Shown here piece by piece: positions 1-64,000 of a stretch of DNA of 64,000 bases (position 1 is its first letter; every line of letters starts with the position of its first letter). Under the pieces are notes generated by a model. That model made no database searches and had not been told where the DNA came from. It worked only from the letters and a program-made list of their open reading frames with translations. A program made the translations under genes and the position numbers. Where the stretch lies: assembly GCF_016756395.1 (NCBI RefSeq), contig NZ_AP018365.1, positions 1,805,501-1,869,500 of the forward strand, in the 5' to 3' direction. The stretch is from Streptomyces sp. SN-593 (GTDB lineage Bacteria > Actinomycetota > Actinomycetes > Streptomycetales > Streptomycetaceae).

Positions 1-2042
1 AGCCGCCCGAGCAGCAGCCAGCGCAGTTCCTGGTCGGGGGCGCCGTCACCGCCGGGCGAGGCGTCCTTGTCGTACCAGGCGCGCAGTTCGGCCGCGTCCT
101 CGTCGCCCAGCGCCGAGACGACCAGGGCGCGGGTGGCGGTGAGCCGGTTGCCGGCGTGGCCCTCGGCGAGCAGCGCGCGGGCGGTCGCGGCGAGGCCGGC
201 GAGCGCGCCGGGCCGCGCGCGCGGGTCCAGGTAGCGGTCGGCGACGGTCACCCGGGCGAAGGTGAGCACGCCGTGCACGATCGACGGGTCGGACTCGGCC
301 GGCAGGTGCCGGGCGACCAGGTCCAGGTAGTCGGCCGGCGCCAGCCGGGCGTCGCGCACCAGGTCGCGGGCGGCGTTCCAGGCCACCGAGCGGGCCAGCG
401 GGTCGGGGATGCTGCCGAGGGCGTCGCGCAGCGCCTCCCACGAGCGGTCGTCGAACCGGACCTTGACGAAGCTGAGGTCGCCGTCGTTGAGCAGCACCAG
501 GTCGGGGCGGGCGCCGTCGAAGGTGCGGCGCTCGACCGCGGAGGTGGCCGTGATGTCCACGGTGGCGCGCTCGCGCAGCACCAGGCGCGCCGGGTCGTCG
601 GCCGCCCGGTCGTACAGCCCGACGTCGATGCGGTGCGGGCGCTCGCCGCTGTGGCCGATCTCCAGCCGCCAGCCGCCGGGCGCGGGCGAGGCGGACGGGG
701 TGAGGGTGTCCACGCCGGTGGTGCGCAGCCACGCCTGCGCCCAGGCGGGCACGTCGCGTTCGGTGGCGGCGGCCAGCGAGTCGATCAGGTCGGCGAGGCG
801 GGCGTTGCCGAAGCGGTGCCGGGCGAAGTGCGCGTCGAGTCCGGTCAGGAAGTCCTCGCGGCCCATCCACGTGACCAGTTGGCGCAGCGCGGAGCCGCCC
901 TTGGCGTAGGAGATGCCGTCGATGTTGGTCAGCGCGGAGGCGGTGTCGGGGACGTCCTCGGGCAGCGGCGCGACCGGGTGGGTGGAGGGGCGCTGGTCGC
1001 TGTCGGACCCGCGGTACTTGCGGTTGGCGCCGTAGTCGGTCCAGGCGCCGGCGAACTCGGGGTCCTCGGAGACCACCTGGTAGCCCATGTACTCGGCGAA
1101 CGACTCGTTCAGCCAGATGTCGTCCCACCAGCGCAGGGTGACCAGGTCGCCGAACCACATGTGGGCCATCTCGTGCGCGATGACCACCGCGCGGTTGCGC
1201 AGTTCGGTGGGGGTGGCGTCGGAGCGGTGGACGTACTCGTCGCGGAGCACCACCAGGCCGGGGTTCTCCATCGCGCCGAAGTTGAACTCGGGCACGAACA
1301 CCTGGTCGTAGGAGTCGAACGGGTACGGCTCGGCGAACATCTCGCGGTAGCGGTCGAAGCAGCGGAAGGTGAAGGCGAGCAGGTCGGGTGCGGCCCGGTC
1401 CAGGTGGGGGGCGAGCGAGCGGCGGGCGTGCAGGGCGAAGGGCAGCCCGGCGTGCTCGGCGCGCACCGCGTGGTACGGGCCGGCGGCGACCGCGACGACG
1501 TACGTGGGCAGCGGCGGGGTGGTGGCCATCTGCCAGCGGCCGGGCGCGGTGCGGGTGGCGACGCCGTTGCCGAGCACCGTCCAGTGCTCCGGCGCGGTGA
1601 CGGCCACGTCGAAGCGCGCCTTCAGGTCGGGCTGGTCGAAGGCGGCGAAGACCCGTCGCACGTCGGCGAGGAACATCTGGGTGTACAGGTACGTCTCGCC
1701 GTCGGCGGGGTCGGTGAAGCGGTGCATGCCCTCGCCGGTGCGCGAGTAGCCCATGTCGGCCTCGACCCGCAGCTCGTGCGGGCCCTGCGTGAGCCCGGGC
1801 AGCGGCAGCCGGTCGCCGTCGACCAGCGCGGTGTCGATCGGGACGCCGTCGAGCAGCGCGCGGTGCAGGGCGGCCGGCTCGATCTCGGCGAAGCTGTCGC
1901 AGTCCCGCAGTGCCGTGAAGCGGATGACGGTGGTCGAGCCGAAGTGTTCCTCACCCTGGGTGAGGTCGAGGTCGACCGCGTAGTGCGCCACGGCCAGGTC
2001 ACGGGCACGGGTCTCGGCTTCGGCGCGGTTGAGGGCAGGCAT
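1..2042 (-). CDS. pepN: Aminopeptidase N (M1 family zinc metallopeptidase), 3' end cut by window edge
   Basis: This cytoplasmic M1 peptidase removes N-terminal residues from peptides. The reading frame runs off the left edge, so about 680 N-terminal residues are visible and the extreme C-terminus is missing. The exopeptidase motif GAMEN lies near residue 256 and the zinc site HEMAHMWFGD near residue 291, followed by NESFAEY, which supplies the third zinc ligand. The ATG at 2042 opens MPALNRAEAETRARDL, typical of actinobacterial PepN. An in-frame ATG at 2051 would add three residues; its GGGG tract lies only 4 nt upstream, so 2042 is preferred only weakly. The gene is divergent from the metalloprotease-like gene at 2293. 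Confidence 0.93.
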   Translation of the reverse strand, partial: MPALNRAEAETRARDLAVAHYAVDLDLTQGEEHFGSTTVIRFTALRDCDSFAEIEPAALHRALLDGVPIDTALVDGDRLPLPGLTQGPHELRVEADMGYSRTGEGMHRFTDPADGETYLYTQMFLADVRRVFAAFDQPDLKARFDVAVTAPEHWTVLGNGVATRTAPGRWQMATTPPLPTYVVAVAAGPYHAVRAEHAGLPFALHARRSLAPHLDRAAPDLLAFTFRCFDRYREMFAEPYPFDSYDQVFVPEFNFGAMENPGLVVLRDEYVHRSDATPTELRNRAVVIAHEMAHMWFGDLVTLRWWDDIWLNESFAEYMGYQVVSEDPEFAGAWTDYGANRKYRGSDSDQRPSTHPVAPLPEDVPDTASALTNIDGISYAKGGSALRQLVTWMGREDFLTGLDAHFARHRFGNARLADLIDSLAAATERDVPAWAQAWLRTTGVDTLTPSASPAPGGWRLEIGHSGERPHRIDVGLYDRAADDPARLVLRERATVDITATSAVERRTFDGARPDLVLLNDGDLSFVKVRFDDRSWEALRDALGSIPDPLARSVAWNAARDLVRDARLAPADYLDLVARHLPAESDPSIVHGVLTFARVTVADRYLDPRARPGALAGLAATARALLAEGHAGNRLTATRALVVSALGDEDAAELRAWYDKDASPGGDGAPDQELRWLLLGR

Positions 2043-2109
2043 GCCCTTCATGCTGCCCCACGAAAGCCGCTGGTGGAACGCCTTCGACGATCATGGATGC
2101 GGTGGCGGT

Positions 2110-2220
2110 GCCCACACCCGGGCCGCACCCGCGCCGCACCCTGGCCGCACCTGCGCCGCACCCGGCCCGCGCCCGGCCCGCGCCCGGCGCCCGCACCCGC
2201 GCCCGTGCGCGCCGCCCGGG
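2110..2220. repeat. Degenerate tandem repeat in the divergent intergenic region
   Basis: Between pepN and the gene at 2293 lies an array of loosely repeated CGCACC(C/T)GG/CGCGCC units about 9-12 nt long. It belongs to no convincing gene. It may be simple-sequence expansion next to the promoters of the divergent genes. Confidence 0.5.
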
Positions 2221-2264
2221 CCGCTCCCGGCGCGCGGCACGGGCCGGTCGCGCCCCGCAGGGGC

Positions 2265-2270
2265 TACGCT
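2265..2270 (+). promoter_or_regulatory. Candidate -10 box TACGCT for the gene at 2293
   Basis: TACGCT fits the streptomycete TAnnnT -10 pattern. It would start a transcript about 15-20 nt before the ATG at 2293, with the GGGAGGTGG ribosome binding site (2281-2289) inside this short leader. No good -35 is visible. Confidence 0.4.
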
Positions 2271-2292
2271 CGCAGGGGCGGGGAGGTGGTTC

Positions 2293-3219
2293 ATGGGCGA
2301 GCCGACCGAAGGCGGCGGGATGGGCGCCGGAGGGCCGATCGTGCACGGTTTCCCGCACCTGGAGACCGTGCACAGCGCGCTGACCGCGCTGTACCGGCGG
2401 CTGTCGGCGGACGGGGTGGCCCGGTACGCCGCCAGCGTGCGGCCGGAGCTGGTGGACTTCCCCGACGACGAGGACCCGTACCTGGGCGCGCTGCGGGTGG
2501 CCCGGGTGATGGTGGGGCACCTGCGGCTGCCGGACGCCCGGATGGTGGTGGGCTTCCGCGACATGGCGCACGCCGGGAACGTCGAACTGGCCGCGGGCCC
2601 GGAGTACTTCGTCGAGCTGCACTCCCGGTTCCGGACCGACCGCAGGGACGTGGGCGCCGTCCTCGCCCACGAGGTGGCGCACGTCTGGCTGCACCGGCTG
2701 GGCCTGTCCTTCCCCGGCACCCGCGACAACGAGATCCTCACGGACACCGCGACGGCGTACCTCGGCGCGGGCTGGCTGCTGCTGGACGCCTACCGCCAGG
2801 AGCCGGCGATGCGCGGCGAGCGGATCACGACGGCCGCCTACAAGCTGGGATACCTCACACCCGAGGAGTTCGGGTACGTCCTGGCGAAGCGCGCGACGGC
2901 GCTGGGCGACGACATCGAGCCGTGGCTGCGCAGCCCGCAGGCCGCCGACGCCTACCGGGCGGGGCTGGACCGGGCCCGCCAGGACCTGCGCCGGCCGCCG
3001 CTGGACGCCGCGCCGTGGGCGGCCCGCCGCCTGTACGCGCGGCACCGCCGGGCCGGCGCCGCCCCGGACCCGGCCGGCTACGCGTTCACCGGCTCCCCGA
3101 CCGACCTGCGGGTCTCCTTCCCCTGCCCGACCTGCTTCCAGCGCATCCGCCTGCCCTGCAAAGGACGTCTGCGCGCCCGGTGCACCCTGTGCGGGACGGA
3201 ACTGGAGTGCGACACGTAG
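2293..3219 (+). CDS. Unrecognised HExxH metalloprotease-like protein with C-terminal zinc ribbon
   Basis: A 308-aa protein without a signal peptide or membrane segment. The ATG at 2293 was chosen because GGGAGGTGG sits about 6 nt upstream; longer starts would read through a low-complexity GC tract. Near residue 122 is AVLAHEVAHVWLH, a gluzin-type HExxH zinc site, followed about 20 residues on by NEILTDTATAYLG, whose Glu or Asp could be the third ligand. The C-terminal 35 residues hold two CxxC pairs (CPTC and CTLC), a typical zinc ribbon. A peptidase-like fold is an inference from the motif; the substrate is unknown. It is transcribed towards gltD. Confidence 0.75.
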   Translation: MGEPTEGGGMGAGGPIVHGFPHLETVHSALTALYRRLSADGVARYAASVRPELVDFPDDEDPYLGALRVARVMVGHLRLPDARMVVGFRDMAHAGNVELAAGPEYFVELHSRFRTDRRDVGAVLAHEVAHVWLHRLGLSFPGTRDNEILTDTATAYLGAGWLLLDAYRQEPAMRGERITTAAYKLGYLTPEEFGYVLAKRATALGDDIEPWLRSPQAADAYRAGLDRARQDLRRPPLDAAPWAARRLYARHRRAGAAPDPAGYAFTGSPTDLRVSFPCPTCFQRIRLPCKGRLRARCTLCGTELECDT

Positions 3220-3381
3220 GGGGAAGGCGCCGCGTGGCGGCCAGGGACGCGGTGTGCGGGGCGGGGGCGCGGTGTGCGGGAGGAGGGCGACGCCGGTCCC
3301 GGTCGGCCGCGCACCCGGCCGGTCCCCGGGCGGCCATGCGCCCGGACAGCGCCCCCGTACGGCGTCCCGGCCCGGAAAAGG

Positions 3382-3423
3382 CGCAACGCCCGCCTCCTTG
3401 GTCGGGGAACGGCGAGCGTTGCG
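3382..3423 (-). terminator. Inverted repeat, candidate terminator for gltBD
   Basis: Arms 3382-3394 and 3411-3423 match at 12 of 13 positions, with a 16-nt loop. The repeat lies about 75 nt beyond the gltD stop and also downstream of the convergent gene ending at 3219, so it could serve both. No T-tract follows, which is common in streptomycetes. Confidence 0.45.
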
Positions 3424-3496
3424 GGTGTTGCTGCGTACCGCACCCCTTTGTGCGGGACATCTCGGGGCCGGGCGGGGCCCGGCGCGGGGTGGCCGG

Positions 3497-4960
3497 TCAG
3501 ACGGTGAGCGGCCGGTCGGTCGGGCGGATCGGCGCGGGCAGCGCCGAGGGCACCCCGGTGAGGTAGGCGTCCACGGCCTTCGCCGCCGAGCGCCCCTCCG
3601 CGATGGCCCAGACGATCAGCGACTGGCCGCGGCCGGCGTCGCCGGCGACGAAGACGCCGTCGACGTTGGTCGCGTAGGAGCCGTCCCGCGCGATGTTGCC
3701 GCGCGCGTCCAGCTCCAGGCCGACCTGCTCGATCAGGCCGTTCTTCTGGTCGGTGCCGGTGAAGCCCATCGCGAGGGTGACCAGGTCGGCCGGGATGACC
3801 CGCTCGGTGCCCTCCTGCGGCACGAACTTCCCGTCCTGGAAGACCACCTCGACCAGGTGCAGCTCGCGCACGTGGCCGTCGGCGTCGCCGGTGAACCGCA
3901 CGGTGTTGACCGCGTAGACCCGCTCGCCGCCCTCCTCGTGCGCGGAGGTGACCTTGTAGACCATCGGCATCGTCGGCCAGGGCTGGTGCGAGGGCCGCTC
4001 GTCGGACGGCCGCGGCATGATCTCGAGCTGGGTGACCGACAGCGCGCCCTGACGGTGGGCGGTGCCGACGCAGTCCGCGCCGGTGTCGCCGCCGCCGATG
4101 ACCACGACGTGCTTGCCCTCCGCGGTGATCGGCGGGGCGACGAAGTCGCCCTCCTGCACCTTGTTGGACAGCGGCAGGTACTCCATCGCCTGGTACACGC
4201 CGGTCAGTTCGCGGCCCTCGACCGGCAGGTCGCGCCACTGGGTGGCGCCGGCCGCGATGACCACCGCGTCGTAGCGCCGGACCAGCTTCGCGGCGTCGAG
4301 GTCGGTGCCGATCTGCACGCCGGTGCGGAACTTGGTGCCCTCCGCCCGCATCTGCTCGATGCGGCGGTTGATGTGCCGCTTCTCCATCTTGAACTCGGGG
4401 ATGCCGTACCGCAGCAGGCCGCCGATCCGGTCGGCCCGCTCGTAGACCGCGACGGTGTGGCCGGCCCGGGTGAGCTGCTGGGCGGCGGCCAGTCCCGCGG
4501 GGCCCGAGCCGATCACGGCGACGGTCTTGCCGGACAGGCGCTCCGGGGGCTGCGGCGTGACGTCGCCGTTGTCCCACGCCTTGTCGATGATGCTGACCTC
4601 GACGTTCTTGATCGTCACCGGCGGCTGGTTGATGCCGAGGACGCAGGCGGACTCGCACGGCGCCGGGCACAGCCGCCCGGTGAACTCCGGGAAGTTGTTG
4701 GTGGCGTGCAGCCGCTCGGACGCGGCGGTCCAGTCCTCGCGGTAGGCGTAGTCGTTCCACTCCGGGATCAGGTTCCCGAGCGGACAGCCCTGGTGGCAGA
4801 ACGGGATGCCGCAGTCCATGCAGCGGCCGGCCTGCTTGCTGACGATCGGCAGCAGCCCGCCGGGGACGTAGACCTCTTTCCAGTCCTGGCGGCGCTCCTC
4901 GACCGAGCGGGTCGGGTTGTTCTCACGCGGGGTGGTGAGGAAGCCCTTGGGGTCAGCCAT
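3497..4960 (-). CDS. gltD: Glutamate synthase small (beta) subunit
   Basis: 487 aa, the normal length for GltD. The subunit oxidises NADPH through FAD and passes electrons by iron-sulfur clusters to GltB, which makes two glutamates from glutamine and 2-oxoglutarate. The N-terminus has the two cysteine groups for [4Fe-4S] clusters ([17 protein letters not shown] and CPAPCESAC). A first dinucleotide fold is marked by [11 protein letters not shown] and a second by [11 protein letters not shown]. The FAD-closing segment [17 protein letters not shown] is near the C-terminus. The ATG overlaps the 3' end of gltB by 8 nt and is preceded by GGAGG, so the two genes are translationally coupled. Confidence 0.97.
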
Positions 4961-7900
4961 TTGCCGCCTCCATCATCTTCGCGGTGGTCTCGGACTCCGA
5001 GAGTCCGGCCTGCTCGGCGGCGTTCTTGGCGGCGAGCACTGCCTTGTAGTCCCTCGGCATGACCTTGCCGAAGCGGGTGAGGGCGCCGCCCCAGTCGGCG
5101 AGCAGCCGCTCGGCGACGGTGGAGCCGGTCTCCTCGAAGTGGCGGCGCACCACGTCGTGCAGCCACGTGATGTCGTCGGCGGTGAGCTGCTCGACCTCGA
5201 CCATCCCGGGGTTGACGCGGTCCGGGTCGAGGTCCAGCAGGTAGGCGATGCCGCCGGACATGCCGGCCGCGAAGTTCCGCCCGGTGGCCCCGAGCACCAC
5301 CGCGCGGCCGCCGGTCATGTACTCGCAGCCGTGGTCGCCCACGCCCTCGGCCACCACGGTCGCGCCGGAGTTGCGCACGCAGAACCGCTCGCCGGTGCGG
5401 CCGCGCAGGAACAGCTCGCCGCCGGTGGCGCCGTAGGCGATGGTGTTGCCCGCGATGGTGGACTCCTCCGCGAGGTGGTCCGCGCCGCGGTCCGGGCGGA
5501 CGATCACGCGGCCGCCGGACAGGCCCTTGCCGACGTAGTCGTTGGCGTCGCCCTCCAGCCGCAGCGTGATGCCCCGCGGCAGGAACGCGCCGAAGGACTG
5601 GCCGGCGGACCCGGTGAACGTAATGTCCACGGTGTCCTCGGGCAGGCCGGCGCCGCCGTACTTCTTCGTCACCTCGTGGCCGAGCATGGTGCCCACCGTG
5701 CGGTTGACGTTGAGGATCGGCACCTGCGCGCGGACCGGCGCGCCGGACTCCAGCGCGTCGGCGGCCAGCCGGATCAGCTCGTTGTCGAGCGCGCGCTCCA
5801 GCCCGTGGTCCTGGCCGGTGGTGCGGTGCAGCGCGGCGCCCTCGGGCAGCTCGGGCACGTACAGCAGCGGGGCCAGGTCCAGGCCCTGCGCCTTCCAGTG
5901 GTCCACCGCGCGGCCGGAGTCGATCAGCTCGGCGTGGCCGACGGCCTCCTCGATGCTGCGGAAGCCCAGCTCGGCGAGGATCTCCCGGACCTCCTCCGCG
6001 ATGAACTCGAAGAAGTTCACCACGAACTCGGGCTTGCCGGAGAACCGGTCGCGCAGCACCGGGTTCTGGGTGGCGACGCCGACCGGGCAGGTGTCCAGGT
6101 GGCAGACCCGCATCATGACGCAGCCGGAGACGACCAGCGGCGCGGTGGCGAAGCCGAACTCCTCGGCACCGAGCAGCGCGGCGATCACCACGTCCCGGCC
6201 GGTCTTGAGCTGGCCGTCGGTCTGCACCACGATCCGGTCCCGCAGCCCGTTGAGCAGCAGCGTCTGCTGGGTCTCGGCCAGGCCGAGCTCCCAGGGGCCG
6301 CCCGCGTGCTTCAGCGAGGTGAGCGGGGAGGCGCCGGTGCCGCCGTCGTGGCCGGAGATCAGCACCACGTCGGCGTGCGCCTTGGACACGCCCGCCGCGA
6401 CGGTGCCGACGCCGACCTCGGAGACCAGCTTGACGTGCACCCGGGCCCGGGGGTTGGCGTTCTTCAGGTCGTGGATGAGCTGGGCGAGGTCCTCGATGGA
6501 GTAGATGTCGTGGTGCGGCGGCGGGGAGATCAGGCCGACGCCCGCGGTGGAGTGCCGGGTGCCGGCGATCCACGGGTAGACCTTGTGGCCGGGAAGCTGG
6601 CCGCCCTCGCCGGGCTTGGCGCCCTGGGCCATCTTGATCTGGATGTCGTCGGCGTTGACCAGGTACTCGGAGGTGACGCCGAACCGGCCGGAGGCGACCT
6701 GCTTGATCGCGCTGCGCCGGGCCGGGTCGTACAGCCGCTCCGGGTCCTCGCCGCCCTCGCCGGTGTTGGACTTGCCGCCGAGCTGGTTCATCGCGATGGC
6801 CAGCGTCTCGTGCGCCTCGCGGGAGATCGAGCCGTACGACATGGCGCCGGTGGAGAACCGCTTGACGATCTCGGCGACCGGCTCGACCTCGTCGATCGGG
6901 ACGGCCGGGCGGTCCTGCTTGAGGCCGAACAGGCCGCGCAGCGTCATCAGCCGCTCGGACTGCTCGTTCACCCGCGAGGTGTACTGCTTGAAGATGTCGT
7001 AGCGCCGGGTGCGGGTGGCGTGCTGGAGCCGGAAGACGGTGTCGGGGTCGAACAGGTGCGGCTCGCCCTCGCGGCGCCACTGGTACTCGCCGCCGATCTC
7101 CAGCCGGCGGTGCGCGGCGGGGATGCCGGAGACCGGGTACGCCTTGGCGTGCCGGGCGGCGACCTCCCGCGCGACGACGTCGATGCCCGCCCCGCCGATC
7201 TTGGTGTCGGTGAGGTGGAAGTAGGTGTCGACGAACTCCGCGTCCAGGCCGACCGCCTCGAAGACCTGCGCGCCGCGGTAGGAGGCGACGGTGGAGATGC
7301 CCATCTTGGACATCACCTTCAGCACGCCCTTGCCGAGCGCCTTGATCAGGTTGCGCATGGCGGTCCCGGCGTCGACGCCGGGCAGGAAGGTGCCGGCCCG
7401 GACCAGGTCCTCGACGGACTCCATGGCCAGGTACGGGTTGACGGCCGCGGCGCCGTAGCCGATCAGCAGCGCGACGTGGTGCACCTCGCGCACGTCGCCG
7501 GCCTCGACGATCAGGCCGACCTGGGTGCGCTGCTTGGTGCGGATCAGGTGGTGGTGCACCGCGGAGGTGAGCAGCAGCGACGGGATCGGCGCGTGCTCGG
7601 CGTCGGAGTGCCGGTCGGAGAGCACGATCAGGCGGGCGCCGTCCTCTATGGCGGCGTCGGCCTCGGCGCAGATCTCCGCCAGGCGCGCGGCGAGCGCGTC
7701 GCCGCCGCCGGCCACCCGGTACAGGCCGGAGAGCGTGGCGCCCTTCAGGCCGGGCAGGTCGCCGTCGGCGTTGACGTGGATCAGCTTCGCCAGTTCGTCG
7801 TTGTCGATCACCGGGAACGGCAGGGTGATGTTGCGACAGGACGCGGGGCTGGGCTCCAGCAGGTTCCCGGACGGGCCGATGGTGGAGATCAGCGAGGTGA

Positions 7901-9515
7901 CGAGTTCCTCGCGGATGGCGTCCAGCGGCGGGTTGGTGACCTGCGCGAAGAGCTGGGTGAAGTAGTCGAAGAGCAGCCGCGGGCGGTCGGACAGGGCGGC
8001 GATCGGCGAGTCGGTGCCCATCGAGCCGATCGGCTCGGCGCCGGTGCGCGCCATCGGCGCGAGCAGGACCCGCAGCTCCTCCTCGGTGTAGCCGAAGGTC
8101 TGCTGGCGGCGGGTGACCGAGGCGTGGGTGTGCACGATGTGCTCGCGCTCGGGCAGGTCGGCGAGGTTGATCAGCCCGGCGTCCAGCCAGTCCGCGTACG
8201 GGTTCTGGGCGGCCATCTCGGCCTTGATCTCGTCGTCCTCGACGATGCGGTGCGAGGCGGTGTCGACCAGGAACATCCGGCCCGGCTGGAGCCGGCCCTT
8301 GCGGACGACCCGCTCGGGGGCGATGTCGTGCAGCACGCCGGACTCGGAGGCGAGCACCACCAGGCCGTCGTCGGTCACCCAGTAGCGGCCCGGGCGCAGC
8401 CCGTTGCGGTCCAGGACCGCGCCGGCGACGGTGCCGTCGGTGAAGGTGACGCAGGCCGGGCCGTCCCAGGGCTCCATCAGCGTGGAGTGGTAGCGGTAGA
8501 AGGCGCGGCGGGCCGGGTCCATCGAGGTGTGGTTCTCCCACGCCTCGGGGATCATCATCAGCACGCTGTGCGGCAGCGAGCGGCCGCCGAGGTGCAGCAG
8601 CTCCAGCACCTCGTCGAAGGACGCGGTGTCGGACGCGCCGGGGGTGCAGATCGGGAAGATCCGCTCCAGGTCGGTGTGGCCGCCGGCGCCCGCGAACAGC
8701 TCGCTGGCAAGCTGCGACTCCCGTGCCCGCATCCAGTTGCGGTTGCCCTTGACGGTGTTGATCTCGCCGTTGTGCGCCACGAACCGGTACGGGTGGGCGA
8801 GCGGCCAGCTCGGGAAGGTGTTGGTGGAGAAGCGCGAGTGGACCAGCGCGATGGCGGTCGCGAAGCGCTCGTCGGACAGGTCCGGGAAGAACGGTTCGAG
8901 CTGGCCGGTGGTGAGCATGCCCTTGTAGACGATGGTCCGGGCGGACAGCGACGGGAAGTACACGTCGGCCTCGCGCTCGGCGCGCTTGCGCAGCACGAAC
9001 GCCGGCCGGTCCAGGTCGATGCCCGCGCGGCCGGCGGCCTGGTCGGCGACGAAGAGCTGCGCGAAGTACGGCATGGTGGAGCGGGCGGTCGTCCCGAGCA
9101 GGTCGGGGTCGATCGGCGTCTCGCGCCAGCCCAGGACGGTCAGCCCCTCCTCGGCGGCGATCCGCTCGATGGCGTCGACGGCCTTGGTGCGGTCGTCGTG
9201 CTCGTGCGGGAGGAAGGCGAGGCCGACCGCGTAGCGGCCGGCGGCGGGCAGCTCGAAGTCGACGGCCGTGCGGAGGAACGCGTCCGGGATCTGCAGCAGG
9301 ATGCCGGCGCCGTCGCCGGTGTCCGGCTCGGCACCGGTGGCGCCGCGGTGTTCCAGGTTGCGCAGGACGGTGAGGGCCTGCTGGACGAGCTGGTGGCTCG
9401 CCTCGCCGCTGAGCGTGGCGACAAAGCCGACGCCACAGGCGTCGTGCTCGTGGCGGGGGTCGTACATCCCCTGCGGGGCGGGGCGCCCGTCCATGAACGC
9501 GGAACGCGAACGCAT
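4953..9515 (-). CDS. gltB: Glutamate synthase large (alpha) subunit
   Basis: 1520 aa from the ATG at 9515, chosen because GGGAG lies 6 nt upstream; the open frame extends 19 codons further to 9572 without a ribosome site. The class II glutaminase domain begins at Cys27 in HDACGVGF, which becomes the N-terminal nucleophile after propeptide removal. A central domain and an FMN/2-oxoglutarate barrel follow; its 3Fe-4S cysteines are in [15 protein letters not shown]. The C-terminal beta-helix domain is complete (GXGXG-type repeats around [11 protein letters not shown]). It is cotranscribed with gltD. A nested inverted repeat (9611-9657) lies about 100 nt upstream and may control the pair. Confidence 0.97.
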
Positions 9516-9610
9516 GGCTCTCCCGTCGTCGTCATGTGGCTGGTTTGCATCGCCCGTCATGGGCATGCGCAACAGGGACGACGTTGGCCCTCTGCGATTT
9601 CGTGCAGGTT

Positions 9611-9657
9611 ACATGATGGACGAATGTTCGAGAAGTGGATACTCGATTCCATCATGT
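9611..9657. promoter_or_regulatory. Nested inverted repeat upstream of gltB
   Basis: Outer arms ACATGATGGA (9611-9620) and TCCATCATGT (9648-9657) are perfectly complementary. Inside them, TCGAG (9628-9632) and CTCGA (9642-9646) form a second pair. The element is relatively AT-rich and lies 96-142 nt before the gltB start. It could be a regulator binding site or, if transcribed, a 5' leader hairpin. No known riboswitch consensus is recognised. Apart from this element, nothing convincing is seen between 9516 and 9915. Confidence 0.6.
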
Positions 9658-9915
9658 GGACATACGGGGTGGGGTCGTGCGGGGTGGAACGACTACTTCA
9701 GGCCAGCGTCGTGCCGCGGGGGGTTCACGGACGATCCGGGCGCCGCGTGCGGGGGTGCCCGCGCGCGACTCGCCGAGCCCTTCGGGAAGGCTCCGCCGGT
9801 TGCGTTACCGAGTGATGCCCCGTGCGGCCGGCGCTGAAACGAAGAGGAAACAGAACCTTCTGCGGAACCGTCGGCGCGGTTCCCCTTTCGATGGTAAGGC
9901 CGCCCGTCAAGGGGC

Positions 9916-9943
9916 GGTCGGGCCCGACCGGCCGGGCCCGACC
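9916..9943 (-). terminator. GC-rich hairpin after the VIT-family gene
   Basis: Perfect 11-bp arms GGTCGGGCCCG (9916-9926) and CGGGCCCGACC (9933-9943) flank a 6-nt loop, starting 24 nt beyond the stop of the gene ending at 9967. This is a good position and shape for an actinobacterial intrinsic terminator without a U-tract. Confidence 0.65.
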
Positions 9944-9966
9944 CGGGGGCGCCGCCCCGCGGGCGG

Positions 9967-10704
9967 TCAGCCCACCGCGGAGCCGATCAGGGCGCCCAGC
10001 CCGAAGGTGACGCCGCCGGCGGCCGCACCCAGCGTGAGCTGGCGCAACCCGCCGTACCACCAGGAGCGCGCGGTCACCCCGGCCACCGCGGCGCCGCAGC
10101 CGAAGAGCCCGGCCATCACCAGCGCCACCGCCGGCCACAGCGCGGTGGCGCCCAGCAGGTAGGGCAGCACCGGCAGCAGCGCGCCCAGTGCGAAGCACAC
10201 GAACGAGGAGGCGGCCGCGACCAGCGGCGACGGCAGGTCGCCGGGGTCGACGCCCAGTTCCTCGCGGGCGTGGACCTCCAGGGCCCGCTCCGGGTCGGCG
10301 GAGAGCTGCCGGGCCACCTCGTGGGCGAGCCCGGGCTCCACCCCGCGCGCCACGTAGAGCGACGCCAGCTCACGCAGCTCGGCCTCGGGGTGGCGGTCCA
10401 GCTCGGCACGTTCGACCGCGAGCTCGGCCCGGACCAGGTCGCGCTGCGAGGCGACCGAGGTGTACTCGCCGGCCGCCATCGAGAAGGCGCCGGCCGCCAG
10501 CCCCGCCAGACCGGTCACCGCCACGGTCCGCGCGCCGACGTCACCGCCGGCCACCCCGGTCATCAGCGCGAAGTTCGACACCAGGCCGTCCATCGCGCCG
10601 AACACCGCCGGGCGCAGCCACCCGCCGTTGACATCGCGGTGCGTGTGCTCGGGCGCGGGGTACGGAGCCGCCGCACCGGTCGGCTCCACGGTGGCCGTCG
10701 TCAT
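9967..10704 (-). CDS. VIT1/CCC1-family transporter (iron/manganese)
   Basis: 245 aa. The sequence HRDVNGGWLRPAVFGAMDGLVSNFALMTG near residue 22 is the family's first transmembrane segment, with the conserved acidic residue of the metal path (given here by its landmarks WLRPAVFGAMDG and VSNF). The second segment carries GAFSMAAGEYTSV. A charged cytoplasmic domain with conserved Glu residues (EHAREELGVD-type) follows, then three C-terminal membrane segments. Members move Fe2+ or Mn2+ across membranes; in bacteria the direction is poorly defined. The ATG at 10704 has GGAGGGG upstream. It lies on the same strand as lgt, 179 nt after it. Confidence 0.85.
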   Translation of the reverse strand: MTTATVEPTGAAAPYPAPEHTHRDVNGGWLRPAVFGAMDGLVSNFALMTGVAGGDVGARTVAVTGLAGLAAGAFSMAAGEYTSVASQRDLVRAELAVERAELDRHPEAELRELASLYVARGVEPGLAHEVARQLSADPERALEVHAREELGVDPGDLPSPLVAAASSFVCFALGALLPVLPYLLGATALWPAVALVMAGLFGCGAAVAGVTARSWWYGGLRQLTLGAAAGGVTFGLGALIGSAVG

Positions 10705-10883
10705 GTCCTACCCCTCCCCCGGGCGCCCCAGCGACCCGTGCACGTCTGCCCAACGGTTCGACCGTACGTGGCATTCCGGGTCGCCGCCAGCAAGGGAAGG
10801 CTGCCCTGACCTGCGGTTTCGCTGTACAGCTTCGGGGAGGGGGACCAACCGGGGGTGAGGGTCGGGGAACGTTCAGGTGACGG

Positions 10884-11924
10884 TCAGGAGGACGGCTCGG
10901 AGGTCGCTCCGGCCGGCGCGGCGCCCGCGTCGGCGGCCTCGGGCCCGTCGGCCGCCCTGGCCGCCCCGGACGTCGTCGACTCCCCGGCCGCTCCCGGCGC
11001 GTCGTCGTCGGCGTCGGCGTCCGCGCCGTCCGCGGACGCGGTGGCGTCACCGGCCGCGCCGGGCCCGGAGCCCTCCGCGGCGTCGCCGTCCGCAACGGCC
11101 GGCGCCTCGGCGCCGGGCTCGACCACGGCCTCCCGGCCGGGCCGCATCCGGGACGACAGCACCATGTAGACGACCGCGCAGAGGAAGACGATCATCGCCG
11201 TCCAGTCGTTGAGACGCAGTCCCAGGATGTGGTGGGCGTAGTCGGACCGCATGTGCTCGATCCAGCCGCGGCCCACGCAGTACGACGCCACGTAGAGCGC
11301 GAAGGCGCGGCCGTGGCCGAGCCGGAAGCGCCGGTCCGCCCAGATCACCACGAACCCGACGGCGATGCACCACAGGCACTCGTACAGGAACGTCGGCTGG
11401 TAGATGCCCGGCACCCGGTCGCCCGCGGTGCTGGTGATCTTCAGGCCCCACGGCAGGCTGGTGTGGTTGCCGTACAGCTCCTGGTTGAACCAGTTGCCCC
11501 ACCGGCCGACGGCCTGGGCGAAGGCGATGCCCGGAGCGATCGCGTCGGCGTAGGCGGGCAGCGCGATGCCGCGCCGGCGGCAGCCGATCCAGGCGCCCAG
11601 GGCGCCGAGCGCGATGGCGCCCCAGATGCCCAGACCGCCGTCCCACACCTTGAAGGCGTTCACCCAGTCGTTGCCGCCGGTGAAGTAGAGCTCGTAGTCG
11701 GTGATCACGTGGTACAGGCGGCCGCCGACCAGGCCGAACGGCACCGCCCACACCGCGATGTCCGCGACGGTCTCCCGCTTGCCGCCGCGGGCGATCCACC
11801 GCTTGTTGCCGAGCCAGACGGCCACGAAGACACCGATGATGATGCAGAACGCGTAGCCCCGCAGCGGGATCGGTCCGAGGTGGACGACGCCGCGCGACGG
11901 GCTGGGGATGTATGCGAGTTCCAT
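10884..11924 (-). CDS. lgt: Prolipoprotein diacylglyceryl transferase
   Basis: 346 aa multi-pass membrane enzyme that transfers diacylglycerol from phosphatidylglycerol to the lipobox cysteine of prelipoproteins, the first step of lipoprotein maturation. The signature GRWGNWFNQELYG lies near residue 140, and conserved segments GYAFCIIIGV, GLVGGRLYHVI and RGWIEHMRSD are present. About 80 C-terminal residues form an Ala/Asp/Glu-rich cytoplasmic tail, longer than in most bacteria but common in streptomycetes. The ATG at 11924 has no clear ribosome site. A -10-like TAGCGT lies 10 nt upstream, so the leader would be very short. The partner lspA is at 55426. Confidence 0.95.
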   Translation of the reverse strand: MELAYIPSPSRGVVHLGPIPLRGYAFCIIIGVFVAVWLGNKRWIARGGKRETVADIAVWAVPFGLVGGRLYHVITDYELYFTGGNDWVNAFKVWDGGLGIWGAIALGALGAWIGCRRRGIALPAYADAIAPGIAFAQAVGRWGNWFNQELYGNHTSLPWGLKITSTAGDRVPGIYQPTFLYECLWCIAVGFVVIWADRRFRLGHGRAFALYVASYCVGRGWIEHMRSDYAHHILGLRLNDWTAMIVFLCAVVYMVLSSRMRPGREAVVEPGAEAPAVADGDAAEGSGPGAAGDATASADGADADADDDAPGAAGESTTSGAARAADGPEAADAGAAPAGATSEPSS

Positions 11925-12020
11925 GGCAGTGCCGACGCTACCTTGCCGGGCGGGTGGTACGGCAACCCGCCCGGCTACGTCTGGATAACGTCCTCGCCCC
12001 TGGCCGGCGCCGCGCCGGGG

Positions 12021-12845
12021 TCAGGACGGGCCGGCCGTCGGGGTGACCTTCCCGGGCTTCTTGCCCTTGTTGGCGGCCTGGACCATCTGCTTGAGCGAGT
12101 CGGGGGTCAGCGCCGTGGAGCCGTAGATGTTCTTGCCGTTGAGCAGCACCGTCGGGGTGGAGCCGAAGCCGGCGGAGTCGAACGCCTCGTTCGACTTCTT
12201 CACCCACGCGTCGTGGGTGCCGTTGTCCACGCAGGCGGTGAAGGAGGCGTTCTTCAGGCCGGGCACCTTGGCCGCCAGCGTGAGCAGGTTCTTCTTGTCG
12301 CCGAACCGGTCGTCCTGCTCGTCGGGCTGGTTGTCGTAGAGCACGTCGTGGTACGGGCGGAACTTCCCCTCGTCCTGGGCGCAGGCAGCGGCGTTCCCGG
12401 CGTTCAGCGAGCCGTCGCCGCCGAGGTTGCCGTCGATGAGGGTGACCAGGTGGTACTCGGTGCGCAGCTCGCCGCTGTCCTCCAGGCCGTGGATCGTCGG
12501 CGTGAAGGTCTTCTCGAACTCGTCGCAGGCCGGGCAGCGGAAGTCCTCGTACACGGTCAGCGTGGACGGCGCGTCGGCCGCGCCGACCGGGATCACCAGG
12601 TCGTCCTTGCCGGCGGCGCCGCGCGGCGCGGTCACCGAGCCCGCGGAGTCGCCCGAGCCGGTCTTGGTGCCGCTGTCGCGGTCGGCCACCGCGATGGAGA
12701 TGCCGGCCGCCGCGGCCAGCACCACCACCACGGCTCCCGCCACCGTCAGGGTGCGCTTGCGCTTGGCCCTGGCCTTGTCCCGCTCGCGCTGTGCCTGTAG
12801 CGCCTGGCGTGCGCTGGTCTTTCCGTTCCGGTTCTTCTCGCTCAC
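12021..12845 (-). CDS. Membrane-anchored DsbA-like thioredoxin-fold protein (CPAC)
   Basis: 274 aa from a GTG at 12845; an ATG at 12863 adds six residues but has no ribosome site. The basic N-terminus is followed by one membrane segment near residues 31-54, placing the rest outside the cell. The thioredoxin-like domain has the active-site motif CPAC in FRCPACDEFEKTF, the long helical insertion of DsbA proteins, and the cis-proline loop (GSTPTVLLNG). It probably handles disulfides in secreted proteins. A paralogue with CPYC is at 50169. It lies between lgt and trpA on the same strand. Confidence 0.85.
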   Translation of the reverse strand: MSEKNRNGKTSARQALQAQRERDKARAKRKRTLTVAGAVVVVLAAAAGISIAVADRDSGTKTGSGDSAGSVTAPRGAAGKDDLVIPVGAADAPSTLTVYEDFRCPACDEFEKTFTPTIHGLEDSGELRTEYHLVTLIDGNLGGDGSLNAGNAAACAQDEGKFRPYHDVLYDNQPDEQDDRFGDKKNLLTLAAKVPGLKNASFTACVDNGTHDAWVKKSNEAFDSAGFGSTPTVLLNGKNIYGSTALTPDSLKQMVQAANKGKKPGKVTPTAGPS

Positions 12846-12956
12846 GCCGTTCCAACGCGCCACCGCCGCGCGCGGCTCGCGCCCCGGGGGTTTTTCGCCC
12901 GCCCGGGTGACGTTTCACCCCCGTGAGGGTGACGGAACCCTCCGGGGTGGGTGGGT

Positions 12957-13044
12957 GCGCGCTGTTCCCCGCGCCATCGAGGGTGCGCGGCGTCCGTCCG
13001 CGGAAGGAGCCGCGCACCTCCAGAGGGCGCGGGGAACGGCGCGC
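12957..13044. repeat. Dispersed long-arm hairpin element, probable trpA terminator
   Basis: Outer arms 12957-12975 and 13026-13044 match at 18 of 19 positions (core GTTCCCCGCGCC). Inner complementary segments (about 12979-12990 and 13009-13020) extend the hairpin. The same sequence recurs at 19771, 31215, 43726 and 56144. It lies just beyond the trpA stop and probably ends trp transcription. Confidence 0.7.
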
Positions 13045-13097
13045 GACCGTCCACCGGGTGGTGGTCCCGGAACCGACGGCACCGGCCCGCCCGGGGG

Positions 13098-13916
13098 TCA
13101 GGGCGCCCGGCGGACACCCTCCGCCAGGTCGGCGGCGAGGGACCGTACGGCGGCCAGGCCGTCGGACAGCTCCTCGTGGTCCAGCAGCCGCTGGACGAAG
13201 GCCGAGCCCACGATCACCCCGTCGGCGAAGGACGCCACTTCCGCGGCCTGCTGGGCGTTGGAGACGCCCAGCCCGACGCAGACCGGCAGCGCGGTCGTCG
13301 CCCGGGTGCGGGCGACCAGCCCGGCCGCCTGCTCCCCGACGCTCGCCCGGGTGCCGGTGACGCCCATGAGGGAGGCCGCGTAGACGAAGCCGCTGCCGGC
13401 CGCGGTGATCCGGGCCAGGCGCTCGTCGCGGCTGGAGGGGGCGACGACGAAGACGGTGGCGAGGCCGTGCGCCTGGGCCGCCTTCCGCCACACATCGGAC
13501 TCCTCCACGGGCAGGTCGGGCAGGATGCAGCCGGCCCCGCCGGCGTCGGCGAGGTCCGCGGCGAACCGCTCGGCGCCGTACCGGTCGACCGGGTTCCAGT
13601 ACGTCATCACCAGCACCGGCTTGCCGCTGGCCGCGTGCCCCTCGCGGACGGTGCGCAGCACGTCGGCGATGCGGACGTGGTTCTTGTTGAGCGCGATGTC
13701 GTCGGCGGTCTGGATGACCGGTCCGTCCAGCACCGGGTCGCTGTGCGGCAGCCCGACCTCGACGACGTCGGCGCCGCCCTCGAACGCCGCCTTGACCGCC
13801 TCGATGCCGCCGTCCACGGTCGGGAACCCGGCCGGCAGGTAGGCGACGAGCGCGGCCCGGTGCTCGGCGCGGGCGTCGGCGATGGTCTGTTCCAGAAGCG
13901 TGATGGTGCCGCTCAC
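13098..13916 (-). CDS. trpA: Tryptophan synthase alpha subunit
   Basis: 272 aa. It cleaves indole-3-glycerol phosphate and channels indole to TrpB. The GTG at 13916 overlaps the trpB stop in a 4-nt GTGA junction, which fixes the start. The catalytic Glu is in [18 protein letters not shown] and the catalytic Asp in the LPDLPVEE strand. The phosphate-binding loops [12 protein letters not shown] and GVIVGSAFV are near the C-terminus. It is the last gene of trpC-trpM-trpB-trpA. Confidence 0.97.
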
Positions 13917-15166
13917 TTCGCGTCCCCCTCGTCGTAGAGCCCGAAGTAGCGGGCGGCGGTGTCCATGTCCTTGTCGCCGCGGCCGGAGAGGTTGACCAGG
14001 ACCAGGCCCTCCGGTCCCAGCTCGCGGCCGATCTCCAGGGCGCCGGCGAGCGCGTGCGCGCTCTCGATCGCGGGGATGATGCCCTCGGTGCCGGACAGCA
14101 GCCGCAGCGCCTGCATCGCGGCGTCGTCGGTCACGGCGCGGTACTCGGCGCGACCGGTGTCCTTGAGGTAGGAGTGCTCCGGTCCCACGCCCGGGTAGTC
14201 CAGGCCGGCCGAGATCGAGTACGGCTCGGTGATCTGGCCCTCGTCGTCCTGGAGGACGTACGACCGGGAGCCGTGCAGGATGCCGGGCTCGCCGACGGTG
14301 AGGGTCGCCGCGTGCTCGCCGGTGGCCACGCCGTGCCCGGCCGGCTCGCAGCCGACCAGCCGCACGGAGGCGTCCGGCAGGAACGCGTGGAACAGGCCCA
14401 TCGCGTTGGAGCCGCCGCCGACGCAGGCTACCGCCACGTCCGGCAGCCGGCCGGCGCGCTCCAGCAGTTGGCGCCGGGCCTCCACGCCGATCACCCGGTG
14501 GAAGTCCCGGACGAGCGCGGGGAACGGGTGCGGGCCGGCCACGGTGCCGAACAGGTAGTGGGTGCGGTCGACGTTCGCGACCCAGTCGCGGAACGCCTCG
14601 TTGATCGCGTCCTTCAGCGTGCGGCTGCCGGACTTCACCGCGATCACCTCGGCGCCGAGCATCCGCATCCGCGCCACGTTCAGCGCCTGGCGCCGCGTGT
14701 CGACCTCGCCCATGTAGATCGTGCACTCCAGGCCGAACAGGGCGCAGGCGGTGGCCGTCGCCACGCCGTGCTGGCCCGCGCCGGTCTCCGCGATCACCCG
14801 GGTCTTGCCCATGCGCCTGGTGAGCAGCGTCTGGCCGAGCACGTTGTTGATCTTGTGCGAGCCGGTGTGGTTGAGGTCCTCCCGCTTGAGGAAGACCCGG
14901 GCGCCGCCGGCGTGCTCGGCGAAGCGCGGCACCTCCGTCAGGGCGCTGGGGCGGCCGGCGTAGTTGACCATCAGGTCGTTCAGTTCCGCGGCGAAGGCCG
15001 GGTCGGCCTTCGCCTTCTCGTACTCCGCGGCGACCTCGTCCACGGCGGCGACCAGCGCCTCCGGGATGAACTTGCCGCCGAAGGGGCCGAAGTAGCCGTC
15101 CGCGGAGGGCACGGAGCCCTCCGGGTCGGGCAGGAAGTAGGTGTGTTCGTCGGGCGTGTCGGACAT
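13913..15166 (-). CDS. trpB: Tryptophan synthase beta subunit
   Basis: 417 aa PLP enzyme joining indole and serine. The PLP lysine is in [14 protein letters not shown] near residue 101. The catalytic Glu is in [12 protein letters not shown], and the PLP phosphate loop is the glycine-rich [12 protein letters not shown]. The N-terminal [13 protein letters not shown] is the family landmark. The ATG at 15166 has AGGGGA about 6 nt upstream. Its stop overlaps the trpA start, giving coupled, equimolar production of the alpha2-beta2 complex. Confidence 0.97.
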
Positions 15167-15218
15167 ACGTGTCCCCTGGGGGGTGGTGGGGTGGTCGGGC
15201 TGACGGCTGCTGCGCGGC

Positions 15219-15362
15219 TCAGCCGCGGCGCCATCGCCTCCCGTTCACCTGACCCGGCTCGCACCCGATCACGTAGCGCACGCGCCGCCCCAGCACCCGC
15301 CGTGCGGGGGCACGGCACCCACGGGGCTTGCACCCGGGTGCGAGACGTTGCGCGATGGCCAT
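15219..15362 (-). CDS. trpM: TrpM, small basic protein of the trp cluster
   Basis: A 47-codon frame running from the ATG at 15362 to the TGA at 15219. Its product is strongly basic and ends in [18 protein letters not shown], which I recognise as the conserved end of streptomycete TrpM, the small gene known between trpC and trpB. It sits exactly there, 69 nt after trpC and 52 nt before trpB. In S. coelicolor TrpM has been linked to the control of tryptophan and development rather than to catalysis. No strong ribosome site is visible before the ATG. Confidence 0.7.
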
Positions 15363-15431
15363 GCCCGGAAGTCTAGCGGGCCGCGCGGACCCTCCCGGGC
15401 GGGCGGGTCCGGCGGGCCGGCGGGGACGGGG

Positions 15432-16241
15432 TCAGTCGCGCCCGTGCCGCAGGGCGGGGTGCGCGCCGGCGGCGACCAGGTCGGCGACGGCCGTCCGCGG
15501 ATCGCGCCCCGTGACCAGCGACTCCCCCACCAGCACCGCGTCGGCGCCGTCGTGGGCGTAGGCGATGAGGTCGTGCGGCCCGCGTACCCCCGACTCCGCG
15601 ACCTTGACGATGTGGTCGGGGATCTCGGGCGCGACCCGCGCGAAGGTGTCGCGGTCGACCTCCAGCGTCTTCAGGTTGCGCGCGTTGACGCCGATGATCC
15701 GGGCTCCCGCGTCGACCGCCCGCACGACCTCCTCCTCGTCGTGGACCTCGACGAGCGGCGTGAGCCCGATGGACTCGGCCCGCTCGACGAGGGAGACGAG
15801 CGCGGGCTGGTCGAGCGCGGAGACGATCAGCAGGGCCAGGTCGGCGCCGTACGCGCGGGCCTCCCAGAGCTGGTAGGCGGTGACGATGAAGTCCTTGCGC
15901 AGCACCGCGGTGTCGACCTTGGCCCGGACCGCCTCCAGGTCCGCGAGCGACCCGCCGAAGCGCCGCTGCTCGGTGAGCACGCTGATCGCCGCGGCGCCGC
16001 CCGCCTCGTAGTCCGCCGCGAGGGCCGCCGGGTCCGCGATCGCGGCGAGCGCGCCCTTGGACGGGCTGGACCGCTTCACCTCGCAGATCACCTTGACGCC
16101 CTCGCCGCGCAGGGCGGCCACGCCGTCGCGGGCGTCGCGCGCCTTGGCCGCGCGCTCCTTGAGGTCGTCGAGGGAGACCCGGGCCTGTCGCTCGGCGAGG
16201 TCGGCTCGTACTCCGTCGATGATCTCGTCGAGCACACTCAC
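15432..16241 (-). CDS. trpC: Indole-3-glycerol phosphate synthase
   Basis: 269 aa TIM barrel that closes the indole ring from CdRP. The GTG at 16241 was chosen because it opens [15 protein letters not shown], the normal N-terminus, with GGAAGGGAAG about 10 nt upstream; the open frame extends 67 codons further without family similarity. Catalytic Lys residues are in [13 protein letters not shown] and in LRKDFIV. Catalytic Glu/Asn positions are in [15 protein letters not shown] and VAESGV. It begins the trpC-M-B-A run. Confidence 0.96.
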
Positions 16242-16401
16242 GCGAGAACTTCCCTTCCGGCCGGGTCGAACAGCGAAATGATCAAGCCAGTGGCGGTTGA
16301 CCGCCGGCACTCCGATGGTATCGGGCGGGGGGCGCACTACCCGAATCGCGCCGCCGGCGATCCCACCACCTGGACGAACGCGGTCGGAGCGGCTTCGCAG
16401 G

Positions 16402-16926
16402 TCACGGGGCGAGCGCCGCGCCGAAGGGCAGGTTCCGGACAACCGTGAAGACGAGTACGAGCCCGCCGGCCGCCCACCGCCACGCCGGCCGCACGGTCGG
16501 CTCGAAGGGCCTGCCGCGGACCGCGTGCACCACCCACAGCACCCAGACGACGGCGAAGACGGCGTACCCGGCGACGGCCACCGCGTTGCAGCCGAGCGCG
16601 GTGCGCAGATGGCCGTGCGCGAGGGCGTACGCGCCGCGCAGCCCGCCGCAGCCGGGGCAGTACACCCCGGTGTAGTAGAGCAGCGGGCAGGCCGGGTAGT
16701 GCCCGGGCGTGCGGGGATCGACGGTGCCGACGTAGGCGAACGCGGTCGCCACGCAGCCGAGCACGCCGAGCGGGACGGCGGCGCGGCGCAGGACGCCGGG
16801 GCCGGGACCGGGGCCGGGGTGCGGCGCGCCGGCGAGGTCCCCGGCGCCGCGGGGGGTGCCGGAGATCCCGGCGGTGGCGGCCGGGGCGCCGGGGGTCGTG
16901 GCGGTCTCGCGCGCGAGGTGGGTCAC
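16402..16926 (-). CDS. DUF2752 membrane protein
   Basis: 174 aa. A Pro/Gly-rich N-terminus of about 50 residues precedes three or four membrane segments. The DUF2752 signature [16 protein letters not shown] followed by [10 protein letters not shown] is clear; its cysteines are conserved in the family but have no known role. This gene is usually found between the TIGR02234/HGxxPAAW genes and trpC in streptomycetes, as here. The link with tryptophan is positional only. Confidence 0.85.
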
Positions 16927-17078
16927 GGCGCCGATTCTGCCCGCGGACGCACGAAGGCGCAGCCGCGCGGACCGGGGTCCGGGATGCTGCGCCTTACGGG
17001 GTACCGCGTACCGCCCCGGGGGAGCCGTCGGCCGGGCCCGGGAAGGGCGTTCGGCCGGTCGGGGCCCTGGGCGGCGGT

Positions 17079-17339
17079 TCAGACGCCCGCGTGGGCGCCG
17101 GACTGCTCGCCGGAGGTGCTGCCGCCGGTGCGCGCGATGGGCTCGTACGTCTGGCCGAGCCCCATCAGCTTCATGACCCCGCCGACGACGACGCCGACGG
17201 CGACGATCGCCATGCCGACCCAGAAACCGGGCGTGTTCGCCGCCACCATGAAGCCGCCGGCCACGCAGCAGCCGATGAACGCGATGATCACGCCGGTCCA
17301 GGCGGCGGGGGTGTGTCCGTGGCCGTGCTGTGCCGCCAT
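17079..17339 (-). CDS. HGxxPAAW family small membrane protein
   Basis: 86 aa. It opens MAAQHGHGHTPAAWTG, which contains the motif that names the family. Two hydrophobic segments follow (about residues 15-35 and 40-58), then a short cytoplasmic tail. The ATG at 17339 has GGGAG 7 nt upstream. It belongs to the conserved trp-associated membrane-protein run. Function unknown. Confidence 0.85.
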   Translation of the reverse strand: MAAQHGHGHTPAAWTGVIIAFIGCCVAGGFMVAANTPGFWVGMAIVAVGVVVGGVMKLMGLGQTYEPIARTGGSTSGEQSGAHAGV

Positions 17340-17469
17340 GAGTGCTCCCTGCTCAGTCGGGTCGGGCGTCCTGCGCCGCCCACTTCGCCCCCCATTGTTG
17401 CGCGTGCGGGACATGGGGCGCGCACCGGGGGGTTGTACGGCGCGGCCGGCCCGCCCCGGCGGGGGCACC

Positions 17470-18240
17470 CTAGGGGGCCGTGGGGTCCTCGCCGCGGTCG
17501 AGGGCCTTCCAGAGGTCCTCGGGGCGGTCGGGGTCGATGGCGGGCGGGGCCGCGGCGCGGCCGGTGGGGCGGTCGTAGCGGCTGGACATCGCCGGCCAGC
17601 GCGAGCCGTAGCGCAGGGCGGTGAGGCCGGCGATCAGGAGCAGCAGCCCGCCGGCGACGGAGACGTAGGGCCAGCCGGTGGTGCTGGTGTGCGCGGCGGT
17701 GGCGTGGGTGAGGCTGGTCGCGGTAGCGGCGGCCGCGTCCAGGGCGCCGTGGTCGCCGCGGCGGGCGAGCGCGGTGGCGGCGGCGCCGAGGCCGCTGAGC
17801 GCGAGCAGCGCGGCGACGGTGTAGCGGCCGATCCGGCGCACCGCGAAGATCGCCACCAGCGAGGCGAGCCCGACCAGCGCGAGGGCGCCGGGCAGCGCGG
17901 TCATCTGGCTGCCGCCCGCGTGCACCGGCATGGCGTGCCCGGCGGAGGAGGCGGTGCCGCGGGCCCAGGTCTTGCCCGCCGCCAGCAGCACCAGGCTCGC
18001 GCCGACGACGCCGCAGCCGAGCGCGACGGCCAGGGCCCGGTAGGCGGTGCGGCGCGCGGGGTCGGTGCGGCGCACCACGCCGGGCGCGGCGGGATCGTCG
18101 GGGACCGTGGGATCGCCGGACGCCGCGGGGCCGTCGGGCGCCGCGGGATCGCCGGACGCCGCGGGGTCCGGCCCGGGGGCCGGGGCGGGCGGTTCGGTGG
18201 ACGTCGCGGAGTGCTCAGGCGCGGCCGGTGACGTGTTCAC
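17470..18240 (-). CDS. TIGR02234 (Trp-region conserved) membrane protein
   Basis: 256 aa. A Pro/Ala/Asp-rich low-complexity N-terminus of about 55 residues precedes four membrane segments. The C-terminal RPEDLWKALDRGEDPT is the landmark of the TIGR02234 family, found next to trpE/trpC in actinobacteria. In most streptomycetes this gene directly follows trpE. Here trpE lies 9 kb away, beyond the S53 peptidase block. Function unknown. Confidence 0.85.
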   Translation of the reverse strand: MNTSPAAPEHSATSTEPPAPAPGPDPAASGDPAAPDGPAASGDPTVPDDPAAPGVVRRTDPARRTAYRALAVALGCGVVGASLVLLAAGKTWARGTASSAGHAMPVHAGGSQMTALPGALALVGLASLVAIFAVRRIGRYTVAALLALSGLGAAATALARRGDHGALDAAAATATSLTHATAAHTSTTGWPYVSVAGGLLLLIAGLTALRYGSRWPAMSSRYDRPTGRAAAPPAIDPDRPEDLWKALDRGEDPTAP

Positions 18241-18382
18241 CCCTCCACTATCCCCTGCCCGCGCGCCGCCTTTGCGGCGGGGGCCGGTCGGGGGCGCGGG
18301 GACGGGGGGATCACGCGTGGGTCATGCGGAGCCCGCGCGTCCGCTACGTGAAGGTAAAGCGGAGATCGCCGCGGGCTCCTTG

Positions 18383-18409
18383 TTGACGTGCGCGGGTCAC
18401 CCATAGCGT
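18383..18409 (+). promoter_or_regulatory. Candidate promoter of the S53 peptidase at 18496
   Basis: TTGACG (18383-18388) and TAGCGT (18404-18409) match the streptomycete vegetative -35 and -10 patterns, although the 15-nt spacing is short. Transcription would start near 18416, giving a leader of about 80 nt. Confidence 0.45.
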
Positions 18410-18495
18410 TCCGCACGTCCCAACGATCCCAGAACCGAACAGAAGCAACAGCTTTCCCACACTCCTCAGTTCCCCCCACCACAGGAGGAAGTCGG

Positions 18496-19737
18496 TTGCG
18501 CTTCACCCTCGGCAACTTCACATCCATATCCCTCCGTACCGGCCTCGCCCTCACCGCAGCGGCGGGGCTCGCCGCGTCCGGCCTCGCCCTCGCCTCCTCG
18601 GCCGAGGCGGCCCCGGCGGCGAACGGCCTGCGGACCGCCCACTCGTGCGCCGCCGCCACGAAGGCCGGCCAGATGGCCTGTCAGGCCGTCAAGGTCACCA
18701 GCGGGGCGAGCACGCTGGCACGCTCCAGCGGCGCCGTGGACCCGGCCGCGGCCCCCTCCGGCTTCGGTCCGGACGACCTGCACGCCGCCTACAACCTGCC
18801 CACCACCGGCGGGTCGGACGCGACCGTGGCGATCGTCGACGCCTACGACGACCCCAACGCCGAAGCGGACCTCGCCACGTACCGCTCCACCTACGGCCTG
18901 CCGGAGTGCAGCACCGACAACGGCTGCTTCAGCAAGGTCGGCCAGAGCGGCAGCGCCTCCTCGCTGCCGAGCGCCGACGCCGGCTGGGCCGAGGAGATCT
19001 CGCTCGACGTCGACATGGTCAGCGCGACCTGCCCGCAGTGCCACATCCTCCTGGTGGAGGCGGACAGCTCGTCCATGAGCGACCTGGGCGCCTCGGTGAA
19101 CACCGCGGTGTCGCTCGGCGCGAAGTACGTCTCCAACAGCTACGGCGGCGGCGAGTCCTCCTCCGACGCGTCCTACGACAGCTCGTACTTCGACCACCCG
19201 GGCGTGGCGATCACGGTCAGCGCGGGCGACTCCGGCTACGGCGTGGAGTACCCGGCCGGCTCGCAGTACGTCACCTCGGTCGGCGGCACCTCGCTGACCG
19301 CCGACTCCTCCGCCCGCGGGTGGAGCGAGTCCGCCTGGGACGGCTCCGGCTCGGGCTGCTCGGCCTATGACGCGAAGCCGAGCTGGCAGACGGACAGCGG
19401 CTGCGCGAAGCGCACCGTGGCCGACGTCTCGGCGGTGGCCGACCCGAGCACCGGCGTCGCGGTCAACGACACCTACGGCGGCGACGGCGGCTGGGAGGTC
19501 TTCGGCGGCACCAGCGTGTCCTCGCCGATCATCGCCTCGGTCTACGCGCTCGCCGGCACCCCGTCGTCCGGCTCCACGCCGGCGTCGTTCCCGTACGGCC
19601 ACACGTCGGACCTGAACGACGTGACCAGCGGGTCGAACGGCTCCTGCAGCACGTCCTACCTGTGCGGCGGCGCCAGCGGCTACGACGGCCCCACCGGCCT
19701 CGGCACCCCGAACGGCCTCGCGGCCTTCACCGGCTGA
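18496..19737 (+). CDS. Secreted S53-type serine peptidase
   Basis: 413 aa from a TTG at 18496, chosen because AGGAGG ends 7 nt upstream and a Sec signal peptide follows at once (two Arg/basic residues, hydrophobic residues about 17-33, then SSAEAAP). The start is thus rarer than ATG/GTG. The sedolisin catalytic residues are visible: Glu167 and Asp171 (ExxxD in EISLD), Asp245 in SAGDSGYG, and Ser340 in FGGTSVSSP. Asp residues near 375 and 397 fit the calcium site. Four Cys pairs suit an extracellular protein. The pro-region is short (about 50 residues). It is related to the larger peptidase at 23046. The regulator at 19911 lies downstream, past a hairpin. Confidence 0.88.
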   Translation: MRFTLGNFTSISLRTGLALTAAAGLAASGLALASSAEAAPAANGLRTAHSCAAATKAGQMACQAVKVTSGASTLARSSGAVDPAAAPSGFGPDDLHAAYNLPTTGGSDATVAIVDAYDDPNAEADLATYRSTYGLPECSTDNGCFSKVGQSGSASSLPSADAGWAEEISLDVDMVSATCPQCHILLVEADSSSMSDLGASVNTAVSLGAKYVSNSYGGGESSSDASYDSSYFDHPGVAITVSAGDSGYGVEYPAGSQYVTSVGGTSLTADSSARGWSESAWDGSGSGCSAYDAKPSWQTDSGCAKRTVADVSAVADPSTGVAVNDTYGGDGGWEVFGGTSVSSPIIASVYALAGTPSSGSTPASFPYGHTSDLNDVTSGSNGSCSTSYLCGGASGYDGPTGLGTPNGLAAFTG

Positions 19738-19770
19738 CACCGGACGGGCCCGCCAGGGCGGCACGGTGAT

Positions 19771-19817
19771 CGCGCGGTTCCCCGCACCCCGAAGGCACGG
19801 GTGCGGGGAACCGCGCG
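19771..19817 (+). terminator. Perfect 19-bp hairpin after the S53 peptidase
   Basis: Arms CGCGCGGTTCCCCGCACCC (19771-19789) and its exact complement (19799-19817) flank a 9-nt loop, 34 nt beyond the stop. It is a copy of the dispersed hairpin family seen at 12957 and 56144. It separates the peptidase from the LuxR gene. Confidence 0.75.
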
Positions 19818-19910
19818 TTCCGCCGCCCGGACAACCCCTGGCGTACCCGCAGGTCGCGGCGGAGAATTGGCCGGTCGGACGGGGGCGTCGGCTGGAGGGG
19901 TGGCTCGGGG

Positions 19911-22847
19911 GTGGCGGAACGCTGGCTCGGCCGGACGCGGTTCGTGGGACGCGACCGCGAACTCGCACGGGTGGTGGAGGCGTTGGCGCGCCCGCCCGCG
20001 CTCGTACTGATCGAGGGCGAGGCGGGCATCGGCAAGAGCCGGCTCGTCCGGGAGGCCGTGGCGGCCACCGACCGCGACGGCGCGCGGACGCTGCTGGCGG
20101 TGTGCCCGCCGTTCCTGGAGGCGTTCACCCTCGGGCCCGTGGTGGACGCCGTACGGGAGGCCGCACCCGACGTGGCGGCCCTCGGGCTGACCGCCGTCGC
20201 GGGCGCGCTGCGCCCGCTGTTCCCCGAGTGGTCGCAGGACCTGCCGCCCGCGCCCGAACCGCCGGCCGACGCCGGGGTGGCCCGCCACCAGCTCGTCCGG
20301 GCGCTGGCCGAACTGCTCGACCGCGCCGGCGTCGAGGTGCTGGTCGTGGAGGACGTGCACTGGGCCGACGCCACCACGCTGGACTTCCTGGTGTACGTCG
20401 CCACCCGCCGGCCCCGGCCGCTGACCCTGGTGCTCACCTACCGGCCCGAGGAGGTGGCGGCGGACTCGCCGCTGCTGCGGCTGACCTCGCGCCCGGCGCA
20501 GGACGTGTGCCAGGTGCGCGCGACCCTCGGCGGGCTGCCGGTGTCCGACGCGGCCGGCCTCGCGTCGTCGATGCTCGGCGGCGACCGCGTCTCGGCCGGC
20601 TTCGCCGCCTTCCTCCACGACCGGACCGAGGGGGTGCCGCTGGCGCTGGAGGAGTGCGTACGCCTGCTGCGCGACCGCGACGACCTCACCTGCCGGGACG
20701 GCGAGTGGGCGCGCCGCGGCCTGGACGAGATCGCAGTGCCGCCGACCATCCGCGACTCGGTGACCGAGCGGGTGGCCCGGCTCGGCGCGGACGCCCGGCG
20801 GGTGCTGCTGGCCGCGGCGGTGCTCACCGACCCCGTGGACGAGCGCACCCTGGCGGCCGTCACGGGGCTGCCGGTCGGCCGCTGGCCCGCGGCGCTGCGC
20901 GCGTCCCTCGGCAGCGGCCTGCTCGGGGAGACCACCGCGCGGCCCGGCGGCGGCCTGCCGGCCGGCCGGACCGGGATCGCCTTCCGGCACGTGCTGGCCG
21001 CGCGGGCGGTGTACGACCGGGCGGCGGCCCACGAGCGCGCCGCCGCGCACCGCCGGGCGGGCGAGGCCCTGGAGACCGCGGTACCGCCTCCGGTCGGCCG
21101 GCTCGCCCACCACTTCCGGGAGGCGGGGCTGACCCGGCGGTGGTTCGCCTACGCCCGGCAGGCCGCCCTGCTCGCGCTCTCCTCCGGCGACCACCGCACC
21201 GCGGCGGGACTGCTGCACGCCCTGATCACCGAGCCGACGCTGCCGCCCACCGAGGTCGCGGCCCTGGCCGGGCAGGTGTCGTCGCACGCGTTCACCGGCG
21301 ACCCCAGGGCCGGGGAGATCGCGCGGACCCTGCGCGCGGTGGTGGACTCGGGGCGGCTGGGCCGGCGCGACCGGGCGGCCGTGCGCGCGCAGTTGGGCCG
21401 GATGCTGCTGACGGTCGGCGAGTACACCGAGGCGGCCGCCGTCCTCGAACAGGCCATCCCCGACCTGGCCGACCACGGCTACCCGGTCGCGTCGGCGATG
21501 ACCGTGCTGGGGCTGCCGCTGCACGACTCCTGGCCGGTGGCGACGCACCTGCGCTGGCTGGAGCGGGCCGAGGCGGTCGCGTCGTCGTCCGAGATCGGCC
21601 CGGTGGACCGGTTCGAGCTGCGGCTGGCCCGGATGACCGCGCTGTTCGAGCTCGGCGAGGAGTCCGGCTGGGAGCTGGCCGGCCGGATCGACGCGGACGA
21701 GTCCAGCCCGCAGGCCGCCGTCCTGACCGCGCGGTTCCACCTCAACGCGGGCCACGCCGCGATGAAGTGGGGCCGGTACGCCGACGCCCGCCGGTACCTG
21801 GCCGCGGCGGTGGACGTCGCCGGCCGGCACGGCTACCAGCGGTTGCGCGACCTGGCCCTGGTGACCGCGGGCCACCTGGACTGGCTGACCGGCGCGTGGG
21901 ACGGCCTGGACGAACGGCTGGCGGCCTGGCAGGAGGTGGACGGCGAACCGCTGATCCGCATGGACGCCCTGCTGGTCGGCACCCAGCTACGGGTCGCCCG
22001 CGGCGGTCCCGACGAGGAGGCGCGGAAGGTGCTGGCTGCGGTGCGCGAGGAGAGCGTACGGCGGGGCACCACCGACCTGCCCGCGGAGGCCGCCGGCGCC
22101 CTGGCCAGGGTCGCGGCGGAGCCCTCGGCGGACCACACCGCCGAACCGGTCGGCCGCCTGGTCCGCAAGGGCGTCTGGCTGTGGGCCGGGGAGGTGCTGC
22201 CCGAGCACCTCGCGGCGCTCACCTCGGCCGGCCGCCGGAGCGAGGCGGAGGAACTGGTCGCCGCCTTCGAGGACGGCGCGCGGGGCCGGGACGCGCCGGT
22301 GCTCGCCGCCACCCTCGCCTCCTGCCGCGCCCTGCTCGCCGAGGGCCGCGGCCGCCCCGCCGCCGCGGCCGACGCCTGGGAGGCCGCCGCGAGCGCCTGG
22401 CGGGCCCTGCCCCGCCCCTACGACGCGGCCAAGGCCGGGGAACGGCGGGCCCGGTGCCTGCTGCGCGACGGGCGCCGCACGGCCGCGCTCGCCGCACTGC
22501 GCGCCGCCCACCGCGAGTTCACCTCGCTCGGGGCGCGGTACGACGCGGACCGGGTGCGGCGGGCCCTCGACGCGCAGGGTGCCGGGGCCGAGGGCCCCTG
22601 GCGGCCCGGCCGGCGCGGCTACGGCGACCGCCTGTCCCCGCGCGAGCTGGAGGTGGTCCGGCTGGTCGCCACCGGCCTGACCAACCGGGAGATCGCCAAG
22701 GCGCTGTCGCGCTCGCCGAAGACGGTGGCGACGCAGCTCAACTCCGCGATGCGCAAGCACGGGGTCTCCTCGCGGACGGCGCTGGCGGTCCGGGTCACCC
22801 AGGCGGGGTACGACGCCGGCGCCGAGCCCGGCCCCTCGCCCGCCTGA
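19911..22847 (+). CDS. LuxR-type LAL regulator with AAA ATPase domain
   Basis: 978 aa, the usual size of large ATP-binding LuxR regulators. The N-terminal ATPase has the P-loop GEAGIGKS (36-43) and Walker B VLVVEDVHWAD (near 143). A long middle of helical TPR-like repeats follows. The C-terminal LuxR helix-turn-helix is LSPRELEVVRLVATGLTNRE onwards (near 905-960). The GTG at 19911 has GGAGGGG about 10 nt upstream. Lying between two S53 peptidases, it may control them, but that is inference. No TTA codon analysis was possible by eye. Confidence 0.9.
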   Translation: MAERWLGRTRFVGRDRELARVVEALARPPALVLIEGEAGIGKSRLVREAVAATDRDGARTLLAVCPPFLEAFTLGPVVDAVREAAPDVAALGLTAVAGALRPLFPEWSQDLPPAPEPPADAGVARHQLVRALAELLDRAGVEVLVVEDVHWADATTLDFLVYVATRRPRPLTLVLTYRPEEVAADSPLLRLTSRPAQDVCQVRATLGGLPVSDAAGLASSMLGGDRVSAGFAAFLHDRTEGVPLALEECVRLLRDRDDLTCRDGEWARRGLDEIAVPPTIRDSVTERVARLGADARRVLLAAAVLTDPVDERTLAAVTGLPVGRWPAALRASLGSGLLGETTARPGGGLPAGRTGIAFRHVLAARAVYDRAAAHERAAAHRRAGEALETAVPPPVGRLAHHFREAGLTRRWFAYARQAALLALSSGDHRTAAGLLHALITEPTLPPTEVAALAGQVSSHAFTGDPRAGEIARTLRAVVDSGRLGRRDRAAVRAQLGRMLLTVGEYTEAAAVLEQAIPDLADHGYPVASAMTVLGLPLHDSWPVATHLRWLERAEAVASSSEIGPVDRFELRLARMTALFELGEESGWELAGRIDADESSPQAAVLTARFHLNAGHAAMKWGRYADARRYLAAAVDVAGRHGYQRLRDLALVTAGHLDWLTGAWDGLDERLAAWQEVDGEPLIRMDALLVGTQLRVARGGPDEEARKVLAAVREESVRRGTTDLPAEAAGALARVAAEPSADHTAEPVGRLVRKGVWLWAGEVLPEHLAALTSAGRRSEAEELVAAFEDGARGRDAPVLAATLASCRALLAEGRGRPAAAADAWEAAASAWRALPRPYDAAKAGERRARCLLRDGRRTAALAALRAAHREFTSLGARYDADRVRRALDAQGAGAEGPWRPGRRGYGDRLSPRELEVVRLVATGLTNREIAKALSRSPKTVATQLNSAMRKHGVSSRTALAVRVTQAGYDAGAEPGPSPA

Positions 22848-22977
22848 CCCTCGCGCCGATTCGCGCCGCCCCGCCCCGTACCCCGCGCCGCCCCGCGCGG
22901 CGCCCACCGGTGGAGCCGGGGTCGCGCCCTTCGGTGCGGACGGGACCGGGGCCGGGTCCGGGTCCGGGCCGGTCGGC

Positions 22978-23023
22978 CCGCGGCCCCGCGCCCTCGCGTG
23001 CGTGCGAGGGGGCGGGGCCGCGG
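22978..23023. terminator. Bidirectional terminator between the LAL regulator and the S53-Kelch gene
   Basis: Arms 22978-22997 and 23004-23023 pair at 19 of 20 positions with a 6-nt loop. The hairpin lies midway between two convergent stops (22847 and 23046). Confidence 0.7.
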
Positions 23024-23045
23024 CCTCGGTCGGGTGCCTTCCGGG

Positions 23046-26000
23046 TCAGTGGTGTCCCTTCTTCGCGGTGACGGTGAAGGCGACGGGGACCGCCGGGCGC
23101 ACGTAGGGGGAGTCGGTGACCAGGGAGAGGCCGGCGGTGTAGCGGCCGGCCGCGGGGACGTGCGAGGCGTCCGCGGTGACCAGGAGGTCGGCGGAGTGCC
23201 CCGGCTTGATGGTGAGGGTGGTGCGCTGCTCGGTCAGCCAGCCCACGTCGTCGCCCCCGCACTGGTCGAAGCCGGGGAGCACGTCGGCGTCGGCGGTGCC
23301 CACACCGAACGACAGGCCGTTGGCGTAGGCACCGCCGACCTGGTACATCCCGCATCCGCTGCCGCCGCCGCGCAGGAGCGCCAGCGGGGTGTCCGGCAGG
23401 TCCGTCCACCGGTCGGTCACCGGGTCGAACTGGACCGTCCGGTCGGTGGCGCCCGACGTGCTGTAGCCGCCGGCGATCTGCAACTCGCCGTTGGCTCCGC
23501 TGGAGGCCATGCCCCAGACCGGGTAGGGCAGGTCCGGCAGCGGGGTCCAGGCGCCGGAGCGGGGGCTGTAGGCGTAGGCGGTCGCCAGCGCCTGGGTGCG
23601 CCCGGCGTTCGTGCTCGCTCCGCCGGCGCACACCACCTCGTCGGAGATCCCCGCGCACGCCTCGCGCTGCACGGTCGTCGGGTAGTCGGCGGCCTTGGTC
23701 CACCGGCCCGTGGCCGGGGTGTACCGGTAAACGGCGGCCTGGGTCTGGTCGCAGCCGTCCGCGCAGCCGCCGACCACGTAGAGCGCGCCGTCCAGGACCG
23801 CGACGGCCCCGGTCTCCTCGGGCGCCGGCAGGCTCGCGAGCGTCGTCCAGGTGTCGGTGGCGGGGTGGTAGGCGTAGACGGAGGACCGGACCTGGACAGT
23901 GCCGGCGTCCGCGTCGCCGGTCCAGCCGCCGATCACGTACAGCGTGCCGTCGAGGAAGGCCGCCGAGGCGCCCGCCAGCGGTTCGGGCAGGTCGGCGATG
24001 CGCTGCCAGGCCGCGCCCACCGGGTCGTAGACGTACGCCTCGGCCAGCGCGGTGCCGCCGACGACCTGGCGGATGCCGCCGACCGAGTACGCCCGGCCCT
24101 GGTAGTCGGCCTCGGCGTTGTCCAGCACCGGTTCCGGCAGCGCGGGCAGGCGCTGCCAGTCGTCGGAGGAGGCACCGGTGGCGGCGGTGTAGCCGCCGCT
24201 CTGCTCGCCGACGGTGACGGTGATCGGCGCGCCGCCGGTGTTGGTGAGGGTGAGCTGCCGCACGTCCCGCTTGCCGAGGACCGCGCTCGCGGTGACCTTG
24301 CCCGGGGCCACCGTCAGCTCGCCCGCCGCGAGGGCGGTGCGCGCCGTGGTGACGGCGTCCCTGGTGGTGGCGACGGTCCTGGTGGCCGTGACGTAGCGGT
24401 TGGCGGCCGCGGTGTAGGTGTGGCGGCCGGCGCCCTTGGCGAACAGCCAGTACCAGCCGTCCGGCAGGGCCGGGTCGTCCGGGGTGGCGGTGGTGGCGGT
24501 GGTGGCCTCCGGGTCGGCGGTGTCGGTGACGACGGCGCCGTCGACCGCCTTGCCGGTGTTCGCGTCGGTGACGGTGCCGGTGACGATCCCGCCGGGCACG
24601 GTCGCGCAGGTGCCCACGGTCACGTCGTCCAACTGCCAGAGCGTCGTGCCCTGTCCGGTGAAGTGGAAGCGCAGCTCGACGTCGCTGCGGCCGTAGGCGG
24701 CGGTGAGCGGCACGCTGACCGCGGTGACGAGGTCGCCGGTGCTCTGGTGCCACACCGAGGTCCAGGTCTTCCCGCCGTCGGTGCTCAGCCCGACGTCGGC
24801 GGAGGTGTCGGACGTGCCGAGGTAGGCGGTGTCGAAGTGCAGCGCGGGGTCGGTCTGCCCGCTCAGGTCCATCACCGGAGTGGTCAGGGTGGTGTCCTCG
24901 GCGGCGCCGCCGTGGTCGTAGGGATCGGCGGTGGCGAAGTTGCCGCTGCCGCCGGTGAGGTTCCACATGGTGGAGTCGAACTGCCAGGTGTCCCCCGCGG
25001 CCGCGCCGGTGACGGCCCATCCGCTCCTCGGCGCGGTGGACCAGTCCTCGAAGTCCGCCGCCGCCGGGTACGCGTAGCCGGGTGCCGCGCACCCGGCGCG
25101 GTCCGCGGTGAGCGGGACGTCGTGGCGCACGTCCGACGCGCCCAGGGAGACGGTGGCGTCGGACTGCTCGTAGCCGGGGTAGACCGACGCCACGTGCAGC
25201 GTGTAGGCGGCGTCGCGCGGCAGTTCGACGGAGTAGGCACCGGTCTTCGGGTCGGTGTGGATCGCGCCGGACGGGTAGCCGTCGATGGTGATCCTCGCGT
25301 ACAGCGGGTAGCCGTGGCCGGAGCCGTCGGTGACCTTGCCGCTGAGCGTCCGGGTGGGCTGCTTGGTCAGGGCGAGGTCGGTGGTGGCGGACTGGCCGAC
25401 GGACACGGTGACGCCGGAGGCGCGGGCGGTGTCGTAGCCGAAGTCGGTGGCGGCGGCGGTGTACGTACCGGCCGGCAGGGTCAGCGCGTAGGCGCCGGAG
25501 GTGTCGGCGGTGGCCCGGTAGGTGAGGGTGCCGTCCTCGGCCGTGAAGGTGATCACGGCGCCGGGGAGCCCGGCGCCGCCGGAGGCGTCGGTCAGGCGGC
25601 CGGCGACGGTGCCGCCGGGCTGCTGGACCAGCGCGGACACGCCGTCGGGGGTGCCGAGGCCGGTCGGCCCGTCCCAGCCGGCGCCGGCCGTGCACAGCAC
25701 GCCGCCGCAGCTTCCGTCGCTGCCGGCGGTGACGTCGAAGAGGTGGTTGCCCTGGTCGGCGTAGGGATAGGTGACCGGGTAGGTGCCCGCGGCGGGCGTG
25801 CCGGCCAGCGCGTACATGGCGGCCGTCAGCGGGGCGGACAGGCTCGTGCCGCCGACCTGGAGCCAGCCGTCCTGGCCGAGCGTGTCGTAGATGCCCAGTC
25901 CCGTCTGGGGGTCGGCGTCGGCGGCGATGTCGGCGGTCGCCCGCCGGGCGCAGCCGGTGGCCAGGCCGCTCTGGTAGCCGGGCTGCGGTTCGTACAGCGA

Positions 26001-26924
26001 GCAGCCGCTGCCGCCCTCGGACCAGGCGGACTCGCTCCAGCCGCGGTCGCTGCCGGCGTCGGCGGTCAGCGTGGTGCCGCCGACGGCGACCACGTCCGGG
26101 TCGGACGCCGGCCAGTTGACGATGTTGCCCTTGTCCCCGGTGGAGGCGGTGACCACGACGCCGGGGTGGTCGTAGTGGGCGGAGTAGGAGGTCTCGATGC
26201 TGCTCTCGCCGGACAGGCCGTAGGAGTTCGAGACGAACTTCGCGCCCAGGCTCACCGCGGTGTCCGCGGCGGCGCCGAGGTCGCCGAGGGCCGCCGAGTC
26301 GCCCTCGACCAGCAGGATGTGGCACTGGGGGCACGCGGAGGACACCGCGTCCAGGTCCAGCGCCGTCTCCAGGGCCCATCCCGCGTCGTCCGCGGGGTAG
26401 CCGGTGCCGCCGCGCTGGTCCACCTTGCGGAAGCAGCCGTCGGAGCTCCCGCACGCCGGGAGGCCGTACTGCGCGCGGAAGGCGGCGAGGTCGGACTCGG
26501 CTGCGGTGTAGCCTCCCGCGTCCACCACCGCGACGGTCTGCCCCTTGCCGGCGCCGGCCGGCAGCCGGTACGCCTGCTGGATGTCGGTGGGGGTCAGCGC
26601 GGTGGCCGGCGGCCCGGAGGCGTCCGCCCTGACGGTGTGGCTGGTGCCGGTGCTGATCAGGGCGTCGCAGGTCGCGACGGGCTGACCGGCGCCGGCGTCG
26701 GCGGCCGCGCAGCCGGCGGGGGTGTAGTGCGGCAGGTCGTCGGCGAGGGCCGGCGGGATGTCGGGCTGTCCGGTGGCGCTCGTGGCCGCGGCGGTGGTGG
26801 CGGTGAGCGGGGAGGGCGGAGTGGCGGCGGCGCTGAGGTCCTGGCCGGTGGCCAGCGTGCAGAGCGCCGCGACGGCGGCTATGAGCAGCGGGACTGGCGC
26901 GCGCGTGCGCCCGCGTCGGAACAT
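23046..26924 (-). CDS. Secreted multidomain S53-type peptidase with Kelch repeats
   Basis: 1292 aa from the ATG at 26924 (AAAGGG about 11 nt upstream; a GTG at 26936 adds four residues). A signal peptide (hydrophobic residues 11-26) is followed by a short pro-region. The sedolisin domain spans about residues 110-430, with Glu186/Asp190 (ETALD), Asp264 (STGDKG) and Ser361 (VGGTSLSAP). Then come two carboxypeptidase-regulatory-like beta-sandwich repeats (about 438-610), a MAM/immune-inhibitor-A-like segment (about 615-780), a third beta-sandwich (775-860), about five Kelch repeats (920-1215; YVIGGWTGDA, YVVGGCADGC) and a C-terminal beta-sandwich. The Kelch propeller suggests binding to a partner or polymer. 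Convergent with the LAL regulator. Confidence 0.88.
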   Translation of the reverse strand: MFRRGRTRAPVPLLIAAVAALCTLATGQDLSAAATPPSPLTATTAAATSATGQPDIPPALADDLPHYTPAGCAAADAGAGQPVATCDALISTGTSHTVRADASGPPATALTPTDIQQAYRLPAGAGKGQTVAVVDAGGYTAAESDLAAFRAQYGLPACGSSDGCFRKVDQRGGTGYPADDAGWALETALDLDAVSSACPQCHILLVEGDSAALGDLGAAADTAVSLGAKFVSNSYGLSGESSIETSYSAHYDHPGVVVTASTGDKGNIVNWPASDPDVVAVGGTTLTADAGSDRGWSESAWSEGGSGCSLYEPQPGYQSGLATGCARRATADIAADADPQTGLGIYDTLGQDGWLQVGGTSLSAPLTAAMYALAGTPAAGTYPVTYPYADQGNHLFDVTAGSDGSCGGVLCTAGAGWDGPTGLGTPDGVSALVQQPGGTVAGRLTDASGGAGLPGAVITFTAEDGTLTYRATADTSGAYALTLPAGTYTAAATDFGYDTARASGVTVSVGQSATTDLALTKQPTRTLSGKVTDGSGHGYPLYARITIDGYPSGAIHTDPKTGAYSVELPRDAAYTLHVASVYPGYEQSDATVSLGASDVRHDVPLTADRAGCAAPGYAYPAAADFEDWSTAPRSGWAVTGAAAGDTWQFDSTMWNLTGGSGNFATADPYDHGGAAEDTTLTTPVMDLSGQTDPALHFDTAYLGTSDTSADVGLSTDGGKTWTSVWHQSTGDLVTAVSVPLTAAYGRSDVELRFHFTGQGTTLWQLDDVTVGTCATVPGGIVTGTVTDANTGKAVDGAVVTDTADPEATTATTATPDDPALPDGWYWLFAKGAGRHTYTAAANRYVTATRTVATTRDAVTTARTALAAGELTVAPGKVTASAVLGKRDVRQLTLTNTGGAPITVTVGEQSGGYTAATGASSDDWQRLPALPEPVLDNAEADYQGRAYSVGGIRQVVGGTALAEAYVYDPVGAAWQRIADLPEPLAGASAAFLDGTLYVIGGWTGDADAGTVQVRSSVYAYHPATDTWTTLASLPAPEETGAVAVLDGALYVVGGCADGCDQTQAAVYRYTPATGRWTKAADYPTTVQREACAGISDEVVCAGGASTNAGRTQALATAYAYSPRSGAWTPLPDLPYPVWGMASSGANGELQIAGGYSTSGATDRTVQFDPVTDRWTDLPDTPLALLRGGGSGCGMYQVGGAYANGLSFGVGTADADVLPGFDQCGGDDVGWLTEQRTTLTIKPGHSADLLVTADASHVPAAGRYTAGLSLVTDSPYVRPAVPVAFTVTAKKGHH

Positions 26925-27015
26925 GGCGGAGGTCACCCTTTCGTCGGTCCTGACGACTCGTCGGCCGCGCGCCGGCGCGCCCGCCGTGCGGGTAATCGTC
27001 GAGGGAGGCGCGCCC

Positions 27016-27021
27016 AGTATC
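27016..27021 (-). promoter_or_regulatory. Candidate -10 box of the S53-Kelch gene
   Basis: On the minus strand the sequence reads GATACT, about 90 nt before the start at 26924, in a region (26925-27060) that is less GC-rich than its surroundings. A weak GTCAAC lies 16 nt further upstream. The rest of the 307 nt between this gene and trpE shows nothing convincing. Confidence 0.35.
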
Positions 27022-27231
27022 GGTATGACCGGGGCGCGTTGACGATCGGGCAGATGACCTAAACAAACCCCCCACCCGCCACTTCCGGCACGCGGCAACC
27101 GCCCGCCGGCGGCGCGCGGCGCCGACCCGAGCCGGTGCTGCCGAGCGGCAGGGCAGCGGCGCGGCGGGGCACGGCCGGAAGCGGCGGGGAGCCCGGGGGG
27201 CCCGACCCGGCCGCTCCTCCGGGAAGGCGCC

Positions 27232-28740
27232 TCAGGCGTGGAGGCGGTTGGCGGTGTTCACCGCCCGCAGCACGGCGGCGGCCTTGTTGCGGCACTCCGT
27301 GTCCTCCGCGACGGGATCGGAGTCCGCGACGATGCCGGCGCCCGCCTGGACGTAGGCGGTGCCGTCGCGCAGCAGCGCGGTGCGGATCGCGATCGCGGTG
27401 TCGGAGTCGCCGGCGAAGTCGAGGTAGCCGACGCAGCCGCCGTACAACCCCCGCCTGGCGGGCTCCAGTTCCTCGATGATCTGCATCGCGCGGGGCTTGG
27501 GCGCGCCGGAGAGCGTGCCGGCGGGGAAGCAGGCGGTGAGCACGTCGAAGGCGGTGCGGCCGGGCGCGACGCGGCCGGTGACGGTCGAGACGATGTGCAT
27601 CACGTGCGAGTACCGCTCGACCGACATGAAGTCGACCACCTCCACGCTGCCGGGCTCGCAGACCCGGCCCAGGTCGTTGCGGCCGAGGTCCACCAGCATC
27701 AGGTGCTCGGCGCGCTCCTTGGGGTCGGCGAGGAGTTCCTCGGCGAGCGCCGCGTCGGCCTGCGGGGTGGCGCCGCGCGGGCGGGTGCCGGCGATCGGGT
27801 GCACCATGGCGTGCCCGTCCTCGACCTTGACCAGCGCCTCGGGGCTGGACCCGACCACGTCGAAGCCGCCCTCGGCGCCGCCGTCCTCGCCGGGGAAGCG
27901 CAGCAGGTACATGTACGGGCTCGGGTTGGTGGCCCGCAGCACCCGGTACACGTCCAGGGCGCTCGCCGCGCACGGCGTCTCGAACCGCTGCGAGGGCACC
28001 ACCTGGAACGCCTCGCCGGCCCGGATGCGCTCCTTGACGTCCTCCACCGCGTCCCGGAAGTCCTGGCCGCCCCACCGGGTGGTGTACTCCGGCAGCTCCG
28101 AGCGCGGCAGCACCACCGGGGGGTGTTCGACCGGGCGGCCGAGGTCGGCCTCCATCGCGTCCAAGCGCGCCACCGCGCCGGCGTACGCCTCGTCCACGCC
28201 GGTGTCCCGGTCGTTGTGGTTGATCGCGTTGGCGATCAGCAGCACGCTGCCGTCCCAGTGGTCCAGCACGGCCATGTCCGAGGTGAGCAGCATCGTCAGC
28301 TCGGGCAGCCGCAGTTCGTCGCTGCCGTGCTCGCCGATCCGCTCCAGGCGCCGGACGATGTCGTAGCCGAGGTAGCCGACCATGCCGCCGGTGAACGGGG
28401 GCATGCCGCCGGCCAGGTCGCGCGGGGTGTGCAGCGCCTCCACGGTGGCCCGCAGCGCGGCCAGCGGGTCGCCGTCCACCGGGACGCCCACCGGGGGCGT
28501 GCCGAGCCAGTGCGCCTGCCCGTCGCGCGCGGTCAGGGTCGCGTCCGAGCGGACCCCGACGAAGCTGTAGCGGGACCACGCCTTGCTGTCCTCCGCGGAC
28601 TCCAGCAGGAAGGTGCCGACGCGCTCGCCGGCGAGCTTCCGGTACAGGCCGACCGGGGTGTCGCCGTCCGCGAGCAGTCTCCTGGTGACCGGGATGACGC
28701 GGCGGTCGACGGCGAGCTTGCGGAAGGTAGCGAGGTCCAT
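27232..28740 (-). CDS. trpE: Anthranilate synthase component I
   Basis: 502 aa. It makes anthranilate from chorismate with ammonia from a TrpG partner, which is not in this window. It opens MDLATFRKLAVDRRVIPVTR. The N-terminal LLESAED carries the tryptophan feedback-site region. The chorismate-binding domain holds PSPYMYLLRF, HPIAGTRPRG, ELLADPKERAEHLMLVDLGR and CFPAGTLSGAPK. The ATG at 28740 has no ribosome site, but TAGTCT (28749-28754) lies 8 nt upstream, so a leaderless transcript is likely and a classical leader-peptide attenuator is unlikely. It follows hisI on the same strand. Confidence 0.96.
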   Translation of the reverse strand: MDLATFRKLAVDRRVIPVTRRLLADGDTPVGLYRKLAGERVGTFLLESAEDSKAWSRYSFVGVRSDATLTARDGQAHWLGTPPVGVPVDGDPLAALRATVEALHTPRDLAGGMPPFTGGMVGYLGYDIVRRLERIGEHGSDELRLPELTMLLTSDMAVLDHWDGSVLLIANAINHNDRDTGVDEAYAGAVARLDAMEADLGRPVEHPPVVLPRSELPEYTTRWGGQDFRDAVEDVKERIRAGEAFQVVPSQRFETPCAASALDVYRVLRATNPSPYMYLLRFPGEDGGAEGGFDVVGSSPEALVKVEDGHAMVHPIAGTRPRGATPQADAALAEELLADPKERAEHLMLVDLGRNDLGRVCEPGSVEVVDFMSVERYSHVMHIVSTVTGRVAPGRTAFDVLTACFPAGTLSGAPKPRAMQIIEELEPARRGLYGGCVGYLDFAGDSDTAIAIRTALLRDGTAYVQAGAGIVADSDPVAEDTECRNKAAAVLRAVNTANRLHA

Positions 28741-28748
28741 GGCCGCAG

Positions 28749-28754
28749 AGACTA
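28749..28754 (-). promoter_or_regulatory. -10 box TAGTCT for a leaderless trpE transcript
   Basis: Read on the minus strand, TAGTCT is followed by eight nucleotides and the trpE ATG. Transcription would therefore begin at or next to the start codon. Confidence 0.5.
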
Positions 28755-28847
28755 GCCGTCCGGGGCGCCCCCGGCGCACCCGGTGCCCGCCGTGCCAGCC
28801 GGGGGACCACCTGCCGGCGGGGCGGGGCGCGGCGGCCGGCCGGGCCG

Positions 28848-29198
28848 CTACCCCTCCAGGAGGACGTCCTGGTCGAAGCAGGTGGGGGCGCCGGTGTGGC
28901 AGGCGGCGCCGGTCTGGTCGACGCGGACGAGGATCGTGTCGCCGTCGCAGTCCAGGGCGACGGACCGGACGTGCTGCACGTGGCCGGAGGTGTCGCCCTT
29001 GACCCAGTACTCCCGGCGGCTGCGGCTCCAGTAGGTGCAGCGGCCGGTGGTGAGCGTGCGGTGCAGCGCCTCGTCGTCCATCCACCCGAGCATCAGCACC
29101 TCACCGGTGTCGTACTGCTGGGCGATGGCCGGAACCAGACCGTCGGGGTTGCGTTTGAGGCGCGCGGCGATCGCGGGGTCGAGCGAGGTCGAGGGCAT
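28848..29198 (-). CDS. hisI: Phosphoribosyl-AMP cyclohydrolase
   Basis: 116 aa, the length of stand-alone HisI without a HisE domain. It opens the adenine ring of PR-AMP, the third step of histidine synthesis. Metal ligands are in [20 protein letters not shown] (Asp/Cys) and [19 protein letters not shown] and [18 protein letters not shown] are family landmarks. The ATG at 29198 begins [15 protein letters not shown]; the open frame extends further upstream without similarity. It is apart from the main his operon and next to trpE. Confidence 0.95.
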
Positions 29199-29325
29199 GG
29201 GCCCATTCTGCCGCCGATCCCCCCGTAACGAGAAAAGCCGCATTGTCCGGCAAACGCCGCAAGAGGGCTGTCCGCCATGCGGTAGCAGCTCGCCCAGTGT
29301 CACCCGTATGGGGCATCCTTTCGCC

Positions 29326-30294
29326 ATGGGTTTTCCTCCGCCGCCGCAAGATGGTCCACCGCCGCCTCCGGAGCAGGGCGGCGGTTTTGGGCCGCCGCAG
29401 GGTTTCGGGCCGCCCCCTCCCCCTCCCCCGCCGGGTGAGGGCGGCTACGGCGCCCCCCAACAGCCGGGCGGCGGCCAGTCGTACGGCTACCCGCAGCAGC
29501 CCGACGGCCAGCAGCCGTACGGCTACCCGCAGCAGGGCCAGCAGGGCGGGTACGGCCCGCCCGGGCAGCCCGGCCCGCCGGCGCCGCCCGCCGGGTACGG
29601 CTACGGCTACCCGGGCGAGCAGCCGGGCTTCGGCTACCAGCCGCCCCCGCCGCCCCCGAACAACACCAAGCGCAACGTGTGGATCGCGGTCGGCGCGGTC
29701 GTGGTGATCGGCGCGATCATCGGCGGAGTCGCGGCGGCCAGCGGCGGTGGCGACGACAAGAAGCAGGCGGACGACAAGCCGACCGGCAGCGTCAGCATCA
29801 GCGGACTGCCGAGCGGCCTGCCCACCCCGAGCTTCACCCTGCCGAGCGACCTGCCCACGGACGACCCGTCGCTGGACCTGCCCACCGACCTGCCGACGGG
29901 CGACGACGGCCTGCCGACCGACTCGTCCTCGCCGGACGAGAAGCTGGTGCCGTACGTCTCGCTGTCGCCGGGCACCTGCTTCGACGCGCCGTCGCTGACG
30001 CCGTCGGTCTCCGAGGTGACGAAGAAGTCGTGCACCACCGCGCACGACGCGCAGGTGGTCGCGAACGAGACGCTGAGCGGCACCTTCGACACCGACGCGG
30101 ACATCCAGACCAAGGCGCTGTCGCTGTGCCAGACCGACGCGCGCAAGCACCTGCCGCACGACGGCCGGGAGTACTACCCGTACGCGCTGTTCCCGAAGCT
30201 GGTCACGTACGAGTTGCAGGGCAAGAAGACGGTCACCTGCTCGCTGACCCGCAACAACGGGACGAACGGCACGAAGCTGTACAGCAAGCTCTGA
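29326..30294 (+). CDS. Proline-rich membrane protein with septum-formation-like extracellular domain
   Basis: 322 aa. The cytoplasmic first 110 residues are a low-complexity run rich in Pro, Gly, Gln and Tyr with YGYPQQ repeats. One membrane segment follows (about 117-140: [19 protein letters not shown]). A Ser/Thr/Pro/Asp-rich linker with LPTD-type repeats then leads to a small outer domain with paired cysteines ([34 protein letters not shown]), resembling the Septum_form/DUF4190-associated domain. The role is unknown. The start at 29326 is the best guess; an ATG at 29308 adds six residues. Divergent from hisI. Confidence 0.75.
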
Positions 30295-30389
30295 CCGCCG
30301 GGGGTGCGCGGCGACGGCGCGGCGCGCCCGTTCGCGGCGACGCGCGGCGATCCGCGCGGCCGGAGGCGGATGAAACCGCCGCCGGTGGT

Positions 30390-30395
30390 TAGCCT
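30390..30395 (+). promoter_or_regulatory. -10 box TAGCCT for a leaderless transcript
   Basis: TAGCCT is followed by six nucleotides and the ATG at 30402, with no ribosome site between, which suggests a leaderless mRNA. Confidence 0.45.
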
Positions 30396-30401
30396 TCCGG
30401 T

Positions 30402-31034
30402 ATGACGACCCATGCGCAGCGTGAACGTCTGCTCCTCGCCGATCTGCTGGAGCGTTCGGGGCCCGACGCCCCGACGCTCTGCGCGGGTTGGACCGCCAGG
30501 GACCTCGCCGCCCACGTGGTGGTCCGCGAACGCCGCGGCGACGCGGCCGTGGGGGCGCTGGTGCCCCGGCTGGCCGACCGCCTGGAGCGGGTCCGCAACG
30601 AGTACGCGGCGAAGCCGTACGCCGAACTGGTCCAGCTGATCAGGACCGGCCCGCCACGGCTGTCCCCCTTCTCCCTCAAGCAGGTTGACGAGGCGTCGAA
30701 CACGCTGGAGTTCTACGTCCACACCGAGGACGTGCGCCGCGCCGCGCCGGACTGGACGCCGCGGACGATCGACCCGGTCTTCGCGGACGCGCTGTGGGCG
30801 CGGCTGGAGCGGGCCGCGCGCCTGCTCGGCCGGCGCAGTCCGGTCGGGCTGGTGCTGCGCTGCCCCGACGGGCGGACCGTCGTCGCGCACAAGGGCACGC
30901 CCGTCGTCACCGTGACCGGGGAGCCGGCCGAGCTGACGATGTTCGCCTTCGGCCGGCAGGCCGCGGCGAAGGTCGAGACGGAGGGCCCGGAGGAAGCGGT
31001 CACGAAGGTGCGCGAAGCGTCCCTGGGGGTGTAG
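30402..31034 (+). CDS. TIGR03085 family protein (mycothiol-dependent maleylpyruvate isomerase-like fold)
   Basis: 210 aa. It belongs to the DinB/MDMPI-like superfamily. ERLLLADLLERSGPDAPTLC and GWTARDLAAHVVVRERR form the first helices, and FYVHTEDVRRA carries the histidine of the expected metal site. The actinobacterial TIGR03085 family has no proven substrate; a link to mycothiol chemistry is inferred from the fold. It probably forms a monocistronic leaderless unit. Confidence 0.8.
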   Translation: MTTHAQRERLLLADLLERSGPDAPTLCAGWTARDLAAHVVVRERRGDAAVGALVPRLADRLERVRNEYAAKPYAELVQLIRTGPPRLSPFSLKQVDEASNTLEFYVHTEDVRRAAPDWTPRTIDPVFADALWARLERAARLLGRRSPVGLVLRCPDGRTVVAHKGTPVVTVTGEPAELTMFAFGRQAAAKVETEGPEEAVTKVREASLGV

Positions 31035-31044
31035 CCGCCCCCGC

Positions 31045-31110
31045 CCCGCCCGGTCGCCCCGTCCCGTCGGCCCACCCCGCCCGGTCACCCCGTCCCGCCG
31101 ACCTGGGTAC
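31045..31110. repeat. Two imperfect 31-bp tandem copies
   Basis: The unit CCGCCCGGTCRCCCCGTCCC is repeated twice with small changes in the convergent gap between the genes ending at 31034 and 31299. Confidence 0.5.
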
Positions 31111-31214
31111 CGCCTGCCGGTGGAGGCCGCCCGCGCCGTTCGCCGCCACCTCGGGCGGTGCCCTCAGTGATCCTCGCCGGGGTCGCTGCTTCACCGGAGG
31201 GAGCCGCACCGCGC

Positions 31215-31237
31215 GGGGGCGCGGGGGACGGCGCGAC
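31215..31237. repeat. Half copy of the dispersed hairpin element
   Basis: This stretch matches the right arm of the elements at 12957 and 56144 (core GGCGCGGGGGACGGCGCGAC). The left arm is not recognisable, so it is probably a decayed copy in the gap between two convergent genes. Confidence 0.5.
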
Positions 31238-31298
31238 AGGCCCACCCGTCCAGCACGGGGTCCCGTGACCGGCGGGCGGGGCACCGCGGCGGGTTCGC

Positions 31299-32576
31299 TC
31301 ACCGCGCGGAGCGCACCGCCGGGGAGGCGAGGCCGACCAGGCCCCCCAGCATGCCGACGGCGCTGCTGGCGAGGAAGACGGGGGCGGGGCCGAAGGCGGA
31401 GACGGCCGCGCCGAACGCGGGGTAGACGAGGGGCGCGATCCCGAAGCCGGTGAGGCTCATGACCGCGGTGACCCGGCCGAGGTAGGCGGGGTCGGCGGCA
31501 GACTGGACCATCGCGACGGCCAGACCGCCGCAGACGCCGCAGACGATCCCGGAGAGCAGGCCGAGTCCGACCGCGGCGCCGAGTACGGGGGCGGTGCCGA
31601 TGAGCCCTATGGACGCCGAGCCGGCGAAGAGCGTGGCGATCTGGACGACGCCGGGCCGCCGCACCCGGCCGCGCACGGTGAGCAGGAGCGCGCTGGCCGC
31701 GGCGCCGGCGCCGAACGCCGCGATGATCCAGCCGTATCCCCCGGAACCCCAGCCGCGCTGCCGGGCGAGCAGCACCATCCCGATGTTGAGCGGGCCGACC
31801 AGGCCCAGCTCGCTGAGGGCGCCGGACAGGACGAGCGGCCCGACCAGCCGGTGCCGGCGCACGTAGCGCAGCCCGTCGCGCAGTTCGGCCCAGGTACCGG
31901 AGGAGGCGGCGCGGCCGGGCCCGTCCCCGTCGACGTCGGCCTCCGGGCGGCTCCGCTCCAACACGCCGATCCGGGTGGTCAGCAGCAGCGGCACGGACAG
32001 CGCGAACAGGCCGCCGGCCACGGCGAAGGCGGCGCCCGCGCCGCCGAGGCCCATCGCGAGCCCGCCGAGCGGCGGCCCCGCGATGTTCCCGGTGCGCACG
32101 GCGAGCGCGCGCATGCCCTGGAGCCGGACGAGCTGGTCGCCGGCGACCAGCCGCGGCGGCAGCGCGCCGACCGCGGGCATGAACAGCGCGTCCACGACGC
32201 CGAAGACGAGCGAGACGGCCACCAGCAGCCACAGTCCGGGCGCGGCCGTCGCGAGCACCACAGCCGCGGCGAGGATCAGCACGCAGCGCACCGCGTCGCT
32301 GCCGATCACCACCCGGCGCGGCCCGAAGCGGTCGGCCACCACTCCCCCGCCGAGCATGAGCAGGGCGCGCGGCACGGCGCCGACGGCCATCACCACGCCC
32401 ACCTCCGCCGGCGGCACGGTCTTCGCGGCGGCGAAGCCGAGAGCAAGGAAGTAGACGCTGTCGCCGAGCAGGGACGCGGTGTACGCGGCCAGCCAGCGCA
32501 GCACGTTCGGGTCCCGGTGGGCGGAGGCGGCGGTGGCGGGTGGAGCGGTGCGAGCGGTGCGAGCGGTGCCGATCAT
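31299..32576 (-). CDS. MFS transporter, probable drug exporter
   Basis: 425 aa with about 12 membrane segments. The loop between segments 2 and 3 reads DRFGPRRVVIGSD, the MFS motif A. It resembles the MFS_3/enterobactin-exporter-like group often found next to winged-helix regulators. The ATG at 32576 has AAAGGA 7 nt upstream. Three near-identical 9-bp repeats (about 32545-32571) encode its TARTART-like N-terminus. The regulator gene at 32845 lies upstream on the same strand; the 268-nt gap shows short repeats of AGGCGTCAGGCCGGG (32691-32720). The substrate is unknown. Confidence 0.88.
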   Translation of the reverse strand: MIGTARTARTAPPATAASAHRDPNVLRWLAAYTASLLGDSVYFLALGFAAAKTVPPAEVGVVMAVGAVPRALLMLGGGVVADRFGPRRVVIGSDAVRCVLILAAAVVLATAAPGLWLLVAVSLVFGVVDALFMPAVGALPPRLVAGDQLVRLQGMRALAVRTGNIAGPPLGGLAMGLGGAGAAFAVAGGLFALSVPLLLTTRIGVLERSRPEADVDGDGPGRAASSGTWAELRDGLRYVRRHRLVGPLVLSGALSELGLVGPLNIGMVLLARQRGWGSGGYGWIIAAFGAGAAASALLLTVRGRVRRPGVVQIATLFAGSASIGLIGTAPVLGAAVGLGLLSGIVCGVCGGLAVAMVQSAADPAYLGRVTAVMSLTGFGIAPLVYPAFGAAVSAFGPAPVFLASSAVGMLGGLVGLASPAVRSAR

Positions 32577-32844
32577 GGCGGGCGGTCCTTTCCGGTGGGC
32601 GGATCAGGGAGGCGCACAACAGTTCGAAAAGGCGGAGCGCGGAGTGGCGTGCGGGCGTGCGGGATCTCCCCGCGGGCCCGGAGGCGTCAGGCCGGGAGGC
32701 GTCAGGCCGGGGGCGCCAGGCGTCAAGCGTCAGGGCGTACGGCCCCCGCCGACGGGCGGAACCGCGGGCGCGCGGGCCGATCGGCTGTCGGGAACTTCGG
32801 GAACGGGGCGGAAGAAGCGCTGGGGCCTGTCCGGCGGACAGGCC

Positions 32845-33480
32845 CTAATCGCGGTGGGGGAAGCCGTACATGTGGACCGCGACGTGTTCGCGGCCCTCGG
32901 TGTCGCCGGCCTCCTCCGCCGCCCTGCCGCGCTCGGTCCAGCGCCACATCAGGTCGCCGATCTCCTCGGCCATCTCCTGGAGTTCGGCCGCGGTCAGGCG
33001 CGGCATGTACTCGCTGGAGAACGCCGCCTCCGTCCACCGCCGGGGCCATGCGGCCTGCCCGTCCAGGTACCGCGCGTACCGCTCCGCGCGGGTGGCGAGG
33101 AGCTGCCGGGTGACCTCTCCGAGCACCGCGACGCCCTCGGGGCGGTCGTCGAAGTCGGAGTTCCGGAAGCTGAAGCCGCGGTCGGAGGAGAGCTTCCACC
33201 AGCGCTCGCGCCCGTCGCCGCCGCGCCCCGGCGCCTCGACGATGAAGCCGTGCGCGGCGAGCTTGCGCAGGTGGTAGCTGACCAGGGAGACCGCCTCGTC
33301 GACCTGGTCGGCCAGCCGCGAGGCGGTGGCCTCGCGGCTGGTGAAGAGCGCGCGGTAGATCCGGATGCGCAGCGGGTGCGTGAACACCTTCAGCGCGTCC
33401 AGGTCGGTGATGCGCGGTTCGGGGGCGCGCGGTACGGACGCGCTCGGTTCGGGGGACGGTGCCGCCTGTTCGTCTGCCAC
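32845..33480 (-). CDS. Winged-helix (ArsR-like) transcriptional regulator
   Basis: 211 aa. The DNA-binding domain lies at about residues 25-100: LDALKVFTHPLRIRIYRALF, SRLADQVDEAVSLVSYHLRK (recognition helix) and LAAHGFIVEAPGR, with a wing ending RERWWKLSS. The C-terminal half is helical and probably dimerises or binds a ligand. The GTG at 33480 lies directly after GGTGGGAGG, which gives a very short ribosome-site spacing. A 19-bp perfect palindromic repeat (33493-33544) ends 12 nt before the start, so the protein probably represses itself and the MFS gene downstream. Confidence 0.88.
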   Translation of the reverse strand: MADEQAAPSPEPSASVPRAPEPRITDLDALKVFTHPLRIRIYRALFTSREATASRLADQVDEAVSLVSYHLRKLAAHGFIVEAPGRGGDGRERWWKLSSDRGFSFRNSDFDDRPEGVAVLGEVTRQLLATRAERYARYLDGQAAWPRRWTEAAFSSEYMPRLTAAELQEMAEEIGDLMWRWTERGRAAEEAGDTEGREHVAVHMYGFPHRD

Positions 33481-33492
33481 CCTCCCACCGTA

Positions 33493-33544
33493 GATAGGAA
33501 AGGAAAGTTGCACAATATTATTTGCGCAACTTTCCTTTCCTATC
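33493..33544. promoter_or_regulatory. 52-bp AT-rich palindromic operator/promoter
   Basis: Perfect arms GATAGGAAAGGAAAGTTGC (33493-33511) and its complement (33526-33544) extend inwards with one mismatch to 22 of 23 paired positions. The two inner boxes TTGCACAA/TTGCGCAA-like flank an ATATTAT core at the axis, which on the minus strand reads TAATAT. It lies just before the winged-helix gene and after hisF. It is the most AT-rich place nearby, as expected for an operator overlapping a promoter. It could also act as a hisF terminator. Confidence 0.8.
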
Positions 33545-33570
33545 AGGGCGAGCCCCGGGACCCTGGGGGT

Positions 33571-33600
33571 CCGGCTCGATCCGGCTCGATCCGGCCTGAT
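33571..33600. repeat. 10-bp tandem repeat, three copies
   Basis: CCGGCTCGAT occurs twice exactly and once as CCGGCCTGAT, between hisF and the palindromic operator. Confidence 0.7.
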
Positions 33601-33629
33601 CCGCAGTGCCGGCGGAGCGCCCGCGGGGC

Positions 33630-34385
33630 TCAGCGGACGGGGTGTCCCGCCTGTCGCAACGCCGACTTGACCTCGCCGATCCGCAGGTCGCCGAAGTGGA
33701 AGACGGACGCGGCCAGTACCGCGTCCGCGCCCGCCTCGACCGCGGGCGCGAAGTCCGCGACCCGGCCGGCCCCGCCGGAGGCGATCACCGGCACGCTCAC
33801 CCGGGCGCGCACGGCGGCGATCATCTCGGTGTCGTAGCCGTCCTTGGTGCCGTCCGCGTCCATCGAGTTGAGCAGGATCTCGCCGGCCCCGAGGCCGGCC
33901 GCGCGCTCGGCCCACTCCACCGCGTCGATGCCGGTGCCGCGCCGCCCGCCGTGCGTGGTGACCTCGAACGTGCCGGCGGGGGTGCGGCGGGCGTCGACGG
34001 ACAGCACCAGCACCTGGCGGCCGAACCGCTCGGCGATCTCCCGGATCAGCTCCGGCCGGGCGATCGCCGCGGTGTTCACGCCGACCTTGTCCGCGCCGGC
34101 CCGCAGCAGCTTGTCCACGTCGTCCGCGCTGCGCACCCCGCCGCCGACGGTGAGCGGGATGAAGACCTGCTCCGCGGTGCGCCGCACCACGTCGTAGGTG
34201 GTCTCCCGGTCGCCGGAGGACGCGGTGATGTCCAGGAAGGTCAGCTCGTCGGCGCCCTCGGCGTCGTACAGCTTCGCCATCTCGACGGGGTCGCCGGCGT
34301 CGCGCAGGTTCTGGAAGTTGACGCCCTTGACCACCCGCCCGGCGTCCACGTCCAGGCAGGGGATGACTCGGACCGCGAGGCTCAT
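33630..34385 (-). CDS. hisF: Imidazole glycerol phosphate synthase cyclase subunit
   Basis: 251 aa TIM barrel. With HisH it turns PRFAR and ammonia into IGP and AICAR. The catalytic Asp residues are in [18 protein letters not shown] (Asp near 12) and in [15 protein letters not shown] (Asp near 130). The phosphate loops [10 protein letters not shown] and IASGGAG are present. The ATG overlaps the ridA stop by 4 nt (ATGA). It is the last gene of the operon. Confidence 0.97.
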
Positions 34386-34888
34386 GTGCCCTCTTCTCCT
34401 TCACCGGGCTCTTCCGGGCCGCCCCGGGCGTCGCCGCGGTACGCCTCGATCTCCACCTCGACCAGCACCCGGGAGTCCGCGAACCCGGCCACCACGACCA
34501 TCGTGGCCGCCGGCCGCACAGCGCCGAAGACCTCGCGGTGCGCGCGGCCGACCTCGTCGGCGTCCCGGACGTGGCCGAGGTACGTCCGGGTCCGGATCAC
34601 GCTGGCCGCGTCCAGCCCGAACGGCTCCAACGCGGACAGCGCGCCGCGGAAGGCGCTCAGCGCCTGTTCGTACGGCTCGGCGTCGCCCGGCACACGGTCG
34701 CCGGCCGGAGACCGCGTGCCGGCGACGATGACCCGGTCCCCCGCCGCCACCGCGCGGGAGGAGCCGATCGCCTCCTCCCACGAACTGTCCGCCGAGCGCA
34801 GCCGGTGCACCCGCACGGCCTGGTCCTGCTCGTCGGGGTCGGGGGCAGCGGTCGCGGGTGACTTGGGGGACTCCGGGGAACCGGTCAT
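34382..34888 (-). CDS. RidA family protein in the his operon
   Basis: 168 aa. The RidA fold begins after a 40-residue acidic N-terminal extension. [43 protein letters not shown] and [23 protein letters not shown] (landmarks [10 protein letters not shown] and LVEVEIEA) match the family. The Arg that contacts substrate carboxylate is in the VIRTRTYL strand. RidA enzymes hydrolyse reactive enamine/imine products of PLP enzymes. It is coupled on both sides by ATGA overlaps with priA and hisF, so it is made in step with histidine enzymes; a specific role there is inferred. Confidence 0.88.
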
Positions 34889-35610
34889 CGGGAAACAGCC
34901 TCCAGGGCTTCCTGCAGCGTGAACGCCTCTGCGTACAGCGCCTTCCCGACGATCGCGCCTTCCACGCCCCGCGGCACCAGGGTCGCGATCGCCCGCAGGT
35001 CGTCGAGGCTGGAGACGCCGCCCGAGGCGACCACCGGCTTGTCGGTCGCGGCGCACACGTTCTCCAGCAGTTCCAGGTTGGGGCCCTGGAGGGTGCCGTC
35101 CTTGGCGATGTCGGTCACGACGTAGCGCGCGCAGCCCTCGGAGTCGAGCCGGGCCAGCGTCTCGTAGAGGTCGCCGCCGTCGCGGGTCCAGCCGCGGCCG
35201 CGCAGCGTGGTGCCGCGCACGTCGAGGCCGACCGCGATCCGGTCGCCGTACTCGGCGATCACCTTGGCCACCCACTGCGGGCTCTCCAGCGCCGCGGTGC
35301 CGAGGTTGACCCGGGTGCAGCCGGTGGCGAGGGCCGCGGCGAGGCTGTCGTCGTCGCGGATGCCGCCGGACAGCTCGACCTTGATGTCCATGGTGCGCGC
35401 CACCCCGGCGATCAGCTCACGGTTGTCGCCGGTGCCGAAGGCCGCGTCGAGGTCGACCAGGTGCAGCCACTCCGCGCCCGCCTGCTGCCAGGCCAGCGCC
35501 GCGGCGAGCGGGTCGCCGTAGGAGGTCTCGGAGCCGGACTCGCCGTGCACCAGGCGCACGGCCTGGCCGTCGCGGACGTCGACGGCGGGGAGGAGTTCGA
35601 GCGTGCTCAT
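34885..35610 (-). CDS. priA: Phosphoribosyl isomerase A (HisA/TrpF bifunctional)
   Basis: 241 aa TIM barrel. The catalytic base Asp11 is in [15 protein letters not shown] and the acid Asp near 175 in [16 protein letters not shown]; the phosphate loops are [10 protein letters not shown] and [10 protein letters not shown]. In actinobacteria PriA isomerises both ProFAR (histidine) and PRA (tryptophan), and no trpF is seen among the trp genes here. The ATG at 35610 is 149 nt after hisH; the gap holds two copies of GGCTTCGGCGTCGTACGG (35682-35715). Confidence 0.95.
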
Positions 35611-35759
35611 CGGGATGCGGTCCTCGCAGGATCGGTCGGGGTGCGGAGCGGTGGGCCGTACGGCCGCGGGCCGGCGGCGGCTTCGGCGTCGTACGGCTTC
35701 GGCGTCGTACGGACGGGGGGTGCGGACGGGCGTGCGGCCGGTGGCGGCGGCACCGGGGG

Positions 35760-36404
35760 TCAGAGCGTGTCGAGCCAGTTCTCCAGCAGCCGCGCGCCCG
35801 CGTCCCCGGACTTCTCCGGATGGAACTGGGTGGCCCACAGCGCGCCGTTCTCCACCGCGGCCACGAACGGCTCGCCATGGGTGGCCCAGGTGACCTCGGG
35901 GGCGCGCAGGGCACCGGCGGGCGGCTCCATCTCCCACGCGCGCACCGCGTAGGAGTGCACGAAGTAGAACCGGGCGTCGGCGTTGAGCCCGGCGAACTGC
36001 CGCGAGTTCGGCGGCGCCTCGACGGTGTTCCAGCCCATGTGCGGCACCACGGGCGCCCGCAGCGGTTCGACGGTGCCGGGCCACTCGTCCAGGCCGTCGC
36101 TCTGCACGCCGTGCTCGATGCCGCGGCTGAAGAGCACCTGCATGCCGACGCAGATGCCCAGCACCGGGCGCCCGCCCGCGAGCCGGCGGCCGACGATCCA
36201 GTCGCCGCGGACCTTCCTGATGCCCTCCATGCACGCGGCGAAGGCGCCGACGCCCGGCACGAGCAGCCCGTCGGCGGCCATCGCCCGGTCGTAGTCCGCG
36301 GTGATCTCCACGTCGGCGCCGGCCCGGGCCAGCGCCCGTTCGGCGGACCGGACGTTGCCGAAGCCGTAGTCGAGGACGACGACGCTCTTGCCGGTGTTCG
36401 TCAT
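35760..36404 (-). CDS. hisH: Imidazole glycerol phosphate synthase glutamine amidotransferase subunit
   Basis: 214 aa class I amidotransferase feeding ammonia to HisF. The nucleophile Cys is in [13 protein letters not shown] near residue 84; the catalytic His/Glu pair is in [10 protein letters not shown] near the C-terminus. The N-terminus [13 protein letters not shown] is typical. The ATG at 36404 has GAGGGGG 6 nt upstream and lies 12 nt after the small membrane-protein gene. Confidence 0.96.
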
Positions 36405-36416
36405 GCGCGCGCCCCC

Positions 36417-36569
36417 TCAGAGCTGGAGCAGGCCGGCGACGAGCGCCATCGCCGAGCCGACCGCGAGCAGCGTGATCAGGCTCCTGGACTGCTTCTGCTT
36501 CCAGAACGAGTAGACCCCGCCGGCCAGGAACAGCCCGAGCAGGATGAAGAGGGACGACCCCTTGTTCAC
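36417..36569 (-). CDS. 50-aa two-segment membrane protein in the his operon
   Basis: A GTG at 36569 overlaps the hisB stop in a GTGA junction. The product opens [20 protein letters not shown], then has a short basic loop ([10 protein letters not shown]) and a second hydrophobic segment to the C-terminus. It is therefore a hairpin of two membrane helices. Genes of this kind are found at this site in streptomycete his operons; the function is unknown. Confidence 0.75.
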
Positions 36570-37159
36570 AGCGCACCCTTCGTGGACGGCAGGATGCCCG
36601 CGGCGCGCGGATCGCGCTCGCTGGCGTAGCGCAGGGCCCGGGCCAGCGCCTTGAACTGGCACTCCACGATGTGGTGCGCGTTGCGCCCGTAGGGCACGTG
36701 GACGTGCAGCGCGACCTGGGCCTGGGCGACGAAGGACTCCAGGATGTGCCGGGTCATCGTGGTGTCGTAGGACCCGATCATCGGCGCCATGTGCTCGGGC
36801 TCGGTGTGCACCAGGTAGGGGCGGCCGGACAGGTCGACGGTGACCTGGGCGAGCGACTCGTCCAGCGGCACCGTGCAGTTGCCGAAGCGGTAGATCCCGA
36901 CCTTGTCGCCGAGCGCCTGCCGGAACGCGGCGCCCAGCGCGAGGGCGGTGTCCTCGATCGTGTGGTGGGTGTCGATGTGCAGGTCGCCCTCGGTCTTCAC
37001 GGTGAGGTCGAACAGGCCGTGCCGGCCGAGCTGGTCGAGCATGTGGTCGTAGAAACCCACGCCGGTCGAGACGGAGACCTGCCCGGTGCCGTCGAGGTCG
37101 ATCTCGACGACGGTGGACGTCTCCTTGGTGGTGCGCTCCACGCGGCCCGTGCGGGTCAT
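36566..37159 (-). CDS. hisB: Imidazoleglycerol-phosphate dehydratase
   Basis: 197 aa single-function enzyme without the phosphatase domain of enterobacteria. The manganese-binding motifs are [14 protein letters not shown] and [14 protein letters not shown], and the early [13 protein letters not shown] is the third landmark. The ATG overlaps the hisC stop by 4 nt. Confidence 0.97.
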
Positions 37160-38313
37160 GCGGACTCCTTGTCGGTGCGGCTGTCGCCGCTGTACTCGGT
37201 GCTGTGCTCGGTGCTGTGCGTCGTGAACACGGCCTTCGCCGCGTCCAGGAACGCGCTGTTCTCGCCGGGGGTGCCGGTCGTGGCCCGCAGCCAGCCGGGG
37301 ACGCCGTTGTCACGGATCAGCACGCCGCGGTCGAGGAACGCCTGCCAGGCGCCGTGGCCGTCGGCGAACCGTCCGAACTGGACGAAGTTGGCGTCGGAGT
37401 CGGTGACCCGGTAGCCGAAGGCGCGCAGTTCGGTGACCACCCGGTCGCGCTCGGCCTTGAGCTGCTCGACGTAGCCGAGCAGGGTGTCGGTGTACTCCAG
37501 CGCCGCGAGCGCGGTCGCCTGGTTGACCGCGGACAGGTGGTAGGGCAGCCGGACCAGTTGGACGGCCTCGACCACGGCCGGGTCGGCCGCCAGGTAGCCC
37601 AGCCGCAGCCCCGCGGCGCCGAACGCCTTGGACATGGTGCGGGTGAGCACCAGGTTCGGCCGGCCCTCGATCAGCGGCAGCAGCGACGGCTGGTGCGAGA
37701 ACTCGCCGTACGCCTCGTCCACCACCACCAGCGACGGCTTGGCGGCCTGGGCCGCGTCGTACAGCGCCAGGACGGTCTCGGCGTCGGTCGCCGTCCCGGT
37801 CGGGTTGTTCGGGGAGCAGACGAAGACGACGTCGGGGCGCAGCGCGGCGATCTCGCGGCGGGCCGCGCCGGTGTCGATGGTGAAGTCGGCGTGCCGCGGC
37901 CCGGAGACCCACGCGGTGCCGGTGCCGCGGGAGATCAGCGCGTGCATGGAGTACGACGGCTCGAAGCCGATCGCGGTGCGGCCGGGTCCGCCGAACGCCT
38001 GCAGGAGCTGCTGGATCACCTCGTTGGAGCCGTTGGCGGCCCAGACCTGGTCGGCGCCGACCAGGTGGCCGGTGGTGCGGCCGAGGTAGCGGGCCAGCTC
38101 GGTGCGCAGCTCGACCACGTCCCGGTCCGGGTAGCGGTTGAGCCCGCGCGCGGCCTCGGCGACGCGCTCGGCGATCCGCGCGACCAGCGGCTCGGGCAGC
38201 GGGTACGGGTTCTCGTTCGTGTTCAGCCGCACCGCCACGTCGAGCTGCGGGGCGCCGTACGCGGACTGGCCGCGCAGTTCGTCGCGCAGTGGCAGGTCGT
38301 CCAGGGAGGTCAT
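37156..38313 (-). CDS. hisC: Histidinol-phosphate aminotransferase
   Basis: 385 aa PLP enzyme transferring the amino group of glutamate to imidazole acetol phosphate. The PLP lysine is in [51 protein letters not shown] and VVDEAYGEF mark the fold type I domain. The last 20 residues contain a short STEHSTEYS repeat. ATGA overlaps join it to hisD and hisB. Confidence 0.97.
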
Positions 38314-39617
38314 GAGCCGGCTCCGAACCGCACGGTGACGGCCGTGCCGTGGGCGGGCAGGTCCTCGGCGGTGGCCAGGGCCACCACGTGGTGGGCGACG
38401 TCGGCGAGCGCGTCGCGGGAGTAGTCCACGACGTGGATGCCGCGCAGGAAGGACTGCACCGAAAGGCCCGAGGAGTGGCAGGCGCAGCCGCCGGTGGGCA
38501 GCACGTGGTTGGAGCCGGCGCAGTAGTCGCCGAGCGAGACGGGGGCGTGCGGGCCGACGAAGACGGCGCCGGCGTTGCGCACCCGGGCGGCGACGGCGGC
38601 GGCGTCCCGGGTCTGGATCTCCAGGTGCTCGGCGGCGTAGGCGTCCACCACCTGGAGGCCCTGCTCCAGGGTGTCGACCAGGACGGTCGCGGACTGGCGG
38701 CCGGAGAGCGCGGCGGTGATCCGCTCGCGGTGCCTGGCGGCGGCGACCTGGACGTCGAGCTCCTTGTCGACGGCGTCGGCGAGCTCGGCGGAGGTGGTGA
38801 CCAGCACGGCGGCGGCCAACGTGTCGTGCTCGGCCTGGCTGATCAGGTCGGCGGCCACGAAACCGGGCTCGGCGGAGTCGTCGGCGAGGACGGCGATCTC
38901 GGTCGGGCCGGCCTCGGCGTCGATGCCGACGCGGCCCTTGAGCAGGCGCTTGGCGGCGGCGACGTAGATGTTGCCGGGGCCGGTGACGAGGTCGACCGGG
39001 CGGCACTCGTCGGTGCCGTAGGCGAACATGGCGACCGCCTGGGCGCCGCCGGCGGCGTGCACCTCGTCCACGCCGAGCAGGGCGCAGGCGGCGAGCACCG
39101 GCGCCGCGGGCAGGCCGGTCTCCCGCTGCGGCGGGGAGGACACCGCGATGCCCTCGACGCCGGCCTCCTGGGCGGGCACCACGTTCATCACAACGGAGGA
39201 CGCGTAGGCGGCGAGGCCGCCGGGCACGTAGAGCCCGACGCGCCGGACGGGCACCCACCGCTCGGTGACGGTGCCGCCGGGCACCACCTGCGTGGTGGTG
39301 TCGGTCCTGCGCTGGTCGCGGTGGACGGCGCGGGCCCGGCGGATGGACTCCTCCAGGGCGGCGCGCACCTGCGGGTCGAGCTGCGCGAGGGCGTCGGCGA
39401 GGGCCTGCGCGGGCACCCGCAGCCGCTCCAGCCGCACCCCGTCGAAGCGCTCCCCGTAGTCGATCACCGCAGCGCTGCCGCGATGGCGGACGTCCTCGCA
39501 GATCGGCCGCACGGCGTCGAGCGCGGCCTCCACGTCGAACTCGGCCCGGGGCAGCAGGTCGCGGTCGATCCCGCCGTCGGGGAAGGCGGCACCGCGCAGA
39601 TCGATTCGGGAGATCAC
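38310..39617 (-). CDS. hisD: Histidinol dehydrogenase
   Basis: 435 aa zinc enzyme for the last two oxidations to histidine. The NAD region [17 protein letters not shown] and [10 protein letters not shown], the zinc ligands in [12 protein letters not shown] and the C-terminal [18 protein letters not shown] are present. The GTG at 39617 opens VISRIDLRG. There is no ribosome site; TACACT lies 7 nt upstream, so the operon mRNA is probably leaderless. First gene of hisD-C-B-x-H-priA-ridA-hisF. Confidence 0.96.
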
Positions 39618-39624
39618 GGTGCCA

Positions 39625-39630
39625 AGTGTA
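39625..39630 (-). promoter_or_regulatory. -10 box TACACT of the his operon
   Basis: Read on the minus strand, TACACT is followed by seven nucleotides and the hisD GTG, placing the transcription start on the start codon. No consensus -35 is seen. Confidence 0.55.
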
Positions 39631-39791
39631 GAGACCCGGCCGGCGGACCCGTTCCGCGGTTCCACTCCGTGATACGCGGCGCGGGGGTCCCGGGGCCGGC
39701 GCCGCTCCCGCGCCGGGCCCCCGCGGCACGTGCCGCGCCGCAGGTCGGACGCGGGTGCCGGGAAGGGTGCCGAAGGGGGGCGTACTGCCCG

Positions 39792-39797
39792 TACGCT
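39792..39797 (+). promoter_or_regulatory. -10 box TACGCT for a leaderless transcript
   Basis: TACGCT lies seven nucleotides before the GTG at 39805, mirroring the hisD promoter on the other strand. Confidence 0.5.
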
Positions 39798-39804
39798 GAC
39801 CGCT

Positions 39805-40521
39805 GTGACCGATCGCCTTCCGCTCTTCCCGCTCACCTCGCCGCTGTTCCCGGGGCTGGTGCTGCCGCTGAACGTCTTCGAGGAGCGCTACCGCGCCCTC
39901 GTGCGTGACCTGCGCGCGCTGCCGGAGGACACGCCGCGGCGGTTCGGGGTGGTGGCGATCAGGAACGGCCAGGAGATCGCGCCGACCGGGCAGGAGGGAC
40001 GGGCCACCGGTCCGGCCGCCGGCCTGGGCGACGACCCGCTCGCGGCGCTGTACGGCTTCGGCTGCGTCGCGGACGTGGCCGACATCGTGGACAGCGGCGA
40101 CGGCGGCTTCCGGATGCACGCGACCGGCATCGTGCGGTTCCGGCTGCTGTCGGTGGACGCGTCCGGGGAGTACCTGACCGCGGAGGTCGAGGAGCTGGCG
40201 GAGGAGGCGGGCAGCGGCGCGGACGAGCTGGCGCCGCAGGTGACCCGGGCTTTCCGCACCTACCAGAAGCGGCTGGCCGGTTCGCGTGAACGCAGCCTGG
40301 CCGCACAGGAGTTCACCGACGATCCGACGGTGCTGTCGTACCTGGTGGCGGCCACGACGATCGCCGAGGCGGCGGCGAAGCAGCGGCTGCTGGAGGCGCC
40401 GGACACCGCCGCGCGGCTCGGCGAGGAGCTGCGGCTGCTGCGCCGGGAGGTCGCGGTGATCGAGAAGCTGCCGTCGCTGCCGGCGGTGGAGCTGACCCAG
40501 CAGGCGATCTGCGCGAACTGA
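39805..40521 (+). CDS. LON peptidase substrate-binding domain protein
   Basis: 238 aa. It opens [20 protein letters not shown] and [13 protein letters not shown], the hallmark of the N-terminal domain of Lon (PUA-like). There is no ATPase or peptidase domain, so it is a stand-alone member, possibly a protein-binding adaptor. The start is the GTG seven nucleotides after TACGCT; the open frame continues upstream without similarity. It is followed after 19 nt by ybaK on the same strand. Confidence 0.88.
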
Positions 40522-40540
40522 CCTGGCAGGCTGTCGGTCC

Positions 40541-41050
40541 ATGGCGAAGAAGTCACGTACCGGCGGCGGCACCCCGGCGACCGTCGCGCTGGACCGGGCC
40601 GGCGTCCCCTACACCCTGCACTCCTACGTGCACGACCCGTCCTGCGGGCTGCCCTACGGCGAGGAGGCCGCCGCGGCGCTCGGCGTCGAGCAGGGGCGGG
40701 TGTTCAAGACGCTCGTCGCGGAGGTGGACGGCGCGCTGACGGTCGCGGTGGTGCCGGTGTCCGGCTCGCTCGACCTGAAGGCGCTGGCGGCCGCGGCCGG
40801 CGGCAAGCGGGCGGCGATGGCCGACCCGGCCGCGGCCGAGCGCAGCAGCGGCTACGTGCGCGGCGGCATCTCCCCGCTCGGCCAGCGCAGAGCGCTGCCG
40901 ACGGTGGTGGACGCCTCGGCGCTGTCCCGGCCGACGGTGTTCGTCTCCGCGGGCAGGCGGGGGCTGGAGGTGGAGCTGGCGCCGGCCGCGCTGGTGGAGC
41001 TGACCGCGGCGGCCACGGCGCCGCTACTGCGTCCCGCCGCCCTCGGGTGA
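40541..41050 (+). CDS. ybaK: YbaK/EbsC-family Cys-tRNA(Pro) deacylase
   Basis: 169 aa. It hydrolyses cysteine wrongly attached to tRNA-Pro. [12 protein letters not shown]-type N-terminus (here [20 protein letters not shown]), the catalytic Lys in [13 protein letters not shown], and the [17 protein letters not shown] loop match the family. Its 3' end overlaps the convergent DUF2567 gene by 27 nt. Confidence 0.92.
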
Positions 41051-41761
41051 TTCCCGGGGTGAGTCCTCGCGCAGCCCGAACGCGTAGGTGAGCGCGGAGT
41101 GCACCAGCATCGCGGCGGCCGGCCAGACCACGATCGCGACCTTGGCGCGCAGCTTCAGCGGGCCGTCGAAGACGACCTTCGGCCCGACCTGCTTGGCGTG
41201 CGCGATGATGTCCGTGGTCGGGCCGAGCCACACGCCCAGCCGCCAGCCGATGACGGACGCGACCGCGCCGCCGACCGCCAGGCCGAGGACGACGCCGACG
41301 CCGCCCCTGCGGTAGCGCCAGAACACCGCGGCCGCGGTCAGTGCGCCCAGGATCAGCGCGATCACCACGAAGGTGCCGTCGCCGCCGACCGCCTCCTCGC
41401 CCTCGGTGTCCTTGAGGTAGACCGCCTGGCCGTCGGAGACCATGGGCACCCGCGGTGACAGCCACAGCCAGAACAGCCCGAGGATGATCCCGCAGACCGC
41501 GACGAGGACCGCGACGACCAGTCCGTTCCTCAGCGCGGTGCGCACCGTGTCGCGGCCCGGCCCGGCCGGTTCCGGCGCGAGCACGGCACCCGTGCCGGTC
41601 CCGGCGGAGGACGGGGCGGGCCACGGGCCGTCCGAGTCCTGCCGGTCCTGCGGGCCCTGCGGGTGTTGCGGTCCTTCGGGGCGCGGGCCCTCGGACGGCG
41701 CGGGCCCGGGCTGCGCGGACCCGGAGTGCGGAGGCTCGGGAGGAGTCAGGGGAGCGGTCAC
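41024..41761 (-). CDS. DUF2567 membrane protein
   Basis: 245 aa. A 70-residue Pro/Gly/Gln-rich cytoplasmic N-terminus precedes four membrane segments (about residues 80-100, 130-150, 158-178 and 205-225). PRVPMVSDGQAVYLKDTEGE between the first two is a conserved DUF2567 landmark. The start is a GTG at 41761 without a clear ribosome site. Function unknown. Confidence 0.75.
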   Translation of the reverse strand: MTAPLTPPEPPHSGSAQPGPAPSEGPRPEGPQHPQGPQDRQDSDGPWPAPSSAGTGTGAVLAPEPAGPGRDTVRTALRNGLVVAVLVAVCGIILGLFWLWLSPRVPMVSDGQAVYLKDTEGEEAVGGDGTFVVIALILGALTAAAVFWRYRRGGVGVVLGLAVGGAVASVIGWRLGVWLGPTTDIIAHAKQVGPKVVFDGPLKLRAKVAIVVWPAAAMLVHSALTYAFGLREDSPRESPEGGGTQ

Positions 41762-41806
41762 CAGGCCATCGTGCCAGGTGTTCCCGACAGCCGCGCCACC
41801 GGCCGG

Positions 41807-42625
41807 TCAGCGGCGGGCGGCCCGCCGGTAGGCCCAGGTCGCGACGGCCAGCGAGGCCACCCCCACGCCCGCGCACACCGCCAGGTCGCCGGCGACCGCG
41901 GCCCATTCCGTGCCGCCGTGCCCGAAGGTCCGGGCGAACGCCTCCACGCCGTACGTGGACGGCAGCAGGTCGCGCGCCCAGCCGACCGGCGCGGGCATGT
42001 GGGAGGCGGGCAGCACGCCGAGCAGCAGCGCGGCGGACATGCCGAGCTGCCCCAGCAGCGTGGCGATCTCCGGGCGCGGGGCGAGCAGCCCGCAGGCCGC
42101 GCCGAGTCCGGACATCGCGGCCCCGGCCAGCGGGACCACGAGCACCAGCACCCACAGGTTGGCCATGCCGAGGTGGAACAGCACGCACCCGGTGACCGCG
42201 GTGACCAGCGTGCCGGGCACCGTGAAGGAGGCGTACGCGCCGGCCGCGCCGAGCACGACCGCCGCCGGCGGCACCGGCAGCGTCGCGTAGTGGTCGAGGC
42301 CGCCGGAGGCGCGAAGCTGGCCGAAGTACTGGGCGAGCAGGTTCAGCGCGACGAAGGCGACCACGAGCACGCTGGAGCCGGCCACCACCGCGCGGGCCGC
42401 CTCGCCGTCCCCGGCGTGCACCACGCCGCGCAGCATCACCATGATCCCGATGGACTGGAAGGTGGCGACGAACAGCAGCGGGATGCGGGCCACCCGGGCC
42501 CGGGAGAGCTGGGCCCGGTAGACCGCGCCGAGCGCCGGCCACAGCCGCGCCCTGGGGGCGAGCGGCGTGATGCCGCCGCCGGTCAGCTCGCCGGGTTCGA
42601 GGCCGGCCGGGGCAACCACCGTCAT
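41807..42625 (-). CDS. ABC-2 type transporter permease
   Basis: 272 aa with six membrane segments. It opens MTVVAPAGLEPGELTGGG; its structure fits the ABC-2 exporter family. The ATG overlaps the ATPase stop by 4 nt (42622-42625), so the two form one transporter. The substrate is unknown. Confidence 0.88.
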   Translation of the reverse strand: MTVVAPAGLEPGELTGGGITPLAPRARLWPALGAVYRAQLSRARVARIPLLFVATFQSIGIMVMLRGVVHAGDGEAARAVVAGSSVLVVAFVALNLLAQYFGQLRASGGLDHYATLPVPPAAVVLGAAGAYASFTVPGTLVTAVTGCVLFHLGMANLWVLVLVVPLAGAAMSGLGAACGLLAPRPEIATLLGQLGMSAALLLGVLPASHMPAPVGWARDLLPSTYGVEAFARTFGHGGTEWAAVAGDLAVCAGVGVASLAVATWAYRRAARR

Positions 42626-43632
42626 ACCTTCACCAGTCCCTCGCTGCTGCCGCCGAGCGCCAGGTAGACGTCCTCCAGGCTGGGCATGGCCAGCGTGAAG
42701 TCGTCCAGCGCGGCGAACGCCGGGCCGCCGGTGACCTCGGCGACCGCGGCCCTGGCCCGGTCCTGCGGCAGCCGCAGCGTCCAGCGGCGGCCGGAGACCT
42801 CCGCGAGCGGGCGCAGCGCGGCGACCGCGGGCAGGTCGGTCGGCGGTTCGTGCCGCCACACCAGGTCCAGCCGCACCTCGCCCTCGACCAGGGAGCGCAG
42901 CCCGGCCGGCGAGTCGCAGGCGATGACCCGTCCGTGGTCGAGCACCGCGACCCGGTCCAGGACCGTCTCGGCCTCGATGACGTTGTGGGTGACCAGCAGG
43001 ACGGTGACGCCCTGCTGGGTGCGGCGCCGGTCCACCGCGGCCCACACCGCGCGGCGCGCGACCGGGTCCATGCCGGTGGTGGGCTCGTCGAGGACGAGGA
43101 CCGGGCGGGGGCCGACGAGGGCCGCGGCGAAGCAGGCGAGGCGGCGCTGGCCGCCGGACAGCCGTTTGATGGGGCGCGCGGCGAGCGGGCCGAGGCCCAG
43201 CTCGTCCAGGACGGCGTCGCGCGCGGCGCGGGCCGTGGCCGTGTCCATCCCGCGCAGCCGCCCGGTGGTCTCGGCGGCGAGGGCGACGGTCAGCTCGTCC
43301 AGCGCGGTGGACTCCTGGCCGAGGTAGCCGATCAGCCGCGCGGCGCGTTCGGGGTGCCGGACCAGGTCGTGGCCGAGCAGGTCGATGGTGCCGGCGTCCG
43401 GTCGCAGCAGGCCGGTGAGCTGGCGGACCAGGGTGCTCTTGCCGGCGCCGTTGGGGCCGAGGATGCCGAACAGCTCGCCGGCGTGCACGTCGAGGTCGAT
43501 GCCGTCGTTCGCCCGGACCGCGGGGATGTCGCCGCCGCGGCGCCCCCGCCCGCCCGGATAGGTCCGCACGAGGCCGCGTACGCGGCAGGCGGATACCGCC
43601 GGTCTCGCCCCTGCCTCGGTGCCCGTCCTCAC
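42622..43632 (-). CDS. ABC transporter ATP-binding protein
   Basis: 336 aa from the GTG at 43632. The Walker A is GILGPNGAGKST, the signature KRLSGGQRRLACFAAAL, the Walker B PVLVLDEPTTGMD, and the switch His follows in VLLVTHNVIE. A C-terminal domain of about 90 residues is typical of drug-exporter ATPases. The start was chosen because TACTCT (43641-43646 on the minus strand) lies 8 nt upstream, suggesting a leaderless start; a GTG at 43668 would add 12 residues. Confidence 0.9.
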   Translation of the reverse strand: MRTGTEAGARPAVSACRVRGLVRTYPGGRGRRGGDIPAVRANDGIDLDVHAGELFGILGPNGAGKSTLVRQLTGLLRPDAGTIDLLGHDLVRHPERAARLIGYLGQESTALDELTVALAAETTGRLRGMDTATARAARDAVLDELGLGPLAARPIKRLSGGQRRLACFAAALVGPRPVLVLDEPTTGMDPVARRAVWAAVDRRRTQQGVTVLLVTHNVIEAETVLDRVAVLDHGRVIACDSPAGLRSLVEGEVRLDLVWRHEPPTDLPAVAALRPLAEVSGRRWTLRLPQDRARAAVAEVTGGPAFAALDDFTLAMPSLEDVYLALGGSSEGLVKV

Positions 43633-43725
43633 GAGCACCGAGAGTACGCGCTCCACCGCGTTCGTCACGAAACGGGGTCCCCCTCCCGCCCCCGGGGGGC
43701 GTTTGCGGAAGACGTCCAGCCGTCA

Positions 43726-43748
43726 GGGGCGCGAGGAACTGCGCGACC
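43726..43748. repeat. Half copy of the dispersed hairpin element
   Basis: GGGGCGCGAGGAACTGCGCG followed by ACC is the right arm of the dispersed intergenic family (compare 56211-56235). A matching left arm is not clear. It lies in the gap before the ABC genes. Confidence 0.55.
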
Positions 43749-43808
43749 AGCCACCGACCGGCCGAAGGTCCGGGCACACGCTGGGGGGCTGGGCCTGCGG
43801 GCCCGGGC

Positions 43809-43920
43809 GCCGCCGCCCGTGAGGGCACCCCCCACCGCGGGAAGCGGGCGCCGCCGCCCGCGAGGGCGCCCCCCACCGCGGGAAGCGGGCGCCGCCACCC
43901 GCCAGGGCACCCCGCTCCCG
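43809..43920. repeat. 41-bp tandem repeat, about 2.5 copies
   Basis: Units at 43809-43849 and 43850-43890 differ at only two positions; a diverged third copy continues to about 43920. Each unit starts GCCGCCGCCCG and ends GGGAAGCGGGC. Together with the half element at 43726 this fills the 304-nt gap between the ABC ATPase and the NYN gene. Confidence 0.8.
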
Positions 43921-43972
43921 GGACGGGGCACCCCACCCCCGGGGACAGGGGCACCGCTCTACCGGCGGAGCC

Positions 43973-45199
43973 CTACTCCGGGGCCGGGACGGCGTCGAAC
44001 TCCCGCCAGAACCCGGCCCTGATCGCGTAGCGGTCGTTCTCGTCGATCTGGTCGTCCTTGTGCGCCAGCAGCCCGAACCGCGCTGCGTAGCGGAGCAGTT
44101 CGCCGTCGAGCCGGTGCGGCACCCTCGGGTAGTGCGTGGTCAGGTGCTGGAGGTGGGTCTGGTCGCCGACCCGGGCGATCCAGCGGCGGGCGAAGACCTG
44201 CCCGACCTCGTAGGGATCGCCGCTGACCGCGGTGATGTCGGCCTCGCGGTCGGCCCAGCGCTGCTCGGCGCTGGTCAGCTGCGCCAGCGTCGGCAGCCCG
44301 GAGGTGTCGGGCTGGTCGGCGCCCGGCCGGTCGCTCCAGCCCTTGTCGGAGGACCACCGCAGGGTGCTCGGCGCGGGGTGGGCGGGCGGGGCGGGCGGAT
44401 GGACGGCGTGGGCGCGGCCGAGGTCGGCGAGGTCCTTCGGCGTGGGCACCCCCTTGCCGCCGGAGGCGGCCGCCGCCTCGCCGGAGTGCTCGGCGGGCGC
44501 GGAGCCGTTCTTCGCCGGGGCCGGCCCGGGGGGCGGCGCGACGGCGCGGGCGGGCGCGCCGGGTTCCGGCAGCGGCGCGGACAGGATGGCGGCGATCTCC
44601 GGCCGTACCCCGGGGCGCGGACCGGGGGCGGGCCCGCACACGCCGGCCCCCTCCTTGGCCTGGATCGCCGCGGTGATCCACGCCCGGTCCAGCACCCGCC
44701 GCTCGTCCGCCTCGGCGACCAGGTCCTCGGACTGGTTGTAGTCGCCGTCGGCGGCCTGCACGGCCCACAGGTGGACGGCGACGCCGTGCTCCTTGGCCGA
44801 CATCATGCCGGGCAGCAGGTCGCCGTCCCCGGTGACCAGCACCACGTCGGAGCAGGCCCGGTTGCGGGCCAGTTCGGACAGCTCGGCGTGCATCGCGGCG
44901 TCGACGCCCTTCTGCGCCCACCTGCCGTCCGTCCGGGTGAGGGCGCCGAGCCGGACCGTCACCCTCGGCATCACCCGCAGCCGGCGGTGCTCGGGTTGCG
45001 GAACCCGGTCGGGTGCGCCGTCGAACCAGTAGATCCGCAGCAGCGGCTGCCCGGTCTCCGCTTCGGCGCGTTCGCGCAGGCCGGCGACCACGGCGGCATG
45101 ATCGACGGTGATCCTCGAACGCGACGGTTCGCCGGCCAGCAGGCTCGCCGCTGCGCCCAGCAGATAGCCGGCGTCCACCAGGACGACGCAGCGGTCCAT
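43973..45199 (-). CDS. NYN-domain (PIN-like) putative RNase
   Basis: 408 aa. The N-terminal NYN domain (about 1-180) shows MDRCVVLVDAGYLLG with the first catalytic Asp, QKGVDAAMHAEL with the second and DVVLVTGDGDLLPGM with the third acidic cluster. A Pro/Ala-rich linker (about 195-285) follows. The C-terminal domain (SGLPTLAQLTSAEQRWADRE and PRVPHRLDGELLRYA to the end) is helical and unrecognised. NYN proteins cut RNA; the target here is unknown. The ATG at 45199 has GGAAGAGG about 6 nt upstream. Confidence 0.85.
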   Translation of the reverse strand: MDRCVVLVDAGYLLGAAASLLAGEPSRSRITVDHAAVVAGLRERAEAETGQPLLRIYWFDGAPDRVPQPEHRRLRVMPRVTVRLGALTRTDGRWAQKGVDAAMHAELSELARNRACSDVVLVTGDGDLLPGMMSAKEHGVAVHLWAVQAADGDYNQSEDLVAEADERRVLDRAWITAAIQAKEGAGVCGPAPGPRPGVRPEIAAILSAPLPEPGAPARAVAPPPGPAPAKNGSAPAEHSGEAAAASGGKGVPTPKDLADLGRAHAVHPPAPPAHPAPSTLRWSSDKGWSDRPGADQPDTSGLPTLAQLTSAEQRWADREADITAVSGDPYEVGQVFARRWIARVGDQTHLQHLTTHYPRVPHRLDGELLRYAARFGLLAHKDDQIDENDRYAIRAGFWREFDAVPAPE

Positions 45200-45426
45200 G
45201 TTGCACCTCTTCCGGTCGACCCCCGGCACGGATGCCCACTCGAGTTCCCCCGAGTGTGCCCGAATGCTCGGGGGTTATGACCGCGAACGCGATCTTCGGC
45301 GTGGCGGTCGGGGGTTTTTCCCGGGCCCCCGCATCCCCAACTGCCCGAAATGCGGCCTTGGTCCCCCCGTGTCAGTCTGATTGCGGCCCATCGGCCGACT
45401 CTCCCCCCCACCAGGAAGGCACGATC

Positions 45427-45600
45427 GTGGCGAAGAACCGCAACCAGAACCGTCCGCAGCGCGACCGCCAGGACGAGCGGTCCCACCCGGCGGGCGAGGC
45501 CCAGGAGCAGCACGGCAGGAGCGCCCAGGCCGAGGAGCACATGATGCCCGCGAGCACCCGCGTCGCGCGCAAGCAGCAGAAGAAGTTCGGCCACAACTGA
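45427..45600 (+). CDS. Small hydrophilic protein, 57 aa
   Basis: It starts at a GTG at 45427 with AGGAAGG 8 nt upstream. The product opens VAKNRNQNRPQRDRQDERSH and is rich in Gln, Arg, Asn and His, with a basic end (ARKQQKKFGHN). It looks disordered and could bind nucleic acid. I recognise the type as common in streptomycetes, but no function is known. Divergent from the NYN gene and followed by a strong hairpin. Confidence 0.7.
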   Translation: MAKNRNQNRPQRDRQDERSHPAGEAQEQHGRSAQAEEHMMPASTRVARKQQKKFGHN

Positions 45601-45621
45601 TCGCGCCGCACGCGCACTTCA

Positions 45622-45662
45622 CGGACGCGGGGGTGCCCCTCACGGGGGCGCCCCCGCGTCCG
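45622..45662. terminator. Bidirectional terminator between the small gene and dnaE
   Basis: Arms 45622-45639 and 45645-45662 pair at 17 of 18 positions around a 5-nt loop, 22 nt after one stop (45600) and 18 nt after the other (45680). Confidence 0.8.
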
Positions 45663-45679
45663 TCCGCCCGCCGCCGCGC

Positions 45680-48600
45680 TCAGGCCACGCCGAGCCAGAC
45701 CTCCGCGCCGAAGGAGACCTTGATCTCCGAGGCCACCGTGGTGGGATCGACGAGGAACCCCAGTTCGTAGACGGTGGTCTTCTGCGGTCCGGCGACGCGT
45801 GCGCGCACCGGGCTCTCACCGGGGTGCGAGGACAGGATGCGGCGCAGCTCGTTGATGGCGTCGTGGCGCAGGATCCGGTGCTCGCGGAAGGCGAGCTGCA
45901 CCGGGGGCTTCCCGCCGCTCTCCGCCGAGGACACGTCCAGCTCCGCCAGTTCCGAGCCGATGATGTTCATCGTGCCGTCGCGGTCCTGCGCCCGACCGCT
46001 GATGGAGACGACGCTGTCGGGGATGAGGGCGTGTCCCACGAGCTGGTAGGTCGCGGGGAAGAAGCAGACCTCGATGCTCGCGTCGCGGTCGGCGAACGTG
46101 ACCGCGGCCCAGGCGTTGCCCTGCTTGGTCATCTTGCGGTCGACACCGGTGATGAGCCCGGCGACCTTCACCGGCCGCTCCTGGCCGGACGCCAGCAGTT
46201 CGGCGAGCGTGGTGTCGCGGTTGCGGGCGAGGATGTGCTCGGTGCCGTCCAGCGGGTGCGCCGAGACGTACAGGCCCAGCATGTCCCGCTCGATGGCCAG
46301 CAGTTGCTTGCGCGGCCACTCGGTCTCGGGGATCGCGAAGTCCAGCCCGAAGGTCGGCGTGTCCTGGCCGGGCCCGCCCAGGCTCGCGAACAGGTCGTCC
46401 TGGCCGTACGCCTCGGCCTTCTTCACCGGGACGATGGCGTCGACCGCGTCCTCGAAGACGGCGGACAGGCCCATCCGCGTGTGGCCGAGCGAGTCGAACG
46501 CGCCCGCCTTGATCAGCGACTCGATGGCCCGCTTGTTCAGGACCGGGATGCTCACCTTGTCCAGGAAGTCGGCGAACGAGGTGAACAGGCCCTTCGACTT
46601 GCGCGCGGCGATCAGCGCCTCGATGACGCCCTCGCCCACGTTCCGCACCGACTTCAGGCCGAACCGGACGTCCTCGCCGACGGCGGTGAACTCGGCGACC
46701 GACGCGTTCACGTCGGGCGCCAGCACGTTGACGCCGCTCTTGCGGGCGTCGGCGAGGTAGATGGCCGCCTTGTCCTTGTCGTCCCCGACCGAGGTGAGCA
46801 GGGCCGCCATGTACTCGGCCGGGTAGTTCGCCTTGAGGTAGGCGGTCCAGAAGGACACCAGTCCGTAGCCGGCGGTGTGGGACTTGTTGAACGCGTACCC
46901 GGAGAACGGGAGCATGACGTCCCAGAGGGCCTTGATGGACTCCTCGGAGTACCCGTTGGTCTGCATGCCGCCGTGGAACTTCTCCCACTCGGCCGCCAGC
47001 ACCTCCGGCTTCTTCTTGCCCATCGCGCGGCGCAGCAGGTCGGCGCCGCCGAGGGTGTAGCCCGCCAACTGGCGGGCGATGGCCATGATCTGCTCCTGGT
47101 AGATCAGCAGGTGGAAGGTGTTGCCGAGGATCGGCTCCAGGGCGTCCTTCAGCTCCGGGTGGATCGGCTCGACGGCCTGCCGGCCGGTCTTGCGGCTGGC
47201 GTAGTTCATGTGCGCGTTGGCCGCCATCGGACCCGGCCGGTACAGCGCCAGGGCCGCCGCGATGTCCTCGAACCGGCTCGGCTCCATCGCCTTGAGCAGG
47301 GTCCGCATGCCGCCGCCGTCGAGTTGGAACACGCCGAAGGTGTCACCGCGGGCCAGCAGCGCGTAGGTGTTCTTGTCGTCCAGCGGGATGTTCTCGGTGC
47401 TCAGGTCGACACCGCGGTTCTCCCGCACGTTCTGGATCGCCTGGTCGATCACGCCGAGGTTGCGCAGGCCCAGGAAGTCCATCTTGACCAGGCCCATGGA
47501 CTCGCACGACGGGTAGTCGAACCCGGTGATCTTCGTGCCGTCCTTGCGCATGTGCAGCGGGATGCGGTTGGTCAGCTTGGTCTTCGACAGGATGACCGCG
47601 GCCGCGTGCACACCGGTGTTGCGGATCAGCCCCTCGACGCCCTTGGCGCTGTCCACGACCTTCTGGACGTCGGGCTCGTTCTGGTACAGCGCCCGGATCT
47701 CGCCGGCCTCGCCGTAGCGCGGGTGCTCGGGGTTGAAGACGCCGTCGATCGGGATGCTCTTGCCCATCACGTCGGCCGGCAGCGCCTTGGTGATCCGCTC
47801 GCCGTGCGCGAAGGGGTAGCCGAGGATCCGCGAGGTGTCCTTGATCGCGTTCTTCGCCTTCAGCTTGCCGAAGGTGTTCACCAGCGCGGTGTACTCGTCG
47901 CCGTACTTCTCCACCACGTAGGCGACCATCTGGTCCCGCTTGCGGTCGTCGAAGTCGAGGTCGACGTCCGGCGGGTTGATGCGCTCGGGGTTGAGGAACC
48001 GCTCGAAGAGCAGACCGTGCTCCAGCGGGCACAGCTCGGTGATCCGGGTCGCGTAGGCCACGATCGAGCCGGTCGCCGAACCACGGCCCGGCCCGACCGG
48101 GATCTTGTTGTCCCGCGCGTGCCGGCAGATGTCCGCGACCACGAGGAAGTAGGAGGAGAAGCCCATCGGACCGATGACCTTCATCTCGGTCTCGAAGCGC
48201 TCCAGCACCTCCGCCGGGATCGGGTCGCCGTAGCGCATCGCCAGGCCCTTGAGGACCTCCTGGCGCAGCCACGACTCCTGCGTCTCGCCCTCGGGGACGT
48301 CCGGATACTGCGGCATCTCGTCCTCGAGGTCGAAGACCTCGTCGTACGCCTCGATGCGCTCCGCGATCAGCAGCGTGTTGTCGCATGCCTCCGGCAGTTC
48401 CCGGAACAGCTCCCGCATCTGCTGCGCGGTCTTGAGGTAGTAGCCGGTGCCGTTGAACTTGAAGCGGTTCGGGTCGTCCTTGTTCTTGCCGACGCCGATG
48501 CACAGCAGGTTGTCGTGCGCGTCGGCGTGCTCCTCCAGCACGTAGTGCGCGTCGTTGGTCGCCAGCAGCGGGATGTCCAGTTCCTTCGCCAGCCGCAGCA

Positions 48601-49243
48601 GGTCGCCCCGGACGTTGCGCTCCAGGTCCAGGCCGTGGTCCATCAGCTCCAGGAAGTAGTTCTCCTTGCCGAGGATGTCCTGGTAGGAGGCCGCGACCTT
48701 CTTCGCCTCGTCGTACTGGTTCAGCCGGAGCCGGGTCTGGATGGCGCCCGACGGGCACCCGGTGGTGCCGATGATGCCGCCCGCGTGCTCGGAGATCAGC
48801 TCCATGTCCATCCGCGGCTTGCCCGCGGGGAACTGCCCGGTGTAGCTGGCCTCCGTCGACAGGTAGAACAGGTTGCGCAGGCCCTCGACGTTCCGCGCCC
48901 ACATCGTCATGTGGGTGAAGCGGCCGCCGCCGGAGACGTCCTTGCTCCCCTCGCCGTCGTCCGACATCGCCCGCTGGCCGCCCGGGCCCCAGAACTCCTG
49001 CTTCTTGTACCGGCGGTGCGAGGGCGCCACGTACGCCTCGATGCCGATGATCGGCTTCACCGAGTCGAAGCCCTTGGCGACCTGCTGGAACTCGTAGGCC
49101 CCGAACATGTTGCCGTGGTCGCTCATGGCGATCGCGGGCATCCCCTGCCGCGCGACCTCGGTGAACATCGGCTTCAGGCGCTGCGCGCCGTCGAGCATCG
49201 AGTACTCGGTGTGGTTGTGCAGGTGAACAAAGCTGTCGGCCAC
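45680..49243 (-). CDS. dnaE: DNA polymerase III alpha subunit
   Basis: 1187 aa, the normal size of the replicative DnaE. The N-terminal PHP domain starts FVHLHNHTEYSMLDGAQRLK. The catalytic Asp residues are in NPPDVDLDFDDRKRD (near 415) with a third in the ARGDTFGVFQ-to-RPGPMA region of the palm/finger. The helix-hairpin-helix and OB-fold tail with VKVAGLITGVDRKMTKQG are complete. The GTG at 49243 has GGAGGT 9 nt upstream. Confidence 0.97.
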   Translation of the reverse strand: MADSFVHLHNHTEYSMLDGAQRLKPMFTEVARQGMPAIAMSDHGNMFGAYEFQQVAKGFDSVKPIIGIEAYVAPSHRRYKKQEFWGPGGQRAMSDDGEGSKDVSGGGRFTHMTMWARNVEGLRNLFYLSTEASYTGQFPAGKPRMDMELISEHAGGIIGTTGCPSGAIQTRLRLNQYDEAKKVAASYQDILGKENYFLELMDHGLDLERNVRGDLLRLAKELDIPLLATNDAHYVLEEHADAHDNLLCIGVGKNKDDPNRFKFNGTGYYLKTAQQMRELFRELPEACDNTLLIAERIEAYDEVFDLEDEMPQYPDVPEGETQESWLRQEVLKGLAMRYGDPIPAEVLERFETEMKVIGPMGFSSYFLVVADICRHARDNKIPVGPGRGSATGSIVAYATRITELCPLEHGLLFERFLNPERINPPDVDLDFDDRKRDQMVAYVVEKYGDEYTALVNTFGKLKAKNAIKDTSRILGYPFAHGERITKALPADVMGKSIPIDGVFNPEHPRYGEAGEIRALYQNEPDVQKVVDSAKGVEGLIRNTGVHAAAVILSKTKLTNRIPLHMRKDGTKITGFDYPSCESMGLVKMDFLGLRNLGVIDQAIQNVRENRGVDLSTENIPLDDKNTYALLARGDTFGVFQLDGGGMRTLLKAMEPSRFEDIAAALALYRPGPMAANAHMNYASRKTGRQAVEPIHPELKDALEPILGNTFHLLIYQEQIMAIARQLAGYTLGGADLLRRAMGKKKPEVLAAEWEKFHGGMQTNGYSEESIKALWDVMLPFSGYAFNKSHTAGYGLVSFWTAYLKANYPAEYMAALLTSVGDDKDKAAIYLADARKSGVNVLAPDVNASVAEFTAVGEDVRFGLKSVRNVGEGVIEALIAARKSKGLFTSFADFLDKVSIPVLNKRAIESLIKAGAFDSLGHTRMGLSAVFEDAVDAIVPVKKAEAYGQDDLFASLGGPGQDTPTFGLDFAIPETEWPRKQLLAIERDMLGLYVSAHPLDGTEHILARNRDTTLAELLASGQERPVKVAGLITGVDRKMTKQGNAWAAVTFADRDASIEVCFFPATYQLVGHALIPDSVVSISGRAQDRDGTMNIIGSELAELDVSSAESGGKPPVQLAFREHRILRHDAINELRRILSSHPGESPVRARVAGPQKTTVYELGFLVDPTTVASEIKVSFGAEVWLGVA

Positions 49244-49406
49244 CGGGCTGGCACCTCCAGGACGATCGCGGGGGAGGCTCCCACCCTAGTGCGCCCGGCC
49301 CCGCACCTCCGCCGCCGCTCCCGCTCCTCCCCCGGCGAGTCCACCTTCGTATTGTTGTCCGACTTTTAGCTCACCCCTACAGGTTCCCGTGGCACACTCT
49401 GTGCTC

Positions 49407-50087
49407 ATGGAGACCATGGGCGAGATACGTCCGCGGCTGAGGGCGGCGCGCGCCGCCCTCTTCGCCGCGCTCTGCGTCACGCTCTCCTCCACCTCGCACG
49501 TGCTGATGGCCCGCCGGCCGCTGCCGCTGACCGTCGTGCTGGCCGCCTTCGCCGCCGTCTTCGCGCTGGCCTACGCGCTCGGCCGGCGCGAGCGCGGGTT
49601 CTGGGCGATCAGCGGGATGATGGTGCCGCTGGAACTGGCCGTGGACACCGTCTTCACCTCCGGCCAGCAGTCCTGCTACGGACCCCGCGGCGGCCCGGTC
49701 ACCGGTTCGTGGCGGTCGCTGCACGAGGCGGTCGTCTGCCACGGCCAGGTCGGCTCCCGGCTCCCGGCCGTCTCCCCCGCCCAGGCGGCCACCGACCACG
49801 CCGGCAGCTCGGCGCTGCCGTGGCTGCTGCTGGCGGTGCACGTCGCCGTCGGCCTGCTCGCGTCCTTCTGGCTGCGGCGCGGCGAGGCCGCGGTGCACCG
49901 CGCGCTGCGGGCGGTGGCCGTCGCCGCGTTGCGGCCGCTGCTGTTCGCCGTCACCGCCACCGGCGCCCTGGCCGGCGCCGCCGCCGAGCGGATCCGCCCG
50001 GCGGCCCGGCCCGTCGGCCACCTCGCCGCCCGGCCGCTGCTGCACTCCGTGGTACGGCGGGGCCCGCCGCTCGCGCTCGCCGCCTGA
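49407..50087 (+). CDS. Uncharacterised multi-pass membrane protein
   Basis: 226 aa from the ATG at 49407; a GTG at 49389 would add six residues. CACACT lies 8 nt before the ATG, so the mRNA may be leaderless. About five hydrophobic segments are present, the first from residue 18. An outer loop has two cysteines (QQSCYGPRGG and AVVCHGQ). The C-terminus is Arg/Pro-rich. No family is recognised. It lies divergent from dnaE and upstream of the DsbA-like gene. Confidence 0.7.
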   Translation: METMGEIRPRLRAARAALFAALCVTLSSTSHVLMARRPLPLTVVLAAFAAVFALAYALGRRERGFWAISGMMVPLELAVDTVFTSGQQSCYGPRGGPVTGSWRSLHEAVVCHGQVGSRLPAVSPAQAATDHAGSSALPWLLLAVHVAVGLLASFWLRRGEAAVHRALRAVAVAALRPLLFAVTATGALAGAAAERIRPAARPVGHLAARPLLHSVVRRGPPLALAA

Positions 50088-50168
50088 ACCGGCGGCCGAG
50101 CCGAACCGTCGAGTCCCCACCCGTCGTCACGCGCCCCGACGCGCCCTCCCCACGGAGTCATCCCAGTC

Positions 50169-50975
50169 ATGAGCAGCAGGAACAGCAAGCAGAGCAAGGC
50201 CGCCGCCCGCGAGCGGCTCCGCGTCCAGCGCGAGAAGGAGGCGAAGCGGGCGAAGGTCCGCCGCCAGGTCCTCGTCGCCGCCGGCGTCGTGGTGGTGCTG
50301 GCCGCGGCCGGCGGCATAGCCGTGGCCGTCAACAACTCCAACAAGCCCGGGCACTGGAGCGCCGCGGCGAAGAACCCGCTGGTCAAGCCGGCCAACACGT
50401 CCGGCACCAACGGCACCACGATCACCCTCGGCGACGCGAGCAACAAGAACACCGTCGAGGAGTGGGAGGACATGCGCTGCCCCTACTGCGCCGCCTACGA
50501 GCAGGAGTCCGGCTCGGCGGTGCTCCAGGGCGTCAAGGACGGCAAGTACAAGATCGTGCTGCACATGGGCACGTTCCTGGACACCAACCTCGGCGGCACC
50601 GGCTCCAAGCAGGCACTCAGCGCGCTCGGCGCGGCACTCAACGTGTCCACCGACGCCTTCGAGCAGTTCCACACCCTGCTGTACTCCAAGGCCGTCCACC
50701 CCGACGAGACCAAGGACACCTTCGCCAGCCCCACGAAGCTGATCTCGATCGCGCAGAAGGTCCCCGCCCTCAAGGGCAACACCAAGTTCTCCAACGCGGT
50801 GAAGAACGGCACCTTCGACAAGTGGGCGCTCGACACCAGCGACGCGTTCGAGAAGTACCTGGACAACAGCTCCATCAGCGGCACCCCCACGGTGCACGTG
50901 AACGGCAAGAACGTGGACGTCAACGGCGTGCCGGTGGCGACCGTGACGTCCGGCATCGCCGCCGACCTCACCTAG
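50169..50975 (+). CDS. Membrane-anchored DsbA-like thioredoxin-fold protein (CPYC)
   Basis: 268 aa. A basic N-terminus (about 32 residues) and one membrane segment (33-54) place the domain outside the cell. The active site is CPYC in EDMRCPYCAAYE near residue 104, and the cis-Pro loop is SGTPTVHVNG. It is the paralogue of the protein at 12021. It lies downstream of the membrane-protein gene on the same strand. Confidence 0.87.
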   Translation: MSSRNSKQSKAAARERLRVQREKEAKRAKVRRQVLVAAGVVVVLAAAGGIAVAVNNSNKPGHWSAAAKNPLVKPANTSGTNGTTITLGDASNKNTVEEWEDMRCPYCAAYEQESGSAVLQGVKDGKYKIVLHMGTFLDTNLGGTGSKQALSALGAALNVSTDAFEQFHTLLYSKAVHPDETKDTFASPTKLISIAQKVPALKGNTKFSNAVKNGTFDKWALDTSDAFEKYLDNSSISGTPTVHVNGKNVDVNGVPVATVTSGIAADLT

Positions 50976-51033
50976 CCGCCGACCGCGCCCCCGCGGCCGG
51001 ACACGCTCCGGCCGCGGAGGCGCGCGGCGCCCG

Positions 51034-51609
51034 CTACAGGTCCCGCAGGAAGTCCAGCGCGACCGACCAGGTGCGCTCGGCCGCCGGCTCGTCGTAGTCG
51101 GGCAGGTCGGGGTCGGTGTACAGGTGGCCGGCCCCGCGGTAGCGGAAGACCTCCACGTCGGCGCCCGCCCGCCGCATCCGCAGGTACCACGCGTTGAGCC
51201 AGTCCTCCGTCTCGAAGGGGTCCGGCTCGGCCACGTGGAGCTGCACCGGGATGTCGGTGCTCGCCCCGTCCGCGAGGTCGGAGGTGCCGTGCAGGAGCAG
51301 CAGTCCGCGGGCCCTCTCGTCGCCGAGGGCGAGGTTCTGCGCGAGCGCGCCGCCCAGCGAGAAACCGGCGTAGACCAGGCCCCGCTCGGAGTGCGGGGCG
51401 GCCGCGGCGATCGCCCGGCGCAGCAGCTCGTCGTTGCCGATCCCGTCGCGGATCGCGCCGCCGTCCTCGACGCTGTCCGCCGTCTTCCCCTCGAACAGGT
51501 CCGGCACGTGCACCTCGTGCCCGGCCGCGCGCAGCCGCTCGGCCGCGGAGTGTACGGCGGGCCGGAGCCCGTAGGTGGAGTGCAGCAGCAGGATCGTCTG
51601 AGATGTCAC
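51034..51609 (-). CDS. Dienelactone-hydrolase-like alpha/beta hydrolase
   Basis: 191 aa. The nucleophile elbow is YAGFSLGGALA, with Ser where classical dienelactone hydrolases have Cys. The acid is probably in VAEPDPFETEDW and the histidine in RGAGHLYTDP. The GTG at 51609 has AAGG 6 nt upstream. It probably hydrolyses an ester or lactone; the substrate is unknown. Divergent from the MscS gene. Confidence 0.85.
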   Translation of the reverse strand: MTSQTILLLHSTYGLRPAVHSAAERLRAAGHEVHVPDLFEGKTADSVEDGGAIRDGIGNDELLRRAIAAAAPHSERGLVYAGFSLGGALAQNLALGDERARGLLLLHGTSDLADGASTDIPVQLHVAEPDPFETEDWLNAWYLRMRRAGADVEVFRYRGAGHLYTDPDLPDYDEPAAERTWSVALDFLRDL

Positions 51610-51737
51610 AAGGGGCCTTCGTTCACGGTCCGTCGGGTACGGGACCCATGGTGCCAGTTGCCAGTGGCCGACCGGACGCCGTACACAGGTGCCCTGTGGG
51701 GGCCGTCGACGGACACGAACAGGAGCAGGTGGTGGGC

Positions 51738-52790
51738 ATGGAGAGCACGCTGCGGCCGATCATGGTGATCGGCGCGGCGGTCGTGCTGACGGTACTGCTG
51801 GGCTGGATCGGCGACCGGGCGCTGCGCTCGGCCGACGCCCGGCACCCGGAGACCCCGCTGTGGGACCTGCTGCGGCGCTGCCGGCTGCCGTCGCAGGTGG
51901 TGCTGTGCACCGCGCTGCTGCGCGGCGCGTACCACACCGCGCACTTCGAGGACGAGCACGCCGTGGCCATCGGCCGGACGCTCACGCTGGTGCTGATCGC
52001 CGCGTCCGCCTGGCTGGCGGTGCGGGTCGCGGCGGCCGTCATCGACTCCTCCTACGCCCGCTACGTGGCGACGGCGCACAGCGTGCCGAAGATCCGCCGG
52101 CTGCGCACCCAGCTCACCCTGATCCAACGGGTGCTGACCGCGATCGTCGGGGTGATCGCGGTCTCCTCGATGCTGTTCACGTTCCCCGAGATGCGCACCG
52201 TCGGCGCCTCCGTACTGGCCTCGGCCGGCATCATCGGCATCGTCGCCGGTGTCGCCGCGCAGTCCACCCTCAGCAACCTCTTCGCCGGGCTGCAGATCGC
52301 GTTCGGGGACATGGTGCGGATCGGCGACACGGTGGTGGTCGACGGCGAGTGGGGCGAGGTCGAGGAGATCACGCTCACCTACCTGAGCGTGCGGACCTGG
52401 GACGAGCGGCGGATCACCATGCCGGTCTCCTACTTCACCAGCAAGCCGTTCGAGAACTGGTCGCGCGGCGACCCGCGAATGACCGGCGCGGTGCTCTTCC
52501 ACCTCGACCACTCCGCGCCGATCGACCTCATGCGCAAGCGGCTGCTGGAGATCCTGGAGCAGGCCGCGGAGTGGGACCACCGCGCCTGGAGCCTGGTCGT
52601 GCTGGACACCACCCCGACCACCGTCCAGGTCCGCGCCGTGGCCACCGCCAAGGACGCGAGCGACATCTTCGCGCTGCGCTGCCTCATACGGGAGCAACTG
52701 ATCGACTTCCTCCGCGCCGAGCACCCCTACGCCCTGCCCCGCGTCAGCGTGCGCATGCAGGACGACCTCCCGCCCGACCCGGCCCCCTGA
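51738..52790 (+). CDS. MscS-family mechanosensitive channel
   Basis: 350 aa. Four or five membrane segments end in the pore helix region ASAGIIGIVAGVAAQSTLSN, followed by the MscS landmark LFAGLQIAFGDMVRIGDTVVV and the beta domain (EVEEITLTYLSVRTWDERR). A cytoplasmic alpha/beta domain completes it. Such channels release solutes on hypo-osmotic shock. AGGAG (51721-51725) suits a GTG at 51732 two codons upstream as well as the ATG at 51738. Confidence 0.9.
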   Translation: MESTLRPIMVIGAAVVLTVLLGWIGDRALRSADARHPETPLWDLLRRCRLPSQVVLCTALLRGAYHTAHFEDEHAVAIGRTLTLVLIAASAWLAVRVAAAVIDSSYARYVATAHSVPKIRRLRTQLTLIQRVLTAIVGVIAVSSMLFTFPEMRTVGASVLASAGIIGIVAGVAAQSTLSNLFAGLQIAFGDMVRIGDTVVVDGEWGEVEEITLTYLSVRTWDERRITMPVSYFTSKPFENWSRGDPRMTGAVLFHLDHSAPIDLMRKRLLEILEQAAEWDHRAWSLVVLDTTPTTVQVRAVATAKDASDIFALRCLIREQLIDFLRAEHPYALPRVSVRMQDDLPPDPAP

Positions 52791-52826
52791 TCCCCGGCCG
52801 CCGGCGCCTGCGCCCCGGCGGACCCC

Positions 52827-54419
52827 TCACGCCCCCCGCATGGAGCGGAGGTCGAGGTGGCGCAGGACCCGGTCCACGATCTCCGGGTCGGACCCGGGCT
52901 CGCTGCGGGCGGAGAGCACCTCGTGCCGGGCCGCGGAGAGCATGTCGTCCTGGATGCGGCGCAGCGACTTGATCCGCTTGGCCCGGCGCGCGTGGCTCTC
53001 GCGCCGCTCCTCGTCGATGACGTCCGGCGAGATACGGGCCCCGAGGTCCACCGCCCGGTGGTAGAGCATCTCGGCCAGCTCCTCGTCGAGGGACTCGCTG
53101 GACTCGATCTCCTTCAGCCGCCTGCGGGCCGCCTTCATCGCCCGCAGCGCCAGCGCGCGCTCCTGGTCGTGCTCCTCCTCCACGTCCGCGCCGACCCCGA
53201 GCCTTCGCACCAGCCAGGGCAGGGTGAGCCCCTGGAGCACGAGGGTGACCAGGACCACGGAGAAGGCGATGAAGAGCAGTTGGGCGCGGGCGGGGAACGG
53301 GTCGCCGTGGTCGGTGGTGAGCGGGATCGCCAGCGCGAGCGCGACGGAGGCCACCCCGCGCATCCCGGCCCACCACATGGTGACCGTCTCGCGCCAGGTC
53401 AGCGGGATGTCCTCGTCCATGTCCCGCAGCTTGTGCAGCCGCTTGGCGATGGCCGCGGCGGGCAGCAGGTAGAGCAGCCGGATGCCGACCACGACCGCGA
53501 CGACCAGCCCGGCGTCGCGCAGCAGCGGCCCCCAGTTGCCGGCGGCCGCGCTGAAGACGTGGTGTATCTCCAGGCCGATCAGCCCGAAGGCGATCCCGGT
53601 CACGAGGGTGTCGACGATCTCCCAGAACGTGTTGCCGGCCAGCCGCGCGCTCACGTCGTCGGCCTCGAAGGCGTACTCGGTGAGGAACAGCGCCGCGGTG
53701 AGCACCGCCAGCACACCGGATCCGCGCAGGCCCTCGGCGATCGCGTAGGACGCGAAGGGCACCAGCAGCGACAGGCCGATCTGCAAGGTGGCGTCGCCGA
53801 CCACGCCCATCAGCTTGTTGGCGCCCCAGCCCAGCGCCAGCCCGACGGCGACCGCGACCACCGCGGACAGCACGAACTCCAGGATGGCGTGCGGCAGCGA
53901 GAAGTGGCCGGACAGCGCCGCCGCCACCGCCACGTGGTACAGCACGATGGCGGTGACGTCGTTGAAGAGCCCCTCGCCCTCCAGGATGGAGATCATCCGG
54001 CGGGGCAGGCCGAGGCTGCCGGCCACCGCGGTCGCCGCGACCGGGTCCGGCGGCGCCACCAGCGCGCCCAGCGTGACGGCGGAGGCCACGGTGATCCCGG
54101 AGACCACCGCGTTGGCGACGACCGCGACCGCCGCGGTGGTGAGGAACACCAGCGCGACCGCGAGCAGGAAGATCGCCCGCCGGTTCGCCGCGAACTGCCG
54201 CCACGACGTGCGCTGCACCGAGGCGTACAGCAGCGGCGGCAGCACCAGCGGGAGGATCAGGTCGGGGTTGATCTCGATGTTCGGGACCTGCGGGATCAGC
54301 GCCAGGACGCCGCCCACCACGGTCATCAGCACCGGTGAGGGCAGCCCGACCCGGTCCGCCACCGGCACCATGACGATCGCGGCCAGCATGATCGCGAAGA
54401 ACAGCGCGAGTTGATCCAC
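52827..54419 (-). CDS. Na+/H+ antiporter (CPA1 family)
   Basis: 530 aa with about 12 membrane segments and a 110-residue cytoplasmic tail rich in charged helices. Landmarks are LPPLLYASVQRTSWRQF, GALVAPPDPVAATAVAGSLG with the transport-site Asp, ILEGEGLFNDVTAIVLYH, and GMRGVASVALALAIPL. It exports Na+ in exchange for H+. The GTG at 54419 lies 20 nt after the rluD stop, so the genes are probably cotranscribed. Confidence 0.92.
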   Translation of the reverse strand: MDQLALFFAIMLAAIVMVPVADRVGLPSPVLMTVVGGVLALIPQVPNIEINPDLILPLVLPPLLYASVQRTSWRQFAANRRAIFLLAVALVFLTTAAVAVVANAVVSGITVASAVTLGALVAPPDPVAATAVAGSLGLPRRMISILEGEGLFNDVTAIVLYHVAVAAALSGHFSLPHAILEFVLSAVVAVAVGLALGWGANKLMGVVGDATLQIGLSLLVPFASYAIAEGLRGSGVLAVLTAALFLTEYAFEADDVSARLAGNTFWEIVDTLVTGIAFGLIGLEIHHVFSAAAGNWGPLLRDAGLVVAVVVGIRLLYLLPAAAIAKRLHKLRDMDEDIPLTWRETVTMWWAGMRGVASVALALAIPLTTDHGDPFPARAQLLFIAFSVVLVTLVLQGLTLPWLVRRLGVGADVEEEHDQERALALRAMKAARRRLKEIESSESLDEELAEMLYHRAVDLGARISPDVIDEERRESHARRAKRIKSLRRIQDDMLSAARHEVLSARSEPGSDPEIVDRVLRHLDLRSMRGA

Positions 54420-54439
54420 GGCGCTAGGTTGCCACGCCC

Positions 54440-55381
54440 CTACTGGCTGTCGGCCCTCACCACGTCCAGCGCGGACTGGAGGTCTTGGGGATACGTGCTC
54501 TCGAACGCGACCCACTCGCCGTCCGCGGGGTGCTCGAAGCCCAGCCGCACCGCGTGCAGCCACTGCCGGGTCAGCCCCAGCCGCTTGGCGAGCGTCGGGT
54601 CGGCCCCGTAGGTGAGGTCGCCCACGCACGGGTGGCGGTGGGCGGACATGTGCACCCGGATCTGGTGGGTGCGGCCGGTCTCCAGCTTGATGTCGAGCAG
54701 GCTGGCGGAGCGGAACGCCTCGATCAGGTCGTAGTGCGTCACGGACGGCTTGCCGTCGGCGGTGACCGCCCACTTGTAGTCGTGGGTGGGGTGCCGGCCG
54801 ATCGGCGCGTCGATGGTGCCGCTCATCGGGTCGGGGTGGCCCTGCACCAGGGCGTGGTAGCGCTTGTCGACCACGCGGTCCCGGAACTGCTGCTTCAGCC
54901 GGGTGTACGCCCGCTCGGACTTCGCCACGACCATCAGCCCGGAGGTGCCGACGTCCAGCCGGTGCACGATGCCCTGGCGCTCGGCGGCGCCCGACGTCGA
55001 GATGCGGTACCCGGCGGCGGCGAGCCCGCCGATCACGGTGGTCCCGGTCCAGCCGGGGCTGGGGTGCGCGGCCACGCCCACCGGCTTGACGACGACCAGC
55101 ACGTCGTCGTCGTCGTGGATGATCTCCATGCCCTCGACGGGCTCCGCGACGATCCGCACCGGGGCCGGAGGCGCCGGCATCTCCACCTCGAGCCACGCCC
55201 CGCCGTGCACCCGCTCCGACTTGCCGGCCGCGGACCCGTCGATCGAGACCTTCCCCGAGGCGGCCAGCTCGGCCGCCTTCGTCCGGGAGAAGCCGAACAT
55301 GCGGGCGATGGCGGCGTCGACGCGCTCGCCCTCCAGGCCGTCGGGCACGGGCAGGGAGCGGACCTCGGGAAGCGTACTCAC
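54440..55381 (-). CDS. rluD: RluA/RluD-family 23S rRNA pseudouridine synthase
   Basis: 313 aa. An S4-like RNA-binding domain (about 15-75: [20 protein letters not shown]) precedes the catalytic domain with Asp in [17 protein letters not shown] near residue 148. HYDLIEAF and [14 protein letters not shown] are family landmarks. The GTG at 55381 has no ribosome site, but CATACT lies exactly 7 nt upstream, suggesting a leaderless message from its own promoter, 44 nt after lspA. Confidence 0.94.
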
Positions 55382-55388
55382 CCGGTCG

Positions 55389-55394
55389 AGTATG
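55389..55394 (-). promoter_or_regulatory. -10 box CATACT for leaderless rluD
   Basis: Read on the minus strand, CATACT is followed by seven nucleotides and the rluD GTG. Confidence 0.45.
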
Positions 55395-55425
55395 CCGGAC
55401 TCGGCCGGGCCCGGATGCCGGCCGG

Positions 55426-56034
55426 TCACTCCTCCCGCTGCTGGCGCCTGCCGTCCGGCTCGATGCCGAGGAAGGAGAGCAGCACGATCAGCACGCCGCC
55501 GCAGGTGATCGCGGAGTCGGCGAGGTTGAAGATCGCGAAGTGCTCGGGGGCGATGAAGTCGACCACCCGCCCCTGGAAGCCGCCGGGCGCGCGGAAGACG
55601 CGGTCGGTGAGGTTGCCGAAGGCACCGCCGAGCAGCAGGCCGAGCGCGATCGCCCACGGAAGGCTGTACAGGCGGCGGGACAGGCGCGCGATCACCACGA
55701 TGACGCCGACCGCGATCACCGTGAACACCACGGTCATGCCCTGGCCCATGCCGAAGGCCGCGCCGGCGTTCCGGATGGCGTCCAGCCGCAGGTAGTGGCC
55801 GAAGACGTCGATCGGGGCGTGGTGTTCGAGGCTGTGCACGACCCACAGCTTCGAGAGCAGGTCGAGGAGGTACGCCAGTGCCGCGACGCCTATCAGCACC
55901 GCGATGCGGCGCCTGCCGCGCGGGGCCGGGGCCGCCTCGGGGGCGCCCTCCGCGGTCCCGCCCGCGGCCTTCTCCGCACCCGCGTCCCCGTCCGGCGTCT
56001 CCGGTGTGGTGATGGTGCGCTCCGCTTCCGTCAC
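55426..56034 (-). CDS. lspA: Lipoprotein signal peptidase (signal peptidase II)
   Basis: 202 aa with four membrane segments. It cuts the signal peptide from diacylglyceryl-modified prolipoproteins. The catalytic Asp pair is visible in [19 protein letters not shown] and [27 protein letters not shown] is the third landmark. The N-terminal 45 residues are Ala/Glu/Pro-rich cytoplasmic. The GTG at 56034 has AGGGA 5 nt upstream. Confidence 0.95.
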
Positions 56035-56143
56035 GTCAGTCCCTCAGCCTTGTGTGCCCGACCCTCCGTGCGAGGGTACCAAGGGGGGCCGACCCCCCGG
56101 GGTGCCCGTTCCGCCCGTTCCGGGACCATCTCCCGGTGGTGAG

Positions 56144-56235
56144 CCGGTCGCGCTGTTCCCCGCGCCCCTTCGGGGCGCGGCCTCCCTCGCGGAGGAGCCG
56201 CACGAACCCGGGGGCGCGGGGAACGGCGCGACCGG
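56144..56235. repeat. Dispersed long-arm hairpin element, most complete copy
   Basis: Outer arms 56144-56168 and 56211-56235 pair at 24 of 25 positions. Inside, 56169-56178 repeats the left-arm end in reverse and CGGCCTCC/GGAGGAGCCG form an inner stem. It lies in the 275-nt gap between the DksA-like gene and lspA and may also terminate the former. The rest of the gap shows nothing. Confidence 0.8.
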
Positions 56236-56309
56236 CCACAGCGGACCGGAAGGTCCCGGAACCGACAGGACGGGGCAGCCCGGGGGTCGGGCCCCGCCGT
56301 CCGCAGGGG

Positions 56310-57287
56310 CTAGCGGCGCTCCTGGCGCTGCTTGTCGTCGAGGCACAGCGTCGCGCGGGGGAACGCCTGCATCCGGGCCTTCCCGATCGGTCGGCCGCAG
56401 ACCTCGCACAGGCCGTACGTGCCTTCGTCGAGTCTGCGCAGCGCGTGGTCCGCCTGGGTGAGCATCTCCCGGGTGTTCGCGGCGAGCGCGAGTTCCGACT
56501 CGCGTGTGATGTTCTTGGACCCGGTGTCGGCCTCGTCCCCGGCGCCGTCCCCGGAGTCGCGCAGCAGCCCGGCCACCGCGGCCTCCGAGGAGGCGATCTC
56601 CGTCCCCAGCCGCTCCACCTCGGCGAGCAGTTCCGACCTCGCCTCCTCGATCTCCTCGGGGGTCCACGGCTCCTCCCCGGGCAGCACCGCGAGGGTGCCG
56701 GGCTCCGCCGAGATCCGCGCCGCGGGCACCGCGGAGTCGGCCGCCTTGGCCACGGTCTTCTTAGCTGCCACCTTGCGGGCTCCTGTCTTCCTGGTCCCAG
56801 CCTCGCCGGCGGTCGCCGTTTCGGCTTCCGGCCGCTGAGCGGCCGAGGTCTTCTGCGGGGCGGTCCCGGTCCCGGCCGCCTTGCCGGCCGCCGCCTTCCT
56901 GGCAGACGCCTTCTTCCCGGCCGTCTTCGCGGCAACCGGTTTCCCGCCGGCGGACTTCCCGGCGGCGGACTTCCCGGCCACCGCCTTCTTGGCCGGCGCT
57001 TTCTTGGCCACCGCTTTCTTGGCCGGCGCCTTCTTCGCCGCGGCCTTCTTCGCCGGCGCCTTCTTGGCTACGGCCTTCTTGGCTACGGCCTTCTTCGCCG
57101 TGGTCTTCTTCGCCGTGGACTTCGCGCTCCTCTTCGCCGCCGGCCGTTCGGCCGAGCGGGCGGACGACGCCGCCGCCTCCTCCTCCGTGCCGGTCGCGCC
57201 CTTCTTCCCGGCCGCCGCCTCCGCGGCGGCCGTGCCGGCCGGTTTCCTCGCCACCGCCGCGTCGGCGGCGGGCTTCCTCACGACCAT
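56310..57287 (-). CDS. TraR/DksA-type zinc-finger protein with lysine/alanine-rich tail
   Basis: 325 aa. The first 190 residues are low-complexity, with about ten [12 protein letters not shown] repeats (about residues 50-135) like the tails of histone H1. The C-terminal 125 residues form a DksA-like coiled coil ([20 protein letters not shown]) and zinc finger. The finger has CEVC and a final [14 protein letters not shown], so the usual fourth cysteine is Asp; only three Cys ligands remain. DksA proteins bind RNA polymerase; the tail probably binds DNA. The ATG at 57287 has AAGGGG 8 nt upstream. Confidence 0.88.
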
Positions 57288-57558
57288 GGCCGCGACCCCT
57301 TCACGTCGGTGATCTCGTGCGCGAATCGTGCCGGAAACGGTAAAACGGGCACCGATCCGCGGCAACGGGGCGCGCTGCCGGGCCGACCCGGGCCCTCGGG
57401 CGGGGAACCGGTCTGCATCCGTTGTGCCCAGCTCACGGTCAGGTATTCCGCCGTAAGCCGTGAACCATGCCGTATCCCGGGACGAAGGCCGCCATTAGGG
57501 TCAGCCGGGACCCGCCGCGCCCCGGGAAAACCGTGCGCGGGCGCGCCGCGCGGGCCCG

Positions 57559-57564
57559 TACACT
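57559..57564 (+). promoter_or_regulatory. -10 box TACACT of the ileS transcript
   Basis: TACACT lies 6-7 nt before the first bases of the T-box stem I (near 57571). No clear -35 is seen. The stretch 57288-57550, divergent from the DksA-like gene, shows no other feature. Confidence 0.5.
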
Positions 57565-57570
57565 GGGCGC

Positions 57571-57868
57571 AGCGAAAGGCGTGGATGGGACGAGTAGCGC
57601 CGCACGCAGCCATGAGCGACCCGGGGACGGTGGAAGCCCGGGGGTGTGCGCGGTGCGAAGATCACCCCGGAGCCGCCGGAAGAAGGCCCACGGGCGCGCC
57701 GAGCACGGTGCCCGTCCGCTGGTAGAACCGGCCTCGCGACCCCAATGAGGGGGCGGTGGGTCCCACGGGCCCGTACACCGCCAAGGAGGGTGGTACCGCG
57801 GGAGCGCCGGCACGGGTTCTCGTCCCTCCGACGGAAGAACGCGACAAGCGACAAGCGTCCGCCGGAGG
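57571..57868 (+). promoter_or_regulatory. T-box riboswitch, ileS, isoleucine specifier ATC
   Basis: The leader holds stem I with GATGGGACGAGTAG (near 57584), a specifier loop with GCGAAG then ATC (57661-57663, Ile), and the T-box core AGGGTGGTACCGCGGG (57787-57802). Its TGGT (57791-57794) matches the ACCA end of uncharged tRNA-Ile. CCCTCC (57824-57829) can pair either with GGAGGG (57785-57790) of the antisequestrator or with the GGAGG ribosome site (57864-57868). Thus uncharged tRNA should open translation of ileS, the translational type known from actinobacteria. Confidence 0.9.
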
Positions 57869-57879
57869 AAGAACCCCTG

Positions 57880-61017
<3,138 letters not shown>

Positions 61018-61022
61018 CCGCG

Positions 61023-61055
61023 GAGGGGCGCGTGGGGGCATCCCACGCGCCCCTC
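61023..61055 (+). terminator. Terminator after ileS
   Basis: Perfect 14-bp arms GAGGGGCGCGTGGG (61023-61036) and CCCACGCGCCCCTC (61042-61055) with a 5-nt loop begin 6 nt after the ileS stop. Confidence 0.85.
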
Positions 61056-61109
61056 GGGGTGACCGGCGTTCGGGGCCCGCCCTCGTGGGACGGGTGGGCG
61101 GACGCGCAC

Positions 61110-61155
61110 AAGGTCCGGGCCCCGCTGGGGAGGATTCCCCGGGGGCCCGGACCTT
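61110..61155 (-). terminator. Terminator after divIVA
   Basis: Perfect 14-bp arms AAGGTCCGGGCCCC (61110-61123) and its complement (61142-61155) with an inner GGGGA/TCCCC pair lie 25 nt after the divIVA stop. It would work in both directions. Confidence 0.85.
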
Positions 61156-61179
61156 CGTCGTGCTGGGTGGAGTGACGCC

Positions 61180-62463
61180 CTAGTTGTCGTCCTCGTCGAT
61201 CAGGAAGCCGCGCATCGGCGTCGGCGCCTGCTGCAACGGCTGCGGTCCCTGGGGGCGCACCGGTGCCATCGGCTGCGTCATCGCGGGGGACATCTGCTGC
61301 TGGCCGCCGTACGTCGGGCCGGGCCCGTGCCCGTTGCCCATGGAGCCGTTCTGCCCGGCACCGCCGCCGTAGGACGGGCCGCCGGAACCGCCGTGCCCCA
61401 TCGCCGCACCGGCACCCGCGGGCGCCATCCCGCCCATGGAGCCGTTGCCCCCCATCGATCCGCCGCCCATGGAGGGAGCGGACGGCAGCGAGGGCGCGGG
61501 CGGGGAGGTCCGCGGCGGGGCGAGCGAGTCGTCCGCCTGGTTCTCCAACTGGCGCAGCTGCGACTCCAGGTAGGACTTCAGCCGGGTGCGGTACTCCCGC
61601 TCGAAGCCGCGCAGGTCCTCGACCTTGCGCTCGAGCGTGGCACGCGCGGACTCCAGCGATCCCATCGCGACGCGGTGCTTCTCCTGGGCGTCCCGCTCCA
61701 GCGCGTCGGCCTTGGCACGGGCGTCCCGCTCCAGGCCCTCGGCGCGGCTGCGCGCCTCACCGACGATCTTGTTGGCCTCCGACCGCGCCTCGGCGATCGC
61801 CTGGTCCGCGGTCTGCTGGGCGAGCGAGAGGACGCGGGCGGCGCTGTCGCCACCGGGGCCCTGCTGCTGCATCGGGTGCTGACCCATCGGGCCGGGGCCG
61901 CCGGGGCCCTGCATGCCCGGACCACCCGGACCGCCGGGGCCCTGCATCCCGCCGGGTCCACCCGGCCCCTGCATGCCGCCGGGACCCTGCTGCTGCATGG
62001 GGTGGCCCTGCTGCATCGGGTGCTGACCCATCTGCCCCATCGGGCCGGGGCCCTGCTGCTGCATCGGGTGCTGGCCCATCTGCTGCATCGGGCCCGGGCC
62101 GTGCTGCTGCTGGCCGCTCGGTCCAGCCGGCAACTGCGGCGCGCCGCCCGGCAGCTGGGGCGGACCCACCTGCTGCTGCGGCATCTGCTGCTGCACCGGC
62201 TGGGGTCCGGATATGGCGGCGGGCACCGGACGGTCCTGCTGCTCCGGCTTGCGCATGTTCTGCGACTGCTGCTGCTGGTTGGCAGCGGCGGCACGGGTCG
62301 CGGCGGCCAGCTTGGCCCGCAGGTCCTCGTTCTCGCGGAGCAGTCGGGTCAACTCCGCCTCGACCTCGTCGAGGAAGGCGTCGACCTCGTCCTCGTCATA
62401 GCCCTCTCGGAGGCGGACGGTCGTGAACTGCTTGTTCCGAACGTCCTCGGGGGTCAGCGGCAT
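61180..62463 (-). CDS. divIVA: DivIVA polar growth protein
   Basis: 427 aa. The N-terminal DivIVA domain begins MPLTPEDVRNKQFTTVRLRE and continues into a coiled coil. A Gln/Met/Pro/Gly-rich stretch (about 70-205) with repeats of GQHPMQQ and MQGPGGPGG follows. A second coiled coil (about 210-305: AQQTADQAIAEARSEANKIV) and a Gly/Met/Pro-rich tail ending in FLIDEDDN complete it. DivIVA marks growing hyphal tips in streptomycetes. The ATG at 62463 has GAGGTGAAG upstream. Confidence 0.95.
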   Translation of the reverse strand: MPLTPEDVRNKQFTTVRLREGYDEDEVDAFLDEVEAELTRLLRENEDLRAKLAAATRAAAANQQQQSQNMRKPEQQDRPVPAAISGPQPVQQQMPQQQVGPPQLPGGAPQLPAGPSGQQQHGPGPMQQMGQHPMQQQGPGPMGQMGQHPMQQGHPMQQQGPGGMQGPGGPGGMQGPGGPGGPGMQGPGGPGPMGQHPMQQQGPGGDSAARVLSLAQQTADQAIAEARSEANKIVGEARSRAEGLERDARAKADALERDAQEKHRVAMGSLESARATLERKVEDLRGFEREYRTRLKSYLESQLRQLENQADDSLAPPRTSPPAPSLPSAPSMGGGSMGGNGSMGGMAPAGAGAAMGHGGSGGPSYGGGAGQNGSMGNGHGPGPTYGGQQQMSPAMTQPMAPVRPQGPQPLQQAPTPMRGFLIDEDDN

Positions 62464-62509
62464 CTCTTCACCTCAACGTGATCGTCGACATATCGGGAGC
62501 CCGCACCGT

Positions 62510-62797
62510 TCACATCAGACCCCCTACGACGGAGATCAGGATGTACACGATGATCATCAATACGAAGAAGGACAGGTCGAGCGCCACGCCCCCGAGACGT
62601 AGCGGCGGGATGAAACGCCGCAGAAGCTTAAGTGGCGGATCGGTGACAGTGTAGGTGGCTTCCAGGATGACCACCATCGCCTTCCCAGGGTGCCACGAAC
62701 GGGCGAACTGGAAGACGTAATCCATCACCAAACGGAAGATGAGCACGAACAGGAGGCAGTACAGCGCGATGTACAGCACCTGGAGTGCGACATTCAT
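62510..62797 (-). CDS. ylmG: YggT/YlmG family membrane protein
   Basis: 95 aa with two YggT membrane segments. VFQFARSWHPGKAMVVILEA and TDPPLKLLRRFIPPLRLGG between them are the landmarks. It lies between sepF and divIVA, as in other Gram-positive division clusters, and is thought to help chromosome or septum organisation. The ATG at 62797 has AGGGAAG upstream. Confidence 0.92.
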   Translation of the reverse strand: MNVALQVLYIALYCLLFVLIFRLVMDYVFQFARSWHPGKAMVVILEATYTVTDPPLKLLRRFIPPLRLGGVALDLSFFVLMIIVYILISVVGGLM

Positions 62798-62889
62798 CGC
62801 GCTTCCCTCTCCCCTGCTCATCCATCGGCCTGCCGACCGGGTCCTACATGTCGTGCGGTTGCGTTCTGCCTGGTCAGACCAGGTTCAGG

Positions 62890-63507
62890 TTAGCTCTGGT
62901 TGAAGAACCCACCCTCGGCGATGCGAGCCTTGTCCTCCGCCGTGACATCGACGTTAGCAGGCGAGAGCAGAAAGACCTTCTGCGTCACCCGCTCGATGCT
63001 GCCGTGCAGGCCGAAGACCAGACCGGCGGCAAAGTCGACAAGTCGCTTCGCGTCGGTGTCGTCCATCTCCGTCAAGTTCATGATCACCGGGGTGCCTTCG
63101 CGGAAGTGTTCCCCGATGGTACGGGCTTCGTTGTAGGTCCGGGGGTGCAGCGTGGTGATCCGGTACGGTTCCCGCTCTGACACGACCTTGGGCATGATCA
63201 CCGGTGCGTTCTTCTCCAGGTTCTGACGTTCGGGTGTGATGGATGCCACTGGGGCGATCCGCGGTTCGCGCGGTGCCGGGGCATGCACCAGCCGCGGGGG
63301 GTCGTCCTGCGGCTGCGGGCTCGGCGGCACGTGCTGGTTGTGCGGCCGGCGGGGGGCGGCGCGCTCGGGCTCCGGTTCGGCGCGGCCGCTGGGCGGCGTG
63401 GCCATCTCGGGCTCGAACTCGTCGTCGGGGTCGAAGCCCGGTCCGTCGTATCCGTCGTCCTCCACGAGGCCGAGGTAGACCGCCATCTTGCGCATCGCGC
63501 CGGCCAT
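62890..63507 (-). CDS. sepF: Cell division protein SepF
   Basis: 205 aa. The N-terminal [20 protein letters not shown] is the membrane-targeting amphipathic helix. An acidic/Pro-rich linker follows (about 25-105). The C-terminal SepF domain ([50 protein letters not shown] and VFLLSP) polymerises and tethers FtsZ to the membrane. The ATG at 63507 has GAGGA 8 nt upstream. Confidence 0.95.
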
Positions 63508-63602
63508 GCTCTGCGTCCTCTCAGCGGGGGTTCGGTCCGCGGCCACCGCTCCCGGCGGCCGCCACACCATATTTATGCTGTGGTCCGACTTGTTTGGTGA
63601 CG

Positions 63603-64000
63603 TTACCGGAGCCCGGGACGGACTCCGAGCACCGCCGTACCGACGCGTACATGTGTCGCCCCGGCGGCCACCGCATCGTCCAGATCCCGGCTCATCCCTG
63701 CCGAGACCATGTTCGCAGCCGGATGCGTCTCGCGCAGGCGGGATGAGATTTCCGCCAACCGCTCGAAGGCCGCGCGGGGTTGGCCGGCGTACGGGCCGGC
63801 CAGCGGAGCGACGGTCATCAGGCCGTCGAGCCGCAGCCCGTCGGCGGCGGCGACGGCGTCGGCGAGCGGACCCACCGCGTCGGGTGCCACCCCGCCGCGC
63901 TCGCCCCGGTCGCCGGACTCCGCGTCGAGGGCGACCTGCACCAGGCAGCCGAGCGGTCTGCCCGCGGCGAGGGCCGCGGCGGACAGCGCGGTGACCAGGC
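63603..64000 (-). CDS. YggS-family PLP-binding protein, 5' part outside the window
   Basis: The C-terminal 132 residues are visible. The end [20 protein letters not shown] and VRVGTAVLG is the hallmark of YggS/PROSC proteins, which keep pyridoxal phosphate in balance. [19 protein letters not shown] and [10 protein letters not shown] also match. It lies upstream of sepF, as ylmE does in other division clusters. Confidence 0.93.

Follow-up and report, generated by a model that had tools for sequence, protein, structure and literature searches.

A LAL-type regulator and an S53-Kelch peptidase gene, probably a regulator-target cassette, beside a genus-typical S53 gene between trpE and TIGR02234

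MalT and PikD are LAL-type regulators, a group best known for switching antibiotic clusters and usually reported beside them. The SARP-LAL PimR is described as binding heptameric direct repeats via its SARP part (PMC5930380). E40 of Actinoallomurus A8, an acidic-soil actinomycete, is described as an S53 endopeptidase of 398 aa that is active at pH 3-6 (PMC6739405), and S53 peptidases have been linked to acidophiles in archaea (PMC6411800). Among the titles and abstract openings searched, we found no published description of an S53 peptidase under LAL control.

The trpE-TIGR02234 gap and its usual S53 gene

In the window, the whole stretch of 64,000 nucleotides that was analysed, three genes encoding an S53 peptidase, a LAL and an S53-Kelch peptidase lie between the gene for the TIGR02234/Trp_oprn_chp membrane protein on the left (17470-18240, minus strand; PF09534 E 3e-47, TIGR02234 E 2e-39) and trpE on the right (27232-29085, minus strand), with the content and coordinates already given by the initial annotation. 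The host is a soil actinobacterium and the cassette lies beside tryptophan genes. That trpE adjoins TIGR02234 in most streptomycetes, as the initial annotation stated, also agreed with the loci compared: when the best 80 loci by trpE similarity (of at least 565) were compared, both anchors were present in 78, with 45-377 bp between them in 73 and an S53 gene between them in 5, and most of the Streptomyces loci seen in this set had no such genes in the gap.

The first gene, S53 no. 1 (18496-19737, plus strand), starts with a TTG codon preceded by GGAGG and encodes a protein of 413 aa with a short pro-segment. Searched as a single sequence against solved structures and curated families, this protein gave no match to the S53 family, which was recovered by a profile search with similarity to the solved structures of kumamolisin (E 4e-33) and sedolisin (E about 7e-22 to 8e-22). 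The characteristic residues of family S53, namely Glu-x3-Asp, the oxyanion Asp and the Ser in GTSxxxP, are present, and the catalytic tetrad E167, D171, D245 and S340 is invariant in all 17 aligned S53 proteins, S53-Kelch included. The Pro-kuma_activ prodomain (PF09286) gave no match in P0001 or P0004 and occurs at four places in the genome, none of them in the window; we nevertheless assigned the family by the catalytic domain, because E40, which its authors place in S53, also has a short pro-segment.

The genus comparison identified S53 no. 1 as the usual occupant of the gap, a near full-length copy being found in 21 of the 30 relatives that have both flanks, and remnants in 2. Using an alignment of 23 upstream regions, including that of the window, we delimited a genus-conserved promoter block (18351-18409, plus strand) in which a GGTAAAGCGG-type block is followed by CTTGTTGACGTG and by a -10 region of the TAGCGT/TACG type; the rows of L118 and L138 are without the block. 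This promoter is conserved also in genomes with no detected LAL of the subfamily present here. The gap is thus occupied by S53 no. 1 at the level of the genus, and this gene is probably under separate control and older than the cassette that follows it.

A terminator-like hairpin stands after S53 no. 1 (19768-19820, plus strand; inverted repeat I25), the stretch 19760-19830 having a z of -5.6. The three genes had been described as bounded by strong hairpins, which is correct at this position but not after LAL (z -1.1) or after trpE (z -0.35), where the stretches folded behave approximately like shuffled sequence. Scans for T-tailed terminators and for sigma-70 promoters found none, and Rfam at gathering thresholds gave no match in 9000-34000. 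A comparable inverted repeat is found at the same place in L120 and L116, the two nearest relatives, from which blastn showed a stretch at about 19830-27231 (limits approximate) to be absent; the extra stretch therefore starts downstream of the hairpin.

The LAL and S53-Kelch genes

The second gene (19911-22847, plus strand) encodes a LAL-type LuxR regulator of 978 aa, with an AAA/STAND-type ATPase at its N-terminus (AAA_16, E 1e-20, residues 10-172) and a LuxR-type HTH at its C-terminus (GerE, E 3e-13, residues 907-960), the recognition helix of which is SPKTVATQLNSAMRK. The third (23046-26924, minus strand) encodes the S53-Kelch peptidase, 1292 aa with an S53 domain, CarboxypepD_reg domains and Kelch repeats. 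The two genes are convergent in the window, tandem being the common arrangement elsewhere.

LAL and S53-Kelch occupy the gap in none of the 30 relatives with both flanks, and these approximately 7.4 kb are therefore either a private gain or the survivor of repeated loss. We favour gain, the second unit having probably been inserted beside S53 no. 1. If the ancestor of the genus had instead already carried both genes at this site, with loss everywhere else, nothing would have been inserted, and this would suit the lack of convincing end repeats (a repeat search within the stretch returned weak GC-rich repeats and the hairpin) and of any compositional break marking an insertion, GC3 being 0.97 for LAL and S53-Kelch against 0.92-0.98 for the named neighbour genes. 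At the threshold used, however, no trace of the pair was detected in the gap of any of the 30 relatives, and we consider such an ancestral order unlikely.

Elsewhere, too, LALs of this subfamily accompany S53 genes. Of 36 distinct copies examined, 29 have an S53 gene downstream at a distance of no more than 3.2 kb, on the same strand in 25, while two of the seven copies without a nearby S53 gene are at contig ends; in three genomes, all eight subfamily LALs have an S53 gene within this distance downstream, as against none of four weaker LAL-like matches. The tree of the LALs matches that of their S53 partners (Mantel r 0.64, n=28, 0 of 5000 permutations, genome kinship being ignored), with r 0.56 for S53-Kelch pairs and 0.97 for short-S53 pairs. 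Within clade I, the window's own, there is no significant agreement (r 0.20, 572 of 5000) and partners may therefore be exchanged. This genome carries related LAL-S53 cassettes at 4.0 and 8.0 Mb as well, and further ones are found in related genomes on other contigs and large plasmids; with such a distribution, the proposed link to amino-acid supply is unsupported, and no link of the cassette to tryptophan was found.

A conserved box ahead of S53 genes

Ahead of S53-Kelch lies the predicted LAL operator TTTAGGTCATCTGCCCGATCG (27043-27063, minus strand), which matches the box TTTAGGTCAnnTGnCnnATCG with 0 mismatches and is followed, 43 bases from its start, by the -10-like element ATACT (27016-27020, minus strand). 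Even with up to 3 mismatches it is the only match in the window, where 0.02 would be expected. The box ends 22 bases ahead of ATACT, not over the -10 or the start, and a site 22 bases ahead of a -10 is a usual position for an activator. This placement argues against the LAL repressing, or only fine-tuning, S53-Kelch, which we regard as very unlikely despite the record of a negatively acting LAL, SCO6993 (PMC9628970).

Scanning 35 genomes of the genus with no more than 1 mismatch, we found all 13 boxes ahead of S53 genes; at 2 mismatches the scan was near background (34 sites in all versus 15 in the control). Across 297 genomes of the family, 22 sites were recovered at up to 1 mismatch and none with a reversed-pattern control. 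Of these sites 14 are S53-linked, and ATACT follows at 41-43 bases in 12 of them (the exceptions being L179 and L181) as against none of the other 8. Outside the genus, one of 9 matches is ahead of an S53 gene; among the other 8, the match in L263 lies inside another ORF, with a distant S53-like gene ending about 0.7 kb before it.

The box varies with the regulator: each of four LAL groups has its own recognition helix and its own kind of box, the boxes of clades I and II being TTTAGGTCA and TTTCCCGGGTAG. The genome-wide scans used the window-type box, and the boxes of other LAL groups were read from alignments; the clade-I helix of L183 was not recovered in the comparison. This covariation, together with the joint recurrence of box, LAL and S53 gene on different contigs and plasmids, speaks against the box being bound by another regulator or by a paralogous LAL, with the adjacent LAL a hitch-hiker or controlling something else. 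Such an arrangement could accommodate the box-bearing S53 operon of L257, one of the 13 in the genus, where the 14 kb examined contain no LAL, and the presence in this genome of two further LALs of the subfamily, one in a cassette (L185) with the same box, but seems to us quite unlikely.

Upstream of S53 no. 1 the box is absent. The initial annotation had suggested looking for a motif common to the regions in front of the two peptidase genes, at 18496 and 26924; of these only the latter has the box, and the block at 18496 is different by eye. That the LAL controls a neighbouring peptidase is very probable, whereas its switching on both, as had been proposed, is probably wrong: the presence of the box at S53-Kelch only and the different, conserved promoter at S53 no. 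1 make S53-Kelch alone the most likely target of activation by the LAL. The idea that the three genes were inserted as a single module, with the LAL activating the two peptidases and linking them to amino-acid supply, draws on the adjacency of all three genes and on trpE and S53-Kelch sharing a strand, so that read-through is possible. Among the genomes compared, however, only LAL and S53-Kelch are private, S53 no. 1 being the usual gene of the genus at this place and found in the gap without the other two in 21 of 30 relatives, under a promoter of its own that has no box; this makes the single module highly improbable.

Proposed mechanism and comparison with known systems

We consider it likely that the locus has two layers, S53 no. 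1 as genus occupant with its own promoter and LAL with S53-Kelch as a second unit, which belongs to a family of cassettes that each combine a regulator with its target. The dedicated LAL would bind the imperfect dyad AGGTCA-nn-TGnCC, centred about 33 bases ahead of the -10-like ATACT of the S53 gene, and would turn this gene on as LuxR-type activators do, the trigger being perhaps a signal met by its ATPase/sensor part; box conservation and covariation with the helix are what suggest control of the target promoter. The S53-Kelch product would be a secreted peptidase of the acid type whose accessory domains include the Kelch repeats, its activity at acid pH being suggested by analogy with E40 and by the S53-acidophile link in archaea.

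In 16 of 25 tandem cassettes a gene for a tiny acidic peptide lies between operator and peptidase, and the C-terminal tag of this peptide (GYEPL, EYRPV or YRPL) is specific to the clade; no tagged small peptide was found in the window. We tentatively suggest, with some doubt, that these are movable, mutually insulated regulator-peptidase cassettes in which each LAL diverged with its own operator, and that the tagged peptide may be a signal or partner of its clade's LAL or peptidase. If so, several cassettes could therefore exist side by side in one genome. An S53-tied LAL subfamily whose sequence-readable operators vary with the helix would form a natural series in which LAL DNA recognition could be worked out, would offer tunable promoters for E40-like enzymes and would give a view of how protein scavenging is controlled in these actinobacteria.

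Compared with known systems, the window peptidases have the catalytic domain and tetrad in common with kumamolisin and sedolisin by profile (PDB 1t1e and 1ga1; E 4e-33 and about 8e-22) but differ from them in having no Pro-kuma_activ match. The window LAL resembles regulators of the MalT and PikD type in its AAA_16 N-terminus, GerE C-terminus and length of about 1000 aa. S53 no. 1 and E40, which is described as secreted, are both short S53 proteins with a short pro-segment (413 and 398 aa; PMC6739405), and the active-site residues E167, D171, D245 and S340 of the former can be set beside the published positions 156, 160, 231 and 329 of the latter, positions alone being compared; S53-Kelch, by contrast, carries long extra domains that are absent from E40 as described. 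Finally, whereas PimR is reported at heptameric direct repeats, the LAL subfamily of the window accompanies genes for S53 peptidases, and its predicted operator is a spaced dyad.

Gene content of the trpE-TIGR02234 gap

In the 8.97-Mb genome that holds the window (contig 1, 1,805,501-1,869,500), TIGR02234 (17470-18240, minus strand) and trpE (27232-29085, minus) flank three genes: the peptidase gene S53 no. 1 (18496-19737, plus), the LAL regulator gene (19911-22847, plus) and S53-Kelch (23046-26924, minus). Plain Pfam and PDB searches gave no S53 match for the S53 no. 1 protein; a profile of 17 relatives matched kumamolisin (E 4e-33) and also sedolisin, over the catalytic domain only. E167, D171, D245 and S340 are invariant in 17/17 aligned S53 proteins, including S53-Kelch, and neither window peptidase matched the Pro-kuma_activ prodomain.

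As the initial annotation had it, trpE adjoins TIGR02234 in most streptomycetes: among the best 80 trpE loci by similarity, out of at least 565, 78 hold both anchors, which lie 45-377 bp apart in 73, and five of the 78 have an S53 gene in the gap, placed as in the window. For the genus, 34 relatives were searched and 32 loci fetched (G032 gave no match and that of G016 lay at a contig end). Both flanks are visible in 30; outside these are L139, where an S53 gene adjoins TIGR02234 and the locus stops short of trpE, and L146, which stops within TIGR02234. In the gap, S53 no. 1 is matched over nearly its whole length (64-93% identity, intactness being judged from alignment length) in 21 of the 30 loci, by a C-terminal remnant only in two and not at all in seven; a LAL or S53-Kelch gene was found there in none. 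On these sequence comparisons the stretch is two layers, and not the single inserted three-gene module that had been proposed.

The two nearest relatives match the window to or into the hairpin 3' of S53 no. 1 and resume at the trpE end. Since S53 no. 1 and trpE are only about 80 bp apart in L120 and about 200 bp apart in L116, the extra stretch in the window is roughly 19830-27231. Neither end repeats nor a compositional break were found there, so gain of LAL and S53-Kelch in the window lineage, as against survival, is likely rather than proven. The best matches in other genus genomes reach only 65% for LAL, 57% for the entire S53-Kelch protein and up to 66% for its S53 domain (three genomes), so that no close donor is visible.

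The remnants in L137 and L143 suggest that S53 no. 1 is decaying in some species. Lying on the opposite strand, S53 no. 1 parts trpE from TIGR02234, and from the trp run named in the initial annotation (window 17470-29085), in 21/30 genus relatives, so that each side probably requires a promoter of its own.

Recurrence and co-inheritance of the LAL-S53 pair

Relatives of the window LAL (E up to 1e-60, at most 24 candidates scored per genome) occur in 16 of 35 genus genomes, its own included, and the S53-Kelch query found matches, many of them confined to the S53 domain, in all 35, with 2-24 each among the matches listed (18 candidates scored per genome). Stretches were fetched around all 30 of these genus LAL copies, three from other genera and six of seven plasmid-collection records, the seventh, a second S. 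anthocyanicus record, being left out. A summed tblastn score above 280 gave 36 distinct copies, the window's included, in 37 rows, L187_1 and L190_0 being the same gene. An S53 gene lies within 3.2 kb downstream in 29 of the 36; in 25 it shares the strand of the LAL, and in four it is convergent (the window, L181, L183 and L187_0, the last sharing one S53 neighbour with L187_1). None was seen near the other seven (L194, L196, L204, L205, L218, L222 and L223), of which L204 and L205 sit at contig ends. Below the threshold, L207 and L208 adjoin an S53-Kelch gene on the opposite strand, and L206 has none beside it. A low-stringency scan of three genomes, its tables compared by reading, showed an S53 gene no more than 3.2 kb from 8/8 subfamily LALs, and none within 15 kb of the weaker LAL-like matches (0/4). 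The pair is also carried by linear plasmids of Streptomyces sp. NBC_00841 and NBC_01450. Genomes were sampled unevenly, gene starts beyond the window were fixed in part, and signal peptides were judged by eye.

Cassettes follow two layouts: LAL then S53-Kelch, or LAL followed first by a protein of about 660-870 aa that looks secreted and then by a short S53. No known family was found for the intervening protein in the examples scanned: those of L185 (10540-12525), L191 (10538-13150) and L221 (12292-14298), of 661-870 aa, had no Pfam match and, for the two searched, no convincing NCBIfam match. Small peptide genes lie between the predicted operator (box, below) and the S53 gene in tandem cassettes (L185:10300-10497, L198:10753-10944, L217:10327-10536 and others) and were printed by the scan in 16/25. 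Their products are acidic, variable and 40-117 aa long, with a C-terminal ending that follows the LAL group (GYEPL, EYRPV or YRPL; GCAPL in L180). Three examples gave no NCBIfam family, and neither the window nor the convergent cassettes L181 and L183 showed such a peptide gene. On an S. anthocyanicus plasmid (L222), a subfamily LAL with no S53 gene nearby is preceded, at about 2.4 kb, by the gene of an M4 metallopeptidase, so this regulator may have switched peptidase.

LAL and S53 trees are concordant (r 0.64, n=28 pairs), as they are for S53-Kelch pairs only (r 0.56, n=17) and short-S53 pairs only (r 0.97, n=11), each with 0/5000 permutations; these ignore genome relatedness, and two of the 28 pairs (L202, L203) hold an incomplete member. 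Within clade I, the window's own, agreement is not significant (r 0.20, n=10, 572/5000).

A predicted operator upstream of S53-Kelch

Upstream regions have in common the box TTTAGGTCAnnTGnCnnATCG, followed by ATACT at 41-43 bases, counted from where the box starts. An exact copy lies 5' of S53-Kelch (27043-27063, minus strand), ATACT following 43 bases on, and is the window's sole match at up to three mismatches (0.02 expected by chance). Across the 35 genus genomes, 34 sites occur at up to two mismatches, against 15 for a reversed-pattern control. Each of the 13 that have at most one mismatch stands ahead of an S53 gene, either next to it or with the middle gene of the second layout in between; a subfamily LAL adjoins 12 of them, and the thirteenth is at L257 (below). 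One of the 21 two-mismatch sites was followed (G002:C135, L182) and precedes an S53-Kelch gene; the rest are near control level. The window genome has two sites, in the window and in an 8.04-Mb cassette (L185). In 297 family genomes, 22 sites occur at up to one mismatch (control 0), 13 in the genus and nine outside it; one of the nine (L268) precedes an S53-Kelch gene with LAL adjoining, and one of the other eight, L263, is situated beyond the end of a distant S53-like gene. The ATACT element, at 41-43 bases, accompanies 12/14 S53-linked sites (absent in L179 and L181) and 0/8 sites without an S53 link. At L257 a box-bearing operon (3389-7066) comprises a 677-aa gene and an S53 gene, with no LAL within the 14 kb read; it is possibly controlled at a distance, by a LAL from another part of its genome.

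Other LAL groups have other conserved blocks, immediately 3' of the LAL gene. A AAAAATAGGTGATCcGCCGGAT-like block goes with helix SPKTVAQHLSS.MRK (5 rows), TTTCCCGGGTAGTTCTGCGCATTG with SPRTVEKHV..AMRK (4/5 aligned rows, the fifth, L200, showing it in its sequence) and a TTGGGTCATCTGACGCATCC-like block with SPRTV.RHLDSAMRK (2 rows). Helices of the SPKT(V/I)A.Q type, slightly different in L188 and L216, are common to clades I and B1, as is the TTTAGGTCA box. That helix and box change together is the best reason for thinking that LAL is the box-binding protein, and the box is probably its operator.

Probable separate control of the two peptidases and their possible role

Of 23 sequences upstream of S53 no. 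1 or a genus relative of it, most have in common a TTG start and a promoter block of a different kind (window 18351-18409), which L118 and L138 lack in the alignment. No LAL box lies upstream of the window S53 no. 1, and a subfamily LAL was not found in several of the genomes that supplied these sequences, e.g. G003, G004 and G006 (at most 24 candidates scored per genome). S53 no. 1 is separate from the LAL-S53-Kelch unit. The earlier suggestion that LAL may switch on both peptidases thus probably holds for S53-Kelch, which the box precedes, and probably not for S53 no. 1, with no box and a different promoter; of the two positions named for a shared upstream motif, 18496 and 26924, the box lies ahead of 26924 only.

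We propose that LAL would sense a signal, bind the dyad ahead of the S53-Kelch promoter and, once bound, probably activate S53-Kelch. Kelch and other accessory domains might, as a guess, attach the peptidase to a surface or substrate. The trpE neighbourhood of the cassette looks incidental, and the idea that its place beside amino acid genes could link peptide harvesting to amino acid supply is not supported. We found no description of an S53 peptidase under LAL control in the open-licence literature searched. The S53-Kelch product would probably digest protein in acidic soil, by analogy with E40, described as a 398-aa enzyme with a short pro-segment, active at pH 3-6 (PMC6739405), and with the archaea, where S53 is linked with acidophily (PMC6411800).
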